Positions 1 to 45,903 of a stretch of DNA of 45,903 nucleotides are shown one piece after another. How positions within the stretch are numbered: position 1 is the stretch's first letter; every line of letters begins with the position of its first letter. The DNA lies in contig PBBE01000020.1 in assembly GCA_002716485.1 (NCBI GenBank), forward strand, positions 1 to 45,903, read 5' to 3'. This DNA comes from Actinomycetota bacterium (GTDB lineage: Bacteria > Margulisbacteria > Marinamargulisbacteria > GCA-2716485). The position numbers and the translations under genes are program-made. The notes beneath the pieces are model-generated. The model was not told the DNA's origin. It made no database searches and worked only from the letters and a program-made list of their open reading frames with translations.

Positions 1-161
1 CGTGTGGTTTATATTTTTCTTGTCTTGATGAATGATTGTGGATGATCTGTGTTTAATGAATAAATAAAAAGAGACTCTTGATAGCTTAAGAATTTTATTT
101 GATGGATCAAATGCTACCGGATTAAATGCAATCCAGGTCTCCTTTTGGTAATTTTGAATAT

Positions 162-2294
162 TTATTTTTTTTCTTGATCGAATTGTTCCTGAATAGCTGC
201 GAAATCATAGTTGAATTTTTTTACTTTAACATGGGGGTTAATTTCAAAGCGATCTGGTGATTTTGGTTTTTTTAGGCCATTAGCGGGCTTGTGAGTTTGA
301 AATCCGGGGAAATTTGTTATGCAGGTTGTATAGTATTCATATCTTAAAAGGTCTTTACCAAAACTATCTAATATATTTTTTTGACGATGGGCATAAACTA
401 CAAACCGCTTGAATAAATGATGTGGTATTATTTCGTTGTTTTTTTCTTTGTTTGTATTTACAAATTTGTTTAGAATAAGAAAAAATGATTTAGTTCTTAA
501 ATTAGCGGATAAAGGAAATCCAGACTTTATACTGTTATGTACTTGATCTTTGTCGCTATATGGCGGAGGATCTATTGGATTGAATTTACATATGTTGGTG
601 TTGGTTAACTGATTAGTACGTTGCATATGTTCTTTAAGTAAATCGATTTTTTTAGCTTTATGTGTGCAGTAAAGCATATAACAGTTCTCTACCCAAATCT
701 TGGACAATGGATTAAGCATCCAATTTTCGTCTAAATTTATTTTTTGTTCATAGTTAAAATAAAGTTTTTTTATCATTTTGTTTTCTATATTAGTAATTAC
801 GTTAGGGAATCCAGTTTTTTTTCGGGTATAAAATGTCTCGTCTAAGCTTGGTGCGTTCTTCATTAAGAGGTCTTTTATCCAGCATTTTTGGGTATTGTTG
901 ATCACATGTGAAAGAATTTCTTTTTTGGGTATTTTATGAGCTAAACTTATATCTAAATAGGGGACTCTAACTTCTATTCCATGGGCCATAGAAAAATGGT
1001 CGAATGGGGTTAAATGACTTTGAAGCAAGGCCTCTTTACCCATTAGTGAAAATAATACAGAGATTGCTTGTTGAGATGTATTTATATCTTTTGCTAAAGA
1101 CCAAAATTTTTGTGCTAAAGTTGTATTGCTACCGCTCAAAATAAGCTTTTCTTTAATCCTGTTAATATATTCAAAAGACTTCCTGAATATTGGGTATCCA
1201 CCTAAAATTTCATCTGCACCTTCTCCGCACAATACAACTTTCATTTCAGGAAATAACTCGTGGATTTTTTTGAAAGCCAGATAAATGTGTGATCCGGGAT
1301 GACTTCCGGGGCGATGGTAACAAATATCGGAAATATTTTCTATGACCTCATCCGTTTCAATATGTATTTGGTGGAATTGATAGTGGGCAATTTTTGCAAC
1401 TTTTTTAGCCCATTTATAATCTGGTGATTCTTTGCTTCCTACAAAAAAACAAACTATATTTTTGATTTTAAGTTTTCGTGCCAATATCGCTATTAAACTA
1501 GAATCAACTCCTCCAGATAGTAGTAGCCCTATAGTTGTGGCGTCAGAATGCATACATTGTTTCAGAATCGATTGAGATAATCGCTTTTCAAAAGTTTTCG
1601 ACTCTTTAATGGTCGAAAGACCTTCAATTATTTTTTTAACATCAAAACCCATCATTTTTATTTCCATCGATTCAAATGCGTAAGTCATCACTGTTGATGC
1701 AGGTAGCTCATGTATGCTTGGTAAAATTGTATCGTGTGAATCACTAAATTTGAATGCAAAATTATTTAGAAAATAAGCGTGGTTAAGTGTTTTTATTGGC
1801 TTGATTTTCATTTGTACTAATGACTTGATATCCGATGCAAATGCAAATCCTTCTTTAAACTTCATATAAAATAATGGCTTTATTCCCATTGGATCTCGTG
1901 CTAATACGAATTGATTGTTGTCTAAATCAATAATTGCAATTGCATACATGCCATCTATATATTGTGTGAATGCTGTTCCCCACTTATTGTATGCCGCTAA
2001 AATTACTGTTTGTTCCGAAACGGCTTTTTCTCCTAATTCGAGCTTATTCTGTAGTGCCTTGTAGTTCCATATTTCACCATTGAGAATGACCATTTTTTTG
2101 GAATTTACATTTGGTTTAATCGTCATCTGTCTGTTGACGATAGCCAAACGGGTAGTCCCAAAGGCAGCATAACCATATTTCGTTGTTTTTTGAATATGAA
2201 ACTGTTCATCTGGACCTCTATGTTTTAGGCCATCAACAACATTCTGAAGTGAATGATTCTTTTCTGCATTAAATATACCTACAATGCCACACAT
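162..2294 (-). CDS. Asparagine synthetase B-like glutamine amidotransferase with C-terminal extension
   Basis: This is a 710-aa class II glutamine amidotransferase fused to an ATP-dependent synthetase domain. In this family glutamine-derived ammonia amidates a carboxylate activated by ATP. The catalytic Cys2 (MCGIVGIF), R50 and the LNGE motif (71-74) mark the glutaminase domain. The PPi-loop SGGVDSS (260-266) marks the synthetase domain. The protein exceeds usual AsnB (about 550-630 aa) because of roughly 130 extra C-terminal residues that I do not recognise. The gene is divergent from the RiPP-like operon and shares a 149-bp intergenic region with it. It has no Shine-Dalgarno, and a -10-like box lies only about 7 bp upstream of ATG. 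It may amidate the peptide or a sugar. It could also be ordinary AsnB or belong to a surface-polysaccharide locus off the left edge. The plus strand here lacks the G excess seen under other minus-strand genes. Confidence 0.85.
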   Translation of the reverse strand: MCGIVGIFNAEKNHSLQNVVDGLKHRGPDEQFHIQKTTKYGYAAFGTTRLAIVNRQMTIKPNVNSKKMVILNGEIWNYKALQNKLELGEKAVSEQTVILAAYNKWGTAFTQYIDGMYAIAIIDLDNNQFVLARDPMGIKPLFYMKFKEGFAFASDIKSLVQMKIKPIKTLNHAYFLNNFAFKFSDSHDTILPSIHELPASTVMTYAFESMEIKMMGFDVKKIIEGLSTIKESKTFEKRLSQSILKQCMHSDATTIGLLLSGGVDSSLIAILARKLKIKNIVCFFVGSKESPDYKWAKKVAKIAHYQFHQIHIETDEVIENISDICYHRPGSHPGSHIYLAFKKIHELFPEMKVVLCGEGADEILGGYPIFRKSFEYINRIKEKLILSGSNTTLAQKFWSLAKDINTSQQAISVLFSLMGKEALLQSHLTPFDHFSMAHGIEVRVPYLDISLAHKIPKKEILSHVINNTQKCWIKDLLMKNAPSLDETFYTRKKTGFPNVITNIENKMIKKLYFNYEQKINLDENWMLNPLSKIWVENCYMLYCTHKAKKIDLLKEHMQRTNQLTNTNICKFNPIDPPPYSDKDQVHNSIKSGFPLSANLRTKSFFLILNKFVNTNKEKNNEIIPHHLFKRFVVYAHRQKNILDSFGKDLLRYEYYTTCITNFPGFQTHKPANGLKKPKSPDRFEINPHVKVKKFNYDFAAIQEQFDQEKK

Positions 2295-2301
2295 GATATT
2301 A

Positions 2302-2331
2302 ATTAAAAGGTAAATAATAATAGCTTGTCAA
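2302..2331 (-). promoter_or_regulatory. Promoter of the AsnB-like gene, probably leaderless
   Basis: Read on the minus strand, a perfect -35 box TTGACA (2326-2331) is followed after 18 bp by TTTAAT (2302-2307, 5 of 6 matches to TATAAT). Initiation about 7 bp further on would fall at or next to the ATG at 2294. With no Shine-Dalgarno present, the transcript is probably leaderless. Called by eye from consensus only. Confidence 0.45.
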
Positions 2332-2370
2332 TTTTATCTGGACAATGGGTTTAGTTTTATTTCCTGTTTA

Positions 2371-2400
2371 TTGACAAATTTGATAAGGTTGTGATAAAAA
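2371..2400 (+). promoter_or_regulatory. Promoter of the RiPP-like operon
   Basis: A perfect -35 box TTGACA (2371-2376) is followed after 18 bp by TAAAAA (2395-2400). It lies 43 bp upstream of the peptide gene. A strong ribosome binding site AGGAGG (2433-2438) precedes the ATG at 2444, as expected for an abundantly made precursor. The divergent AsnB-like promoter lies about 40 bp away, so one regulator could control both. Confidence 0.5.
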
Positions 2401-2443
2401 TTACTTGTTACTTTAATTGGTTTAATAAAAAAAGGAGGAAAAA

Positions 2444-2776
2444 ATGAGTGTACAACCTATTCCAGGAAATCTAGGATTTTCTATACAAAAGAATTCACGG
2501 CCTGGTAAAGAGCAAGATACATCTAAAGCAGGAAAAAAAGCAGATACGGAAGCGGCTAAGAAAGAGACGCCGTCTTTGGTGCGTGAGTTGCCTGAGTTCG
2601 AAATCACTTCTGTGAAAGTAACTTTGCCATATGATGGCGGAGAGCAAGCAGAGGGTTGTAAAGATGGCGCTTGTAGAGCTTGTGCGTGTAATGCAGGGAC
2701 AGAGTTATCAAATGAGGCTCAACCCGGAGACGCTTCTTTTGTAAGACACAATTGGAATGAAATAGATCGTCACTAG
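2444..2776 (+). CDS. Putative Cys-rich RiPP precursor peptide
   Basis: A 110-aa hydrophilic, Lys/Glu-rich protein without an N-terminal signal peptide or membrane segment. Residues 1-70 would be a leader. A compact cluster of four cysteines follows, C72, C77, C80 and C82 (GCKDGACRACAC), spaced C-x4-C-x2-C-x-C. A polar tail ends in NWNEIDRH. The strong AGGAGG site and first place in an operon with an MNIO oxidase and its partner point to a ribosomal peptide substrate. Known MNIO enzymes oxidise Cys (to oxazolone/thioamide or thiooxazole) or act on C-terminal residues. Most bufferin precursors have a signal peptide, which this lacks. The stop codon overlaps the next GTG start by one base (TAGTG). 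I recognise no named family, and the precursor role is inferred from context. Confidence 0.7.
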   Translation: MSVQPIPGNLGFSIQKNSRPGKEQDTSKAGKKADTEAAKKETPSLVRELPEFEITSVKVTLPYDGGEQAEGCKDGACRACACNAGTELSNEAQPGDASFVRHNWNEIDRH

Positions 2777-3603
2777 TGGGTGAATTGACCTGGCGGACAA
2801 GTCTGTTTTTAGGAAGGTTTTATGTCTCGGATGTATTCCGAGACTTGACCTATGCTAATCCAGATTTGGCTTATTCATACTTCAATTTAAATTCCCAAGA
2901 AGTGGAATACCTCTCTGATTTTATTTCTAAAAACAAGGGTGAACTTGAAACTTTTGCGGATTCTTTAATTAAAAAACGTCAATCGACGATGAAAAAGTTT
3001 CCGATCACTTTACGCCTTTTGGGCGAAGAAAAGTTGTTTGTTTTTTTTAAGTTGTATTGCGGCATGTTTCCTCAGGATCACTTTCTTGAGAATACACTCG
3101 ATGATGCGGTTTCATTCGGGAAATATTGTGAACATATTTTTTCTCATTATCCAAATATTCATCCTGTCTTTTCTGAGTTGATTCGGTATGAAAGACGGAT
3201 GCTGAAGGAACCCGCTCATGGTTGTTTTGGAGAGGACGTTGATTCTGACCAGTTTGCTTGTTTGTTTGAGTCACCTGAAGACTATAGACTTAGACCACAA
3301 TATAGATGGGTGGATAGTTTTGACTATAACCTTCTTCCTTTAATTAAATTTGGAAAATATCCAGAGAGTATAAATCCTACATTTTTGCTTTTAGATTCAA
3401 GTGGGACGCTTAATATGCTTACCAGAGATATGTTTGATCTTATATTTAACCTTGTTAATGCAACGAGTTATTATAATTCGAAGCAGTTGATTTTAAATCA
3501 GTTTGGATTGCAGGAAACTCAATTAAGAAAGCAGGTAGAGAGTTTGATTGAAAAAAAATATTTAAAAGTGATATCGAAGAGAGCTGTTACCGCCAATGTT
3601 TGA
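2776..3603 (+). CDS. MNIO partner protein (MbnC/BufC/HvfC-like), C-terminal winged-helix-like domain
   Basis: A 275-aa soluble protein, GTG start overlapping the precursor stop as TAGTG. The N-terminal part (about residues 15-110) is helical, with an ELETFADSLIKKRQ stretch and later FPITLRLLGEEK. This resembles the N-terminal domains of proteins encoded beside DUF692 enzymes (HvfC/BufC/MbnC type), which bind the precursor leader and present it to the oxidase. The last 70 or so residues (LNMLTRDMFDLIFNLV to LIEKKYLKVIS) look like a winged-helix or PqqD-like fold, and a similar pattern ends the glycosyltransferase. The gene lies directly upstream of the MNIO gene and overlaps it by 8 bp, so translation is probably coupled. 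The family call rests on context and weak resemblance. A separate precursor-recognition role is inference. Confidence 0.6.
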   Translation: MGELTWRTSLFLGRFYVSDVFRDLTYANPDLAYSYFNLNSQEVEYLSDFISKNKGELETFADSLIKKRQSTMKKFPITLRLLGEEKLFVFFKLYCGMFPQDHFLENTLDDAVSFGKYCEHIFSHYPNIHPVFSELIRYERRMLKEPAHGCFGEDVDSDQFACLFESPEDYRLRPQYRWVDSFDYNLLPLIKFGKYPESINPTFLLLDSSGTLNMLTRDMFDLIFNLVNATSYYNSKQLILNQFGLQETQLRKQVESLIEKKYLKVISKRAVTANV

Positions 3604-4432
3604 ATCAATTCGATTTATGGGATCTGGTTTAGGGTATCGGAAAGAACTTTTTGAAGGGTCTGTATGTCTTAAAGATAAGGTGGACTGTGTAGAAATAGTG
3701 TCTGAGCATTATTTAAAGGAAACCGATCGAAATGAAAAGGCGTTGGAGATGCTTACGGACAACTATAACGTTTTACTTCATGGACTTGGGTTGTCGTTGG
3801 GGTCACCGATTATAGATAAAGTATATTTAATGAATATAAAACGGTTGGTTCTTCAGACAAAAGTCCCTTATTATACGGATCATTTGTCTATTACCAGAAG
3901 TGCGGGGTTTACTTACGGTCATTTGTCTCCGATATTGTATACTCGGTCGTCACTTGAAAGCTGTATTGAAAATGTTAATCGTATACAGGATGTTCTTGGC
4001 ATCCCACTAGCATTAGAAAATATTACATATGGATTTGATATTACAGATAGCCAGATCTCTCATGGTGACTTTCTTTCTGAATTGGTAGAAAGAACCGGTT
4101 GTGGGTTGCTTTTAGATTTGACCAATGTGTTTATTAATTCGCATAATCATTCCTTTAATCCTGAAGACTATTTAGATGCCTTTCCATTAAGCCATGTGAT
4201 TCATATCCATACCTCTGGTGGGCATCGTGATAATAATGGCGGTTATATTGACTCTCATTCTTATTCTGTGCCTCAAGAAGTATGGTCACTGTTAGAGTAT
4301 GTATTACCGAAAACATCGGTAAAAAGTGTTATTTTGGAACGTGATGGAAGATACGATGAGTCTGGTGACTCTGTTATTGAAGACGTTGCAATCTCTAGAT
4401 CTTATTTAGATAAACTGAAAGTACCAGCCTAA
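3596..4432 (+). CDS. DUF692/MNIO multinuclear non-heme iron oxidase (MbnB/TglH/BufB-like)
   Basis: A 278-aa TIM-barrel protein of the usual DUF692 length. Family motifs appear in order: GLGYR (11-15), HGLGLSLGS (62-70), TDHLS (94-98), LEN (140-142), LDLTN (173-177), HIHTSGGH (203-210), IDSHS (218-222) and LERDGR (247-252). These supply the His, Asp and Glu residues that bind two or three iron ions in MbnB and TglH, so the site looks intact. Family members perform oxygen-dependent four-electron oxidations of Cys, or cleavage or rearrangement at Cys or C-terminal residues of ribosomal peptides, together with a partner protein. Overlap with the partner gene and one base of spacing to the glycosyltransferase indicate one transcript. 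The likely substrate is the Cys cluster of the peptide at 2444. The exact chemistry cannot be read from sequence. Confidence 0.88.
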   Translation: MFESIRFMGSGLGYRKELFEGSVCLKDKVDCVEIVSEHYLKETDRNEKALEMLTDNYNVLLHGLGLSLGSPIIDKVYLMNIKRLVLQTKVPYYTDHLSITRSAGFTYGHLSPILYTRSSLESCIENVNRIQDVLGIPLALENITYGFDITDSQISHGDFLSELVERTGCGLLLDLTNVFINSHNHSFNPEDYLDAFPLSHVIHIHTSGGHRDNNGGYIDSHSYSVPQEVWSLLEYVLPKTSVKSVILERDGRYDESGDSVIEDVAISRSYLDKLKVPA

Positions 4433-4433
4433 T

Positions 4434-6392
4434 ATGAAGATTTGTCTCGTCCAAAAATATCCACCTATTCAGGGAGGGATTAGTAGAGATGCCTATATCC
4501 AAAGTTTGGTATTACTCAAAGCCGGACATGAGGTGTTTGTCGTTACCAATTCTCTGGAAGTTGAACAAAACTATAGGTGTTTTGATACCTCATACTATCA
4601 AGATATTGGATTAGATCCAAAGTTAGATGGGGGGAATAAATTAAAGGTGTTTTCGACAGAAACGAGAAAAGGACATTTTGTTATTCCGAAGGTAAATCCA
4701 TCGGTTACAAAATTAACATCTTTGGCTACTTATGTTGTTGAAAAATATAATTGTGATTTGATAGTAGGCTTTTATTTTGAACCTTACGGAATGGCCGCCT
4801 ATATTACGAGTACATATACGGGGGTTCCTTTTGGGATTATGCATGGGGGTAGAGATATTGGCCAATTATTAGCTTCCCCAGACCTTTATTTATCTTATAA
4901 AAAATTACTTGAAAGGGCGGCCTTTATTATTGGTACTACTACTATTTGGGGAAAATTGAACTTTATGGGCATTGATATCAAAAAATTATTTTATCATAAG
5001 ACTGCTGATTATTTTTCCCCTTTTTTTTCCAATACAAAACCGCCTATGGACCTTAATGAATATCGACAAATTATTTTGAACCATTTCCCTAATGAGTTTG
5101 TTCCGGAATTGTATAAAGGGCTATCAAAGAAAGAAATAAAAAGAAACATACCGATTATCGGTATGTATTCAAAATCTGGGAAATTTAAAGGAATTGAGTA
5201 TATTTTGACCGCTTTATCCCTTCTAAAAAAATCTGGAAAAGCATTTTACTTTGTGGCTGTTTTTCAGGGGGAAGAGGACGAGTTGAATGCTATTCTAAGC
5301 AAAGTAACCGAACTGAATTTGCATCATTGTGTCTGGATATTTCCATTTATGCCGTATTGGCATATTGGACATTTTATTCGATCTTGTACGGCAGTGTGCT
5401 TTTTGGAAAAAAACTTTGGGATTACATTTCATATGCCAAAAATTCAAGATGAAGTATTGGCCTCTTCTAAGTGTTTAATTATGTCAGATGAAATTGCACG
5501 CAAGCAGCGATATCGGCATGAAATTAAATCCGGAGAGAATTGTTTTGTTGTAAACCCTCAAGATGTAACTGATTTAGCAAATATTTTAGAAGAAGTCATC
5601 ACAGATCAACAAAAGGTAAATCAAATTGCTAAAAATGGGTACCAGTCACTTTATTTGCCTTTTGCAATAAAAGAAGACGTGGTTGTGGATCGGGTGAATA
5701 ATATGTATTCAGATATTTTTCAATATTTAAAACTTTCAGATGAAGATCAATTATATCTTAAACTTAAAAAAGAAATTCAAGTCACATATGCGTCTCTATT
5801 TAGGTTTGATCCATCTTGTAATCTTAATACTGTCTCGGCGTTTTGTCGGCACATTGATACGGATCAAACTTTTTATCAGCTGCTTATGGCGTATGGAGAT
5901 TATATCCTAAAAGAATCTCAACATGGTGATCAGACTTTGGCGTATCTAGATGAGGTAATACGATATTGTCAATTTAAGATTCGGTCAAAATATAACAAAG
6001 TTGATCCACGATTTAATCCAGTAAATCATATTAAATTGATTAGAGCACCGATTACATTAGATTCTCCAATTTCGATTTTACCTGACATTTTAATTGAAGA
6101 TTTTAAAATAGATATACCAAGACTTTTTCAAAATGATTCAGAATCGCCAGCCATTCAAGAAGGGGTTTATAGCTATATATTTCAATCTGCAGGTAACTAT
6201 CATCCCATTCAAAAAGAGCTTTATATTTCTACAATGGTTAGAGACGTCCTTGATTTGTGTTCAATGAATGTAACTCCACAATATATTTTAGATAATTTTT
6301 CAAAAGATAAAAACGTGGCGCTATCAGAAAAAATGCTTATGGAATTATTGAGAGATTTGCAAAAAGAATTAGTTATTAGTGTCGCTACTTAA
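4434..6392 (+). CDS. GT4-type glycosyltransferase with C-terminal extension
   Basis: A 652-aa protein. Residues 1 to about 420 form a GT-B glycosyltransferase. The N-terminal MKICLVQKYPPIQGGISRD has the glycine-rich acceptor-side loop of GT4 enzymes, PIIGMYSKSGKFKG starts the nucleotide-sugar half, and GENCFVVNPQD is the usual late motif. The remaining roughly 230 residues are not part of a standard GT4. Their end (STMVRDVLDLCSMNVTP to ELLRDLQKELVIS) resembles the winged-helix-like end of the partner protein. No signal peptide or membrane segment is evident, so it acts in the cytosol. One base separates it from the MNIO gene, which suggests that the peptide is glycosylated, perhaps on Cys, Ser or Thr. 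A role in envelope polysaccharide synthesis is the alternative. The gene is very AT-rich; for example, 5581-5640 has 17 G+C in 60 bases. Confidence 0.75.
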   Translation: MKICLVQKYPPIQGGISRDAYIQSLVLLKAGHEVFVVTNSLEVEQNYRCFDTSYYQDIGLDPKLDGGNKLKVFSTETRKGHFVIPKVNPSVTKLTSLATYVVEKYNCDLIVGFYFEPYGMAAYITSTYTGVPFGIMHGGRDIGQLLASPDLYLSYKKLLERAAFIIGTTTIWGKLNFMGIDIKKLFYHKTADYFSPFFSNTKPPMDLNEYRQIILNHFPNEFVPELYKGLSKKEIKRNIPIIGMYSKSGKFKGIEYILTALSLLKKSGKAFYFVAVFQGEEDELNAILSKVTELNLHHCVWIFPFMPYWHIGHFIRSCTAVCFLEKNFGITFHMPKIQDEVLASSKCLIMSDEIARKQRYRHEIKSGENCFVVNPQDVTDLANILEEVITDQQKVNQIAKNGYQSLYLPFAIKEDVVVDRVNNMYSDIFQYLKLSDEDQLYLKLKKEIQVTYASLFRFDPSCNLNTVSAFCRHIDTDQTFYQLLMAYGDYILKESQHGDQTLAYLDEVIRYCQFKIRSKYNKVDPRFNPVNHIKLIRAPITLDSPISILPDILIEDFKIDIPRLFQNDSESPAIQEGVYSYIFQSAGNYHPIQKELYISTMVRDVLDLCSMNVTPQYILDNFSKDKNVALSEKMLMELLRDLQKELVISVAT

Positions 6393-6466
6393 TTGCATCT
6401 TACTTATGAGCCTTGTTGCCTGTTCATTGTTTGTTTTTTAAATTTGGCGCTAATGATGGGTTAAAA

Positions 6467-6599
6467 TCATTGGGATTCATCAAGAACGCTGAATAAAAGC
6501 GCCTGTTGGTTGGGGGTAAATATCAAGGGGTCGTTATTGATATCGGTATGTTTAATGATAGGCTCATTAAATTTAAAATCGATACCCTCTCGTCTTGTT
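6467..6599 (-). other. Open 43-codon stretch without a start, possible gene remnant
   Basis: On the minus strand a frame stays open for 43 codons between two stops and reads like protein (REGIDFKFNEPIIKHTDINN, then PNQQALLFSVLDESQ). It has no usable start codon. It may be the decayed tail of a lost gene beside the acquired region, or chance. The rest of 6393-6610 holds only the palindrome at 6551-6571. Confidence 0.2.
6551..6579 (+). promoter_or_regulatory. Perfect palindrome overlapping a putative promoter of the zinc island
   Basis: TTTAATGA (6551-6558) and TCATTAAA (6564-6571) form a perfect 8-bp inverted repeat around TAGGC. A -10-like box TAAAAT (6574-6579, 5 of 6) follows directly, so a bound protein would cover the -35 region. 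Placement ahead of a zinc-type uptake island suggests a Zur-like repressor site. The motif is not a textbook Zur box, so the regulator is inferred. Confidence 0.35.
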
Positions 6600-6625
6600 T
6601 ATTGTGTTGATTGGGGGGGGGATGG

Positions 6626-6949
6626 GTGTTAGAATTAGGGGCTGGAGTTGATGTTTTTTTGTTTCAGTTTCGGTTGATAAAATTTTTGTTGGTGCTGGGG
6701 CTTCTTTTGGGGCTGTTGCTGCCTATGTTGCATCTTCATCCTCTTGAAGAGATTGCTGATGAGGATATTGATCATTCTTGTGTGCTTTGTTTGAATCAAG
6801 GGCCCGTTTTTATTGAACAACCATCCCTTGCTCATTTAGGTGTGCCTCTACCTTTGGTTAGGGGGGCTGTGGAGGGAGCTTTAGCTGGTCTTTATTTGGA
6901 TTCTTTTTGCTCAGATTACTTGTCTCGGGGACCGCCCCTGATTGTTTGA
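6626..6949 (+). CDS. Small membrane-anchored His/Cys protein (DUF2946-like)
   Basis: About 107 aa. A hydrophobic segment (LIKFLLVLGLLLGLLLPML) is followed by HLHPLEE, then DHSCVLCLNQG, and the protein ends in SRGPPLIV. A membrane anchor, a His motif, a CxxC and a C-terminal RGPP are typical of DUF2946-like proteins found beside metal uptake genes and thought to bind metal in the periplasm. The start is uncertain: TTG at 6611, GTG at 6626 and TTG at 6674 are all in frame. I chose GTG 6626 because a run of nine G (6613-6621) lies just before it and could act as a weak ribosome binding site. It lies 47 bp upstream of the porin gene, probably in the same unit. The family assignment is from pattern only. 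Confidence 0.6.
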   Translation: MLELGAGVDVFLFQFRLIKFLLVLGLLLGLLLPMLHLHPLEEIADEDIDHSCVLCLNQGPVFIEQPSLAHLGVPLPLVRGAVEGALAGLYLDSFCSDYLSRGPPLIV

Positions 6950-6996
6950 GTTGGATTTATTTTTTATTTGAACTGTAATTTAAAGGAGATTTTATT

Positions 6997-8070
6997 ATGA
7001 ATAAATTTTTGTTAATGGGCTTGACGGCCTTGATGTTGACTCAGTCAGCTGTCTTTGCACAAACGTCTAAAGAAGTGACCGATTTACCGGATATTTCAGT
7101 GATTGGGAATATGATTGGGACTCAATCGGATGGAAAAAATGACTTTTCAGTGAAAGAAATTGAATTGTCTTTTCAACACTATCTTTACCCGTCTCTTAAA
7201 GCCGATGTCTTTATGGCCCTTCATAAAGAAGATTCTGGTCAACGGAACTTTGAGCTTGAAGAAGCGTATGTGACGGCGTTGGATCTTTATGGGCTTTTGA
7301 ACCCTAACTCTTCTCGGAACTTAGGGCTAGGATTAGCGTTGGGTCAGAAACGAGTGAATATTGGTAAAGTGAACCCTTTACATCCGGAACAATGGCGTTT
7401 TGTGGACCGGCCTTTGGCTATTCAGCAGTTCTTAGGCGGTGCCGAAGGGCTTTCTGCTGAAGGGGGACACTTGAACTATCTATTACCATTGCCTATCTTT
7501 TCTCAAGTTGAATTGGGGTATTGGACCGTTCAAGCTCATGCTGAAGAGGCTGGTGCTGAAGAGGCCCATGGGGTTGAATTTGAAAATAAACTTCTGAATG
7601 GACGATTATGGAATAGCCTTGCGCTTTCTCAATCTCAAGAATTAGAGTTGGGTCTAAATTATCTGTTAGGCAATGCATCTTCATCTTCTACTGATGATCA
7701 ACAGACCGTTATGGGGCTTGATCTGACGTATTCAAAAGAATTTGCCATGGATCGATACCTTAAGCTTCAAGCTGAATTCTATCAAGCGAAATATGGTGAA
7801 GAAGGAGAGTCGCCTGAGGAGCAACAAGGTGGATTTTTGTCAGGGGTTTATCAATTTAGCCCTAAATTTCAGGCCGGTGTTCGTTATGGGACCCTTTCTA
7901 AACATGGTGATGAAGGCAATGTTAAAAATCAAGTTGCCCTTATGGCCACTCGTCAATTAAGTGAAACGTCCAAGTTTAGATTGCAATATAATAGCGGTGA
8001 TAATGTCACGTCTGCTGTTTATGCGCAATTTATTTTTGGAATGGGTCCACACTCGCATGTCCTTCAATAA
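6997..8070 (+). CDS. Outer-membrane porin of a zinc-type uptake island
   Basis: A 357-aa beta-barrel protein. A clear signal peptide ends at VFAQ (about residue 22). Alternating beta strands follow, with many aromatic and polar residues, and the C-terminus is FIFGMGPHSHVLQ. That ending, with GMGPH and a His, is typical of the TonB-independent outer-membrane proteins encoded next to ZnuA-like proteins, which are believed to pass zinc or another divalent metal. It has a strong site AAAGGAGA before ATG and overlaps the ZnuA-like gene by 14 bp. Acidic and His-containing loops (AHAEEAGAEEAHG) could attract metal ions. Substrate zinc is inferred from neighbours; manganese is possible. Confidence 0.65.
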   Translation: MNKFLLMGLTALMLTQSAVFAQTSKEVTDLPDISVIGNMIGTQSDGKNDFSVKEIELSFQHYLYPSLKADVFMALHKEDSGQRNFELEEAYVTALDLYGLLNPNSSRNLGLGLALGQKRVNIGKVNPLHPEQWRFVDRPLAIQQFLGGAEGLSAEGGHLNYLLPLPIFSQVELGYWTVQAHAEEAGAEEAHGVEFENKLLNGRLWNSLALSQSQELELGLNYLLGNASSSSTDDQQTVMGLDLTYSKEFAMDRYLKLQAEFYQAKYGEEGESPEEQQGGFLSGVYQFSPKFQAGVRYGTLSKHGDEGNVKNQVALMATRQLSETSKFRLQYNSGDNVTSAVYAQFIFGMGPHSHVLQ

Positions 8071-8965
8071 ATCTCGCGCCTTTTTAGTCGCAATGTTGTT
8101 ATGGGTTGGCGCTTTTAGCCAGCCCATGGCAGATCAGATTCAGGTGGTGGCCATTACCCAGGATTTTGCCAGTATTGCCCAAGAGATTGGTGGTGACTTG
8201 GTTGAAGTGCAGCCTTTGATTAAAGGGAGCCGGAATCTTCATCATGTGACGCCTCGACCGTCCATGGTGATGAAGGTTAAACGGGCTGATTTACTGATTC
8301 GATTGGGAATGGGACAAGATTCTTGGATCGATGGCTTGATTCAGGTGGCACGTAATGCTCGGGTTTTTCCGGGTGAACATGGGTACTTGGATGCCTCGGT
8401 GCCGATTCGGAAATTGGAAATACCTGATCATGATCTGGATGGGAGCATGGGCGATGTCCATCAACATGGAAATCCTCATTATTGGTTGGATCCTTATAAT
8501 GGGGTTCTGATCGCTGCTCAGATTCGGGACCACTTGTCTCAACTATCACCCGAGAATCGATCGGAGTTTGAGGCGAATTACCAACGGTTTTCGACAGAGC
8601 TGGAACGAAAGGCTAAGGTTTGGAATGATCAGTTGTTAGCTGTTAAGAGTCAGATCTTTATTACCTATCATAAGGTGTGGTCTTACTTTTTTGAGGCCTT
8701 TAATTTGACCAGTATTGGTGAATTAGAGCCCTTGCCGGGGATTGCCCCTAGCATTCGTCATTTGAGTGCCCTTAAAGAGCAAGTCTCTGAGTTGCAAGGG
8801 CCCTTTGTGGTCTTAATGGCAGACTACTATCCAGCGCCTGCTGGTCGTGGCTTTGCCAAGCAGATTGATGCCCGATTTGTTAGTGCGGCTCCTCATGTTG
8901 GGGAAGGAGATATTGATCATTATTTTGACCTTTTTGATACCCTTGTTCAGGCTGTTCTAAAATGA
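8057..8965 (+). CDS. ZnuA-like metal ABC transporter substrate-binding protein
   Basis: A 302-aa periplasmic protein of the cluster A-I metal-binding family. I chose ATG 8057 because it gives an immediate signal peptide (SFNKSRAFLVAMLLWVGAF), whereas an upstream extension would not. Metal ligands are visible: HH at 62-63 in LHHVTPRPSM, H141 in HYWLDP, H205 in TYHKVW, and the Asp of ADYYPAPAG near the C-terminus. A short Asp/His-rich loop (DHDLDGSMGDVHQHG, 124-138) is like the zinc-collecting loop of ZnuA, although shorter. It delivers metal to the permease encoded just downstream, and the two genes overlap as ATGA. Zinc is favoured over manganese because of the loop and the HYWLDP motif. Confidence 0.8.
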   Translation: MSFNKSRAFLVAMLLWVGAFSQPMADQIQVVAITQDFASIAQEIGGDLVEVQPLIKGSRNLHHVTPRPSMVMKVKRADLLIRLGMGQDSWIDGLIQVARNARVFPGEHGYLDASVPIRKLEIPDHDLDGSMGDVHQHGNPHYWLDPYNGVLIAAQIRDHLSQLSPENRSEFEANYQRFSTELERKAKVWNDQLLAVKSQIFITYHKVWSYFFEAFNLTSIGELEPLPGIAPSIRHLSALKEQVSELQGPFVVLMADYYPAPAGRGFAKQIDARFVSAAPHVGEGDIDHYFDLFDTLVQAVLK

Positions 8966-9735
8966 TTGGGATGTTGATTTTTCCTTTCTTAGTTTGTGTG
9001 GCATTGGTCTTGGTTCACGCCTATTTTGGGGCCTTTGTCTTGCGGCGAGGGATTATCTTTATTGACCTAGCGTTGGCCCAATGGGCCGCGCTAGGGTATA
9101 TTGCCGGTTATTTGATGGGCGTTCATGAGCCGTTGTTATTGTTTTTGATTGGGTTTGGGTTTACGGTGCTGGCATCTTTGGTGCTGACCTTATTAAAGCC
9201 CATTTATCAGGAAAATAACTTGCAAGAGGCGGTGATTGGGGTGACCTATATTACCGCTACAGCATTAAGTATTGCCATGGTTTCCATGGCGGGGCTTGAA
9301 GGGCATCATATCCAAGAAATGTTGACGGGTCATTTGCTTTTTGTTCAACCTTCGGAGGTGTGGATGGCGGTTGGGTTATATGCATTGATTGGGTGTGTGT
9401 TACTTAAATTACATCCTTATTTTATACAACCACAAGGTCAAAAATGGGACTTTGTTTTTTATGTCTTGTTTGGATTGGTAGTGACTTCTTCAGTAAAGAT
9501 GGTAGGGGTTTTATTGGTGTTTTCGTACTTGGTATTACCCATATTATCTGTGGTTCAAAGTTACGATTCATTTAGATCCCAAGTAAAAGTGGGCTGGGTG
9601 ATTGGGGTGCTTAGTTCTATGTTGGGATTGTGGGTTTCATTTTTTCTAGATGTGCCGCCTAGTGTTGCTGTTATTTTGGTCTTGGTCTTAGCTTGGGTCT
9701 GTTCTATGGGGTTACGCTTTTTATTTCGCACTTAA
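8962..9735 (+). CDS. ABC-3 family metal permease (ZnuB-like)
   Basis: A 257-aa inner-membrane protein with about seven to eight hydrophobic segments, the usual length for ZnuB/MntB permeases. It overlaps the binding-protein gene by 4 bp (ATGA). The conserved region before the last helices (VKMVGVLLVFSYLVLPIL) matches the family signature, including the SYLVLPI stretch that precedes the ATPase contact. No ZnuC-type ATPase gene follows; the next 248 bp are non-coding and then a phosphate porin begins. The ATPase must be encoded elsewhere or be shared with another transporter. Confidence 0.8.
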   Translation: MIGMLIFPFLVCVALVLVHAYFGAFVLRRGIIFIDLALAQWAALGYIAGYLMGVHEPLLLFLIGFGFTVLASLVLTLLKPIYQENNLQEAVIGVTYITATALSIAMVSMAGLEGHHIQEMLTGHLLFVQPSEVWMAVGLYALIGCVLLKLHPYFIQPQGQKWDFVFYVLFGLVVTSSVKMVGVLLVFSYLVLPILSVVQSYDSFRSQVKVGWVIGVLSSMLGLWVSFFLDVPPSVAVILVLVLAWVCSMGLRFLFRT

Positions 9736-9874
9736 TTATGACAGGGCATTAATATCGTTTTGGGTTGATTTGGGGATGAACTTGAAACGGATTGAATGGG
9801 TGGTGCTGAGCATTTATTAGTAGGTGCTTTTAGGTGCTGGATCTATTTTTTTATTAGTAATAATGCCAGCCGTT

Positions 9875-9916
9875 TTATTCAAGTTTTAATCAAACGTTAA
9901 TCATGTAATGTATGGT
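9875..9916 (+). promoter_or_regulatory. Triple Pho box and promoter of the phosphate operon
   Basis: Three 7-bp direct repeats occur at an exact 11-bp period: TTATTCA (9875-9881), TTAATCA (9886-9892) and TTAATCA (9897-9903). This is the architecture of PhoB binding sites (7-bp repeat plus 4-bp spacer). A -10-like TATGGT (9911-9916) lies 7 bp downstream, so the box replaces the -35 element. TATGAT at 9935-9940 is another possible -10. The site is 81 bp before the porin gene of an operon that encodes PhoB itself. Confidence 0.7.
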
Positions 9917-9983
9917 TCAAGAACATGCATTGGTTATGATAATGGTAATGATGAAGAAAATACTTGAATGAGGAGGAAGTCTG

Positions 9984-11075
9984 ATGAAAATTATACAAGG
10001 GTTAATGCTGATGCTGCTGTTACTGTTTAATGGGACCAGTCATATCTTGGCAGAGACTCTTGAGAATGAGCCGTTGTCGTTGCTGACATTGAAAGGAGAT
10101 TTTCGGCTTCGATATCAATCTGAAAAGAATTCGGAAGGTGTTCACCGAATTCGGAACCGAAGTCGAATTCGATTGGGAGGGTTACGTGTTCTTTGTTCTC
10201 AAAGTAAGGTTAAGTTTGGATTGGCTACGGGTGGGGCGGACCCAAGGTCAACCAATCAAACCTTTCAAGACTCGTTTCAAACGCCAGATATTCGACTGGA
10301 CTATGCCTTTTTTTCTCACGCTTTTTCGAGCAGAATGGAGGTTTTTGGTGGTAAGATGAAGAACCCGTTATGGCGGCCATCCGATTTGTTATGGGACTCG
10401 GATATTAATCCGGAAGGGCTGGGGATTCGGGTTTATCATCAAGCGCGTCAGATTAAATATGCAATTACAGGTGGATACTTTGTCTTAGATGAGCTTAAGT
10501 CTAGTGCCAAGGACCCTTACTTGTTGGTGATTCAACCTCGTGCGGATTGGATGCTTGGTGATTCGCTACAAGGACGTGTGGCTCTTGGGCTTTATTTAAG
10601 TCGCTATTTGAAAGGGGTTAGCTTGGATCATTCTGCGGATACCAATTCGGGTGCATCTTCAGGATTAGAAAATGAGTTTTCATCGATGGTGTATAGTGCT
10701 CAAGTTGATTTTAAAGGGCGATGGGGGGTGCCTTTGATGAGGGCCTTTGGAGAAATGGTGATCAATAATCATTTACAGCGGGATCATCAAGGGCTTATTG
10801 TTGGGGTTCAGGTTGGAGATCAGAAAGTGAATCGAATTGGGAAATGGCAATCAAAAGTGAGTTATCGACGTCTTGAAGCCGATGCCTGGTTAGATACGTT
10901 TCCAGATTCAGATTCTTATGGAGGGGCCACGAATGTGGCAGGGCTTGAATGGGGGCTTAATTATGGCTTTTCAGATACTATGGTCCTAGGGATTGACTAT
11001 TATAGTATGGATAAAATTGAGGGTGAGAAAGATCCACAGGTCTTAGTGCAGGTGGATTTGAATGTTAAATTTTAG
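9984..11075 (+). CDS. Outer-membrane porin, probably phosphate-selective (Porin_5-like)
   Basis: A 363-aa beta-barrel protein with a signal peptide (KIIQGLMLMLLLLFNGTS, cleavage near LAE). The early part LKGDFRLRYQSE and the stretch FGLATGGADPRSTNQTF are typical of the putative-porin family (Porin_5). The end VQVDLNVKF is a classical terminal beta strand with a C-terminal Phe, as BAM recognition needs. It is the first gene after the Pho box and lies 34 bp ahead of pstS, so it should admit phosphate to the periplasm under starvation. A strong GAGGAGG site precedes the ATG. Ion selectivity is inferred from position, although the several Arg-rich segments (HRIRNRSRIRLGG) fit an anion channel. 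Confidence 0.7.
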   Translation: MKIIQGLMLMLLLLFNGTSHILAETLENEPLSLLTLKGDFRLRYQSEKNSEGVHRIRNRSRIRLGGLRVLCSQSKVKFGLATGGADPRSTNQTFQDSFQTPDIRLDYAFFSHAFSSRMEVFGGKMKNPLWRPSDLLWDSDINPEGLGIRVYHQARQIKYAITGGYFVLDELKSSAKDPYLLVIQPRADWMLGDSLQGRVALGLYLSRYLKGVSLDHSADTNSGASSGLENEFSSMVYSAQVDFKGRWGVPLMRAFGEMVINNHLQRDHQGLIVGVQVGDQKVNRIGKWQSKVSYRRLEADAWLDTFPDSDSYGGATNVAGLEWGLNYGFSDTMVLGIDYYSMDKIEGEKDPQVLVQVDLNVKF

Positions 11076-11109
11076 AAGTAAAAATAAATGACGAATAAAG
11101 GAGAAAAAA

Positions 11110-12174
11110 ATGAGTGATCGACCTGTTAAAAGCATCATTAAATGGATCGGAATGTTAACTGTGCTATTGGGGTGTTTAGTAGGATGCGAGGATGGGGAGA
11201 AGGTGACGGAGCTGCAAGGGGCTGGTGCAACTTTTCCTTATCCATTGTATTCAAAAATGTTTGATGAATATCATCAAGAGTTTGGGCCTAGAATTAACTA
11301 TCAGTCGATTGGGTCGGGAGGGGGGATCCGTCAGTTGAAAAATCAAACCGTAGATTTTGGGGCAACAGATGCGTTTATGAGTGACCAGGCACTTCAAAAA
11401 TCTGACAATGATATTTTACATATCCCTGTTTGTTTGGGGGCGGTGGTTCTTTCGTATCATTTGCCAGGTGTTTCTCAACTTAAATTGAGCCCTTCGGTGC
11501 TTGCTGACATTTTTTTGGGAACGATTACCCATTGGAATCATTCTCGTATCCAAGATATTAATCCAGACGTGAGCTTGCCAGAGCTTCGGATTGTGAGTGT
11601 TCACCGTTCTGATGGGAGTGGGACCACTTTTATTTTTACGGACTATTTGTCGAAGGTGAGCCCGTCTTGGTTATCTAAAGTGGGGAGAGGAAAATCAATT
11701 AATTGGCCGGATGGCTTGGGCGGGAAAGGAAACGCAGGTGTCGCCGGGATTGTTCAGCAGACTCCGGGTGCGATTGGCTATATTGGTCATATTTATGCCG
11801 AGCAAAATAAGATGCCTTTGGCCAGTATTAGAAATAAAAGTGGGCATTATATTCTTCCGTCACTTGAATCGGTATCTCAGGCAGCCAATACAACGATTCC
11901 TGATGATACACGTGCTTCGATTACAGATACATCGGCTAAATTTGGGTACCCGATTAGTGGCTTTACCTGGATATTGAGCTATAAAGAACAGAAGTTTAAC
12001 TCGCGATCTATTGAGCAGGCAAAAGCGACTAAAATGCTACTTAAGTGGATGATTGGTGATGGTCAGCGATTTGTGGGACCACTCTTATATGCCCCTTTAT
12101 CTGAGCCAGTGGCAAAGCAAGCACAGGCCATTATTGAGTCGATGACCTATTCAGGAGAGGCCATATCAATTTGA
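11110..12174 (+). CDS. pstS: Phosphate ABC transporter substrate-binding lipoprotein PstS
   Basis: A 354-aa protein with a lipoprotein signal ending at LVGC (Cys26), so it is anchored by lipid. GAGATFPYPLYSKMF is the PstS signature. The ligand-binding segments SIGSGGGIRQL, FGATDAFM and HRSDGSGTTFIFTDYL contribute Ser, Asp, Arg and Thr residues that hold phosphate in PstS structures. It captures phosphate for PstCAB. It shares the TTGA overlap with pstC and follows the porin gene in the Pho operon. Length is normal. Confidence 0.95.
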   Translation: MSDRPVKSIIKWIGMLTVLLGCLVGCEDGEKVTELQGAGATFPYPLYSKMFDEYHQEFGPRINYQSIGSGGGIRQLKNQTVDFGATDAFMSDQALQKSDNDILHIPVCLGAVVLSYHLPGVSQLKLSPSVLADIFLGTITHWNHSRIQDINPDVSLPELRIVSVHRSDGSGTTFIFTDYLSKVSPSWLSKVGRGKSINWPDGLGGKGNAGVAGIVQQTPGAIGYIGHIYAEQNKMPLASIRNKSGHYILPSLESVSQAANTTIPDDTRASITDTSAKFGYPISGFTWILSYKEQKFNSRSIEQAKATKMLLKWMIGDGQRFVGPLLYAPLSEPVAKQAQAIIESMTYSGEAISI

Positions 12175-13073
12175 GTAACGGTAGTCGTCCGATTCTTTTT
12201 GTTGAGCTTAAGGAGCGTCTTTTTAAGAAGCTCCTGCTCGTGTCTGGTTTGCTTGCGATTGGCTTGCTTTTAGGGATCTTTTTTACATTACTAATGGAGT
12301 CGATGCTTTCTATTCGTGAAACAGGGGTCTCGTTTCTTTATCAAAGTATTTGGGACCCGGTTAGAGAGACCTTTGGTGCCTGGCCGTTTTTGTTAGGGAC
12401 GATGATCACCTCCGTATTGGCGCTTATTATTTCGGTCCCGTTTTCTTTTGCCTTATCTTTGTTTTTGGGGGAATATTTAAAAGAGGGCGCTTTTCGATCG
12501 GTTTTTAATGGGATGTTGGATTTATTGGCAGGGATCCCGTCTATTATTTATGGGTTTTGGGGCTTGTTTGTCTTAGTGCCAATGGTGCGGGACTTTGAGA
12601 ATTCTATCGGGGTCTTGGCCCATGGGGTGGGGATTTTTAGTTCCTCGATAGTATTGGCCTTAATGATTATTCCCTATTCAGCGTCTATTAGTCGTGAAGT
12701 GATTAGCTTGGTGCCTCAGGATTTAAAAGAAGCGGCCTTATCATTAGGGGCCACACCTTGGGAGGTGATTCAAAAGGTGATTTTGCCTTATGCAAAGTCA
12801 GGGATGTTTGCAGGGGTCTTGATGTCTTTTGGTCGTGCAATTAGTGAGACAATGGCAGTGACTATGTTAATTGGTAATTCTAATAAGATTCCGACGTCTC
12901 TGTTTAGTCCTGCGAATACTTTGGCTAGTGTTATTGCCAATGAGTTTGCTGAAGCTTCCGAGGCCTTGTACTTGTCGAGTCTTGTGGAGTTGGCACTAAT
13001 TCTTTTTTTTGTTACTGCTATTTTTAGTTTATTGGGTCGATATATTATTAAGAAATGGATGCCAGTTCAATGA
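12171..13073 (+). CDS. pstC: Phosphate ABC transporter permease PstC
   Basis: A 300-aa inner-membrane permease with six hydrophobic segments. The cytoplasmic EAA loop (EAALSLGATPWEVIQKVILP) contacts PstB. The start is a TTG that overlaps the pstS stop codon (TTGA). An AGGAGAGG ribosome binding site lies about 10 bp upstream, and no ATG gives a full first membrane helix. GIPSIIYGFWG is a typical PstC stretch. It pairs with PstA to form the membrane channel. Confidence 0.93.
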   Translation: MSNGSRPILFVELKERLFKKLLLVSGLLAIGLLLGIFFTLLMESMLSIRETGVSFLYQSIWDPVRETFGAWPFLLGTMITSVLALIISVPFSFALSLFLGEYLKEGAFRSVFNGMLDLLAGIPSIIYGFWGLFVLVPMVRDFENSIGVLAHGVGIFSSSIVLALMIIPYSASISREVISLVPQDLKEAALSLGATPWEVIQKVILPYAKSGMFAGVLMSFGRAISETMAVTMLIGNSNKIPTSLFSPANTLASVIANEFAEASEALYLSSLVELALILFFVTAIFSLLGRYIIKKWMPVQ

Positions 13074-13906
13074 ATGCTGCTCGCTCTGTTCAAGTTCGTT
13101 TAATTTTGGATCGCTTTTTTAAAGGGATCATGGCGGCGTTGTCGGTACTATTGATGTTGCCGTTGTTATTTATTTTATATTATATTTTTAGCCAAGGGTT
13201 TTCAGCGTTAAGTTGGACCTTTTTTACTCAGTTACCTAAGCCGGTGGGTGAGCTTGGGGGTGGGGTATCTAATGCGATTGTTGGGACCTTGTTACTGGTG
13301 CTTATTTCGGCGCTTATTGCGGTTCCACTTGGGATTTTGATGGGGGTTTATTTATCTGAGACTCGTAAAGGAGTGATCCCGGAGATGGCTCGGCTTTGTA
13401 TTGATACCCTTCAGGGGATTCCTTCTATAGTGATGGGTATTATTGCTTATGCCTGGATAGTCATGCCCTTAGGGGCCTTTTCCTTGCTTTCAGGTGGGAT
13501 TGCCTTGGCGTTAATGATGTTGCCGATTGTGACCAAGTCCACGGAAGAGACCTTGAAATTAATTCCGGATTCTTTAAGAGAAGCGGCTTATGCATTGGGG
13601 GCGCCTTACTATACCACTATTTTGAAAGTGATTTTACCGTCAGGAAAAAGTGGCATCTTATCAGGGGCATTGATTGGGGTGGCACGGGTATCAGGGGAGA
13701 CGGCGCCGTTACTGTTTACGGCATTTGGTAATCCGTTTATGAATGTTAATATTTTCAAGTCGGTGAATTCATTGCCGTTATTAATTTTTAATTATGCAAC
13801 CAGTCCGTATAAGGACTGGCAAGATATTGCTTGGGGTGCGTCCTTGCTTTTGGTTCTATTTGTATTAATGTTGAGTATATTATCAAAGGTGGTGCTTAAA
13901 AAATGA
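13070..13906 (+). CDS. pstA: Phosphate ABC transporter permease PstA
   Basis: A 278-aa permease with six membrane segments and an EAA loop (EAAYALGAPYYTTILKVILP). LQGIPSIVMGIIAYAW matches PstA. I chose the ATG at 13070, which overlaps the pstC stop as ATGA like most junctions in this operon. An in-frame ATG at 13055 would add five residues. It forms the phosphate channel with PstC and overlaps pstB by 4 bp. Confidence 0.93.
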   Translation: MNAARSVQVRLILDRFFKGIMAALSVLLMLPLLFILYYIFSQGFSALSWTFFTQLPKPVGELGGGVSNAIVGTLLLVLISALIAVPLGILMGVYLSETRKGVIPEMARLCIDTLQGIPSIVMGIIAYAWIVMPLGAFSLLSGGIALALMMLPIVTKSTEETLKLIPDSLREAAYALGAPYYTTILKVILPSGKSGILSGALIGVARVSGETAPLLFTAFGNPFMNVNIFKSVNSLPLLIFNYATSPYKDWQDIAWGASLLLVLFVLMLSILSKVVLKK

Positions 13907-14667
13907 CAGTCAATACAAGCGTTTTAGATGTCCAGGGGTTTAACCTTCATATTAATGAACATCATATTCTTAAAGATATTAATCTTTCATTTTATAGAAA
14001 AAAGGTGACGGCAATTATGGGCCCATCGGGCTGTGGGAAGTCGACCTTGGTTCGCTCAATGAATCGGCTCAATGATTTGATTTCAGGGGTTCGTATGGAT
14101 GGCGGGATGTATTTATATAAAAAGAATTTATTGGAAATGAATCCGATTTTGGTTAGGCGTAAAGTGGGGATGGTTTTTCAGCGACCGAACCCGTTTCCCA
14201 CTATGAGTATCTATGATAATGTGCTGTCAGGGTATTATTTAAATGGGATTAAATTAACGAAGGCTGAGAAAGAAGAGATTGTTGTGGATTCTTTGGAAAA
14301 GGCAGCCCTTTGGGATGAAGTGAAGAACGGATTGCATCGAAAAGGGACTTTTTTATCAGGAGGCCAACAACAGCGGCTTTGTATTGCAAGGGCCTTGGCA
14401 ATGAAGCCTAAAATTTTATTATTAGATGAGCCGACATCGGCCTTAGACCCGAAGGCAACTACACGGATAGAGGAACTTATTATAGAATTAAAGAGCAAGG
14501 TTACTATTATTATGGTGACACATAATATTGGACAGGCATCTCGAATTTCAGATATGACGGCGTTTTTATATCTTGGAGAATTAATTGAGTATGACTGTAC
14601 AGATACTATTTTTACGACCCCTAAACATACGCGTACTGAAGAATATTTAACAAGGAAATTTGGATGA
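13903..14667 (+). CDS. pstB: Phosphate ABC transporter ATPase PstB
   Basis: A 254-aa ABC ATPase. Walker A is GPSGCGKST (40-48), the Q-loop is VFQRPNPFP, the signature is LSGGQQQRLC (151-160), and Walker B with catalytic Glu is ILLLDEPTSALD (E176). RPNPFPTMSIYDNV is a PstB-specific stretch. It powers PstCA, and with PhoU it reports phosphate status to PhoR. It overlaps pstA and phoB by ATGA. Confidence 0.95.
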   Translation: MTVNTSVLDVQGFNLHINEHHILKDINLSFYRKKVTAIMGPSGCGKSTLVRSMNRLNDLISGVRMDGGMYLYKKNLLEMNPILVRRKVGMVFQRPNPFPTMSIYDNVLSGYYLNGIKLTKAEKEEIVVDSLEKAALWDEVKNGLHRKGTFLSGGQQQRLCIARALAMKPKILLLDEPTSALDPKATTRIEELIIELKSKVTIIMVTHNIGQASRISDMTAFLYLGELIEYDCTDTIFTTPKHTRTEEYLTRKFG

Positions 14668-15353
14668 AAAAAAGAATTTGTGTGATTGAGGATGAAAAGG
14701 ATATTGTTCGCTTGCTTAGTTATAATTTGGGTAAGGAAGGATATGACGTCTTAAGTTATGAGTCTGGTGAAAATGCAGTTGAGTTTGTTAAGACAAATCG
14801 GCCAGATTTGGTTTTATTGGATATTATGATACCTGCTAAGGATGGGTTTGAGGTATGTAAGCAACTAAAAGCGGAGCCAGATACCCAGGCCATTCCGATT
14901 ATTATGTTGACGGCAAAAGCTGAAGAAGCGAATATTGTCACGGGGCTAGAGTTGGGTGCAGATGACTATATTACCAAGCCTTTTAGTGTAGCTGTATTAA
15001 TTGCAAGAGTCCGAACGGTATTAAGACGGCCCCTTAAAACGGTATCGGAATCGGAACCGGTTTTGTCCTTTAATCAGTTGAAAATATTTCCTGAACGCTA
15101 TGAGGAATATGTGAATTCTGAGCAGGTTTTGTTAAATCATACTGAATTTAAGTTGTTATGTTGCCTTGCCAGTCAACCTGGACGGGTGTTTTCTAGATAT
15201 CAAATTATTGATGCGATGCAAGGTGATAGTGAGTTTGTTACTAAGCGTTTGGTGGATGTGCTTTTGGTTTCAATTCGAAAAAAATTGGGCGTGGCGGCCA
15301 CGTATATTCATACGGTTCGTGGGGTAGGCTATAAATTTAAGGATGGCCCATGA
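14664..15353 (+). CDS. phoB: Phosphate regulon response regulator PhoB
   Basis: A 229-aa OmpR-family regulator. The receiver domain (1 to about 120) has acidic residues ED at 9-10, the phospho-acceptor D53 in LLDIMIP, and the conserved Lys of ITKPFS. The winged-helix DNA-binding domain (about 135-229) ends with HTVRGVGYKF. When phosphorylated by PhoR it should bind the Pho box at 9875-9903 and activate its own operon. It lies between pstB and phoR with 4-bp overlaps on both sides. Confidence 0.92.
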   Translation: MKKRICVIEDEKDIVRLLSYNLGKEGYDVLSYESGENAVEFVKTNRPDLVLLDIMIPAKDGFEVCKQLKAEPDTQAIPIIMLTAKAEEANIVTGLELGADDYITKPFSVAVLIARVRTVLRRPLKTVSESEPVLSFNQLKIFPERYEEYVNSEQVLLNHTEFKLLCCLASQPGRVFSRYQIIDAMQGDSEFVTKRLVDVLLVSIRKKLGVAATYIHTVRGVGYKFKDGP

Positions 15354-17152
15354 AGGCAAAGAAACTTATTTGGCAATTATATCCTTCGTATTTGTTGGTA
15401 ATTTTTATTGCCTTAATTTTATTAGTGATATATAGCTCAAGTGCGTTTAAAACCTTTTATTTAGCTCAGACTAGTAATGACTTGCGGGCACGGACACTGT
15501 TGATGGAAACACAAGTGACGCCTTACTTTAAAAGTCGGGAGTTTTTGAAATTAAGGGCCCTTATTTCGGAGCAAGGTCAAAAGACGTCCACACGATTTAC
15601 GATGGTGGATCTTAAGGGTGAGGTGTTAGTCGATTCTGATGAGCGGCCTGAAAAAATGGATAATCATGCCCAGCGCCCTGAGATTGTACAGGCGCTTTCG
15701 GGTAACTGGGGAATGGCCACGCGGTATAGTCGGACTTTGCGGACAAGAATGCTTTATGTTGCCAAGGCCATTCAGTTGGATAATCAAATCGTGGGGGTGA
15801 TGCGAAGTTCGATTCCGATTAATGACTTAGATGAGACCTTGAATGGCTTGATGAAAAAAACAATACTGTGGGGGGTTTTGATTAGTATTTTTTCTGCGAT
15901 GGTTGGGTTTTTTGTTTCTCGAAAGATTAGTCAGCCTATTCAGGAGTTTGCGATGGGGGCCGATGAAATTTCAACAGGGAACTTTGAGTTTCAACTTCCG
16001 GTGCCTAATACCCAAGAGTTTAAACAATTAGCAGACGCATTTAATAATATGTCCTTTCAAATTAAAGATCGAATTCAAACGGTTTTGGATCATGTAAGTG
16101 AAAAAGAGACCATTTTATCCACGATGATAGAGGGCGTCATTACGGTTGATGTTGATGGGGCCATCACCACGATGAATCAATCGGCTAAAACGTATTTCTG
16201 TATTGAAAGTGATGATGTTAAGGGGCGTTCGGTTGGAGAAGTGGTCAGAAATACGGCGATTCAGACCATGATTCATCAGGCATTAGCCTCAAATGAATTG
16301 GTTCAAGAGGATATTGCGCTTCTTCATCCACAAAAATTGATTTTACATGGGCATGGCATGGCATTAAAAAATGCGAAACAGGAATGTGTGGGCGCCCTTA
16401 TTGTGTTACATGATATTACACGCATAAAACGATTGGAAAAGATGCGTCAAAACTTTGTTGCCAATGTTTCTCATGAGCTCAAAACACCCATTACCCTTAT
16501 TAAAGGCTTTTTAGAGACCTTATTTAGAAGTGATTTTGAGGATAAAAATGAAACCGAAGAGTTTTTGACCATTATTCAAGATCATACCATTCGACTCGAG
16601 TCGATTATTGATGATTTGTTGAGTTTATCTAAAATTGAACAAGAGCAGGAAAATAAATGGATTGAAACAGAGCGAGATTGTATGAATGAGGTGATTGAGC
16701 GAGCCATTGTGTTATGTCAGAAGAAGGCGCATCAGAAAGCGCTTAATATTAAATTTGAATCTGAATCTGGTAAAAAAGTAATGGCCAAAATGAATGTTTC
16801 TTTAATGGAGCAGGCGGTTATTAATTTGCTTGATAATGCGATTAAGTATAGCTCGGACAATGCTCAAATTGACGTATTGTTAGCCCAATCCTCGGGTGAG
16901 AATATTGTGTCAGTACGGGATCAAGGATGTGGGATTTCTCAGGAGCATATCCCCCATTTGTTTGAACGCTTTTATCGTGTTGATGCGGCGCGAAGTCGGG
17001 AATTGGGGGGAACGGGTCTTGGCTTGGCCATTGTTAAACATATTGCCGAATCTCATTCGGGAAGGGTGTCTGTGACTAGTGAAGAAAATAAAGGGAGTCA
17101 GTTTTCAATTTATATTCCAATGACTCATCATAAGGAGGAAAAAAATGTCTAG
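15350..17152 (+). CDS. phoR: Phosphate regulon sensor histidine kinase PhoR
   Basis: A 600-aa membrane histidine kinase. A first membrane helix near residues 10-30, an extracytoplasmic sensor region of about 135 residues and a second helix near 165-190 are followed by HAMP and a PAS domain (about 250-355). HisKA has the H-box VSHELKTPITLIKG. The HATPase domain has the N-box INLLDNAIKYS, G1 DQGCGIS and G2 GTGLGLAI. It is longer than E. coli PhoR (431 aa) because it has a real periplasmic domain, like Bacillus PhoR. It overlaps phoB by 4 bp and phoU by 8 bp. Confidence 0.9.
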   Translation: MKAKKLIWQLYPSYLLVIFIALILLVIYSSSAFKTFYLAQTSNDLRARTLLMETQVTPYFKSREFLKLRALISEQGQKTSTRFTMVDLKGEVLVDSDERPEKMDNHAQRPEIVQALSGNWGMATRYSRTLRTRMLYVAKAIQLDNQIVGVMRSSIPINDLDETLNGLMKKTILWGVLISIFSAMVGFFVSRKISQPIQEFAMGADEISTGNFEFQLPVPNTQEFKQLADAFNNMSFQIKDRIQTVLDHVSEKETILSTMIEGVITVDVDGAITTMNQSAKTYFCIESDDVKGRSVGEVVRNTAIQTMIHQALASNELVQEDIALLHPQKLILHGHGMALKNAKQECVGALIVLHDITRIKRLEKMRQNFVANVSHELKTPITLIKGFLETLFRSDFEDKNETEEFLTIIQDHTIRLESIIDDLLSLSKIEQEQENKWIETERDCMNEVIERAIVLCQKKAHQKALNIKFESESGKKVMAKMNVSLMEQAVINLLDNAIKYSSDNAQIDVLLAQSSGENIVSVRDQGCGISQEHIPHLFERFYRVDAARSRELGGTGLGLAIVKHIAESHSGRVSVTSEENKGSQFSIYIPMTHHKEEKNV

Positions 17153-17828
17153 TCCCCTTGAGAAGGCGATTAAGGATCTGAACGTAATGTTTTTAAATTA
17201 CTGTGCTGAAGTGGAGCAGAATGTGCATTTGGCGGTCCAGTCGTTTATGAAAACAGAGCCTAAGAATATCCAGATTGTGATGGATAAAGATCGGCAAATT
17301 GATCAATTGGAGATTGCAATCGAGGAAGAGTGTTTGCGGATTATGGCTGTTTATCAGCCCTTGGCAAAAGATTTAAGATTTATTGTTGGGATCTTGAAGA
17401 TGAATAATGATTTGGAACGAATTGGTGATTTGGCGGTTAATATTGTTAAAAAGGTCACGGTGTTTTCAGATCGAGATATTCGTTTGTCTGAGTATGGGGG
17501 GGCGTTTTTTCTACCTGAGATGATTCAAAAGTCATTGAATATGTTGAAGAAAAGTTTGGATTCATTTACCCAACAAGACCCTGAGTTGGCAAGAGAAGTT
17601 TGTTTGATTGATGATGAAGTGGATGCGTTGAAGCAAGAAATGAAAGTGTTGGTGTTAAATAAAATGAAAGAATCACCGGAACAGATTAGTACATTGAGTA
17701 GTATTTTGAGGAATTCATATCACTTGGAGCGAATTTCAGATTTGTCGACTAATATTGCAGAAGATGTGATTTATTGGGTGGACGGTGATATTATTCGCCA
17801 TGGAGGCTTTGCTCATTCATCTAGTTAA
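17145..17828 (+). CDS. phoU: Phosphate signalling regulator PhoU
   Basis: A 227-aa all-helical protein with the two tandem PhoU repeats. Each repeat carries the conserved E/DxxxD metal-binding pattern (for example NNDLERIGDLAVNI and SYHLERISDLSTNI). It links PstB to PhoR and keeps the Pho response off when phosphate is plentiful. A strong AAGGAGG site lies at the end of phoR. Its 3' end overlaps arsC by 29 bp, so the next gene is physically locked into the operon. Confidence 0.93.
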   Translation: MSSPLEKAIKDLNVMFLNYCAEVEQNVHLAVQSFMKTEPKNIQIVMDKDRQIDQLEIAIEEECLRIMAVYQPLAKDLRFIVGILKMNNDLERIGDLAVNIVKKVTVFSDRDIRLSEYGGAFFLPEMIQKSLNMLKKSLDSFTQQDPELAREVCLIDDEVDALKQEMKVLVLNKMKESPEQISTLSSILRNSYHLERISDLSTNIAEDVIYWVDGDIIRHGGFAHSSS

Positions 17829-18219
17829 GATACTAATTTTATGTACCGGGAATTCATGTCGTTCTCAAATGGCAGAAGGCATTGTGCGGCACTTGTATTC
17901 GGATCGTTGTGAGGTCTTTAGTGCGGGGAGTCATCCGTCCAGTGTGAATGAGAGTGCGATTTCGGTGATGAATGAAATAGGGATCGATATTTCAGGCCAT
18001 CAGTCTCAAGCGCTTTCATTATTTGAAGGCCAGAGTTTTGATTGGGTGATCACGGTTTGCGATCATGCCAAAGACGCTTGTCCGGTGTTTTTAGGTCAAT
18101 ATCAGCATTTGCATTGGTCTTTTGAGGACCCTGTTGGACTCAGTTTAGATGTGTTTCGTCAGGTCCGTGATTTAATTTATCATAAATTTGAATCTGAGTT
18201 AGGGCGGTATTTGTCATGA
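17800..18219 (+). CDS. arsC: Arsenate reductase ArsC, thioredoxin-coupled (LMW-PTP fold)
   Basis: A 139-aa enzyme that reduces arsenate to arsenite. The phosphatase-type loop CTGNSCRS gives nucleophile C15 and R21 (C-x5-R). C87 and C94 (VCDHAKDACP) are the resolving pair. The spacings C15-C87 (72) and C87-C94 (7) are the same as C10/C82/C89 of plasmid pI258 ArsC, the thioredoxin-dependent type. DPVGLS supplies the catalytic Asp. The start is ATG 17800 inside phoU; a GTG at 17785 is also possible. Its place behind the Pst genes makes sense because arsenate enters through phosphate transporters. It overlaps the aquaporin gene as ATGA. Confidence 0.88.
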   Translation: MEALLIHLVKILILCTGNSCRSQMAEGIVRHLYSDRCEVFSAGSHPSSVNESAISVMNEIGIDISGHQSQALSLFEGQSFDWVITVCDHAKDACPVFLGQYQHLHWSFEDPVGLSLDVFRQVRDLIYHKFESELGRYLS

Positions 18220-18869
18220 GGCGATATATTGCGGAGATGATGGGGACCTTTTTTTTGGTCTTTGCCGGGACTGGGGCCATTATTGCCAATGATATTTTTG
18301 GGGGCAGTATCGGTCATGTCGGAATTTCACTGACCTTTGGCTTGGTGGTGATGGCGGTTATTTATGTGATTGGGGACTTGTCAGGGGCCCATATTAACCC
18401 GGCAGTGAGTCTTGGTTTTTATATGTTGAGGCGTAGCCAGCTCAAAGACACGGTGATGTATGTGTTAAGTCAATGTGTAGGCGCGATTTTAGCGAGTGTG
18501 TTGCTATGCGATGTGTTTCCGACTCATGAAGGGTTAGGTGGGACCCTGCCTTCGGTGTCTATGGGGGGGGCTTTTGTTTATGAATATTTAATGACCTTTT
18601 TATTGATGTTGGTGATTTTGAGTGTGGCCACTGGTGCGAAAGAAAAGGGCTTAATGGCCGGAGTGGCCATTGGTGGTACGGTGGCCTTAGAGGCACTATT
18701 TGCAGGTCCTGTGACGGGCGCGTCGATGAACCCGGCTCGATCTTTAGGTCCGGCATTAGTTTCGGGTGAGCTTGGGCATTTGTGGTTGTATCTAACTGCG
18801 CCTATGTTAGGGGCCATATCGGCGGTGCCCTTGTGTCGATATCTTCATATTCAGGGGTGTTGTCAATAA
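18216..18869 (+). CDS. Aquaporin/MIP channel, likely arsenite-conducting (AqpS-like)
   Basis: A 217-aa six-helix MIP-family channel. Both NPA boxes are present: HINPAVSLG (NPA 61-63) and SMNPARSLGPA (NPA 172-174, followed by the pore Arg 175). Translational overlap with arsC fits AqpS-type systems, where the reductase makes arsenite and an aquaglyceroporin lets it leave by diffusion. No ArsB or Acr3 pump and no ArsR are present in the window. A plain water or glycerol channel is the alternative. Part of this gene (18487-18574) has a decayed second copy 4.7 kb downstream. A run of eight G occurs at 18563-18570. Confidence 0.85.
   Translation: MRRYIAEMMGTFFLVFAGTGAIIANDIFGGSIGHVGISLTFGLVVMAVIYVIGDLSGAHINPAVSLGFYMLRRSQLKDTVMYVLSQCVGAILASVLLCDVFPTHEGLGGTLPSVSMGGAFVYEYLMTFLLMLVILSVATGAKEKGLMAGVAIGGTVALEALFAGPVTGASMNPARSLGPALVSGELGHLWLYLTAPMLGAISAVPLCRYLHIQGCCQ
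18487..18574 (+). repeat. Parent segment of an 88-bp direct repeat (inside aquaporin gene)
   Basis: This part of the aquaporin gene matches 23169-23256 in the same orientation without gaps. About seven of the last 84 bases differ, mostly by transitions. The two copies bracket the fatty-acid/polyketide cassette. Confidence 0.9.
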
Positions 18870-18892
18870 ATAACGATGTACCGTTATTTTTT
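18869..18892 (+). terminator. Putative intrinsic terminator of the phosphate operon
   Basis: AATAACG (18869-18875) and CGTTATT (18882-18888) form a 7-bp stem with a 6-base loop, followed by T residues to 18892. It begins at the aquaporin stop codon. The stem is AT-rich and therefore weak. Its loop contains TGTACCGT, related to the palindrome at 18977, so it may instead or also be an operator. Confidence 0.45.
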
Positions 18893-18970
18893 ATCCTTAT
18901 TTTGTGAGGGTGTACTTTAATTAAATGGGAGTTATTTGCTAGTTTAGAGTACGGTATGTAAAGCTCTTAC

Positions 18971-18999
18971 TTGACAGTACCGGATCGGTACGATATTGT
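18971..18999 (+). promoter_or_regulatory. Promoter with palindromic operator in its spacer (fatty-acid cassette)
   Basis: A perfect -35 box TTGACA (18971-18976) is followed after exactly 17 bp by TATTGT (18994-18999). The spacer holds a perfect 6-bp inverted repeat, GTACCG (18977-18982) and CGGTAC (18986-18991) around GAT. A dimer bound there would block RNA polymerase, so this is a strong repressor-site candidate. The AGTACC half-site recalls FapR and some TetR-type lipid regulators, but the regulator is unknown. A 96-bp leader follows before the ACP gene. Confidence 0.6.
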
Positions 19000-19095
19000 T
19001 TTTATTGTAAATTATTTGTAAGGGCATAGTTAATTCATAAACTTAGATGTTTGTGGCGTAAATATGGTTTTTTTAAAAATTAAAGGAGGATAATA

Positions 19096-19446
19096 ATGAA
19101 TAAAAATGAGTTTCAATTACAGGTGGGTAATCAGGTTCTGCTTTTTATTAAAGGGGTTTTGCAGCTTGATCAAACTCGATTGGAGTCCATTAGTTGGAGT
19201 GAAGATATTAAATCCCAGGTGGGCTTAGACTCATTGCGTGCATTTGATATGATTGTTTATATTCATGAGTCTTTAGGGGTGGACCTTCCAGAGAATATGG
19301 GGCTTGAGTTTGAAATGACAATTAATGGAATTGCATCCTATATTATTAATCAATATGATCTTGAATTAGTGGAGGCTTTTTTAGCAAAAACGGAAGATGA
19401 GGTTTTAGCCTTGATGTCGGATGAAGATGATTTTGATGATCTGTAA
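19096..19446 (+). CDS. Acyl carrier protein-like
   Basis: A 116-aa carrier protein. The motif GLDSLRAFD places the phosphopantetheine attachment Ser at residue 46, and the helices around it (DMIVYIHESLGVDLPEN) fit the ACP fold. It is longer than normal ACP (about 78 aa) because of an acidic C-terminal tail (EDEVLALMSDEDDFDDL). It heads a five-gene cassette and has a strong AAAGGAGG site. The stop overlaps the next start as TAATG. A dedicated carrier for the cassette's product is likely, rather than the housekeeping AcpP. Confidence 0.8.
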   Translation: MNKNEFQLQVGNQVLLFIKGVLQLDQTRLESISWSEDIKSQVGLDSLRAFDMIVYIHESLGVDLPENMGLEFEMTINGIASYIINQYDLELVEAFLAKTEDEVLALMSDEDDFDDL

Positions 19447-19904
19447 TGATGATTATTAAAGAAGATGAAATTAATACATTTATTCCGCATCGTTATCCCT
19501 TTGACTTATTAAGGTCAGTAGAGGTTATTAATCAAAATCAAGGTGTGGGTATTACCAGGCTGCCCAAAAATCATATTTTATTTCAAGGGCATTTTCCTGA
19601 TTTTCCAGTGATTCCAGGTGTATTGCTTATAGAGGCGGCCGCTCAAATATGTGGTGTTATTTGTGCTAAGACTTCTAAAGAAAGTGAGTTGGCTCAAGAT
19701 AAGGTGGGGGTTTTAGCCGGGGTTGACCGATTTAGGGTCACTCACCCGGTTTATCCAGATCAAGAAGTAAAGATTTCTATTAATATTAAACGAAATTTTC
19801 CAACAATATGGACCTGTCAGGCAAAGGGGAGTCTAGATAGTGTGTCTGTTTTTAAAGCGACATTGCTATTATCGGTTTTATCTAAAAAGGATATAGTGTT
19901 ATGA
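19446..19904 (+). CDS. FabZ/FabA-like 3-hydroxyacyl-ACP dehydratase
   Basis: A 152-aa hot-dog-fold dehydratase. The catalytic His15 lies in PHRYPFDLL, and Glu63 in PGVLLIEAAAQ; FQGHFPDFPVIPGV is the family signature. It removes water from 3-hydroxyacyl-ACP to give the trans-2-enoyl form. It overlaps the ACP gene by one base and the ketosynthase gene by four. No enoyl reductase is encoded in the cassette, so double bonds could be kept. Confidence 0.85.
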   Translation: MMIIKEDEINTFIPHRYPFDLLRSVEVINQNQGVGITRLPKNHILFQGHFPDFPVIPGVLLIEAAAQICGVICAKTSKESELAQDKVGVLAGVDRFRVTHPVYPDQEVKISINIKRNFPTIWTCQAKGSLDSVSVFKATLLLSVLSKKDIVL

Positions 19905-21142
19905 GACCTGTTGTGGTAACAGGATATGGGGCGATTACATCGATTGGCTATGACGCTGATTCGTTTTGGCAGTCCCTTTGTGATGGTAAAAGTAAGGTGA
20001 AACCTATTGAGCGTTTTGATGCGTCATTATATCGGAGTTCTTTGGGTTCAGAAGTTGATTGGGATGTCGTGGATGGATTATTTGAAAAGGGCGGGTTTGG
20101 TCCTATTAAAGAAGATGCAACTAAGTTAGCGGTTCTTGCGATTCAAGAGGCGGTGAATCGATCTAATATTGATCTTGATTTATATGGCGATAAGGTTGGC
20201 TGTATGGTGGGGACGTTGTGTTCTAGTGGTAAACAGCAATTGGATAGGTTGCGGGAAATAATGAATGAGGATCCTTTTTTTATGGATTGTTCTTATGATG
20301 ATTTTACGGATGTGTCTTATCAGGCAAATACCATAGCTTCTATTTTTAATATTAAGGGAGTAACTAGTGTGGTGTCGACGGCGTGTGCGTCATCTATAGA
20401 TGCGTATGGGTATGGATTGGATTTAATTCGAGACGGGACTTGTGATGTTGTTGTGGTTGCTGGTGGTGATATTATTGTGGAGTGTGTGCATGCGGGGTTT
20501 AATAGTATTTTTGCAGTTTCGTCATCTTTACCGAGGCCGTTTGATGAGAATCGTTCAGGTATTGTGATTGGTGATGGTGCTGCAGCTATTATTTTAGAGT
20601 CGGAATCTCATGCGCTTCAAAGAGGAGCGCCTATATTTGCGAGAGCCTTGGGTTATGGCGCAAATAATAGTGCATTTAATTTGGTATCACCGACTGATGA
20701 TGGGGTGCCGGAAGCCCTTGCAATGAAAATGGCAATTAAAGATAGCGGATTGTCTCCGGATAGTATTCAGTATGTAATTGCTCATGGGACGGGGACCCCT
20801 AAAAATGATCAAACAGAGTTACTGGCTGTTGATCAGGCATTTGATTTAGAAAAGCGGGTCTCTCCGTTAAGAATTACTTCTAATAAGGCGAATATGGGGC
20901 ATTGTATGGGGGCGGCAGGGGTGATTAGTTTAGTTTCGGCGATTGGGTCTATTAATCATCAACTGATACCGCCAACATCTAATTTGGCTTCTAAGGACCC
21001 ATTATTTGGGGAGTTAGAAAATATTGAGTTGGTGTATGGAGAGTCGTTATCTTGTGAAATTTCAAATATATTGATTAATTCTTTGGGGTTTGCGGGGAAT
21101 AATGCAGTTGCGATTATGGGGGTGTATAATGGAAAAAACTAA
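19901..21142 (+). CDS. Beta-ketoacyl-ACP synthase II-like ketosynthase (KS-alpha)
   Basis: A 413-aa condensing enzyme of the FabF class. The complete Cys-His-His triad is visible: C162 in STACASS, H295 in AHGTGTPKND and H334 in NKANMGHCMGAAG. It should extend acyl-ACP with malonyl-ACP by decarboxylative condensation. Its partner is the KS-like protein encoded directly downstream, with which it overlaps by 14 bp; paired KS genes like this form heterodimers in type II PKS and aryl-polyene systems. It overlaps the dehydratase gene as ATGA. Confidence 0.9.
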   Translation: MRPVVVTGYGAITSIGYDADSFWQSLCDGKSKVKPIERFDASLYRSSLGSEVDWDVVDGLFEKGGFGPIKEDATKLAVLAIQEAVNRSNIDLDLYGDKVGCMVGTLCSSGKQQLDRLREIMNEDPFFMDCSYDDFTDVSYQANTIASIFNIKGVTSVVSTACASSIDAYGYGLDLIRDGTCDVVVVAGGDIIVECVHAGFNSIFAVSSSLPRPFDENRSGIVIGDGAAAIILESESHALQRGAPIFARALGYGANNSAFNLVSPTDDGVPEALAMKMAIKDSGLSPDSIQYVIAHGTGTPKNDQTELLAVDQAFDLEKRVSPLRITSNKANMGHCMGAAGVISLVSAIGSINHQLIPPTSNLASKDPLFGELENIELVYGESLSCEISNILINSLGFAGNNAVAIMGVYNGKN

Positions 21143-22283
21143 GGGGTACGTTTCTGGGTATGGGGTATCGTTGCTTTTGGGAGATGCTTGGAAAGAAGTG
21201 AAGCAGAAAGAGGATCGTGCCCGCTTATACTATTCTAACTATCCAAAGTCGATTCAGGCCCCTACTCAGAGTAGTAAAATTGGGAAAATTAATGACCTTG
21301 ATCCGGTTAAGTATCTTAATAAAGATGCGTTAAAATTAACCAATCGTTTTGTGGCGATGGCGGTGAATGGAGCAGGAGATGCATTAGATCAAGCGGGCTA
21401 TTTGTCTCAATCAGTGAATAGGAAAGAAATTGGTTGTATTGTGGGCTTGTCACGGCCAGAATTTTTATCTTATTCGAAGCTTCTTCATATTTTATTTAAA
21501 CTCAATAAAATTAGCCCTGTTTCGTTTCCTTTATTATCTCGAAATATAGTTTGTGGTCAAATATGTATACAGTTTGGGTTGATGGGGTATGCTCAATCAA
21601 TAGGAAGCTCGTCTGTATCTGGCGCACAATCTATTATTTGGGGGCTTCGTTTGATTCAGAGAAAGAGAATACAAAAGATTTTAGTGGGGGGTGTTGAGAC
21701 CTTATCAATGTTATCGCTGCATCAAAATAAGGTTTTATATGATGAGTATTATAAAGGCCTGAGGGGGGTGTTAGATATAGATGAGTTGGTGCCTTCTGAA
21801 GGGGCTAGTTTTTGTATGCTTGAGTCAGAGGATACGTCAGGTCAGGGTGTTTTTGTTCAAGAGTATATGATTGGGAGGCTTGATTCGAAAAATATGGAGG
21901 AACAATATTCTCGAATTATTCAGCAGTTTTGTGAACAATCCGGTGTTAAGTGGTCGGATATTTCAATGGTTTGTTGTTCTGTTTCTTCTGTTTATTTTCC
22001 TCATGAACAAATTGAATGGGAGGCGTTAAATTTACTTAATCAAAGATTTGATTCTATACCTTTATTAAGTGCGCCAAAGGTGGTGCTTGGAGAGGCAGAG
22101 GCTTGTTTATCTAATCTTCAATTAGTGAATGCATATGAACACCTTGTGAATAGACGAGCTATTGGACAGATTTCGTGGAAGTCATCTGAAAAGGGTGAAG
22201 ATAAGGAAGGCTTAGTGTTGGTCTCTTATTTAGACCGAGCTTTTAATTATGTGCTTTATTGGGTAAAAAAGGAGGTAGGATGA
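21129..22283 (+). CDS. Chain-length-factor-like ketosynthase without catalytic Cys (KS-beta)
   Basis: A 384-aa thiolase-fold protein related to ketosynthases but with no active site. The position of the nucleophilic Cys is Ser (SIGSSSVSGAQSI, about 162). The HGTGT region has become SSVYFPHEQ, and the NKxxxGH region has become PKVVLGEAEACL. This matches chain-length factors, which pair with an active KS and set product length. I chose ATG 21129 because it gives MEKTKGYVSGYG, aligned with KS N-termini; an ATG at 21090 would overlap the previous gene by 53 bp. It ends as ATGA over the ketoreductase start. Confidence 0.78.
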   Translation: MEKTKGYVSGYGVSLLLGDAWKEVKQKEDRARLYYSNYPKSIQAPTQSSKIGKINDLDPVKYLNKDALKLTNRFVAMAVNGAGDALDQAGYLSQSVNRKEIGCIVGLSRPEFLSYSKLLHILFKLNKISPVSFPLLSRNIVCGQICIQFGLMGYAQSIGSSSVSGAQSIIWGLRLIQRKRIQKILVGGVETLSMLSLHQNKVLYDEYYKGLRGVLDIDELVPSEGASFCMLESEDTSGQGVFVQEYMIGRLDSKNMEEQYSRIIQQFCEQSGVKWSDISMVCCSVSSVYFPHEQIEWEALNLLNQRFDSIPLLSAPKVVLGEAEACLSNLQLVNAYEHLVNRRAIGQISWKSSEKGEDKEGLVLVSYLDRAFNYVLYWVKKEVG

Positions 22284-23044
22284 GCATGGGGTTAAAGAAA
22301 GCAGTGTTGATTGTAGGTGGGACAAGTGATATAGGTCAGGCCATTTGTCGCCGATTTTCTCAATCAACTTTGCCGTTGATTATGACTTATCAAAAAAATA
22401 GAAAAGTAGCATTATCAGTTAAAAAGTCATTGAAGCAAGAGGGGCGTCATTGTGAGGTTTTAAGATGTGATATTAGTCATAAAAAGAGTATTAAAACGCT
22501 ATTTTCTAGGATTCGATTGCTTGGTTTTCGTGTTCATGTTTTGGTTATTAATGCTGGAGTTAAGGATGATAAGTTGGCAGTTCAAATGGATGCCCATTCT
22601 TGGAGGTCTGTGATGCGTGTTAATGTGGACGGCGCATTTCACTGTATTCAGGCATGTTTGCCAGGAATGATCGCTAAAAAATCAGGTGCTATTGTTAATG
22701 TGTCTTCTATCGCTGCAATTTCGGGACAGGTTGGCCAAGCTAATTATTGTGCGTCAAAAGGGGCGGTAATTTCATTGACTCGGTCTTTGGCAAGAGAACT
22801 GGGGCCTAAGAATATACGGGTTAATTGTGTGGCGCCGGGTTATGTTGAGTCTGGGATGATACAAGAGTTAAAGGCAGATCCAGATTTGTCAGATTATTTT
22901 AATGGGATTATTTCAACCATGTGTTCTTTGCGTCGGGTAGGGGAGCCAGATGAGATTGCGAATGTTGTCTTTTTTTTAGCATCGAAACAAAGTTCGTATA
23001 TTAATGGGCAAACGATTATTGCGGATGGGGGCATTTTAATGTGA
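22280..23044 (+). CDS. FabG-like 3-ketoacyl-ACP reductase (SDR)
   Basis: A 254-aa short-chain dehydrogenase. The Rossmann cofactor loop is GGTSDIG (13-19), NAG lies at 91-93, and the catalytic Ser143, Tyr156 and Lys160 lie in NVSSIAA and YCASK. The C-terminal GQTIIADGGILM is typical of FabG. It reduces 3-ketoacyl-ACP with NAD(P)H. I took ATG 22280, which overlaps the previous stop as ATGA and has a GGAGGT site at 22271-22276. It is the last gene of the cassette. Confidence 0.88.
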   Translation: MSMGLKKAVLIVGGTSDIGQAICRRFSQSTLPLIMTYQKNRKVALSVKKSLKQEGRHCEVLRCDISHKKSIKTLFSRIRLLGFRVHVLVINAGVKDDKLAVQMDAHSWRSVMRVNVDGAFHCIQACLPGMIAKKSGAIVNVSSIAAISGQVGQANYCASKGAVISLTRSLARELGPKNIRVNCVAPGYVESGMIQELKADPDLSDYFNGIISTMCSLRRVGEPDEIANVVFFLASKQSSYINGQTIIADGGILM

Positions 23045-23499
23045 TAAGAGATGCTGGGGGTTAAGAGGGTTAAAAGGTATATATTAGAGTTTTGTTTGAG
23101 AGTGTGGGCGTCTGGATGAGGGGGTATGGAGTTAAGTAAATTGGCGTTTATGTGAGTGTGATAACTGTTTTTAGCGAGTGTGTTGCTGTGTGATGTGTTT
23201 CCGACTTATGAAGGGTTAGGTGGGACTTTGCCTTCGGTGTCTATTGAGGGGGCTTTCTTGGGCTTATTCATGATGTTCCGCCTGTTCAATTAAGTTTGGT
23301 AAGGTCTTGTTAAGTCCTTTTTTAAGGGAGGCGCTTAAGAGACGTTTAAATAGCCATATAGGGGCTCTTTGATTTATTGTTTATATGTTAATAATAAATA
23401 TATTAACTAATTTTGTGAATCGTATTTAGTATGGCTTTGAATGCCTGTGTTTTAGCGGGTATTGCCCCCCCCCTCTTTTTTTTTAGCTTTTAACCAGGT
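23045..23499. other. 455-bp non-coding gap after the fatty-acid cassette
   Basis: No coding sequence or RNA gene is recognised. It holds the decayed aquaporin fragment (23169-23256) and, near its right end, runs of nine C (23465-23473) and nine T (23476-23484) just past the stop of the minus-strand icd gene. I saw no convincing terminator hairpin. Confidence 0.7.
23169..23256 (+). pseudogene. Aquaporin gene fragment (decayed direct repeat)
   Basis: An 88-bp gap-free copy of aquaporin gene bases 18487-18574, in the same orientation. The last 84 bases show about seven differences. No start codon or flanking aquaporin sequence is present, so it is non-functional. Its position marks the right side of the fatty-acid/polyketide cassette. 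Confidence 0.85.
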
Positions 23500-25803
<2,304 letters not shown>

Positions 25804-25832
25804 TTATTTGAGGGGGTGGTAGGTCACCTGAT

Positions 25833-27182
25833 TTAGATTTTTTTGAGTTGGGTGACACATTCCATATGAAAAGTTTGCGGGAACATATCCACAGGTTGGA
25901 TTTGGGTGGCCTTATAGCCTAGCTCAGCCATGTCTTTGAGGTCTCTTAGCATGGTGTTGGGGTTACAGGATGTATATATGATTTTGTCAGCGCCTACTGC
26001 ACAAATCCGTTTAAGTGCTTTGGGGACCAGGCCTGATCTGGGTGGGTCGACGACGATGGTATTGGCAGTGAACTTGTTGAACTTTAAAATATTTTTGACT
26101 CGCCCTTCATAAAATTTCATGTTTTGGGTTTGGTTGAGGGTCATGTTGGTTTGGGCGTCTTTAATGGCACTGGGGTTTTCTTCGATGCCAATAACGGATT
26201 TGACCTGATCAGATAAGAATATGCCGATGCTACCAGTGCCACAATAGCAGTCGATAAGGGCGTCACTTTTTTGAGGTTCACATGCAGATTTGATTTCATT
26301 ATATAGGGTTTCGGCTAAGATTGAATGGGGTTGGAAAAAGGAGAAGGGGGAGACTTGGTAACGATACTTACCAATGGATTCATAGATGACGGGATCTCCC
26401 CAAATGAGTGAGGTAGATTCATAGTAAGAGCGTTCGTTTTGGTCCATGGTTTGGGCGATATAAATGCTTTTGATTTTGGGGCAGTGCTGTTGAAGTGCTT
26501 GGGCATAGTCATTATAAATTTCGGGATGGGCTTGAGCCGTGACTAAAATGACCATATATGTATCTTGGGTTTTGGAATGACGGATGATGAGGTTTCTTAG
26601 GCAGCCTTTATTTTGGCGGTAGTCCCAGCCGATTAAGGGGCTTTTATCAAAAAATGACTGTGTAAATGTGAGGATGTGATTACTATCAATCGACTGTAAG
26701 TGACAGTGTTTGATGGGTATGACTTGGTCGAATTGGCCTCGTTTTTTAAGGCCCAGGACACAATGTTCGTCTTGTTGGGCAAATGAAAATTCCATTTTGT
26801 TTCGATAGTAAGTGGTGTTTTTAGTGCCTATGATGGGCTTGGGTTCACAGGGCAGTTCAGGGTAGGTGGATTGGATACAGTCGTCTAAAATGGCGGTCTT
26901 GAGTGCCAGTTGGTCGTTATAGTCTACATTGAGAAGTTGGCAGCCGCCACAGTGATTAAAGTGTTGGCATGGGGACTCTTTTTTAAGTGGGGAGGCGCTG
27001 AGCACCTTTTGGGGAAGACCTACGGCATGGGATCGGTATTTTTGGGTGATTTTAATTTGGAGCTTATCTCCTGGTAAGCTGTTGGGAACAAAGACCTTGA
27101 ACTGATTGACTTGGCTGAGTCCCCAGCCTTTATAGACTAATTTTTCGATGCTGACATCATAGTAGTCTCCTTTTCGTATCAT
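25833..27182 (-). CDS. rlmD: 23S rRNA (uracil-5-)-methyltransferase, RlmD/RumA type
   Basis: A 449-aa SAM-dependent RNA methyltransferase. An N-terminal TRAM domain (about 1-60) is followed by a Cys-rich iron-sulfur motif (CQHFNHCGGC, with a later Cys in KHCHLQ). The Rossmann motif is DCYCGTGSIGIFL, the catalytic region is VDPPRSGL, and the nucleophilic Cys sits in YTSCNPNTM. The iron-sulfur Cys set separates it from TrmA. Whether the target is U1939 or another uridine cannot be decided. It begins 8 bp after the glycosidase-like gene and is probably cotranscribed with it. Confidence 0.88.
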   Translation of the reverse strand: MIRKGDYYDVSIEKLVYKGWGLSQVNQFKVFVPNSLPGDKLQIKITQKYRSHAVGLPQKVLSASPLKKESPCQHFNHCGGCQLLNVDYNDQLALKTAILDDCIQSTYPELPCEPKPIIGTKNTTYYRNKMEFSFAQQDEHCVLGLKKRGQFDQVIPIKHCHLQSIDSNHILTFTQSFFDKSPLIGWDYRQNKGCLRNLIIRHSKTQDTYMVILVTAQAHPEIYNDYAQALQQHCPKIKSIYIAQTMDQNERSYYESTSLIWGDPVIYESIGKYRYQVSPFSFFQPHSILAETLYNEIKSACEPQKSDALIDCYCGTGSIGIFLSDQVKSVIGIEENPSAIKDAQTNMTLNQTQNMKFYEGRVKNILKFNKFTANTIVVDPPRSGLVPKALKRICAVGADKIIYTSCNPNTMLRDLKDMAELGYKATQIQPVDMFPQTFHMECVTQLKKI

Positions 27183-27190
27183 GTAGAAAC

Positions 27191-29581
27191 TTAGGGAGTG
27201 CTTTCGTCGATAATAAATTCAATTTGGCTGCGATTGGGGTCAATGAATAAGGTGTGGCTTTTGATGGGTTTGAGTTTGCCATCAATCAGTTCTGCTTTGA
27301 TTCGTTTTGGGCTACGGATAGATAGTTGCTTGGGCATGCGGTGGAACTGGTGTTTAAACGCTAAGGTGGCTTTGTTGTTTTGGATACTTAAAGATAGTGA
27401 AAGGGGGCCGAATTGGGTGGGGAGGTTTTGGATTTGGATGGGATGATTTTCGTTAAGCCATTCGGTGGGTATCATTGGGAGTAGTTGACAATCTTGGCCT
27501 TGATCTTGGATGAGCATATGTCGAATGATACTAATGAAGTTTATATTGCTTTCAATCTCATGGCCATTGCCATCACAGCCGTTTCCATTAATGGGGTAAA
27601 TGGAGGTTGGCCAGGTGCCTGTTGGGCTGGCGGTTTTGATAAGCCAGGAGAGCGTTGGGAATAGTTTAGGAGATTGTTGTAGGCAGTAGATGATTCCTAA
27701 AAGGCCATTGTCAATGGTGCTAAACCCTAGGGGGTTGGATAAGAATTGTAAGATGCCATCTTGGGTATGGTGGGCTTCAAGCCATTCAAGACTGGCAAGA
27801 ACCTTAGGGGTTTTGGCTGAGAGGACTCCTAAGGGATATACGCCGACTAAAGATCGGATGATTCTAGGGTCTTTATATGCCGATGGTGAGATGGGAAAAA
27901 GGAGTGGGCCAGATTGTGTTTTACTGACATGGCTGCATGTGCTTTCAATGGCCCGATTAATTCGTTGAGATAAACTGATTAATGGATTTATTTTTATGCT
28001 CATATCAAGTTGCTTGTATATGTTGATTGCGGCTTTACAGGCTGCAAATGCATAAAATTGGTCCCAAATAAAGCAGTCTTTATGATCTAAGAAATGGCTG
28101 GAAAATGAAGGTGGTAATAGGCCGTTGATGCTGGGGTAAAGGGGGTTTGGTTTTTGGCATGATTTTTCAATTAAGTTAATAATGGCATCGATCATCGGTT
28201 GGAAGTGTTCTAGGGTTCCTTTATTTTGTTGGAAGGTAAAGTGATGGTGAATGCATGAGATAATATGGGCGAGTTCTGCTAGGGTGTGGGATCGCTTTAA
28301 GGACAAAATTGAGTTGAATGAATGGGTGCTTAGTTGTTTGAGTTGTCGTTCAGCAAGTTGGGTGTTTCCGATTAAATTGAGGGCTTGTATTTGGTTGAGG
28401 TAGCCATGAATAGATAGGTGGGTTTGGGATAATTTAGGGGGGAGTGGTGAGCATGCGTTTTCGAGGTGACTGATGGATTGATTGAATAATGTTGTAATGG
28501 TTGAGTTTTGGCAAGAAAAAAGAAAAGATTTATTGGGATGTTCTTGTTGCTTTTGGTAGGTGACATAACTTTTTTCTTGGTCAAATTTTAAGAGTTGTAG
28601 CTCATTGATTTGATTGTTTAAATGGCGCTTTTTTTTCTTTTTGAGGGCTTTTTTTAAGGTGCTGTATTGAAGTGTTTGGGTGGGAATGATGCACTTTGAA
28701 GAAATTGATTGGGTATCTTTGGGTGCTATATCTAATTTGAACTCAGCAAGAGCTGAACAGAAATGGTTAGGACATTCTGAGTTAAGGATCATTTGCCATT
28801 GATCATAATGATTAGAGATATCTCCGTTTTCCATGTTAGAGCAGATGATATTGTGAGGGGGTTGATCTAAAATTAGGCCCAGTTGTTGGTTGACCATAAA
28901 AACGTGGTTAGACAAGTATTGAATGGATTGAATAGGGGCAATGCCTTCAGTGTTATAGGGCCGAATGGCAATGAAGCATGATAGCGATTGAGGGTCTTTA
29001 TCATGGTTAGTGATGCTTATTTGGTTGAAAATAGGGGCTTGGCCTGGGTGTCCGGCCTTAAGAAAAGAGGTGATTTTAATATTGAGTTGTTTAAGTTTGA
29101 ATTTTGTGGTGACACAGGGGGGATTATTACTAAATGTTTGTTGGGTATTTTGGATTGTTGCGGGTGAATATAAGGTGTTATCAAGCTTGATCCAATGATC
29201 AATACTCCAAGAATGAAGGGCGCAAGTGAGTAACCCTTTTGGGTCAACACTGGGGGTCTGGTCTTGGTTTGGCGCACTTAGCGCTGTCCATTTGCGTTGG
29301 TGATGGTTGTGAATGGTTTGGGTGAATGGGGAATATAATGGGCGTTGGTCATTGAGTTGCTCTTGGAGCCAGAAGGGCCAGATTTGGGTTTGGTTATTTG
29401 GGATTATGGTCTTATTGATGTGCCCTTGCCACCAAGTGGCTTGTTGTTGGGCAAAGAATAAGGGGTGCTTGGTAGGGGTTGGAAGACGAAACAATTTATT
29501 GGCAATGCTATAAAACTGTTTGCTGCCAGCGTGACTTTCAATGAATTGAAGTGCTTTTTTTCCAAGCCAAGATTTGATCAT
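27191..29581 (-). CDS. Six-hairpin glycosidase-like protein, function unknown
   Basis: A 796-aa protein without a signal peptide. The N-terminal half looks beta-rich. The middle (about 370-660) carries helical repeats with aromatic and acidic residues (DCFIWDQFYAFAACKAA), as in (alpha/alpha)6-barrel glycosidases. The end returns to beta sheet (LSLSLSIQNNKATLAFKH), a layout like GH94, GH63 or GH78 enzymes. Near the C-terminus, GTWPTSIYPINGNGCDGNGHE may line an active site. A Lys run (KKALKKKKKRH) lies near residue 315. The composition is extreme in Gln, Asn, His and Ile, reflecting the strand bias. It probably acts on an internal glycan. I do not recognise the exact family, so the function is tentative. 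Confidence 0.5.
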   Translation of the reverse strand: MIKSWLGKKALQFIESHAGSKQFYSIANKLFRLPTPTKHPLFFAQQQATWWQGHINKTIIPNNQTQIWPFWLQEQLNDQRPLYSPFTQTIHNHHQRKWTALSAPNQDQTPSVDPKGLLTCALHSWSIDHWIKLDNTLYSPATIQNTQQTFSNNPPCVTTKFKLKQLNIKITSFLKAGHPGQAPIFNQISITNHDKDPQSLSCFIAIRPYNTEGIAPIQSIQYLSNHVFMVNQQLGLILDQPPHNIICSNMENGDISNHYDQWQMILNSECPNHFCSALAEFKLDIAPKDTQSISSKCIIPTQTLQYSTLKKALKKKKKRHLNNQINELQLLKFDQEKSYVTYQKQQEHPNKSFLFSCQNSTITTLFNQSISHLENACSPLPPKLSQTHLSIHGYLNQIQALNLIGNTQLAERQLKQLSTHSFNSILSLKRSHTLAELAHIISCIHHHFTFQQNKGTLEHFQPMIDAIINLIEKSCQKPNPLYPSINGLLPPSFSSHFLDHKDCFIWDQFYAFAACKAAINIYKQLDMSIKINPLISLSQRINRAIESTCSHVSKTQSGPLLFPISPSAYKDPRIIRSLVGVYPLGVLSAKTPKVLASLEWLEAHHTQDGILQFLSNPLGFSTIDNGLLGIIYCLQQSPKLFPTLSWLIKTASPTGTWPTSIYPINGNGCDGNGHEIESNINFISIIRHMLIQDQGQDCQLLPMIPTEWLNENHPIQIQNLPTQFGPLSLSLSIQNNKATLAFKHQFHRMPKQLSIRSPKRIKAELIDGKLKPIKSHTLFIDPNRSQIEFIIDESTP

Positions 29582-29670
29582 AGTTGTTTATTGTAGCATA
29601 CTAGGGAGGGACTAAAATAGGGGCAGGCTGCTTTTTTTGATGATCAAGAGGTTTGGGAGATGTCGATGAG

Positions 29671-29699
29671 GTTTCAAGATCGGTATTTGTGGGTATAAT
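29671..29699 (+). promoter_or_regulatory. Promoter of the miaA operon
   Basis: A perfect -10 box TATAAT (29694-29699) has a poor -35 (GTTTCA, 29671-29676) 17 bp upstream. It lies 24 bp ahead of the miaA GTG start, in the intergenic region divergent from the glycosidase-like gene. Confidence 0.5.
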
Positions 29700-29722
29700 G
29701 AGCGTAATGAAGGAGGTTGATA

Positions 29723-30619
29723 GTGGCGTTTAATTTGGATCATATTCAGTTAAGTTCAGGTGATATTTTAATGATATTAGGGCCTACATCGGTGGGCAAG
29801 ACAGCTGCGTCTTTACTTTTGGCACAGCGGTTTAATGCGTCTATTATTTCAGCGGATGCGTTTCAAGTTTATCAAGGATTGGATATTGGCACAGCTAAAG
29901 TTGATGTGTTGCAACGGCAACAGATTCCACATTATTTAATTGATATTTGTAAGCCTGATGAGTCGTATGATGTGATGATGTTTATGCGTCAAACGAAGGC
30001 CTTATTACCGCAGTTGCAGGCCAAAGGCCCGGTGATTATTTGTGGTGGGACCCCGATGTATTTACATGCGTTTTTATATGAGTATCAATTTACTGAAGTG
30101 CCTGAAGATGTGGTGTTTCGACACTCTCTTTTGGACCAAGTTGAACAAAAGGGCTCACAGTGGCTTTATGATCAGCTTCTTCAGGTGGACCCTGGTGCTT
30201 CGGAATGGGTAGTTCCTACCCAAATAAGGCGTGTGATTCGTGCCTTAGAAATTTATCATCAAACAGGACGCCCTCCTTCTGAGTCTCGACAACGATCTGA
30301 GGTTCCGCGACCCGATGTTCGGGTGATAGGGTTGCGTTGTGAACGAGCATCTTTGATTGAGCGTATCGATCAACGGGTCCTGGAAATGGTGGGGCAAGGG
30401 TTTGTTAGTGAGGTTGAAGGGTTATTGGCACAAGGAGTGAGTCCGGATGCCCGTTCATTTAAGGCTTTGGGTTATCCTCAGGTATTGTCCTATATCCAAG
30501 GTAGTATCACAAAGGAAGAAATGGTAGAATTGATACAGGTGAAAACTCGTCAGTTTGCTAAACGGCAAATGACCTGGTATCGCCGATTTGATCATGTGGA
30601 GTGGTATGATTTCAGTTGA
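29723..30619 (+). CDS. miaA: tRNA dimethylallyltransferase MiaA
   Basis: A 298-aa enzyme that adds a dimethylallyl group to A37 of tRNAs reading UNN codons. The P-loop is GPTSVGKTAAS, followed by SADAFQVYQGLDIGTAK, and GGTPMYLHAFLY and RRVIRALEIYHQTGRP are MiaA signatures. GTG 29723 is preferred because an AGGAGG site (29711-29716) lies 6 bp upstream; a TTG at 29717 would touch that site. It leads a tightly packed operon and overlaps the next gene by 14 bp. Confidence 0.93.
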   Translation: MAFNLDHIQLSSGDILMILGPTSVGKTAASLLLAQRFNASIISADAFQVYQGLDIGTAKVDVLQRQQIPHYLIDICKPDESYDVMMFMRQTKALLPQLQAKGPVIICGGTPMYLHAFLYEYQFTEVPEDVVFRHSLLDQVEQKGSQWLYDQLLQVDPGASEWVVPTQIRRVIRALEIYHQTGRPPSESRQRSEVPRPDVRVIGLRCERASLIERIDQRVLEMVGQGFVSEVEGLLAQGVSPDARSFKALGYPQVLSYIQGSITKEEMVELIQVKTRQFAKRQMTWYRRFDHVEWYDFS

Positions 30620-32687
30620 TAAGCTTCTGGCAAATAAGGGGGTATATGTAGGGATTGTTACGCTTGGCGTGATTTTGTCTTCATTTGTTCTTTTTTCACC
30701 ATTTATTCCCGAGAGTGTGGCTTTTTCTCCGGGTGATATTGCGACTCAGACGATTGTGTCTACTCGATATTTAGAGACGCAAACCAAGGCGGATTTAGAT
30801 GAGGAGGTTAAGCTTCGTGATCAAGTTCGTGCCAGTGTGGGGCGTGTTTATTCTATTGATACGCAGGTCAATGAGGCGGTATTGGCACATATTGGTCAGT
30901 ATTTTACTTATTTGAAAGAGTATGTGGTGGATGACGGTGCGTTTCCTGAAGGGTGGGGCTTTTTATCGGCTCAAGATCGTCAAGAGTTACTTTCCTTTTC
31001 AGATGAAATGTTGACTTCGTTACAGTATTTTACCTTGGCCAATGCGGAAAAATTATTATTGACAGGGTTTCAGCAGGTAGATTCTGAGCAGGTTCGGGAT
31101 CAGTTGGAAAGTCAATTGGCGGTCTTAAATGTAACGCCATTGCAAGAACGGGTCATTGTGGGGCTGATTTTAGTTACTGTTCAGCCTAATTTAGTATTAG
31201 ATCAAACCAAAACTCAGCAATTAATTAATAAACAATTAAGTCAGATTAGTAAAGTGATGACCATTTTTAAAGAAGGACAGCCTATTGTTTATGAAGGTGA
31301 CTTGGTGACACAAGATCATGTGGATATATTGACTGATTTAGGGGTTTATGGCTTACAGGCTAGTCTTAATAAGTTTCTTAGTTTACTCATTGTGGTAGGC
31401 TTGTCTTTTGTGTTAGTGGAGCGGTTTATTTTCTTTTTTAATCAGCATGTTTATAAAAACAAGAAATACTTTGTTCTTATTTTTTTGGTGTTATTTTTAT
31501 TGGTTTTTTCTGCTCGATTATTACTTAATGTTATGGATGTACAAGGTCAGTTTGATATTCAGTTTTTGATTCCGATTCCAATTTTGGCGATTATATTGTC
31601 GATGTTAGTAACGCCTAATTTATCATTGCTTTGTGGGACTTTGGCCTCTTTATTAGTGGCGATGATGTATAAGGGCGATTTTTTGTTGTTTTTGTATTTG
31701 TTTTCAGCTAACGCAGTGACGACTTTTGTATTTTATCGGAAGTATCGTCGCTCAGATTTGATGGTGTCTGGGTATATTCTGGGTCTTTTTAATGCGTTAA
31801 TGGTCGTTTCAATAGGCTTGTTTCAAGAGATTAATGATCCACTTTGGTTTTTAATGAACATGGGCTTTGGGTTTGGTAATGGGGTGGTTTCCGTGATGGT
31901 CTCTTTGGCGTTGATTCCTTATTTTGAGTCATTGTTTAAAATTACCACGCCGCATACATTATTGGAACTATCTAATTTGAATCATCCCTTATTAAAAAAG
32001 TTGATGGTGGCGGCACCTGGGACGTATCAGCATTCCATTATGGTCGCTAACTTGGCGGAAGCAGCGGCGGAAGCCGTTAAAGCAGACGCCATTCTTTGTC
32101 GGGTTGGGGGCTATTTCCATGATATTGGGAAAATGAAGCGGCCGATTTTTTTTACTGAGAACCAGTTTGGAGTAGAGAACCCTCATAATGAGCTTTCGCC
32201 TCGAATAAGTAAAATGATTATTAGTGCCCATGCTAAGGACGGGCAAGAGATGGGGGAGCGATATAAATTACCTAAGGTGTTAATTGATATTATCTTGCAA
32301 CATCATGGGACGACACTGGTGTCATTTTTTTATTCGCAAGCACTTCATCAAGAAAAAGAATCTGAGGCTATTGAAGACGAGTTTAGGTATCTAGGACCCA
32401 AGCCGAATTTTAGAGAATCAGGCATTTTGATGTTAGCGGATTCGGTTGAAGCGGCGGTTCGATCGTTGGATAAGCCAACACCGATGAAGATTGAAGGGAT
32501 GGTCGATCGTGTTTTTAAACATAAGTTAAATGATATGCAGTTGGTTGACTGTGCGTTGACGTTAAAAGAGCTAGAGACTATTAAGACGGCCTTTTTATCG
32601 TTGTTTCAGGCGATTTATCATTCGCGGTTGGATTATCAGAAAGAGCTGGATAATATTATCAGTCAGAATACTAGTGGTAATGAATGA
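30606..32687 (+). CDS. pgpH: 7TM-HD phosphohydrolase (PgpH/YqfF-like, probable c-di-AMP phosphodiesterase)
   Basis: A 693-aa membrane protein. One N-terminal helix, an extracellular region of about 220 residues and seven membrane segments (about 255-440) precede a cytoplasmic HD domain. Its metal ligands are the His of QHSIMVAN (about 475) and HD of HDIGKMKRP (about 505-506). Listeria PgpH of this layout hydrolyses c-di-AMP to pApA. ATG 30606 is chosen because it starts just before the first helix. The order pgpH-ybeY-dgkA is conserved in Firmicutes and some other phyla. No diadenylate cyclase is in the window. Confidence 0.88.
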   Translation: MISVDKLLANKGVYVGIVTLGVILSSFVLFSPFIPESVAFSPGDIATQTIVSTRYLETQTKADLDEEVKLRDQVRASVGRVYSIDTQVNEAVLAHIGQYFTYLKEYVVDDGAFPEGWGFLSAQDRQELLSFSDEMLTSLQYFTLANAEKLLLTGFQQVDSEQVRDQLESQLAVLNVTPLQERVIVGLILVTVQPNLVLDQTKTQQLINKQLSQISKVMTIFKEGQPIVYEGDLVTQDHVDILTDLGVYGLQASLNKFLSLLIVVGLSFVLVERFIFFFNQHVYKNKKYFVLIFLVLFLLVFSARLLLNVMDVQGQFDIQFLIPIPILAIILSMLVTPNLSLLCGTLASLLVAMMYKGDFLLFLYLFSANAVTTFVFYRKYRRSDLMVSGYILGLFNALMVVSIGLFQEINDPLWFLMNMGFGFGNGVVSVMVSLALIPYFESLFKITTPHTLLELSNLNHPLLKKLMVAAPGTYQHSIMVANLAEAAAEAVKADAILCRVGGYFHDIGKMKRPIFFTENQFGVENPHNELSPRISKMIISAHAKDGQEMGERYKLPKVLIDIILQHHGTTLVSFFYSQALHQEKESEAIEDEFRYLGPKPNFRESGILMLADSVEAAVRSLDKPTPMKIEGMVDRVFKHKLNDMQLVDCALTLKELETIKTAFLSLFQAIYHSRLDYQKELDNIISQNTSGNE

Positions 32688-33141
32688 GGACGTAGAGGCG
32701 TATGATCGTCAGACGTATTCTTTTTCAGATCTTCAGATTATTGTTTCTATATTAAAAGGACAGGAGTTGGGCTTGGATGTGGGGGCATTTTCGGCTAAGG
32801 TTTGTACACATTTGGGTATTGAGAAAGGTGAGATTAATATTAATTTTGTATCGGTTGATACGATGATATCAGTGAATCGATCTTATTTAGGGCATGATTA
32901 TTTAACCGATGTGATTACCTTTAACTTGGGCTCTGAATTTTTACCGAATGCCGATGTATATATTAGCTTGGATCAGGCACAAAGTAATGCGGATATGTAT
33001 CAGCAAAGTCTGCTTGACGAGGTTAAATTATTGGTGATTCATGCTTTTCTTCATCTTTTAGGTCATGAAGATCAAAGTGACCAGGGCCGATTACGGATGC
33101 GAAAACGTGAACAAGATGTATTGGGAGCATTAGGTGAGTAA
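32680..33141 (+). CDS. ybeY: Endoribonuclease/rRNA maturation factor YbeY, altered zinc site
   Basis: A 153-aa metalloprotein needed for 16S rRNA 3' processing and rRNA quality control. NRSYLGHDYLTDVITFNL is the family signature. The zinc motif normally reads H-x3-H-x5-H (HGxLHLxGYDH); here it is HAFLHLLGHED, with H121 and H125 present but Asp at the third ligand position, and a His two residues earlier. ATG 32680 is preferred over the GTG at 32674. It overlaps pgpH by 8 bp and dgkA by 8 bp. Confidence 0.88.
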   Translation: MNEDVEAYDRQTYSFSDLQIIVSILKGQELGLDVGAFSAKVCTHLGIEKGEININFVSVDTMISVNRSYLGHDYLTDVITFNLGSEFLPNADVYISLDQAQSNADMYQQSLLDEVKLLVIHAFLHLLGHEDQSDQGRLRMRKREQDVLGALGE

Positions 33142-33520
33142 AACACAACGTAATCATATATTTCGATGTTTTATAGTGGCGATTGAAGGGGTATTGATGG
33201 TAGTAAGGACCCAGCGTAATATGTGGATTCATTTGTTTTTTATGAGTATTGCAATTATGATGGGGGTTGTTTTACAGATATCGCGTACAGAGTGGTCTTG
33301 GGTGATATTAAGTATTTTTTTAGTAATTATTTTGGAGATGGTGAATACGGCAATCGAACAAATTGTAGATTTGGTGACTCAAGAATATCGTTTGCATGCC
33401 AAACATGCTAAGGATGTGGCGGCAGGGGCGGTCCTTATGGCGGCATTGTTTTCATTATGGGTGGCTTATTTTGTGTTTTTTGATAAACTATCTAGCATAG
33501 TGATGGGAGGATCTGTATAA
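33134..33520 (+). CDS. dgkA: Diacylglycerol/undecaprenol kinase (DgkA/UndK)
   Basis: A 128-aa inner-membrane kinase with three hydrophobic segments. The first cytoplasmic part (GVLMVVRTQRNMWIHLF) and the catalytic stretch EMVNTAIEQIVDLV with HAKHAKDVAAGAV are family signatures. Next to pgpH and ybeY it is probably the Gram-positive-type undecaprenol kinase, which recycles the lipid carrier, but a diacylglycerol kinase is possible. It has a GTG start overlapping ybeY by 8 bp. Confidence 0.88.
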   Translation: MSKTQRNHIFRCFIVAIEGVLMVVRTQRNMWIHLFFMSIAIMMGVVLQISRTEWSWVILSIFLVIILEMVNTAIEQIVDLVTQEYRLHAKHAKDVAAGAVLMAALFSLWVAYFVFFDKLSSIVMGGSV

Positions 33521-33521
33521 C

Positions 33522-34823
33522 GTGTTAATGTCAGTGGTGATTAAGGGGCTTGTATTTTTATTGGTGTTGTTGTGTTCTGCATTTTTTTCGAGTGCAGAAA
33601 CGGCGTTGACGTCTTTAAACCCGGTGAAGCTACGAAGTTTGGTAGCTAAAAAAGTGGTGGGGGCCAAGCGGTTGGAGCGAATTTTAGAAAACCCTAGACG
33701 CTTATTAACGGCGATTTTAATTGGAAATAATATTGCCAATGTGGCGGCATCTGCCATGGCCACGGTGGTGATATTGGATGTTTTGACTTTGTTTAATGTC
33801 ACTAACTTTGCTTTGGGGATGGCCATTGTTACGGTGATTATGACGGTGATTATTTTGATTTTTGGAGAGATTACACCGAAGACGATTGCGATTCGGAACC
33901 CTGAGAGCTTGGCATTATGGATGGCACGTCCGGTTCGATCTATTATGTGGCTTTTTTCACCTTTTGTTTGGCTCTTTATGGCGGTCTCAGGGTTTATTTC
34001 AAATTTGTTTGGAGTGAGTGTGTCAGATGTGCCTTTGGTTTTAACAGAGGATGAGATGCGTGCCATGATTACGATGGGTGAGGAAGAAGGGGTATTAGAG
34101 AAAGAGGAAACGCAAATGATTCATGGGATTTTTGATTTTTCGGAAAAGATTGTTCGTGAAATTATGACGCCTCGTACAGATGCGGCATGTATTGAAGTCA
34201 GTTTAACTATTCAGGAGGCCATCCAGTTGTTTGCTGAAAAAGGCCATTCTCGTGTGCCTGTTTATGAAACTAAAATTGATAATATTATTGGGATTGTTTA
34301 TGCCAAAGACTTATTAAACATTGATCCATCGGTTCATTTGGACTCCGTACGTAAGTTTATGAGAAAGGCTCAATATATTCCTGAAACTAAAAATATTGAA
34401 GCGTTATTGCAACAAATGAAGCGATCTAAGTTTCATATGGCTATTGTGGTAGATGAGTACGGAGGGATGGCTGGATTGGTGACCTTTGAAGATATTATTG
34501 AAGAAATTATTGGAGAGGTTCAGGATGAATATGACCAAGAAGAGATGTTATATCAAAAAGAGGGTAAAGATCAGTATTTGATTGATTGTAAGATGAGTAT
34601 GGACGATTTATCTGAGTTATTGGGCGTTACGTTTCCTGAAGAAGATGACTATGATACTTTGGGTGGGTTTGTATTGTCTCAATTGGGTAAGTTTCCCGAG
34701 AAAGGGGAGGTGTTTTCTTTTGACTGTTTAGAATTGATGGTCAAGGAAATTTCAAATCGCCGTATTCTTAAGATTCAAGTGACCGTTCTTGACCGGCCTG
34801 AGCCGAGTCAAGGTGTCGATTAA
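33522..34823 (+). CDS. HlyC/CorC (CNNM) family transporter with CBS domains
   Basis: A 433-aa protein. The N-terminal DUF21 membrane domain (about 1-190) has FFSSAETALTSLNP and NNIANVAAS. Two CBS domains follow (MTPRTDAACIEVSL, and later FHMAIVVDEYGGMAGLVT), and a C-terminal CorC_HlyC domain ends the protein. Family members are linked to magnesium or cobalt efflux. A GGGAGG site precedes GTG 33522; ATG 33528 is an alternative start. It is the last gene of the miaA operon, one base after dgkA. Confidence 0.88.
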   Translation: MLMSVVIKGLVFLLVLLCSAFFSSAETALTSLNPVKLRSLVAKKVVGAKRLERILENPRRLLTAILIGNNIANVAASAMATVVILDVLTLFNVTNFALGMAIVTVIMTVIILIFGEITPKTIAIRNPESLALWMARPVRSIMWLFSPFVWLFMAVSGFISNLFGVSVSDVPLVLTEDEMRAMITMGEEEGVLEKEETQMIHGIFDFSEKIVREIMTPRTDAACIEVSLTIQEAIQLFAEKGHSRVPVYETKIDNIIGIVYAKDLLNIDPSVHLDSVRKFMRKAQYIPETKNIEALLQQMKRSKFHMAIVVDEYGGMAGLVTFEDIIEEIIGEVQDEYDQEEMLYQKEGKDQYLIDCKMSMDDLSELLGVTFPEEDDYDTLGGFVLSQLGKFPEKGEVFSFDCLELMVKEISNRRILKIQVTVLDRPEPSQGVD

Positions 34824-34925
34824 GGGGTAATTCTGGTCGTGGATAACCTATCAAGAAAATTCGATGTTTAAAGTGCTTAAAAAATGGGAATATTAAAGTA
34901 GATACATTTTTTAGGAGAGGTGGAT

Positions 34926-35072
34926 ATGAAAAATATTGATCAATTATATCATTATGATGATGTCATATTCTTACATGGACTCTTTTTTATTAAGGATTCG
35001 GCCATTAAAAAAAATGAGAGGGTGACCCAAAAAGCCTTTCAGCCGTTATATCAATATGTGACGTTTAACTAA
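34926..35072 (+). CDS. Small hypothetical protein (48 aa)
   Basis: An ORF starting MKNIDQLYHYDDVIFLHGLF and ending LYQYVTFN. An AGGAGAGGT site lies about 6 bp before the ATG. It is soluble, with many Tyr and Phe and a Lys-rich middle. Its last 8 bp overlap the 3' end of the converging glutamate dehydrogenase gene. The good start signal and the compact intergenic fit suggest a real gene. I do not recognise it. Confidence 0.5.
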   Translation: MKNIDQLYHYDDVIFLHGLFFIKDSAIKKNERVTQKAFQPLYQYVTFN

Positions 35073-38000
35073 GTGATAGTGTTAGTGTATTGAGTGAGTG
35101 GGTAATACTAAGGATTTGTTGGACACTTAATGGACTGTTGGGTTTAATTCCTTTGCTTTGAACAATAAAGCGATCATAGGCATGGGGGGCATGTTGTTTA
35201 AGGGTTGCTTCAAAGATACTGTTATTGAGTGTTGTTTCTTTTTTAACTTTTTTATAGGTGAACTCGAGTAATCGGAGAAGCAAGAGTTGTTTGCTTTGTA
35301 AGATGCTATTAATTTGATCAAACTCAGTAATATTTAGGGGCTTGATTCGTTTAAGTTTACTGATGATTAAGGAGAGTTTTAGATCACTATCCATAAATAA
35401 GACAAATGGGGTGATTTTATTGATGGGGTATTGTGTTTGAAGGTGTAGAAGTAGGATGTCAGAAATCAGATCAAGGTGTTCAAGGGTGGCCAATTGGGTG
35501 CTTAGTGCGGTGTTATAGCCCTTTTCTTTCCAGGACCTAGCACTTCTTTGAATAATCTTTTGGATGGGCTTTTCAGAGGTGATTTTTTGGAAATGGCTCT
35601 TAAGGGTGGGGATAAGGTCAAAGCTGAGATTAAGATTTGAAATACGGAGTAATTCAATGACGAATTGCTTGACTTGGTTATCAATAAAAATAATGGTTTT
35701 TTGGTTTTGATGGGCACTTACATTGCTGTTAAAAACGGCTGATTTACTTGCCATGAGGGCAATGCTTTCTTCGATGATTAGGTAGCATTTGGCGATGGTC
35801 TCGATATTGGATTGGGCCAGTTCAATTATTTCAAAAAAGAAGGTGGTTCCAGTTTGGTTAATAATATGGTTGGTTAGGACTGTGCTGGTAATTTCAGGTT
35901 TGAGGTAATGGTTGAGAATTACTTTTTGATGGGGTTTTTGGATGCTTTTTGGGAAGTAATTCAGATATTGTGATTGGAGAAATGGGTCAGAGATCAGTTT
36001 GCTGTTATTTAATTTTTTTGCAATGATCATTTTTGCATAAGATTGTAGGACTGCAATAATGGGTCGAGGTAAAGGTCGTTTTTTATCGATGGCCAGTTTA
36101 ACTTCAGATTGAATGAGTAAGCTAAGGCTCTTAGAGTCAATGGCTTTTTGGATAATAAGTTGTTGAATAAATTTGGAAAAGTAAAAGGGGTTGTGTAAGG
36201 AGCGTGCTCCGTCTTCAGAAATAAGACGGTGTTGTTGCGCGTTGTTGGCCAATGTTAACTCCGTCACTTCAGGGGTAAGTCGAAAAAGGGCGTTGATAAC
36301 GGCGGTTTTGCTTTTAAATTTACCGTCATTTAATAGTTGTTTATGCAGGATTTTGAGGTTGACCTCGTAGTCAGACATATTAACACCTGCAGAGTTGTCG
36401 ATGAAGTCGGTATTGAGCCGGACACCTTGTTTACTTAATTTAATTCGGCCAGGCATGGTGATGGCCAGGTTTGCGCCTTCTCCGATAATTTTTGCACCGC
36501 ATTGCTCATGGTCAATTCGGACACTATTATTTGCAGGGTCTCCGACGTGAAAATGGCTTTCATCATCGGCTTTAATGTATGTGCCGATCCCGCCAAACCA
36601 TAATAGGTCGACTTGGGCTTTAAGGATGGCTTTAATGAGGGCATCGCCACTTAAGTGGCTTTCTTTGATGTTGAGTTGTTTTTTTACGGCGGCTGACAGT
36701 TTAATGGATTTACTGGTCCGGTCATAAACGCCACCCCCTTGGCTAATTAATTGAGGGTTATAGTCATTCCAGGTCGATCGTGGTAACTTGAATAGCCGAT
36801 TTCGTTCTTGCCAGCTTTTTTTAGGGTCTGGGTTGGGGTCTAAGAAGATATGAATATGATTAAATGCGGCGAGGAGTTGGATGTTTTTACTAAGCAACAT
36901 GCCATTTCCAAAGACATCGCCGCCCATATCGCCGACCCCGACCACGCTAAAGGGGCTTTGGTCAATATCTTGACCCATTTCTTTAAAGTGAAGTTTGACA
37001 CATTCCCAAGCCCCTTTGGCGGTGATGCCTTCTTTTTTATGGTTATATCCATCTGATCCGCCACTGGCAAAGGCGTTATCTAGCCAGAATTCATATTCAG
37101 CAGAAACAGCATTGGCTTGGTTGGATAATTGCGCAGTTCCTTTATCTGCTGCCACGACTAAGTAAGGGTCGTTGCCGTCATATTTAATGACATTTTTGGG
37201 GGCTTTGATGGCATTTTTTGTGTCAATTGTATCGGTGATATCGAGTAGCCCTTTAATAAATTTACTATATTGTGTCTTCACTACTTCTTCTTGATTTTCG
37301 CGGGTGACGGGGCTTTTGATAATAAAGCCGCCTTTAGCACCGTTGGGGATGGTGACCACATTTTTAGTTTGTTGGGTACTGGCCAAGCTGAGAACTTCAC
37401 GACGAAAGTCCGTGATTCGGTCAGACCATCGAATTCCGCCTCTGGAGACTTTATCGAAACGGATATGGATTCCTTCCATTTCAGCGTCATAAATAAAGAT
37501 CTCTTTGAATACCTTTGTTTTTTCATCAAAGCTTAGTTTGTTAGGATCGATTTTGATGGATAAAAAGGAGCTCCCATCTTCTTTAGGAATAAAATAGTTG
37601 GTTCTAGTTGTGGCATCAATTAAGGACCAGATTCGTTGGAATAAAATATCTTCTTTAAGTAGTTGAACATGGGTTAAGGCATTGAAAAATTTGCTTTCAA
37701 GTTCAGGAAGGATGCTTTTTTTTCGCTTATTGAGTGGGATTTTTTTATTGGGGCTGAATTTGCTTTCAAAAAAGGCGACTAATAATTTGACGCAGTCTAA
37801 ATTTTTAAAAAAGACTTGATTAATGGAGTCTTTGTCCCAGCTAAAATCATGTTGGATATATAAGTTTCGATAGGCTTTTAAGATATGGATTTGTTGCCAG
37901 TGCAGACCTAGTTTGATAGTCAGGGCATTTAAAGGGTCATTGGAGACGTGTCCTGTAAATATTTGGTTTAGCAAGTTACATAGAAGGGGCTTGTATGTAT

Positions 38001-39831
38001 CCACATCGATAGGTGTATCGGTGTCGATGGAGACGCGAATGGCATGAATATAGCCGATGACTTCATTTTGGTTGCTAATGCGAGAGTTGAGTTCATCAAA
38101 TATATGTAAGCCTAGGTTTTGTAAGATGGGCATTAAGTCAATAAGGTCCGTTTTTTCTTGCTCATAGATATATAAAATGGATGCAACTTTATTGAGTAGA
38201 GAGCCTTCATAGTGAAAGGGGACCAAGTCTACTTGGTTTTTTTGAGTCCGTTTGGTTTTTTCAAGGGCGCTTATGTCTCGGACGGCTTCTTCAGCATTTC
38301 GACGTAGTTGGTAATGATCTGGGAAGGCTTGGTCGTATTTTTTGAGTAGATAGGACTGTTCTGATCGGGGAAAGTGCTGAATAATATTGGCTTTGACTTG
38401 TCGTTCCCAAGGTTGGATCATTTCCCGTAGTTTTTCTTCGATTTGAGCACAATTAGGGTTCCATTTAGTATTGGATTGGTAATCAAAGTAAAGGTGAAGT
38501 CGACAGAGTTGCTTGTCTGGAATCCGAATGCTTTCAATTAATGGATTAGGGACCATTTGATGGATTAATGATAAGACATTTTGGATGGTTTCTTCTGAAA
38601 AGTAGGGGGCGGGGATGACAATGAGAAGAAAAGCAGGGGTGTTTTCAATGATCTCTCGACTAAAGCAGTAGGTGTCATTGGGGTTTGAGATGGAGAAAAA
38701 GTCATCAATCATTTGGATTAGATTCTCAGTGGGGGTTCTAAAGAGTTCAAATTTTGGGATGGGGTTCAAAATACGAATGGTTTGTGTATAGCTATAACTG
38801 AACTTTAGCATTTTTTTCGCTGTGAAAATGGCGTCCATTTTATGACGGATTAGTGGCGTGGTCTGATTTTTGACCATTAATGAACTACGTCTAAGTAGCC
38901 CTAAAAAGATATGTTCAATAACGACGTTATTTTTTTGAGGGATTTTAATGCTTAATCGCATGAGGGGCTCATGGCGATGGATAGGACTATTGTACTTTAA
39001 TGTGTCAAATAGAAAGGGTGAGCGGTAGTTATGTAGTTTTTTAACGTGGGAGATGAGTATTTTACTGAGGTCTTGATTATGGGATTTGGATAGTGTTTCA
39101 GATAGGATTCCTAACCCAGAAGATGATTGGATACGTGGCGTGTTTCCTTTGCTTTTAATGGCACAGTACCCGGAAAAGTAAAAAGTGTCTTTGGCGAGCC
39201 AGTCAAATAGATCGATCCATTCTTGGTGGAACTTTTTGGGTGGAGATGGGTGATTCTGGGTGTCTTTTTGGACTTGAAATAAATGGGATATGATTTGTGG
39301 TTGGTCATTGTTAACTTGTTGAATGTTGGTCATGGTATGGACCAGGTGTTTTTGGATTTCTTCGAGCTTTATTTGGCCATTATTATATTGACATTCAATA
39401 TAGATCACAGAAACGCAGGGCTGATCAGGGATGGGTTCAGACACGTTATTGATTTGATTCTTTTTATTAAAAGAGATGTTGAAAATAGGGTGGTACATGG
39501 TGGTAATGGGTAGTTGTAAGGCTTGGAGTGTGGATTCGACACTAATTAATTGGAAGGGGGCGTCTGGGTAGCAGAGTTGAATAATGAGCTTATCATCTTC
39601 TTGTTCATTTTTAGTCAATTGTAATTGAATATGCTTTTTTTCTTTGAGGGCACGTTTCATAAATTCAAATTGCTGATGAATAAAGGGGTGAAAGGTGCTT
39701 TTTTTGAGACTGTTTTGGGTTCGGGTTGATAATGAACTTAAGTATACACTTGCAAACTCGTTTAGTGATTGTGTTTTTGAAAGTCCTTTTAATAATTGCT
39801 TGGGGCCATTTTCCGTGCTTTTTTTGCTCAT
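35065..39831 (-). CDS. gdh: NAD-specific glutamate dehydrogenase, large 180-kDa class
   Basis: A 1588-aa enzyme (large class about 1,600 aa) that oxidises glutamate to 2-oxoglutarate and ammonia with NAD. The long N-terminal half (1 to about 720) holds regulatory ACT-like domains. The catalytic core contains GGIRWSDRITDFRREV, IPNGAKGGFI with the substrate Lys, GDMGGDVFGNGML for NAD binding, and GEGANLAITMPGRI. A helical C-terminal domain of about 400 residues follows. It is typical of Proteobacteria, Actinobacteria and some other phyla. It is transcribed alone. The N-terminal sequence is unusually rich in Gln, His, Asn and Ile, as expected from the strand bias. Confidence 0.95.
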   Translation of the reverse strand: MSKKSTENGPKQLLKGLSKTQSLNEFASVYLSSLSTRTQNSLKKSTFHPFIHQQFEFMKRALKEKKHIQLQLTKNEQEDDKLIIQLCYPDAPFQLISVESTLQALQLPITTMYHPIFNISFNKKNQINNVSEPIPDQPCVSVIYIECQYNNGQIKLEEIQKHLVHTMTNIQQVNNDQPQIISHLFQVQKDTQNHPSPPKKFHQEWIDLFDWLAKDTFYFSGYCAIKSKGNTPRIQSSSGLGILSETLSKSHNQDLSKILISHVKKLHNYRSPFLFDTLKYNSPIHRHEPLMRLSIKIPQKNNVVIEHIFLGLLRRSSLMVKNQTTPLIRHKMDAIFTAKKMLKFSYSYTQTIRILNPIPKFELFRTPTENLIQMIDDFFSISNPNDTYCFSREIIENTPAFLLIVIPAPYFSEETIQNVLSLIHQMVPNPLIESIRIPDKQLCRLHLYFDYQSNTKWNPNCAQIEEKLREMIQPWERQVKANIIQHFPRSEQSYLLKKYDQAFPDHYQLRRNAEEAVRDISALEKTKRTQKNQVDLVPFHYEGSLLNKVASILYIYEQEKTDLIDLMPILQNLGLHIFDELNSRISNQNEVIGYIHAIRVSIDTDTPIDVDTYKPLLCNLLNQIFTGHVSNDPLNALTIKLGLHWQQIHILKAYRNLYIQHDFSWDKDSINQVFFKNLDCVKLLVAFFESKFSPNKKIPLNKRKKSILPELESKFFNALTHVQLLKEDILFQRIWSLIDATTRTNYFIPKEDGSSFLSIKIDPNKLSFDEKTKVFKEIFIYDAEMEGIHIRFDKVSRGGIRWSDRITDFRREVLSLASTQQTKNVVTIPNGAKGGFIIKSPVTRENQEEVVKTQYSKFIKGLLDITDTIDTKNAIKAPKNVIKYDGNDPYLVVAADKGTAQLSNQANAVSAEYEFWLDNAFASGGSDGYNHKKEGITAKGAWECVKLHFKEMGQDIDQSPFSVVGVGDMGGDVFGNGMLLSKNIQLLAAFNHIHIFLDPNPDPKKSWQERNRLFKLPRSTWNDYNPQLISQGGGVYDRTSKSIKLSAAVKKQLNIKESHLSGDALIKAILKAQVDLLWFGGIGTYIKADDESHFHVGDPANNSVRIDHEQCGAKIIGEGANLAITMPGRIKLSKQGVRLNTDFIDNSAGVNMSDYEVNLKILHKQLLNDGKFKSKTAVINALFRLTPEVTELTLANNAQQHRLISEDGARSLHNPFYFSKFIQQLIIQKAIDSKSLSLLIQSEVKLAIDKKRPLPRPIIAVLQSYAKMIIAKKLNNSKLISDPFLQSQYLNYFPKSIQKPHQKVILNHYLKPEITSTVLTNHIINQTGTTFFFEIIELAQSNIETIAKCYLIIEESIALMASKSAVFNSNVSAHQNQKTIIFIDNQVKQFVIELLRISNLNLSFDLIPTLKSHFQKITSEKPIQKIIQRSARSWKEKGYNTALSTQLATLEHLDLISDILLLHLQTQYPINKITPFVLFMDSDLKLSLIISKLKRIKPLNITEFDQINSILQSKQLLLLRLLEFTYKKVKKETTLNNSIFEATLKQHAPHAYDRFIVQSKGIKPNSPLSVQQILSITHSLNTLTLSLS

Positions 39832-39947
39832 ATTTTTGCCTTTTATATTGTTATTAGGGGCTATTAAAATTCTAATTCAAAATGGGATAAGATGCAAGAA
39901 ATAGCCTCACAATCTGATAGGGGTTTTCTTTTTTTTATGATAAGGGT

Positions 39948-40667
39948 ATGATAGCTGCTATGAGAGCGTCGGGTCGTATATTGTTAATGGATATTGGGAA
40001 CTCATCGTTCTTGGTAGGGCGTTTGCAGGACGGAATTCTTTCTCGTGTTTATCAAGGGCCGACCTCAGATATTGTGTCTTGGCTATTGGCCCAAGATCAG
40101 TCTGTTTATGATGAGGTGATCGTGTCTTCAGTGGTCCCAAAAGTGGATGACCAAATCCGAGGTATTCATAAGCTTCGCTTATTACGGAGTCAAGATATCC
40201 CAAGATTAACGCTTCAAATTGATAATCCTGATGAGGTGGGGATGGACCGATTGGTGGCAGCCTTAGGGGCGTATGATCATTACCAACAGCATTGTCTAAT
40301 TTTGGATTCTGGTACAGCCACTACCTTTTGTTATGTAGATTCAGATGGGGGGTATCAGGGCGGCGTGATTTTGCCGGGCTTAAAGATATCTTCTAAAGCA
40401 TTGAACCAATATACGGGCAAAATTCCGTTAATTAATGTATCGGTTCAAACAGAATTGGTAGGAAAAAATACCCGTGACTGTGTTCAGATTGGTCTTTATC
40501 GTGGCACTATTAAATTAATTAATGGCCTTATTTCAGATTTTAGGTCGACGTATCCGGGTTTGAAGGTCATTGGAACGGGGGGCGGCTTGGATGTATTAAG
40601 GTCGGAATTGGATTTGGATGACTATGATGAGGACCTGATTTTGAAGGGCTTGGCCCTTTGTTCTTGA
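39948..40667 (+). CDS. coaX: Type III pantothenate kinase CoaX
   Basis: A 239-aa enzyme for the first step of coenzyme A synthesis. The ASKHA-fold motifs are all visible: DIGNSSF (phosphate 1), DEVGMDRLVAALGAY, ILDSGTATTF (phosphate 2) and GGVILPGLK. The start is uncertain: ATG 39948 and ATG 39960 are in frame and no strong ribosome binding site separates them. It stands alone, ending before a clear terminator. Being a CoA enzyme it feeds the ACP-dependent cassette only in a general way. Confidence 0.9.
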   Translation: MIAAMRASGRILLMDIGNSSFLVGRLQDGILSRVYQGPTSDIVSWLLAQDQSVYDEVIVSSVVPKVDDQIRGIHKLRLLRSQDIPRLTLQIDNPDEVGMDRLVAALGAYDHYQQHCLILDSGTATTFCYVDSDGGYQGGVILPGLKISSKALNQYTGKIPLINVSVQTELVGKNTRDCVQIGLYRGTIKLINGLISDFRSTYPGLKVIGTGGGLDVLRSELDLDDYDEDLILKGLALCS

Positions 40668-40679
40668 GAAAATAGGGGC

Positions 40680-40720
40680 CTTGCCCGTTAGTTATGTAGG
40701 ACGGGCAAGTTGATTTTTTT
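40680..40720. terminator. Bidirectional terminator between coaX and ssb
   Basis: CTTGCCCGT (40680-40688) and ACGGGCAAG (40701-40709) form a perfect 9-bp GC-rich stem with a 12-base loop. A run of T ends near 40722. It separates the converging coaX and ssb genes and can serve coaX directly. Confidence 0.75.
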
Positions 40721-40727
40721 TTAATGA

Positions 40728-41117
40728 TTAGGCGTCTTTATCAGAGCGGTCTGAAATAGGGGGGGTATTAGGTTCAAGTGTTAAGTGATTGGGACGAGAA
40801 AGGACCTGGAAGTTATCTGCAATCAGTTCGGTGATCCAGCGCCGTTGACTGTTTTGTTCATAGTGCCTGACTTGGATACGACCCCAGACCAGAACTGGGC
40901 TGGACTTTTTGAGTAGCTGATCGGCCAAAGCAGCGCTTCGACCTAATAATGAGACGGGTATAAAATCCACATTTTGCTCATCTTGTTGATATCGTTGTGA
41001 GCGGTTAATGGCCAGGGTGAAGTTGCATACCGAAAATGACTCTGATATTTGTTTGAATTCAGGGTCCTTGGTTAGTCTCCCCATTAGTGTGGCTTGATTA
41101 TAATTATATCCCATCAT
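40728..41117 (-). CDS. ssb: Single-stranded DNA-binding protein, short form without acidic tip
   Basis: A 129-aa OB-fold protein. YNQATLMGRLTKDPEFKQ, FTLAINRSQRYQ and VDFIPVSLLGRSAALA match SSB. Residues about 1-105 cover the DNA-binding domain. The tail is short and ends SDRSDKDA, without the usual Gly-rich linker and DDDIPF tip that recruits partner proteins. It may be a second SSB for a special role, or the lineage may have lost the tip. The start could be the first or second of two ATGs (41117 or 41114). It has its own promoter. Confidence 0.88.
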   Translation of the reverse strand: MMGYNYNQATLMGRLTKDPEFKQISESFSVCNFTLAINRSQRYQQDEQNVDFIPVSLLGRSAALADQLLKKSSPVLVWGRIQVRHYEQNSQRRWITELIADNFQVLSRPNHLTLEPNTPPISDRSDKDA

Positions 41118-41144
41118 ATTCTCCTTTATTTGTAAGATATATAT

Positions 41145-41173
41145 ATGTTAGGTTATAAATTAGTTAACGTCAA
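41145..41173 (-). promoter_or_regulatory. Promoter of ssb
   Basis: On the minus strand TTGACG (41168-41173) is followed after 17 bp by TAACAT (41145-41150). The ssb ATG lies 28 bp further. An AAGGAG site precedes it. Consensus reading only. Confidence 0.5.
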
Positions 41174-41281
41174 GTAAATAATTTAATTAATATATATGAC
41201 AAATTAAGGGCAGAAAGAGGCCTTGGCTAGTATGGGTTTAGAAAGGGGGATGTGATTTATTTGAATTTAATAAGTGTAACC

Positions 41282-42283
41282 TTAAGAAACGACTTGCTGC
41301 TGAGTATTAAAGTAGTGTTGAACGTCTTTGATATTATTGTCGTTAAGTCGGGCACCGTATTGAGAGACCAGTTTGGCAGCGGCAAAGTTAGCGGTTTCGG
41401 CGGCCATTTTGGCTGGGTGGCCTTTTGAAATGGAGGCTAAAAAGATGCCTGCAAATAGGTCACCTGCGCCGTTGGTATCTAAGAGGGTGCTTTTGCAACC
41501 GTCGACTTTTTCTTGTTGGCCATTTTTTATTATCAAGGCCCCATTTTTACCAAGGGTGATTACGCTTTGATGGGCGACCTTTTCTAATAGGGGAATGGCC
41601 TGATCTAGGGTTTGTGTTTCAGAAAAAGCGAGGGCTTCTTCTTCATTGCAAAATAATAGGTCTACTGGCGTTTGGAGTAAGTCATTAAATTCGGAACGAA
41701 AATAGGTGATCATGCTGACATCAGAGAGGGTTACTGCGGTTTTGACTTGTTTGGACTCGGCCATCTTTTTGAATGTTTTGGCGGCACTGGCACCAGTGGG
41801 AGACGATACCAAATATCCTTCGATATAGGCCCACTCACTTTGTTGAAGGGCATTAGGATCAATATTATCAGGGCTAATGGTACTGGATACCCCTAAATAA
41901 CTGGCCATGCTTCGTTCACCGTCTTCTGTGATAAAGACCATGCAATTTCCAGTTTGTCCGTGTTGGCTGGCCTGAATATTATGTTGGACGTGGTGTTGGG
42001 TCAGGTCTTTTTGATAGAAGTGACCTTGTTCATCATCGGCCACTTGGCATGAAAAGTAGGTCTTGCAAGCTAGGTGGGTGGCGCCTATAACGGTATTGGC
42101 GGCAGAGCCTCCGCTGGATTTTTTAATAATTTTTGACTTGAATTGAGCGTAAAGGGCATTGAATTCTTCTTCATCAATTAAGCTCATATGCCCCTTTGAG
42201 AGTCCCACTTTGGCAAGTTCGTCTGATGAGAGTGTGATTTCGTTATCTACTAGGGCGTTTCCTAGGGCATATAGTGTATACAT
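41282..42283 (-). CDS. PfkB family sugar/nucleoside kinase, adenosine-kinase-like
   Basis: A 333-aa ribokinase-fold kinase. GNALVDNEI starts the substrate side, KSSGGSAANTVIGA is PfkB signature 1, and DTNGAGDLFAGIFL is signature 2 with the catalytic Asp. The whole-protein pattern resembles the adenosine kinase subgroup. The substrate is not certain; adenosine or a sugar such as fructose is possible. It starts 2 bp after the ileS stop and is probably cotranscribed with it. Confidence 0.85.
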   Translation of the reverse strand: MYTLYALGNALVDNEITLSSDELAKVGLSKGHMSLIDEEEFNALYAQFKSKIIKKSSGGSAANTVIGATHLACKTYFSCQVADDEQGHFYQKDLTQHHVQHNIQASQHGQTGNCMVFITEDGERSMASYLGVSSTISPDNIDPNALQQSEWAYIEGYLVSSPTGASAAKTFKKMAESKQVKTAVTLSDVSMITYFRSEFNDLLQTPVDLLFCNEEEALAFSETQTLDQAIPLLEKVAHQSVITLGKNGALIIKNGQQEKVDGCKSTLLDTNGAGDLFAGIFLASISKGHPAKMAAETANFAAAKLVSQYGARLNDNNIKDVQHYFNTQQQVVS

Positions 42284-42285
42284 AA

Positions 42286-45123
42286 TTATTTCTCCTTGGT
42301 TAATATTTGCTCAATGGCGTTGGCATCTCGTTTTGATAAATAACTACCGTTTTCATGAAGATGGACACTTAAGTCACGTCGCCATGATCGTTCGCAGCGG
42401 GGTTCATTTCGTAGGTCTTGAACATGGATATTTGGGTCCTTTGTTTGGACGCTTACTCTAGAGACCCCAAAGATATCACTCAGGTCGGGGCTAAACTGAA
42501 GTAAGGCCTCATCGCTTTGGGGGAGTTGAATGCCGGCATCTAAGGGGTTTTCTATGCCCTTGGCTTTTGACTCTTCTAGCTGTTTGAGGACTTGACTGCG
42601 TCGTTCTAAGATCATGCTCCAGTTAGGATCGGGACTTAGTTTAAATGAAATGGAGTCACTTAAATGGACACTATCTTCAGGGTGTAGTAATTGGAAGCAT
42701 TCTTCACTGGTGTGGGGAAGGATAGGAGCAAGGAGTCGACATACTACTTCAAGGATGATTTCCATACAAGATTGGGCCCGTTGTCGACGGGGGCTTTCTA
42801 TAAGATCACAATAGAGTCTATCTTTGATGGCCATACAATAAAAGGCAGATAAGTCCTCGGTCATGAACTGATAGATCAGTTGTTGAGCCTGTCGAAATGC
42901 AAAGGTATCGTAGGCATGGTTTACTTTTTCAGAGAGTTGTTGTGTTTGACTTAATATATAATGCTCGAGGGTGTTAACGTCTAATGAGTGGATAAATGCT
43001 TGAATGCTTGTGCTGGTATTTAAGGTGCCACTGTTACTGGGTAAATTACTGAGCAAGAAGCGTAGTGTGTTTCTGATTTTTCGGTATCCTTCCGAGGCAA
43101 TATCAAAAAATTGAAGGTCCACTTTGATGTCATTTTCATAAGATAGGGAGCTGACCCACCATCGGGCCACTTCTGCACCATACTTTTTTAATAGGGTTTC
43201 TACTTCTAAGGCATTCCCAACAGATTTACTCATTTTATGGCCATTTTTATCTACAATAAAGCCATGGGTGAGAAGTTGTTTGAATGGTGGCGTTTGCTGG
43301 GCGCCAAGTGAGGCAAGTAATGAAAGGTGGAACCAGCCACGGTGTTGGTCGGAGCCTTCTAGATATAAATCAGCTACAGTGCTATTTTGGGTGTGTTTAA
43401 TTACCGCATTCCAAGATGAACCCGATTCAAACCATACATCAAAAATATCATAACAATGGGTGAGTTCATTAATATTAAGGGTTTTGGGTTTGTCAGGGTC
43501 GTTTTGGGGGTCATAGTGGATGAGTAACTCGGCCGGAGAACATTCAAACCAGGCATTGGAGCCTTTTTCTTCAAAAATTTGGGCAATGGCCATGCTGCTT
43601 TGATGGGTTAAGAAGATCTCGCCATTTTGGCATTGAAAGGCTGGGATCGGTAGTCCCCATGCGCGCTGTCGAGAAATACACCAATCTGGTCGGTTTTCAA
43701 TCATTCCTGCCAATCGTTTTTTCCCCCATTGTGGAACAAAATTAATATCATTATTAATATGAGATAAGGCCATCTCTCGAAGGGAGTGTGTGTTACTTTT
43801 GAGAGGCTGGTCGACAGAAATAAACCATTGTTCAGTACTTCTAAAAATAACGGGGGTTTTGGATCGCCAATCGTGGGGGTAGCTATGTACAAATTCTTGG
43901 TCATGCAAGAGATGTCCGCTATTTTTTAGATGGGCCACGATTTTGGGGTTGGCTTTCCAGATATGTTGGCCTTGGAGCCATTTAGGGACGCTATTATCAA
44001 AGGTGCCATCCGCCAGGACGGGGCAATAAGGATCTAATTGGTTCGCTAGTCCTGTTTGGTAATCGTCGACCCCATGGCCAGGGGCGGTATGGACCAAGCC
44101 CGTTCCATCTTCTAAGGTGACGTAGTCTGCGCTTAGTAGCTGTCCGTTGCGATCACAAAAGGGGTGCTGATATTCAAGGCCTAGAAGTGCATCCCCTTTA
44201 ACGGTATTAATGATATTTATTTTGTCAGTAATATCACAGGTGCGTTTGACCTCATCAATTCGGTCTTTTGCAATGATTAAATACTCATTATTAAGCGCCA
44301 CGATGGCATAGTCAAATTTAGGGTGAATGGAGATGCCTAAGTTTGCAGGTAGCGTCCATGGGGTTGTGGTCCAAATGAGCGCACTTGCATTTGGGAGTGT
44401 GTTTCCAATAATCGTGTTAAGTGCGTTGATATTCTTGATCGGGAACTTGACGTAAACGGAGGTGTCTTTTTTGTCAAAATACTCAAGTTCAGCGTCAGCA
44501 AGGGCGGTTTGGTTTTCGATGGACCAATGCACGGGCTTGAGCTGGCGATAGACGATCCCTTCTTTAATATGTTGGGCAAAGACTCTAATGGTTTCGGCCT
44601 CAAAGTGTTTGCTCATGGTCAGATAGGGGCGGTCATAATCGGCAAGGGTTAATAAGCGTTGCATTTGGGTGGCTTGTAATTTGATATATTTTTTAGCGTA
44701 AGCCAAACACTCTTTTCGAATGAGCTGTCGTTGTTCGTTTTCTGATAATTGGGCCAGTTGCTCTTTTTGGGTTTCAAATAAGGTGGTCATGACCTTATGT
44801 TCAATGGGTAGACCATGGCAGTCCCAACCAGGCGTATAGGGGCAATGACGACCCAGTAATAATTGACTACGGGTCACAAAATCTTTTAATACTTTATTGA
44901 GTAAATGACCGACGTGGATATCGCCGTTGGCATAGGGCGGGCCATCATGAAAAATAAAGGGGGCGTTTGAGGCTGTTTTTTCTTGAATCTTTTCATAAAG
45001 TTTCTTTTTTTTCCATTCTTTGAGTCGAAGGGGCTCGTTCTGAGCCAGGTTGGCTCTCATTGGAAAAGGGGTTTGTGGAAGATTTAAGGTCTTTTTATAT
45101 TGGTTTTTATTTTTTTCAGTCAT
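42286..45123 (-). CDS. ileS: Isoleucyl-tRNA synthetase, degenerate C-terminal zinc finger
   Basis: A 945-aa class Ia synthetase. HIGH motif: PYANGDIHVGHLLNK. The editing (CP1) domain spans about 200-400 with TTPWTLPANL. WFISVDQ and GSDQHRGWFH are family motifs, and KMSKS is in GHKMSKSVGN. The length is that of normal bacterial IleS. The C-terminal zinc domain, usually CxxC-CxxC, is reduced to CERSW with a later LSKRD, so only one of four Cys remains. It leads the pfkB-type gene. The upstream leader shows no clear T-box. Confidence 0.95.
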   Translation of the reverse strand: MTEKNKNQYKKTLNLPQTPFPMRANLAQNEPLRLKEWKKKKLYEKIQEKTASNAPFIFHDGPPYANGDIHVGHLLNKVLKDFVTRSQLLLGRHCPYTPGWDCHGLPIEHKVMTTLFETQKEQLAQLSENEQRQLIRKECLAYAKKYIKLQATQMQRLLTLADYDRPYLTMSKHFEAETIRVFAQHIKEGIVYRQLKPVHWSIENQTALADAELEYFDKKDTSVYVKFPIKNINALNTIIGNTLPNASALIWTTTPWTLPANLGISIHPKFDYAIVALNNEYLIIAKDRIDEVKRTCDITDKINIINTVKGDALLGLEYQHPFCDRNGQLLSADYVTLEDGTGLVHTAPGHGVDDYQTGLANQLDPYCPVLADGTFDNSVPKWLQGQHIWKANPKIVAHLKNSGHLLHDQEFVHSYPHDWRSKTPVIFRSTEQWFISVDQPLKSNTHSLREMALSHINNDINFVPQWGKKRLAGMIENRPDWCISRQRAWGLPIPAFQCQNGEIFLTHQSSMAIAQIFEEKGSNAWFECSPAELLIHYDPQNDPDKPKTLNINELTHCYDIFDVWFESGSSWNAVIKHTQNSTVADLYLEGSDQHRGWFHLSLLASLGAQQTPPFKQLLTHGFIVDKNGHKMSKSVGNALEVETLLKKYGAEVARWWVSSLSYENDIKVDLQFFDIASEGYRKIRNTLRFLLSNLPSNSGTLNTSTSIQAFIHSLDVNTLEHYILSQTQQLSEKVNHAYDTFAFRQAQQLIYQFMTEDLSAFYCMAIKDRLYCDLIESPRRQRAQSCMEIILEVVCRLLAPILPHTSEECFQLLHPEDSVHLSDSISFKLSPDPNWSMILERRSQVLKQLEESKAKGIENPLDAGIQLPQSDEALLQFSPDLSDIFGVSRVSVQTKDPNIHVQDLRNEPRCERSWRRDLSVHLHENGSYLSKRDANAIEQILTKEK

Positions 45124-45189
45124 ATAAATGAGTCCTTTTTAAGGGGCGTTAATCTACTTGTTTTGAAAGGCCCTGTTATTTAAGACTCA

Positions 45190-45195
45190 ATTATA
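45190..45195 (-). promoter_or_regulatory. Minus-strand -10 box upstream of ileS
   Basis: A perfect TATAAT read on the minus strand, 67 bp before the ileS ATG. The -35 region 17 bp upstream (TGTCCA) is weak. It lies between the small 36-aa ORF and ileS. Confidence 0.45.
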
Positions 45196-45228
45196 CTTAA
45201 TTTATACTAAAATGGACAGTACGTTGAT

Positions 45229-45339
45229 CTAGTTGTCGAGTAAAAAGTGCATCCAGTCCTCTTCATTCAGTTGACGAATTTGATCGGTAATATCAACCGT
45301 TGTTTCATTATTCATTGTTTCATCTAATTGGGGGTTCAT
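45229..45339 (-). CDS. Small hypothetical acidic protein (36 aa)
   Basis: An ORF from ATG at 45339 that reads MNPQLDETMNNETTVDITDQ, with the end LNEEDWMHFLLDN. An AAGGAG site lies 6 bp before the start. It is acidic and soluble. It lies upstream of ileS on the same strand and is divergent from hsp20. The start signal is good, but it is too short to assign. Confidence 0.45.
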   Translation of the reverse strand: MNPQLDETMNNETTVDITDQIRQLNEEDWMHFLLDN

Positions 45340-45441
45340 TTTGATCTCCTTTTTTATTTCTCTATGAGAGATATGCCCTGTTTGGGGTGGTTGAAACATC
45401 GAATTTTCTTGATATGTTTATATTTTGGATCTGTTTAGGTG

Positions 45442-45470
45442 TAAATCTGTTCATTATTTGAACATATTTA
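45442..45470. promoter_or_regulatory. Long inverted repeat upstream of hsp20
   Basis: TAAATCTGTTCA (45442-45453) and TGAACATATTTA (45459-45470) are 12-bp arms with one mismatch around a 5-bp spacer. They lie about 60 bp before the Hsp20 start. This is not the CIRCE sequence, so it would be an operator for another regulator. Confidence 0.45.
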
Positions 45471-45530
45471 CTTGGTTTTCTTGGCCATTTATTTGCAAGA
45501 TCTTGGGTAACAAAAATAAAAGGAGTGATG

Positions 45531-45903
45531 ATGATGGTCATACTTAATGAAACGCGCCCGATTCAATCTATTGTTGGGGAGGTGTTAGATTCTGTTCTTT
45601 TGGGGACACTTGTAAAGGATCAAAATCGATATTTTTCGTCTCGATTTGAATTGCTTTCTGAAGAGAGTTGTTTTAAAGTTCGAGGGGTTTTACCGGGGAT
45701 TGATCCGACTCAATTATCAGTGAGCGTGAAAGGTCGTTTATTGAATATTGAGTTGTCAGTCAAGGAAGCGGGAGGGGGCTCTGATGGGTTTGGGGAGTTG
45801 GTATCGCCTTTTAAGGAGACATTATCTTTGTCTGAACCTGTGGACTATGAGAATAGTACGGTTTCATTTGAACAAGGTGTTTTGACGATTACTTTGCCTA
45901 AAA
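45531..45903 (+). CDS. Hsp20/alpha-crystallin small heat shock protein (truncated by window edge)
   Basis: The first 124 residues are seen and the gene runs off the end. The alpha-crystallin domain is recognisable: RFELLSEESCFKVRGVLPGI, then LSVSVKGRLLNIELS and YENSTVSFEQGVLTITLPK, which contains the GVLTITLPK motif of the Hsp20 beta-sandwich. Hsp20 proteins hold unfolded proteins without ATP. An AAAGGAG site lies at 45519-45525. Three ATG codons in a row (45528, 45531, 45534) are possible starts; 45531 fits the spacing. Confidence 0.85.
   Translation, partial: MMVILNETRPIQSIVGEVLDSVLLGTLVKDQNRYFSSRFELLSEESCFKVRGVLPGIDPTQLSVSVKGRLLNIELSVKEAGGGSDGFGELVSPFKETLSLSEPVDYENSTVSFEQGVLTITLPK

Follow-up and report, generated by a model that had tools for sequence, protein, structure and literature searches.

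A candidate MNIO-type RiPP cluster with a Cys-rich peptide, a partner protein, an oxidative enzyme and a glycosyltransferase

In the MNIO systems described elsewhere, a partner protein and the MNIO act on a precursor peptide, most often at Cys motifs (PMC12452194). The clusters of PME type 2 comprise those for pearlin (TglHI), aminopyruvatide (ApyHI) and the biphenomycin-like compounds (Antoine et al. 2025, PMC12452194). In the nitrilobacillin (pes) system the AS-like enzyme PesC acts on an R(V/T)DN motif and forms a nitrile at the C-terminus (PMC13060819). Glycosyltransferases with a fused RRE have been reported by RRE-Finder and belong to PF00535, that is to the GT2 type (PMC12710340). In the literature outside subscription papers we found neither a glycosylated MNIO product nor an MNIO-linked glycosyltransferase, and the term 'glycosyl' is absent from the main text of the 2025 landscape survey (PMC12452194). 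Nor did we find there a characterised MNIO cluster with the gene set described below, in agreement with the sequence-only reading from which this analysis started.

The window, i.e., the whole stretch of DNA that was analysed, comprises 45,903 nucleotides. The following features were located in it:

1..6500, no strand: A+T-rich island with the whole cluster (GC 32-36% versus 39-44% in most of the rest)
162..2294, minus strand: asparagine-synthetase-like (AsnS-like) gene, 710 aa, upstream of the peptide operon and divergent from it (TIGR01536, PF00733/PF13537)
201..365, minus strand: C-terminal segment of the AsnS-like protein (aa 644-698), MNIO-partner (DUF2063)-like by BLASTP
2432..2438, plus strand: Shine-Dalgarno sequence AAGGAGG of the peptide gene
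2444..2776, plus strand: putative precursor peptide gene, 110 aa, from the ORF call, ATG start
2657..2689, plus strand: Cys cluster C72-K-D-G-A-C77-R-A-C80-A-C82, putative core
2776..3603, plus strand: MNIO partner gene, 275 aa, GTG start, 1-base overlap with the peptide gene
3596..4432, plus strand: gene of the MNIO (DUF692) oxidative enzyme, 278 aa, 8-base overlap with the partner gene
4434..6392, plus strand: glycosyltransferase gene, 652 aa, 1 base from the MNIO gene
4434..5699, plus strand: GT4-type glycosyltransferase domain, aa 1-422 (PF00534; homologues)
5700..6389, plus strand: predicted MNIO-partner/RRE-type domain at the C-terminus of the glycosyltransferase, aa 423-652 (hhalign, Pfam and NCBIfam matches of homologues)

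The ORF list and the sequence confirmed the four abutting genes that had been claimed, all co-directional on the plus strand and overlapping or abutting at the positions given above. The glycosyltransferase had also been described as fused to the same operon with one base of spacing; the spacing is right, but 'fused' is loosely put, as the enzyme is encoded separately downstream of the MNIO. No transporter or peptidase gene was seen with the cluster, and the AsnS-like gene lies 161 bases from the contig end. No Rfam elements were found in positions 1-8000, and scans for promoters and terminators gave signals no better than those in shuffled sequences.

The 110-aa peptide contains exactly four cysteines, at residues 72, 77, 80 and 82, and these are clustered as the sequence-only reading had stated; the Cys region reads GCKDGACRACACNAG. 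The perfect Shine-Dalgarno sequence in front of the ATG is a strong ribosome-binding site. Read from the sequence, the N-terminus (MSVQPIPGNLGFSIQKNSRPGKEQDTSKAGKK) is hydrophilic with no apparent signal peptide; the C-terminus is NWNEIDRH, and the peptide gave no Pfam match. Its position and its Cys-rich C-terminal half agree with the small ORFs of the related clusters described below. The peptide also carries a leader-like ELPEFEITSVK and a GG at aa 65-66. Comparison of the former with KPEFQADEVT and similar motifs by a leader-motif PSSM gave p=0.03 with 8 of the related leaders and 0.18 with all 14, and the likeness is only suggestive. Gly65-Gly66 ahead of the putative core, together with VSGG motifs in the acidobacterial genome G936, suggests cleavage of the leader at GG.

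The MNIO gene product belongs to PF05114 (MbnB_TglH_ChrH; Pfam E=6.5e-73) and is related to the solved proteins 3bww, 8hi7/TglH and MbnB. The intact DUF692/MNIO site claimed for it is indeed present, with the presumed iron-ligand residues H62, H96, E141, D174, N177, H205, D219, H221 and E248 invariant in the relatives. The best-scoring equivalog models were BufB (202.9 bits, cut-off 310) and HvfB (186.7 bits, cut-off 360); the MbnB equivalog TIGR04159 scored 48.1 bits against a cut-off of 325. In an IQ-TREE tree the MNIO is placed in the PME-type-2 clade, this side of the tree being separated from the bufferin-type MNIOs with support of 100/99. The MNIOs that are accompanied by a glycosyltransferase do not form one clade in the tree, and thus the glycosyltransferase appears to have been gained or lost, probably more than once. 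A search via the MNIO alone found no close relatives in the contigs covered.

The partner protein had no Pfam match above cut-off, the DUF2063 signature included. BLASTP related it to the partner in a myxobacterial cluster (G421; E=6e-10), and a profile of its family matched the DUF2063 partners with 96.8% (E=3e-10). The AlphaFold model was uninterpretable (pLDDT 48). These matches point to a partner of PME type 2, with a helical DUF2063-like part and an RRE-like end. The described PME-type-2 clusters likewise combine an MNIO and a partner lacking the DUF2063 Pfam signature with a precursor lacking a signal peptide, but none is described in PMC12452194 with an RRE-bearing glycosyltransferase or with this precursor. 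Judged by the models tested, the locus is not of the bufferin, methanobactin or lasso type, and we class it with the MNIO/PME-type-2 RiPP clusters.

The glycosyltransferase matches PF00534 (E=8.7e-10; 38.8 bits, cut-off 26.4). This domain is followed by about 230 residues that, taken alone, belong to no Pfam family. Over more than 400 aa the protein is 34-36% identical to glycosyltransferases in the clusters of three other genomes (G936, G557 and G303). GT4 domains above cut-off are present in all four clusters and the donor-side region is strongly conserved among them; within the GT4 domain, the spacing of the conserved acidic residues is unusual (E325...E340).

The C-terminal domain of the glycosyltransferase had not been picked up in the sequence-only reading. 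A first hhalign comparison of the single C-termini of the glycosyltransferase and the AsnS-like protein with the partners was not significant, and the link of the glycosyltransferase became clear only once homologues were added. Four aligned glycosyltransferase C-termini matched the partner profiles with 97.9% (E 5e-13). The value was still 97.8% without the window sequence and 98% when the G303 enzyme was added (97.8-98.3% over the runs), whereas the N-termini used as control gave 0.5%. The window C-terminus alone reached 48-80%; the domain link thus leans on the homologues. The G303 enzyme scores above the Pfam PqqD cut-off (PF05402; 30.7 versus 23.4 bits) and just below that of PF22106 NGO1945_C (E 3e-5), and two of the homologues match the NCBIfam HvfC RRE model (NF050145) weakly. 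Smith-Waterman shuffles of the C-terminus gave scores in the range of unrelated window proteins and were dropped as evidence, the AlphaFold model of this part was uninterpretable (pLDDT 41), and neither the partner nor the glycosyltransferase C-terminus gave plasmid matches. From the profile matches the C-terminus appears to be an MNIO-partner-type domain (DUF2063-like plus RRE), and a glycosyltransferase with such a domain of its own would probably dock on the same precursor by itself.

The fusions found by RRE-Finder resemble this enzyme in joining a glycosyltransferase to a peptide-binding RRE, but the window enzyme is of the PF00534/GT4 type, has a whole DUF2063-like plus RRE module and adjoins an MNIO. 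Glycocins of the sublancin type are ribosomal Cys-rich peptides with a dedicated GT2-type enzyme that has no partner module. They share with the window cluster the ribosomal Cys-rich peptide and the dedicated glycosyltransferase; to our knowledge, they have no MNIO.

The divergent AsnS-like gene at 162-2294 had likewise not been picked up before. Its product scores above the TIGR01536 cut-off (293 versus 267.1 bits), and both the N-terminal Cys2 glutaminase start (MCGI) and the SGGVDSS ATP-pyrophosphatase loop are present; the lasso cyclase model NF033535 gave 140 bits against a cut-off of 525. Homologues directly follow the glycosyltransferase gene in G557 and G303, both of them Myxococcota, and this recurrence indicates that the gene belongs to the cluster. 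The C-terminus seems to resemble MNIO-partner proteins on one strong pairwise match, a single BLASTP comparison with the DUF2063 partner of L007 (34% over 58 aa, E=7e-9), the match by profile being weak (hhalign 17.5%). No partner-like tail was seen in the homologues of G557 and G303. A continuation in the -1 frame was considered as the missing RRE half and was discarded, as shuffles gave no support. The nitrilobacillin cluster also has MNIO, partner and AS-like genes together, in pes acting on one precursor and in the window known from the genes; unlike the window it is without a glycosyltransferase, and the C-terminal R(V/T)DN motif of its substrate is absent from the window precursor, which ends NEIDRH.

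The sequence-only reading had named as its refutation that homologous MNIO genes elsewhere never adjoin the peptide or glycosyltransferase gene; they do adjoin them. In each of G936, G557 and G303, one or more Cys-rich small ORFs, a partner, an MNIO of the same clade and a homologous glycosyltransferase are contiguous. When 518 genomes were searched with the glycosyltransferase profile only, these were the three genomes with the enzyme, and it was always beside an MNIO. As the G303 cluster was found by this profile alone, the linkage between MNIO and glycosyltransferase is not circular. In G936 (Acidobacteriota) a row of precursor-like ORFs (KPEFQADEVTELDDKDLNDASGGGYCTGCEGCDRCNGC) is accompanied by a partner, the MNIO, two glycosyltransferases and, between partner and MNIO, a further small ORF with Cys; the precursors are many and Cys-rich and have VSGG-type leaders. 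The order in G557 (Myxococcota) is a peptide (WCACAGRCNCFCGNC), MNIO, partner, glycosyltransferase and AsnS. The G303 cluster (Myxococcota) has the same order, with a Cys-rich peptide ORF, MNIO (36%), partner, glycosyltransferase and an AsnS with a fused methyltransferase domain. For the gene that follows AsnS in G557, a cysteine-dioxygenase-like identity was considered and then dropped, as it had no Pfam match. An IMG/VR scan gave no matches.

The nearest MNIOs come from clusters without a glycosyltransferase. The closest one found, 42% identical, is that of the myxobacterial G421, where a small ORF ending CKCKCKC is followed by partner, MNIO and a CxxCxxCC-domain-like protein (the last a weak match only); G547 has the same arrangement. 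Four Streptomyces MNIOs (L017, L019, L020 and L021) are 35-39% identical and stand in the order Cys-containing small ORF, partner, second small ORF with GC[ED]ACR[AG]C, MNIO, FAD protein, 2OG-Fe oxygenase and ABC transporter. These clusters share with the window the order precursor-partner-MNIO and the ACR[AG]C motif, the ACRAC of the window peptide recurring in the small ORFs that adjoin the MNIO; in place of the glycosyltransferase and AsnS of the window, they have the FAD/NAD(P) protein, the oxygenase and the transporter. Further members of the MNIO clade in Acidobacteriota are paired with TIGR04222-like proteins, identified by eye.

The cluster including the AsnS-like gene sits in an A+T-rich stretch at the end of the contig. 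Beyond 6.5 kb follow genes for the uptake of zinc and of phosphate, together with two-component and housekeeping genes (named by eye). The partner is present in only 1 of 74 genomes of the phylum, that of the window, and the AsnS-like protein has no homologue at E<=1e-40 in the 73 others. The MNIOs of related genomes in the phylum are of the bufferin/HvfB type, with signal-peptide precursors and DUF2063-like partners. The island, which among the 74 genomes is peculiar to this one, was therefore probably acquired horizontally, the AsnS-like gene included.

Taken as a whole, we regard it as probable that the locus is a horizontally acquired MNIO/PME-type-2 RiPP cluster with a Cys-rich precursor and two further tailoring enzymes, the glycosyltransferase and the AsnS-like enzyme. 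The sequences show directly which genes are present, how their domains are arranged and that the set occurs again in other phyla. For leader binding, the order of the steps, the site and chemistry of the oxidation, glycosylation, amidation, the product and its biological role, we infer the following scheme. The 110-aa peptide would be the precursor; roughly its first 65 residues would form the leader, which may end at Gly65-Gly66, and a Cys-rich core would follow. The partner would bind the leader and present the core to the MNIO, which would oxidise at least one residue, with Cys as the likeliest target. The glycosyltransferase would dock on the same leader via its own partner/RRE-type module and glycosylate either the core or the residue that the MNIO has modified, and the AsnS-like enzyme with its partner-like tail would probably amidate a peptide carboxylate. 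The original suggestion, that the genes form a new RiPP cluster of the MNIO kind whose product may be glycosylated, gains support from the linkage across phyla and from the apparent partner/RRE-type domain. More tentatively, there may be a class of glycosylated MNIO products in which the MNIO via its partner, the glycosyltransferase and the AsnS-like enzyme share a docking module and work one after another on a single Cys-rich core; the sugar would then be attached to an oxidised Cys or beside it. We consider this possible rather than probable.

We considered three alternatives. First, the cluster could make an oxidised, non-glycosylated Cys-rich peptide, the RRE-bearing enzyme of glycosyltransferase fold catalysing another transfer or modifying a cell-envelope acceptor. 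Fold family does not fix chemistry, as illustrated by lasso cyclases annotated as Asn synthetases (PMC12710340); the spacing of E325 and E340 is unusual and the sister clusters work without a glycosyltransferase. However, the GT4 domains above cut-off in all four clusters with their conserved donor side, and the RRE-type domain, which would target the enzyme to a peptide, make this explanation unlikely.

Second, the 110-aa ORF could be a small accessory protein and the real precursor could lie past the contig edge. Most related precursors have 36-64 aa, the contig ends near the AsnS-like gene, and two different small peptides occur in the Streptomyces and G936 clusters. Against this, the ORF is in the precursor position behind a strong ribosome-binding site and its Cys cluster includes the recurring ACRAC, so that we give this alternative little credence.

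Third, bufferins and oxazolins (HvfABCD, BufABC) resemble the window in their MNIO, a partner related at profile level and a Cys-rich peptide, but a metallophore operon of this type (Cys to thiooxazole) with an unrelated glycosyltransferase downstream, to which the best model scores (BufB, HvfB) and the ZnuA/ZnuB-like metal-uptake genes just downstream at 7961-9735 would also fit, is very improbable given MNIO scores far under the cut-offs, a precursor without signal peptide, a partner of another type that is not Pfam DUF2063, an MNIO in the PME-type-2 clade, zinc genes outside the low-GC island, the additional glycosyltransferase and AsnS, and the recurrence of the glycosyltransferase with such MNIOs.

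On the preferred reading of an MNIO/PME-type-2 RiPP cluster, the same gene set in two other phyla points to a family of possibly glycosylated peptide natural products that seems not to have been described before. MNIO enzymes are a fast-growing source of new peptide chemistry, and a glycosyltransferase with a built-in leader-docking module, if true, would be a natural tool for placing sugars on chosen peptides. As the cluster is small and contiguous and occurs in three phyla, the hypothesis is directly testable in E. coli.

In the Streptomyces MNIO (DUF692 oxidative enzyme) clusters, a second small open reading frame containing the motif GC[ED]ACR[AG]CxxW is situated between the MNIO gene and the gene of its partner protein. 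It was found in four of four clusters and looks like an overlooked precursor.

Second small open reading frames with GC[ED]ACR[AG]CxxW in the Streptomyces clusters
L017, 5801-5965, without annotation in the L017 record
L019, about 8790-8950
L020, about 8690-8840
L021, 8760-8972

The partner proteins of two other loci, L056 (6031-6867) and L038, show in their N-terminal helical part a weak match to the NHLP-clan precursor models 'Os1348' (NF038399) and 'Frankia_peptide' (PF14407), hinting at a module that DUF2063-like partners have in common with Os1348/Frankia_peptide precursors.

At the end of the asparagine-synthetase-like (AsnS-like) reading frame of the window (162-190, minus strand) lies a run of eight A (GAAAAAAAATAA), and the -1 frame of this gene is open for more than 50 codons up to the contig edge. 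A frameshift at this run concealing the remainder of a partner-like domain was considered but was not supported by similarity tests. In the Myxococcota genome G303 the neighbour of the glycosyltransferase gene (L070, 12650-15442) encodes a fusion of an AsnS-like protein with a SAM methyltransferase domain.

Immediately past the A+T-rich island carrying the cluster, porin-like, ZnuA-like, and ZnuB-like genes follow (window 6997-9735). Their GC content is normal, so they probably belong to the host and have no connection with the cluster.

The Acidobacteriota genome G936 has, at about 103-111 kb of contig 44 (L056/L064/L065), one MNIO gene and two glycosyltransferase genes flanked by about 12 tandem precursor-like open reading frames. 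Their leader is conserved and ends with a GG motif, and the Cys-rich cores are varied. This array is a natural combinatorial set.
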